Origin: Chloroflexota bacterium
GTDB taxonomy: Bacteria > Chloroflexota > Chloroflexia > Thermomicrobiales > JADLAZ01
Length of the DNA: 8,095 nt
NCBI GenBank assembly: GCA_020849725.1
Contig: JADLAZ010000277.1
Coordinates: forward strand, 1-8,095
Direction: 5' to 3'
Shown here: piece by piece, positions 1 to 8,095 of the stretch
Layout: each line of letters starts with the position of its first letter
Position numbering within the stretch: the first letter of the stretch is position 1
Notes under the pieces: model-generated
What the model was told of the DNA's origin: nothing
Database searches by the model: none
What the model saw: only the letters and a program-made list of their open reading frames with translations
Translations under genes and position numbers: made by a program

Positions 1-1416
1 GGGGATGGGCGGGCGCGCGGTCAGCCGGTGGGGAGACTCGGTGTCGACAGGAGCGGTGGGTGGCGCCTCGGCTGGCGAGGTGGACGGTGTGGATACGGTG
101 GACGAACTGCCGGTCGGCGCCGAGGGTGCGGCGACGGCGTTGGGTACGGGTGGCGCCGCCGGCGTCGCTGGTGGCGGGATCCAGATCGGCGCGGCTGGCG
201 GCGGCGGCAGGAGCGGTGCTGGTAGCGGCGTGGTGGGTGGGTCGCTCGTTGCCAGCGCCGGCGGTGCGTCGGGGGAGGTGGTGTCATCCCGCACAACGGG
301 GGGCTGCGGCGGCGGGGCTGGCGTCGGCGGCGGTGCGCTCAGTGGCGGCCGGCTCGCGACCGGCGGTGACGCGGTTGGTGGGGGCGCGGCAACCGGCGGC
401 TGGATTATCGGTGGTGGTGGCAGTGGCGGTGGCATGGGTGGGGTCCCGAGCGGCGAGATGAGCGGCGGGGCGGGCGCGAGCGTGATAGGGGCGGGTTCGG
501 CGGCCACGGTCGAGGTGGCCGGCGGCGCAGTGACGGCGCGCGGCGGCGCGACGGCCTCCGGCATGGCCGCATTGTCCTGCGCCATGATCAGCGCGCCCAG
601 GAACGCATCGACATCCGGGTAGCGCGCGTCGGGATCGCGCGCGAGCGCGCGCAGCACGACGGCATCCAGGGACGGCGACGGGTGCGGGCTGACCGACGAC
701 GGCGCGGGCGGTGGCTCGGCCTGCTGCTGGCGGAAGATCGCGCCAGGCGTCGGGCCGGTGTAGGGTGGGCGGCCGGCCAGAACCTCATACGCGATAGCCG
801 CCAGGGCGTACTGGTCGGCCCGGTGGTCGCCCGGCGCTTCGGTCGTGGCCTGCTCCGGCGCCATGTACTCCGGCATGCCGACCATGATCGGCACGTCGTT
901 AGCGTAGAGCACGCGGGCCAGGCCGGCGTCGAGCAACACCACGCGCCCGTCCTTACTCAGGACGATGTTGCTGGGCCGCAGGTCGCCGTGGCTGGTCTGG
1001 CGCGCGTGCAGGGCGTGCAGCCCGGCGCCAATCTGCGGCAGCACGCGCTCGGCCAGCGCCAGCCGGCCGGCGTGGTCGTCGGGCGTCAGGCATGCCAGCC
1101 GCTCGCGCAGATTGTCGCCATCGAGATGCTCCAGCACCAGGAAGGCGTAGCCGTCCTCCAGACCGTAGGCATGCACGCGCTGTACCTGGCGGTGTCGCCG
1201 CTGGACGGCCGCCTGCGCCTCTTGGGTGAAGCGCTCGGCGAAGCCCGACACCTCGGTCAGATACGGATGCAGCAGGCGCACATCGACCGGGCGTCCGGTT
1301 ACCTCACGCACGGCCGCGAGGATAACGCCGGCGCGGCCAGTGGCGATCGGCGCCTGGACGCGGCAACCGGCGAAGGTGCGCCCGATCACCTCGATGACGC
1401 GCTGCCCTTCGAGCAT
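1..1416 (-). CDS. Ser/Thr protein kinase-like protein (probable pseudokinase) with Pro-rich tail, 3' end outside window
   Basis: The 472 visible codons form an open frame that runs off the left edge. Residues about 14-275 have the layout of a bacterial Hanks-type (PknB-like) kinase: a Gly-loop equivalent at 24-33, alpha-C Glu66, catalytic-loop HGDLRPSN at 143-150, the DFG position at 163-165, APE at 186-188 and Asp201 (DQYAL). Several key residues are changed. The ATP-anchoring Lys of VAIK is Arg47 (VDVRLL), HRD is HGD, the catalytic-loop Lys is Arg147, DFG is DAG, and the first loop Gly is Ala25. Asp145, Asn150 and Asp163 remain. From about residue 284 the protein is low-complexity Pro/Ala-rich with no membrane segment visible, although one could lie beyond the edge. 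The ATG at 1416 is preceded by GGGAGAG. It lies 86 bases downstream of the VOC gene on the same strand, so the two may be cotranscribed. The kinase fold is clear; lack of activity is an inference. Confidence 0.88.
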   Translation of the reverse strand, partial: MLEGQRVIEVIGRTFAGCRVQAPIATGRAGVILAAVREVTGRPVDVRLLHPYLTEVSGFAERFTQEAQAAVQRRHRQVQRVHAYGLEDGYAFLVLEHLDGDNLRERLACLTPDDHAGRLALAERVLPQIGAGLHALHARQTSHGDLRPSNIVLSKDGRVVLLDAGLARVLYANDVPIMVGMPEYMAPEQATTEAPGDHRADQYALAAIAYEVLAGRPPYTGPTPGAIFRQQQAEPPPAPSSVSPHPSPSLDAVVLRALARDPDARYPDVDAFLGALIMAQDNAAMPEAVAPPRAVTAPPATSTVAAEPAPITLAPAPPLISPLGTPPMPPPLPPPPIIQPPVAAPPPTASPPVASRPPLSAPPPTPAPPPQPPVVRDDTTSPDAPPALATSDPPTTPLPAPLLPPPPAAPIWIPPPATPAAPPVPNAVAAPSAPTGSSSTVSTPSTSPAEAPPTAPVDTESPHRLTARPPIP

Positions 1417-1502
1417 CAGGCGTCTCTCCCGCTCACATGGCCGGCTCCCATTATCGGGCAACCGTCCACGGTGTCCATCACGTCCAGCGTATCCGCGCCA
1501 TG

Positions 1503-2294
1503 TCAGACCGGCACGAGGCGCAGGTTGGCGCCGTGGGCACGCTCGGCGACGAACGATGGCTCGCCGCCCTGCAGCATCGCGCCGAGCGTGGCGGCGTGCA
1601 GATGGTCGCCGCGGGCGGCGACGGCGCGGGCCAGATCACTATCGGGGTCGAGCGGACGCGCGACGACGAGCGCGCCACGCGCCGTCGGGAAGCGCACCGA
1701 TCGCAGGCCGTCGGCCTCGGTCGCCGTCGGCGCCGGGCAATCCAGCAGCGCGGCCAGGTCGGCCGTGGCGCGCTCCAGATCGGCGACGGCCAGCGTCACA
1801 TCGACGACGGACACGACACCGTTCGCGTGCTGGGCCAGTCGCCCGCCGGCGACCCGCAGCGAGCGCGGCGTGACATCCTCGATCAGGAACGGGCGGCGAC
1901 GACCACGCGGCCCGTCGCCAGCGCCGGCATTGCGCCAGGCGACGCGCTGCCCGTCGGGCCGCAGCCGGCTGCCATCACCTGGCTCGTCGACGCGCAGTCC
2001 GCGCCCACGGATGGCTGCCGCGTCAACGGCCAGGTCGGAGGCGCCGACCGCGAACGCGACCAACCCCTCGCCGATCGCCAGCGCGTCGTGCCAGGGATGG
2101 CTGCTCGATGCTTCGGGCTGCTGGAAGGCGATCAACTCCAGGTAGGCGCCGTCGGCGAAGGCGATCAGCGCGTTGTGTGTGCCGCCGGGGTGCTGCCCGC
2201 CGCGCTCGACGGTGAAGCCGAGCCGGGCGTAGGCGTCCATCGCCGCGTCAAGGTCGCGCACCAGGATCACGAGGTGGTCCACGCCGGTGATCAT
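1503..2294 (-). CDS. Glyoxalase-like (VOC superfamily) protein
   Basis: This is a 263-residue protein with two VOC-type modules. The first begins ITGVDHLVILVRDLDAA and contains GGQHPGGTHNALIAF (residues 32-46) and the metal-ligand-like residues His7, His40 and Glu53 (YLELIAF). That pattern is typical of the 'glyoxalase-like domain' family (Pfam PF13468 type), followed by the FLIED segment at 136-140. A weaker second module starts near His156 (HANGVVSVVDVTLAVADLE). The substrate is unknown: VOC proteins include lyases, dioxygenases and resistance proteins, so no reaction is assigned. The ATG at 2294 is chosen because AAAGGA (2301-2306) sits 6 bases upstream. An in-frame GTG at 2309 would include that ribosome site in the coding region. 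The stop at 1503 precedes the kinase-like gene by 86 bases. No convincing promoter was found upstream. Confidence 0.88.
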   Translation of the reverse strand: MITGVDHLVILVRDLDAAMDAYARLGFTVERGGQHPGGTHNALIAFADGAYLELIAFQQPEASSSHPWHDALAIGEGLVAFAVGASDLAVDAAAIRGRGLRVDEPGDGSRLRPDGQRVAWRNAGAGDGPRGRRRPFLIEDVTPRSLRVAGGRLAQHANGVVSVVDVTLAVADLERATADLAALLDCPAPTATEADGLRSVRFPTARGALVVARPLDPDSDLARAVAARGDHLHAATLGAMLQGGEPSFVAERAHGANLRLVPV

Positions 2295-2482
2295 TCGCCG
2301 TCCTTTCACGCGCCGACCGGCTGCCGGTGGGCGTCATTCTGCCAGGGCTGGCCGGCCGCGTCCACGGCGCGCATCGTCCGTTAATGGCACACAAGGGCAC
2401 AGCCGGCGTGCGCGACCGATGGCGCCGCGCCGGAATCCACCTCTTGCGATTGCGACCCCGTTAACACACACTATCTAGTGGA

Positions 2483-2521
2483 CGTCTCGGATCGCGACGA
2501 CACGCGTCGCCACCCGAGACG
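2483..2521. repeat. Two-tier inverted repeat / hairpin
   Basis: The outer arms CGTCTCGG (2483-2490) and CCGAGACG (2514-2521) are perfect complements. Inside a 3x3 internal loop the arms GCGACG (2494-2499) and CGTCGC (2505-2510) pair around a 5-base loop. That makes 14 base pairs in 39 bases. Neither side has a T-run, so a standard intrinsic terminator is unlikely. It lies upstream of the predicted transcription start, so it would act as DNA or in a leftward transcript. Confidence 0.6.
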
Positions 2522-2562
2522 GTCAGCATGGTCGACGGGCTGATCAGGGCGCGAAAACCATG

Positions 2563-2577
2563 GTCCTGCACCAGGAC
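2563..2577. repeat. Inverted repeat GTCCTG-CAC-CAGGAC
   Basis: Perfect 6-base arms separated by 3 bases, about 30 bases upstream of the -35 box at 2607. The size and position would suit a dimeric protein binding site; no binding protein is known. Confidence 0.45.
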
Positions 2578-2606
2578 ATAGGCACAGCAATAGCCCATCT
2601 TGGCCA

Positions 2607-2635
2607 TTGACAGGGGTCAAACAGCCGCGTACGCT
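2607..2635 (+). promoter_or_regulatory. Sigma70-type promoter with overlapping palindrome for the HTH gene
   Basis: A perfect -35 TTGACA (2607-2612), a 17-base spacer and a -10 TACGCT (2630-2635) predict a start near 2642, about 40 bases before the ATG at 2681. The -35 is embedded in a perfect inverted repeat, TTGAC (2607-2611), AGGG, GTCAA (2616-2620). A dimer bound there would occlude RNA polymerase, so an operator, possibly autoregulatory, is plausible. Confidence 0.6.
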
Positions 2636-2680
2636 GCATGAATTGATGCGGCGATGGAGCGCCTTCGGGAGGTCAGAGCA

Positions 2681-3220
2681 ATGAAAGTCGGGACGATCCG
2701 CGAGCGGCTTCTGCAGCGCATTGGGGAGATCCTCCAGGATGGCAGCGTGGAAGACGTGTTCCTGGTGGCAGACCAGTTGCGGGCGGTGGCCGGTGCGCTT
2801 GCGCCGCTCGCTCCGGACGACGACGTGGATCTGGCAACGTTCACGGTCGACACGACCCAGGCCGCGCGCATGCTCAACTATCATGCCGAGCACGTGCGGC
2901 GGCTGATCCGCCAGCAGGCCATCCGAGCGCACAAGGTCGGCGCCGACTATCGTATCCCACTGGAAGAGCTGTTTGCTGTGCTGGTAAAGCGCCACCGTGA
3001 CGACGCCACCCCAGAGCTGCTGCCGAGCCTGCGGCCCGAGTTGTCGGTCGACGTGATGGCCAGCGGCAATGTCGAACTGGCGATCGACGTCTCGGTCGTG
3101 CGAGGCAGTGACCGGCGCCCCGTCCGACTCCAGCGCTTCAACCTGGAGCTGAGTGAGTTGCTGCGCGCGCAGGCCATGGTCATCGATGGCGGCGCCGGCG
3201 CCGAGGCGCCGCGCAACTGA
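2681..3220 (+). CDS. Small excisionase/MerR-like helix-turn-helix DNA-binding protein
   Basis: This is a 179-residue protein. Residues about 54-103 carry a winged-HTH of the excisionase/HTH_17 type: TVDTTQAARMLNYHAEHVRRLI, then HKVGADYRIPLEEL. This matches the familiar 'T.eeAA.lL.v....v.rli..g.i.a.kvg..yrip..eL' pattern. Before it is an amphipathic, probably helical segment (1-45); after it is a region of about 75 residues with no recognised domain. The ATG at 2681 is preferred to the in-frame ATG at 2654 because GGGAGG (2667-2672) lies 8 bases before it. There is no integrase, phage or conjugation gene in the window, so excisionase function is not supported; a stand-alone transcription regulator or antitoxin-like role is equally possible. 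It is monocistronic, with its own promoter and a hairpin directly after the stop codon. Confidence 0.85.
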   Translation: MKVGTIRERLLQRIGEILQDGSVEDVFLVADQLRAVAGALAPLAPDDDVDLATFTVDTTQAARMLNYHAEHVRRLIRQQAIRAHKVGADYRIPLEELFAVLVKRHRDDATPELLPSLRPELSVDVMASGNVELAIDVSVVRGSDRRPVRLQRFNLELSELLRAQAMVIDGGAGAEAPRN

Positions 3221-3250
3221 CCGACGCCGGAGGAGACGGCCGGTCGTCGG
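3221..3250. terminator. Putative bidirectional terminator hairpin between convergent genes
   Basis: CCGACGCCGG (3221-3230) pairs with CCGG (3240-3243) and CGTCGG (3245-3250), with one bulged base (3244) and a 9-base loop, giving 10 base pairs. It starts directly after the stop codon of the HTH gene and ends 7 bases before the stop codon of the convergent receiver gene. The T-tracts are poor on both sides (GTTTC about 10 bases beyond on the plus strand), so termination efficiency is uncertain. Confidence 0.5.
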
Positions 3251-3257
3251 GGCCGGC

Positions 3258-3650
3258 TCAGTTTCTCCGCGCGACCGGACACGATGGGTCGCCGGCGCAG
3301 CTGCGGATCGCGCCGAGCAACTCGTCGACCGGGCAATCCTTCAGCAGGTAGCGACTGCCGCCCGCTGCCAGCGCATTCGTCAGGTGCGTGCTGTACACGG
3401 TCAGGAAGATGACCGACGTCGACGGCGCCAGGCGCTTGATCTGGCGCGTTGCTTCGATGCCGTCCAGCCGCGGCATGCCGATATCTGTCAGTACGATCTG
3501 CGGCCGCAACTGCACCGCCAGCTCGACCGCTTCCTGACCGTCGGCTGCCTCGCCGACGACGTCAAGATCCGGCTGACCTTCCAGCAGCGCCGTCAGGCCA
3601 TCGCGGATAATCGGGTCGTCGTCGGCTACCAGGACTGTGATCGGACGCAC
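3258..3650 (-). CDS. Stand-alone response regulator receiver domain protein
   Basis: The 130-residue product is essentially one complete CheY-like receiver. It has the acidic cluster Asp10-Asp11-Asp12 (VADDDP), phospho-acceptor Asp56 (VLTDIGMP), Thr84 (FLTVYS) and Lys104 (YLLKDCP), so it should be phosphorylatable. It ends just after helix alpha5 with no output domain. The receiver most resembles those of NarL/LuxR-type regulators, such as its divergent neighbour. The GTG at 3650 is preferred because AGGAG (3656-3660) lies 5 bases upstream and the receiver fold starts two or three residues later; an in-frame ATG at 3671 is possible. No histidine kinase is present, so the partner is unknown. 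It may relay phosphate, compete with the neighbour for a kinase, or be a truncated regulator. Confidence 0.88.
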   Translation of the reverse strand: MRPITVLVADDDPIIRDGLTALLEGQPDLDVVGEAADGQEAVELAVQLRPQIVLTDIGMPRLDGIEATRQIKRLAPSTSVIFLTVYSTHLTNALAAGGSRYLLKDCPVDELLGAIRSCAGDPSCPVARRN

Positions 3651-3655
3651 ACCGG

Positions 3656-3660
3656 CTCCT
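3656..3660 (-). promoter_or_regulatory. Ribosome binding site deciding the GTG start at 3650
   Basis: AGGAG on the minus strand, 5 bases before GTG. It lies inside the longer open frame from the ATG at 3671 and argues for the shorter start. Confidence 0.6.
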
Positions 3661-3703
3661 GACTGGGGCATCACCACCGCCGAACGCAGTCGGCTTCGCC
3701 CGT

Positions 3704-3733
3704 ATCCTACTGGTGCGCATCGCGTTGCGTCAT
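3704..3733 (-). promoter_or_regulatory. Candidate promoter for the receiver gene
   Basis: On the minus strand, ATGACG (3728-3733), an 18-base spacer and TAGGAT (3704-3709) are each 4/6 matches to sigma70 boxes. The start would be near 3697, giving a leader of about 45 bases. This is a modest match. Confidence 0.35.
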
Positions 3734-3762
3734 TGTCCAAAAGGTCAGTGTACTCCTGTCCA

Positions 3763-3791
3763 GTGGCACGGCCCGCCGGCGTTGCTATACT
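3763..3791 (+). promoter_or_regulatory. Candidate promoter for the LuxR-type response regulator
   Basis: The -35 GTGGCA (3763-3768, 4/6), a 17-base spacer and -10 TATACT (3786-3791, 5/6) predict a start near 3798, about 60 bases before the ATG at 3860. The -10 box lies between the arms of an inverted repeat (3775-3785 / 3800-3815). A direct repeat TGTCCA (3734-3739 and 3757-3762, start-to-start 23 bases) lies just upstream and could bind a regulator on one face of the helix. Confidence 0.55.
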
Positions 3792-3815
3792 GACGACAAG
3801 CAATGCCACGCCGGC
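3775..3815. repeat. Inverted repeat flanking the -10 box
   Basis: GCCGGCGT (3775-3782) and ACGCCGGC (3808-3815) are perfect complements. Alternatively GCCGGCG/CGCCGGC pair and the inner TTGC (3782-3785) / GCAA (3800-3803) also pair. The TATACT box at 3786-3791 sits in the centre. The left arm is upstream of the predicted transcription start, so this would act on DNA and not as an RNA hairpin. Confidence 0.45.
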
Positions 3816-3859
3816 TGTCGGCGGGTCGCGCAGGGCTGGACCGGTGGAGGGATGATCGA

Positions 3860-4522
3860 ATGGATGTCGCGACCACCCCCATCCGACTGATCATCGCCGA
3901 CGATCACCCGGTGGTGCGCGAGGGCCTGGTAGCGATTCTGGAGACGCAGCCGGATATCGACGTGCTGGCCGAGGCGTCGGACGGCGTGCGCGCGGTTGAG
4001 CTGGCGGTGCTGCACCAGCCAGACGTGATGCTGATGGACTTGCAGATGCCAAACCTGAACGGCGTCGACGCCATCCGGCAGATCAAGGAGCGCGTGCCGG
4101 CCACGGAGATCGTCGTGCTGACGACCTACGACAGCGATGAGTACATTTTCAAGGGCATCGAGGCGGGGGCGCGCGGCTACCTGCTCAAAGGCGCTGGCAA
4201 GAACGAGCTGTTGAACGCCATTCGGGCCGCCAGCCGCGGCGAGGCGCTGCTGCCGCCGGTCGTCGCCGGCAAGCTGGTCGAGCGCTTCACGCAGATGGCG
4301 CAGCGCCAGACGGTCGAGGGCGACGAGGCGCTGACCGAGCGCGAGCTTGAGGTGCTGGAGTTGATGGCGCAAGGCGCGCGCAACAAGGAGATCGCCCACG
4401 ATCTCAGCATCACCGAGCGCACCGCCAAGGCGCACGTCAGCAGCATTCTTGGCAAGCTGGCGGCCAGCGACCGCACCGAGGCGGTGACGATCGCCCTGCG
4501 CAAGAAGCTGATCTCGCTGTAG
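3860..4522 (+). CDS. NarL/FixJ-family response regulator (receiver + LuxR HTH)
   Basis: This is a 220-residue, standard-length two-domain regulator. The receiver is residues 8-125, with acidic pair Asp14/Asp15, phospho-acceptor Asp60 (MLMDLQMP), Thr88 (LTTYD) and Lys110 (YLLKGAG). The output is a LuxR/GerE-type HTH at 158-215 (LTERELEVLELMAQG, then NKEIAHDLSITERTAKAHVSSIL). All phosphorylation residues are present. It is expected to bind DNA as a phosphorylation-induced dimer; closest in style to the LiaR/DesR group, but targets are unknown. The ATG at 3860 has GGAGGG (3846-3851) 8 bases upstream. An in-frame ATG at 3803 lies between the predicted promoter and that ribosome site and is disfavoured. 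It is divergent from the single-domain receiver, and no sensor kinase is adjacent, so it is an orphan in this window. Confidence 0.93.
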   Translation: MDVATTPIRLIIADDHPVVREGLVAILETQPDIDVLAEASDGVRAVELAVLHQPDVMLMDLQMPNLNGVDAIRQIKERVPATEIVVLTTYDSDEYIFKGIEAGARGYLLKGAGKNELLNAIRAASRGEALLPPVVAGKLVERFTQMAQRQTVEGDEALTERELEVLELMAQGARNKEIAHDLSITERTAKAHVSSILGKLAASDRTEAVTIALRKKLISL

Positions 4523-4524
4523 CC

Positions 4525-4558
4525 CGCGCCAGGGTCAGTCCGATCGGGTGGTGGCGCG
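4525..4558. terminator. Possible hairpin at the convergent ends of the regulator and epimerase genes
   Basis: CGCGCCA (4525-4531) and TGGCGCG (4552-4558) can pair across a 20-base loop that contains the palindrome CCGATCGG (4540-4547). The stem lies partly within the last codons of the minus-strand gene. No T-tract is present, so the call is weak. Confidence 0.25.
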
Positions 4559-5488
4559 CGGCGTGGCCGGAGCCGGCTCGCCCAGCAACACCGCCCGCAG
4601 CGCGGCCTCGTGTGTCGGGTAGCGAAAGCGGTAGCCGAGGCGCTCGGCGACAGCCGGCACGATCTTCAGGCTGGCCAGCACGACATCGGCTTGCTCGCCC
4701 AGCAGCACGCGCATGCCGATGGCCGCGCCCGGCAGCCAGGTCGGCCGGCCGAGCAGCCGCCCGATGGTGTGACTGAAGGTCGCCATCGTCACTGGCTCCG
4801 GGCCGGCAGCGTTGATCGGGCCACTGGCCGCCGAGTGCTCCAGCGCCAGCCGGATCAGCCCGATCTCGTCGTCGATGTGGATCCAGGGCGTCCACTGCTC
4901 CGGCCGGCCCATCACCCCGCCGAGAAAAAAGCGGAACGGCAGGGCGATCGGTGTCAGCGCCCCTCCTTCCGGCGACAGGACGATGCCGCTGCGGATGAGC
5001 GCCACGCGCGCACCATGCGCCTCGGCCGCCTGCGCCGCCGCTTCCCAGGCGACGACGACGGCGGCCAGGAAGTCATGGCCCGCCGGAGCCGTCTCTGGCA
5101 GCGCCGCATCACCGCCGTCGCCGTAGTAGCCGACGGCCGAGGCATTGATCAGCACCCTTGGCCGGTTAGGGGCTGCCAGCGCGCCAGTAAGGGCCGTCGT
5201 CGCGGTGATGCGGCTGTTGCGGATGCGGCGCTTGCGCGCTGCCGTCCACGGCAGACCGGCGACCGTCTCCCCGGCCAGGTTCACCACCGCGTCCGCGCCG
5301 TCCAGCGCCGCCTCCCAGCCCCCACCTGGCTGCTGATCCCAGGTGATGACCTCGGCGCCGGCCGGCAGGCGCGGCCGCGCCCGCGTCGCGTTGCGCGACA
5401 GCACGACCACCGCGTGCCCATCCGCCAGCAGCGATCGCGTCAGCGCCCGCCCGATCAGGCCGGACCCACCGGCCATCACCACCCGCAT
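4535..5488 (-). CDS. TIGR01777-family NAD(P)-binding epimerase/sugar-nucleotide-dehydratase-like protein
   Basis: This is a 317-residue extended-SDR protein of the YfcH/SDR39U1 (TIGR01777) family. It has an N-terminal Rossmann dinucleotide motif GGSGLIG (residues 7-13), NLAGE at 70-74, the active-site-region NASAVGYYG (115-123), WTPWIHIDD (199-207) and INAAGPEPV (225-233). The C-terminal DUF1731-type segment includes TWLPG and ALRAVL (to about 301). Length and motif order are normal for the family. Its physiological substrate is not established, so no reaction is assigned. The ATG at 5488 has AGGAGG (5496-5501) 7 bases upstream. The open frame extends to an ATG at 5659, but that extra part overlaps the opposite-strand leader of TerC and has no SDR character. 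It converges on the response regulator with only 12 bases between stop codons. Location should be cytosolic. Confidence 0.93.
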   Translation of the reverse strand: MRVVMAGGSGLIGRALTRSLLADGHAVVVLSRNATRARPRLPAGAEVITWDQQPGGGWEAALDGADAVVNLAGETVAGLPWTAARKRRIRNSRITATTALTGALAAPNRPRVLINASAVGYYGDGGDAALPETAPAGHDFLAAVVVAWEAAAQAAEAHGARVALIRSGIVLSPEGGALTPIALPFRFFLGGVMGRPEQWTPWIHIDDEIGLIRLALEHSAASGPINAAGPEPVTMATFSHTIGRLLGRPTWLPGAAIGMRVLLGEQADVVLASLKIVPAVAERLGYRFRYPTHEAALRAVLLGEPAPATPRATTRSD

Positions 5489-5594
5489 CGCCAAGCCTCC
5501 TGTGTCGTCCGTGCGTCCGGGGCCTGTATCACGTGGGTGCCGAACTGGTGGATGACCGCGCTGGTTACCGACCGACGAATTCCGACTGCGCGAC

Positions 5595-5622
5595 TTGCAT
5601 CTTTCGGGCCATCGTGTAGGAT
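5595..5622 (+). promoter_or_regulatory. Candidate promoter of the riboswitch-terC transcript
   Basis: TTGCAT (5595-5600), a 16-base spacer and TAGGAT (5617-5622) give a predicted start near 5629, about 40 bases before the aptamer closing stem. The -35 is a weak match (3/6) and the -10 is 4/6. The same TAGGAT hexamer is proposed as -10 for the receiver gene. Confidence 0.4.
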
Positions 5623-5669
5623 TAGGACCAGGCGTCGGCGCCGGCCGGTGGCTCGACAATTCAGGCGAT

Positions 5670-5819
5670 GTCCTCCCGCGAGGGGAGTAGGCAGGCGGTC
5701 GTCACGGCCGCCGGTGGTGCTCGTCAAGCCGAGATGCCGCGCAATGCGCCGTCTCCGGGCACCCCGAGGAGCCTGTCCGCATCAGCGCGGACCCCTTCAG
5801 CGAGACCTCCGGTGAGGAC
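5670..5819 (+). promoter_or_regulatory. yybP-ykoY (manganese) riboswitch aptamer
   Basis: The leader carries the two most conserved stretches of the yybP-ykoY class. AGGGGAGTAG (5681-5690) is on the 5' side, and CCTTCAGCGAGACCTC (5794-5809) is on the 3' side. They are held together by a closing stem GTCCTC (5670-5675) / GAGGAC (5814-5819) and by GAGG (5680-5683) / CCTC (5806-5809). Between them are a GGCGG/CCGCC hairpin (5694-5698 / 5708-5712) and a GTCCGC/GCGGAC hairpin (5775-5780 / 5787-5792) stacked on a GAGG/CCTT stem. In characterised members the two conserved loops dock and bind Mn2+, turning on exporters of the TerC, MntP or P-type ATPase families. The terC gene starts 84 bases downstream, which is the expected context. 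Motif and context agree; a covariance-model score could not be computed here. Confidence 0.85.
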
Positions 5820-5854
5820 TGACCAGCAGCGCCGCGCGGCGCTACGGGCCAGTC
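5817..5854 (+). promoter_or_regulatory. Candidate riboswitch expression-platform hairpin
   Basis: GACTG (5817-5821) pairs with CAGTC (5850-5854) and CC (5823-5824) with GG (5847-5848). On top, AGCGCC (5828-5833) pairs with GGCGCT (5838-5843) around a GCGC loop. Its 5' arm shares bases 5817-5819 with the 3' arm of the aptamer closing stem, so full formation of both is mutually exclusive. No T-run follows, so it could act as a non-canonical terminator or by re-pairing the leader. Confidence 0.5.
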
Positions 5855-5856
5855 GT

Positions 5857-5884
5857 CCGATCGTGCCTGCCCGGCAACGATCGG
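5857..5884 (+). promoter_or_regulatory. Strong leader hairpin just before the terC ribosome site
   Basis: CCGATCGT (5857-5864) pairs with ACGATCGG (5877-5884), and GCC (5865-5867) with GGC (5873-5875) after a single bulged A, giving 11 base pairs with a 5-base loop. It ends 8 bases before GGGAGG. There is no T-tract. It may be part of the switching region or affect ribosome access. Confidence 0.45.
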
Positions 5885-5892
5885 CACACGGA

Positions 5893-5898
5893 GGGAGG
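5893..5898 (+). promoter_or_regulatory. Ribosome binding site for the GTG start of terC
   Basis: GGGAGG lies 5 bases before GTG at 5904. It supports the GTG, whose product begins VGTEIWLWVGF (first residue Met), as expected at the start of TerC proteins. No suitable ATG exists nearby. Confidence 0.65.
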
Positions 5899-5903
5899 CA
5901 CGG

Positions 5904-6866
5904 GTGGGGACTGAGATCTGGCTGTGGGTTGGGTTCACCGGGCTGGTGCTGGGCATGCTGGCGCTCGACCTGGGCGTGTTTCACCGCCAGGCCCACACCG
6001 TCTCGATGCTCGAGGCGGCGGTGTGGAGCGGCGTCTGGATCGGCCTGGCGCTGGCCTTCAATGGCGTGCTGCTGTGGTGGCGCGGCGCCGAGGTCGCCTT
6101 GCAATTCCTGACCGGCTACCTGATCGAGAAATCGCTGTCGGTCGACAACATCTTCGTCTTCGTGCTGCTGTTCACCGCCTTCGCTGTGCCGGCTCGCTAC
6201 CAGCACCGCGTGCTCTTCTGGGGCATCCTGGGCGCGCTGATCATGCGCGCCCTCATGATCGCGGCCGGCGCGGCGCTCATCAAAGAGTGGCACTGGGTCA
6301 TCTATGTCTTCGGCGTCTTCCTGATCGTCACCGGCATCAAGATGGTGCTGGGCAAGGGCCACGCGGTCGCTCCCGAGCATCATCCGCTGCTCCGACTGGT
6401 CCGGCGCGTGCTGCCGGTCACGACGGACTACCACGGCCAACGGTTCTTCGTGCGCCAGGCCGGCGTGCTGATGGCAACGCCGCTGTTCCTGGTGTTGCTC
6501 ATGGTCGAGTTCACCGACCTGATCTTCGCGGTGGACAGCATCCCGGCCATCTTCGCCATCACCCAGGACCCGTTCATCGTCTACACCAGCAATGTGTTCG
6601 CGATCCTGGGGCTGCGCTCGCTTTACTTCCTGCTGGCGGGCGTCATCCACCGCTTCCACTATCTGAAACTTGGCCTGGCGGGCGTACTGGCGTTTGTCGG
6701 CGTCAAGATGCTCCTCAGCGATACGACCATCGCAATCTCGACACCGGTCTCGCTGCTCGTGATTGGCGCCATGCTCACAATCGCGATTGCCGCCTCAATG
6801 GTCTGGCCGCCGGCAACGGTCGAAGGCGCACCCGAACCATCCGCCGCGGCGCGGCCCACACCCTGA
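5904..6866 (+). CDS. TerC-family integral membrane protein, probable Mn2+ exporter
   Basis: The 320-residue polytopic membrane protein belongs to the TerC/Alx/YkoY family. Hydrophobic segments start at about residues 5, 38, 82, 104, 130, 187, 206, 228, 255 and 279. The two family signatures are present: EKSLSVDNIFVF (75-86) and MVEFTDLIFAVDSIPAIFAIT (200-220). Conserved membrane acidic residues include Asp22, Glu75, Asp81, Glu202, Asp205 and Asp211, likely to line the ion path. Family members export Mn2+ or support metalation of secreted proteins; older annotations say 'tellurium resistance', which is not implied here because no ter operon is present. The Mn2+-type riboswitch directly upstream supports a manganese-efflux role. 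The C-terminal 20 residues are a Pro/Ala-rich tail. It is monocistronic, ending before a large hairpin. Confidence 0.95.
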   Translation: MGTEIWLWVGFTGLVLGMLALDLGVFHRQAHTVSMLEAAVWSGVWIGLALAFNGVLLWWRGAEVALQFLTGYLIEKSLSVDNIFVFVLLFTAFAVPARYQHRVLFWGILGALIMRALMIAAGAALIKEWHWVIYVFGVFLIVTGIKMVLGKGHAVAPEHHPLLRLVRRVLPVTTDYHGQRFFVRQAGVLMATPLFLVLLMVEFTDLIFAVDSIPAIFAITQDPFIVYTSNVFAILGLRSLYFLLAGVIHRFHYLKLGLAGVLAFVGVKMLLSDTTIAISTPVSLLVIGAMLTIAIAASMVWPPATVEGAPEPSAAARPTP

Positions 6867-6897
6867 CGTGCGACCGCCGGTCACCGACCGAAACGCA

Positions 6898-6940
6898 GCG
6901 CGCCGCCAGTGGCCCGCTCATGGCGGGACCGGCGGCGCGC
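6898..6940. terminator. Bidirectional terminator-like hairpin after terC
   Basis: GCGCGCCGCC (6898-6907) and GGCGGCGCGC (6931-6940) are perfect 10-base arms. CCCGC (6913-6917) and GCGGG (6923-6927) extend the stem around a 5-base loop. It lies between the convergent stops at 6866 and 6962. On the minus strand the stem is followed by TGCGTTTCGG, a short T-tract; on the plus strand there is none. Confidence 0.6.
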
Positions 6941-6961
6941 CTGATCGAGCGGCGACGGTGA

Positions 6962-7801
6962 CTAGATCGACATCTCCTGGTCGTCGTCGTTGAACTCCTC
7001 GTCCTCGATCTCCGGCTCTTCCTCGGTCTCGTCGGCCTCGTCGGCATCCTCGTCGTCGGCGGTCAGCACGTCACCCTCCTCGAGCAAGGAGTCGGTCACG
7101 AAGTCGCGCCGGATGTAGGCCCGCGGCGTCGTGCCGCGCACACGCGTCGGGAAGGAGAGCTGGTCATTGAGGCTGGGGTCCTGGAAAGTCTCACGCAGGA
7201 TCACGCGCAGCGTATCCTGCTCCAACTCGACCGCCGCCGCCTCGTAGCGGTTGCCGTCGCGGTTGAGGCGCACGATGCGCTCGGCGATGCGCGGCTCGAC
7301 CTCGCCTACGTAGACGCCATCGAGCGTGTGGATCGTCACACACTCGGCCACGTCGTTGATGCGCACCTCCAGCGGGTCGCCCGCCAGCACGCGCGAGCGC
7401 ACGGCCACCTCGGCTGGCCGCACCAGTGCGACGATCGTCGTCTTGCCGGTCTCCTCGATGAAGGCATAGGACCGGACCACACCGTGGCCGGTGGCCGGCT
7501 CGTCCGGCAGGTCGCGCAGCGTGTGCAACCGCTCCAGATTGCGCTGGGCGATCAGGTTGTGCGGCTCGATCTCACGCGCACGCACGTAGGCAGCGTATGC
7601 CTCGCGATGCCGCCCCAACTCCGACAGCGCCTTGCCGAGCCGGTTCTGCGTCTCGGCCGAGTTGGGGTCGAGTGCCTGCAACTCGGTATTCGCGGCCAGC
7701 GCATCGTCCCAGCGGCCGGCCTTGGCCGCTGCCAGCGCCCGCTCAATCAACGTCCGGCGCTGTTTGGCGCTGCTATCCATCGGTCGCGGGGTAGCCACCA
7801 T
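6962..7801 (-). CDS. TPR-repeat protein with uncharacterised middle domain and acidic tail
   Basis: This is a 279-residue soluble protein with no signal peptide or membrane segment. Two tetratricopeptide repeats occupy about residues 14-82: AAKAGRWDDALAANTELQALDPNS, then the second repeat with its conserved Gly/Ala/Pro positions up to REIEPHN. Residues about 108-240 are a beta-rich-looking region I cannot assign (SYAFIEETGKTTIVALV, VYVGEVEPR). Residues 248-275 are strongly acidic (Asp/Glu runs). TPRs mediate protein contacts, so a scaffold or adaptor is likely, but no function is claimed. The ATG at 7801 has AGGAG (7814-7818) 12 bases upstream, which is rather far. The in-frame ATG at 7780 has no ribosome site, and an upstream in-frame ATG at 7903 would overlap the end of miaB. 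It lies 70 bases downstream of miaB on the same strand and may be cotranscribed. Confidence 0.87.
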   Translation of the reverse strand: MVATPRPMDSSAKQRRTLIERALAAAKAGRWDDALAANTELQALDPNSAETQNRLGKALSELGRHREAYAAYVRAREIEPHNLIAQRNLERLHTLRDLPDEPATGHGVVRSYAFIEETGKTTIVALVRPAEVAVRSRVLAGDPLEVRINDVAECVTIHTLDGVYVGEVEPRIAERIVRLNRDGNRYEAAAVELEQDTLRVILRETFQDPSLNDQLSFPTRVRGTTPRAYIRRDFVTDSLLEEGDVLTADDEDADEADETEEEPEIEDEEFNDDDQEMSI

Positions 7802-7871
7802 CGGTGCGTTGCTCTCCTCTCGCCGCCGCGCCGGCCGGACCCCCAACCCAACGCCTGACGGCCATGGTGTC

Positions 7872-8095
7872 TCAGACTGGCGCGCTCGTCGCTGCTGGCA
7901 CACGCTCGCCGAGCAACGACCAGGGCGTCGCCTCGGTCACGCGCACGCGCACGGTGTCGCCCTTGCGGGCCGCGCCGTCGGTCAGGTAGACGAGCTTGTT
8001 GCCGCGCGTGCGCCCGCCCCAGCGGCCGGCGCCCTCCTGCTCGATCAGGACGTCCTGCTCGCTGCCGACGAGGCGCCGGTTGATGCTCGTGGCGA
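7872..8095 (-). CDS. miaB: tRNA-2-methylthio-N6-dimethylallyladenosine synthase, C-terminal part (5' end outside window)
   Basis: Only the last 73 codons are visible. They form a TRAM domain with the MiaB-like pattern INRRLVGSEQDVLIEQEG, then GGRTRGNKLVYL and KGDTVRVRVTEATPWSLLGE, ending in a TGA at 7872-7874. Full MiaB is a radical-SAM enzyme carrying two Fe-S clusters that adds a methylthio group to i6A37 in tRNAs reading U-starting codons. The radical-SAM core and UPF0004 domain should lie to the right of the window. The GRTR.NK.V wording favours MiaB over the paralogues RimO and MtaB, but the short fragment leaves some doubt. No promoter can be judged. The TPR gene follows 70 bases downstream. 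Confidence 0.82.
   Translation of the reverse strand, partial: ATSINRRLVGSEQDVLIEQEGAGRWGGRTRGNKLVYLTDGAARKGDTVRVRVTEATPWSLLGERVPAATSAPV

Follow-up and report, generated by a model that had tools for sequence, protein, structure and literature searches.

The window analyzed here, a stretch of 8,095 nucleotides from a Chloroflexota bacterium of the Thermomicrobiales (contig JADLAZ010000277.1), carries a terC gene with a complete reading frame, whose product matches both PF03741 (185.2 bits) and TIGR03718 'R_switched_Alx' (435.7 bits, cut-off 246.4), bearing out the TerC exporter gene named in a preliminary description of this DNA. Upstream of terC, on the opposite strand, lies a TIGR01777 oxidoreductase gene (4535-5488), so that 5489-5903 forms a leader between divergent genes. 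In addition to the structured element described below, this leader holds a ribosome-binding region and a weak candidate promoter (Table 1); a stricter promoter scan of 5500-7000 found none. Elsewhere in the window, two response regulators form a divergent pair, one with only a receiver domain in Pfam (3258-3638, minus strand) and the other with a receiver and a GerE/LuxR domain (3803-4522, plus strand).

At least 581 TerC relatives were found, and the best 80 loci from genome contigs were kept as a comparison set. The window has a high GC content, and its TerC indicates Chloroflexota. Among these best 80 loci, the closest terC belongs to the Thermomicrobiales MAG YX1bin8 (locus L001; 75% identity in the best segment), followed by Herpetosiphon and other Chloroflexota, and the closest other TerC proteins (P0002 and P0003), from JGI metagenome contigs, are 74 and 73% identical.

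Anatomy of the terC leader

The class motifs sought in the leader (L1, L3 and the L1 3' strand) and the helix names are those generally ascribed to the yybP-ykoY class, and they were chosen before being tested. All three features are present: GGGGAGUAG on the 5' strand of L1 (5682-5690), CRAGAC on its 3' strand (5801-5806), and the metal-site feature UCRWCA opposite CGG (5721-5726 and 5756-5758). P1, P2, P3 and P4 all form, as a four-way junction, in a fold in which P1 is forced, and a covariance model built without the window (R1, below) aligns P1-P3; in the unconstrained fold of the full leader, P1 is replaced by other pairing.

The preliminary description had reported two conserved loops within a closing stem of exact complements, 84 bases before terC. 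The spacing (5820-5903, between the stem and the GTG at 5904) and the outer complement (GTCCTC at 5670-5675 with GAGGAC at 5814-5819, read directly) are as it stated. Both loop motifs are there as well (AGGGGAGTAG, 5681-5690, and CAGCGAGACC, 5798-5807), but together they make up a single internal loop, L1, the first being its 5' strand and the second its 3' strand; a second conserved loop does exist, but it is L3 (UCGUCA 5721-5726, CGG 5756-5758), which that description missed. As to conservation of the stem in relatives, the inner run of P1 (5680-5683 with 5806-5809) covaries, while the outer run (5670-5675 with 5814-5819) lies outside the pairs of the relatives' model.

Table 1. Positions, in the window, of terC and of the elements of its leader.
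Feature	Position	Strand	Detail or basis
Candidate sigma-70-like promoter, weak (TTGCAT-16-TAGGAT, 7/12)	5595..5622	+	Promoter scan
Whole aptamer, yybP-ykoY class	5670..5819	+	Full-length match to a model built without the window
P1, the switch helix, 5' strand; pairs with 5806-5819 as three runs totaling 13 bp	5670..5683	+	Fold
L1, 5' strand, GGGGAGTAG	5682..5690	+	9 of 9 columns match the consensus
P1.2 position, G5691 instead of C	5691..5692	+	Alignment; fold
P2 hairpin, GGCGGUCG/CGGCCGCC	5694..5712	+	Model alignment, fold; covaries in relatives
P3 enclosing L3: GGUGC 5716-5720/GCACC 5759-5763, inner GAGAUG 5731-5736/CGUCUC 5750-5755	5716..5763	+	Model alignment, fold; helices covary in relatives
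L3 motif, 5' strand, UCGUCA	5721..5726	+	Matches the consensus; last C and A identical in 98 of 98 other rows
L3, 3' strand, CGG	5756..5758	+	Alignment to relatives
P4 hairpin, GUCCGC/GCGGAC	5775..5792	+	Fold; least well paired helix in relatives
L1, 3' strand (AGCGAGAC), then P1, 3' strand, CCTCCGGTGAGGAC	5799..5819	+	Model alignment, conserved columns
Candidate anti-Shine-Dalgarno strand (P1 bases), can pair with 5885-5894	5806..5814	+	Suggested by the fold
Spacer hairpins at 5817-5854 and at 5857-5884, neither with a U-tract behind it	5817..5884	+	Sequence, fold
Ribosome-binding region, CACACGGAGGGAGG, GGAGG at 5890-5894	5885..5898	+	Sequence; fold
terC	5904..6866	+	GTG start, 320 aa; TIGR03718 R_switched_Alx subfamily, PF03741

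A class member that RF00080 does not detect

The preliminary description had proposed a search with Rfam family RF00080 as the confirming test and had counted the lack of a covariance-model hit against the class. RF00080 gave no match, either in the window at E ≤ 1 or in 5600-5910 at E ≤ 10 (Infernal, Rfam 15), and no Rfam family at all matched the window at E ≤ 1; in 5600-5910 at E ≤ 10, 6C (minus strand, 17.3 bits) and a microRNA (14.8 bits) appeared at chance level. This result discriminates poorly and is weak counter-evidence, since the published Mn2+ riboswitch of E. coli mntP (L089:5462-5558) likewise falls below the cut-off, at 41.6 bits against a gathering score of 45, which is a curation threshold and not a structural feature. 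At that gathering cut-off, RF00080 had no match in the loci of 20 relatives, and at E ≤ 0.5 it matched three of seven such loci (L007, 33.8 bits; L002, 31.0; L015, 24.7) and none of the other four, L001 included. Among 15 genomes with loci of this kind, 11 had a match at E ≤ 10 and none a match above the cut-off; among 14 named control genomes, nine had a match, two of them above the cut-off. RF00080 is apparently blind to much of the share that Chloroflexota have in the class.

R1 was built from an alignment, A1, of 22 leaders picked by motif (21 from terC loci, together with E. coli mntP) with the window excluded; the leaders were aligned with MAFFT, which shifted the L3 motif of the mntP leader relative to the Infernal alignment, and the model was given a specified structure. 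R1 matched 5670-5819 over model positions 1-123 of 123, with 34.0 bits, a GC content of 0.72 and an E-value of 5.5e-7, rough as all E-values of this model are owing to a short calibration, and this was its sole match in the window at E ≤ 10. Over the 80 terC loci (512,787 bases), R1 gave 31 matches at E ≤ 1, comprising the 21 training leaders and 10 new ones, and 28 of these fall upstream of the matched terC at a distance of no more than about 550 bases; of the remaining three, L001 contributes a second terC leader, L026 a site on the minus strand and L064 a site downstream. With 28 of 31 matches near terC and 10 from outside the training set, the background at 34 bits looks low.

The structure underlying R1 covaries strongly in relatives. 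In A1, 84.3% of 491 cells are paired, compared with 61.6% in shuffles (0 of 500 as good), double-change cells number 120 against 41.3 in shuffles, and sliding the partner by 1-3 columns drops pairing to 36-43%. The P1 pair adjoining the invariant G-C is G-C in 16 of the A1 leaders, A-U in five and C-G in one. A larger alignment of 99 rows (97 sites from the phylum survey described below and the window, with one site appearing twice) has 91.2% of 2147 cells paired and a covariation score of 0.708 against 0.179 in shuffles, figures that lean towards the model because the rows were fitted to R1. P2 and P3 covary in both alignments, and P4 is weakly conserved. Agreement in L1 is partly built in, as the training leaders were selected by L1 motifs; this does not apply to L3, to the helices or to how well the window fits.

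The window has 26 of the 27 columns that are conserved in ≥85% of the 98 other rows, including all those of L1 and L3. L1, L3 and the L1 3' strand were combined into a relaxed pattern of three parts, which over 530,883 bases (the window, the 80 terC loci and the E. coli mntP region) gave 19 matches, the one in the window and 18 elsewhere, against none in each of five first-order Markov reshuffles; since a stricter first pattern, requiring a G before the L3 motif, had missed the window and was relaxed afterwards, it is the held-out model that serves as an independent test. None of 200 dinucleotide shuffles folds as well as the 158 nucleotides at 5666-5823 (z -2.45), and the whole 274-nucleotide leader (5630-5903) folds unremarkably (z -1.43, 20 of 200 shuffles as good). 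An unrelated attenuator or a chance GC-rich fold, as the base composition, the unremarkable fold of the full leader and the missing Rfam match might suggest, is largely refuted by the held-out match and the 26 conserved columns, and sits poorly with the placement of R1 matches ahead of terC; we regard it as extremely unlikely.

Collectively, the held-out match, the covariation in relatives, the conserved columns, the gene family downstream and the cation-exporter context of the relatives' sites uphold the assignment to the yybP-ykoY class made in the preliminary description. The leader genuinely belongs, as a divergent member, to a known riboswitch class and stands where that class is expected, a membership that we regard with high confidence, and the computations establish the class, anatomy and gene family of the element. 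Its divergence is apparent in its bit score, the third-lowest of 99 R1 matches. The sole mismatch at a conserved column is 5691, where the window has G and 95 of the 98 other rows have C. This change abolishes the canonical P1.2 pair with G5800, which 95 of 99 rows have as C-G, and the P1.2 position that follows, C-A in the window, is unpaired as well. A shifted register of P1.2, G5691-C5801 with C5692-G5800, appears in the fold with P1 forced. P1 itself is 13 bp long in the window, among 117 leaders scored in which 6 is the commonest length and two others reach 14. In our judgement, P1.2 pairing is a supporting and not a defining feature of the class.

These departures bear on three further readings. 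The leader might be a decaying riboswitch, a descendant of the class that no longer switches, in which P1.2 and the terminator have been lost; the broken pair at 5691 and the low score are consistent with this, but the conserved columns are otherwise intact in both L1 and L3, all four helices can form and the terC frame is complete, and we consider decay improbable. Alternatively, the leader could represent a structurally distinct Mn2+ aptamer with P1.2 lost or shifted, a doubled P1 in its place, the ribosome-binding site locked from a distance across the two spacer hairpins and no terminator, which we think rather doubtful. Lastly, the aptamer may sense something other than Mn2+ alone, such as another divalent metal or pH: P1.2 and P1 depart from consensus, and alx of E. 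coli responds to pH. Alkaline pH is reported to favor Mn binding by the mntP riboswitch (PMC11647493). With the core bases of L3 unchanged and the gene belonging to the Alx/TerC metal family, this last reading is highly improbable.

Distribution in Chloroflexota and genes behind the sites

R1 was searched against 301 genomes of Chloroflexota, the phylum of the L001 genome, and at E ≤ 0.01 found at least 98 sites in at least 82 genomes, while in a comparable draw of 301 genomes RF00080 matched at least 18 at E ≤ 0.01 and at least one above its cut-off; as only 8 (RF00080) and 11 (R1) candidates were scored per genome, the genome counts are lower bounds and the comparison is rough. The L001 genome, for example, yielded RF00080 at E 0.0042 with 87 candidates scored and no match in the 301-genome search. 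R1 misses sites too, since six of the 18 RF00080 genomes (G087, G158, G174, G182, G253 and G291) are not among its 82. Within the class to which the L001 genome belongs, R1 sites occur in at least 84 of 158 genomes.

Most of the sites stand before genes of cation-transporter families. The comparison of genes covered 97 phylum sites, all but the L002 leader, which was already in the set, and 33 of them precede TerC by tblastn. At 65 other sites (64 from the phylum and the second L064 site), the downstream reading frame, chosen mechanically, encodes a P-type ATPase in 27 cases, a Na/Ca exchanger in 12, a VTT protein in five, GDT1 in four and TerC in three, the remainder having another or no listed product. 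R1 sites also stand before Zn_peptidase_2, CitMHS/ArsB-type and VTT (DedA) genes (L150:300-1097, L154:15-1292, L108:708-1484 and L115:1651-2340), none of which is known as a classical Mn2+ exporter. One locus (L206, G328:C537) has four sites within 3.2 kb, at 736-853, 1796-1914 and 3570-3687 on the minus strand and 3804-3922 on the plus strand, preceding one Peptidase_M50 gene, two SpoOM genes and one P-type ATPase, in a genome with eight sites. SpoOM would be a surprising addition to the regulon if its gene does lie behind a Mn2+ riboswitch, and genes such as SpoOM, metallopeptidases and VTT/DedA are candidate parts of the manganese response. Pairs of sites lie back to back on opposite strands in four genomes, at G330:C28 (7017-7132, minus, and 7452-7570, plus), G319:C45 (10952, minus, and 11197, plus), G325:C449 (18429, minus, and 18656, plus) and G210:C12 (73155, minus, and 73737, plus), so that a single manganese response may be common to the genes on either side.

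The presence of the class in this phylum is probably not new, as a 2013 survey that included Chloroflexi lists yybP-ykoY among motifs found in >75% of taxonomic groups (PMC3766115); among the titles listed by a literature search, none was a study devoted to Mn2+ riboswitches of Chloroflexota. By its class, the leader in the window makes manganese the metal assigned to this TerC exporter, in a lineage that has been little studied.

Read-out of the switch and comparison with known systems

According to two published reports, Mn2+ stabilizes the switch helix P1.1 and prevents a competing terminator (PMC6754395; PMC11087558), the Mn2+-sensing A being A41 in L. lactis and A48 in X. oryzae (PMC6754395), and a third describes E. 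coli mntP as a translational ON switch in which the ribosome-binding site is unmasked and Rho is also involved (PMC11647493). At 77 of 97 Chloroflexota sites, and in 90 of 123 leaders of the whole set, the 3' strand of P1 is scored as belonging to a terminator (at the Chloroflexota sites, as part of the 5' arm of a stem that has a T-rich tract behind it), both counts being approximate, like those for Shine-Dalgarno pairing, because the GAC-motif anchor is visibly off in L004, L151, L152, L157, L159 and L184. This arrangement marks P1 as the switch helix. In several leaders that lack the tract, such as L056, L165, L168, L172 and L179, inspection by eye showed the P1 3' strand closely trailed by a complement with a GGAGG-like sequence and then a start codon.

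For the window, we consider it probable, at roughly three chances in four, that the leader is a Mn2+-sensing yybP-ykoY riboswitch that switches on a TerC/Alx-type exporter at high Mn2+. By analogy with the class, Mn2+ would be the ligand, L1 would dock onto L3 and the switch would act in the ON direction. The four-way junction would place L1 (5682-5690 with 5799-5806) beside L3 (5721-5726 with 5756-5758), and Mn2+ bound where the two meet would stabilize P1. Without Mn2+, the 3' strand of P1 (5806-5814, CCUCCGGUG) would be free to pair with 5885-5894 (CAC-A-CGGAGG), covering the Shine-Dalgarno sequence and turning translation off; with Mn2+, 5806-5814 would stay in P1 and the Shine-Dalgarno sequence would be released.

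Folding of successive transcripts gives a P1-pair probability of 0.68 with the transcript end at 5823, 0.12 at 5860 and 0.72 at 5890; at 5903 it is 0.00 and the anti-Shine-Dalgarno pair reaches 0.997, and this loss of one pairing with gain of the other looks like a translational ON switch. Several results run counter to this read-out. P1 is not steadily favored before the Shine-Dalgarno sequence emerges, as the value at 5860 indicates; 43 of 2000 spacer shuffles give a duplex as strong as the anti-Shine-Dalgarno one (-17.6 kcal/mol), as do other aptamer 16-mers, some of them stronger; and in a fold from 5804 to just beyond the start codon, pairing between the Shine-Dalgarno sequence and the P1 strand has a probability of only 0.20. 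Moreover, forcing P1 costs 7.8 kcal/mol and leaves the Shine-Dalgarno sequence partly re-paired unless the spacer hairpins are also held. Among relatives, such pairing exceeds 0.5 in three of 17 terC leaders without a terminator, the window included, against two of 34 with one (approximate counts). The translational read-out in the window, deduced solely from folding, is about an even bet.

The same aptamer could instead act on transcription, either through Rho or through the terminator-like hairpin at 5817-5854, which lacks a U-tract and would compete with the outer P1 strand (5814-5819). This hairpin has bases in common with the P1 3' strand, terminators involving that strand are the commoner arrangement among relatives (by the approximate count above), and an effect of Rho is reported for the mntP riboswitch of E. 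coli (PMC11647493). Against a transcriptional read-out stand a scan of 5500-7000 in which nothing resembling a terminator with a T-run was found, and a ribosome-binding site complementary to the P1 strand, and we regard it as possible though not favored.

The leader can be placed beside four known systems. The NiCo riboswitch is described as having a similar overall H-shaped architecture (PMC6754395); the window matched no Rfam family at E ≤ 1. The E. coli mntP leader shares with the window its class and a score under the Rfam cut-off, and differs in that its exporter is MntP and its P1.2 bases are canonical (GUAGCC ... GGCGAGACC). The terC leaders of MAG YX1bin8 have the same aptamer core as the window; unlike it, they score 102.1 and 91.8 bits with R1, both being in its training set, and have a stem with a T-rich tract downstream. 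At this locus (L001), two terC genes lie in tandem, each with its own riboswitch (2797-2914 and 5045-5179) and its own stem and tract. Compared with the yybP-ykoY class as represented by RF00080 ('Manganese'), the window differs in escaping that model, in a P1.2 broken at 5691, a 13-bp P1, a long stretch from P3 to P4 and the lack of a U-tract terminator, and it shares with the class both strands of L1, the L3 motif, the four-way layout of P1-P2-P3-P4 and an Alx/TerC gene downstream.
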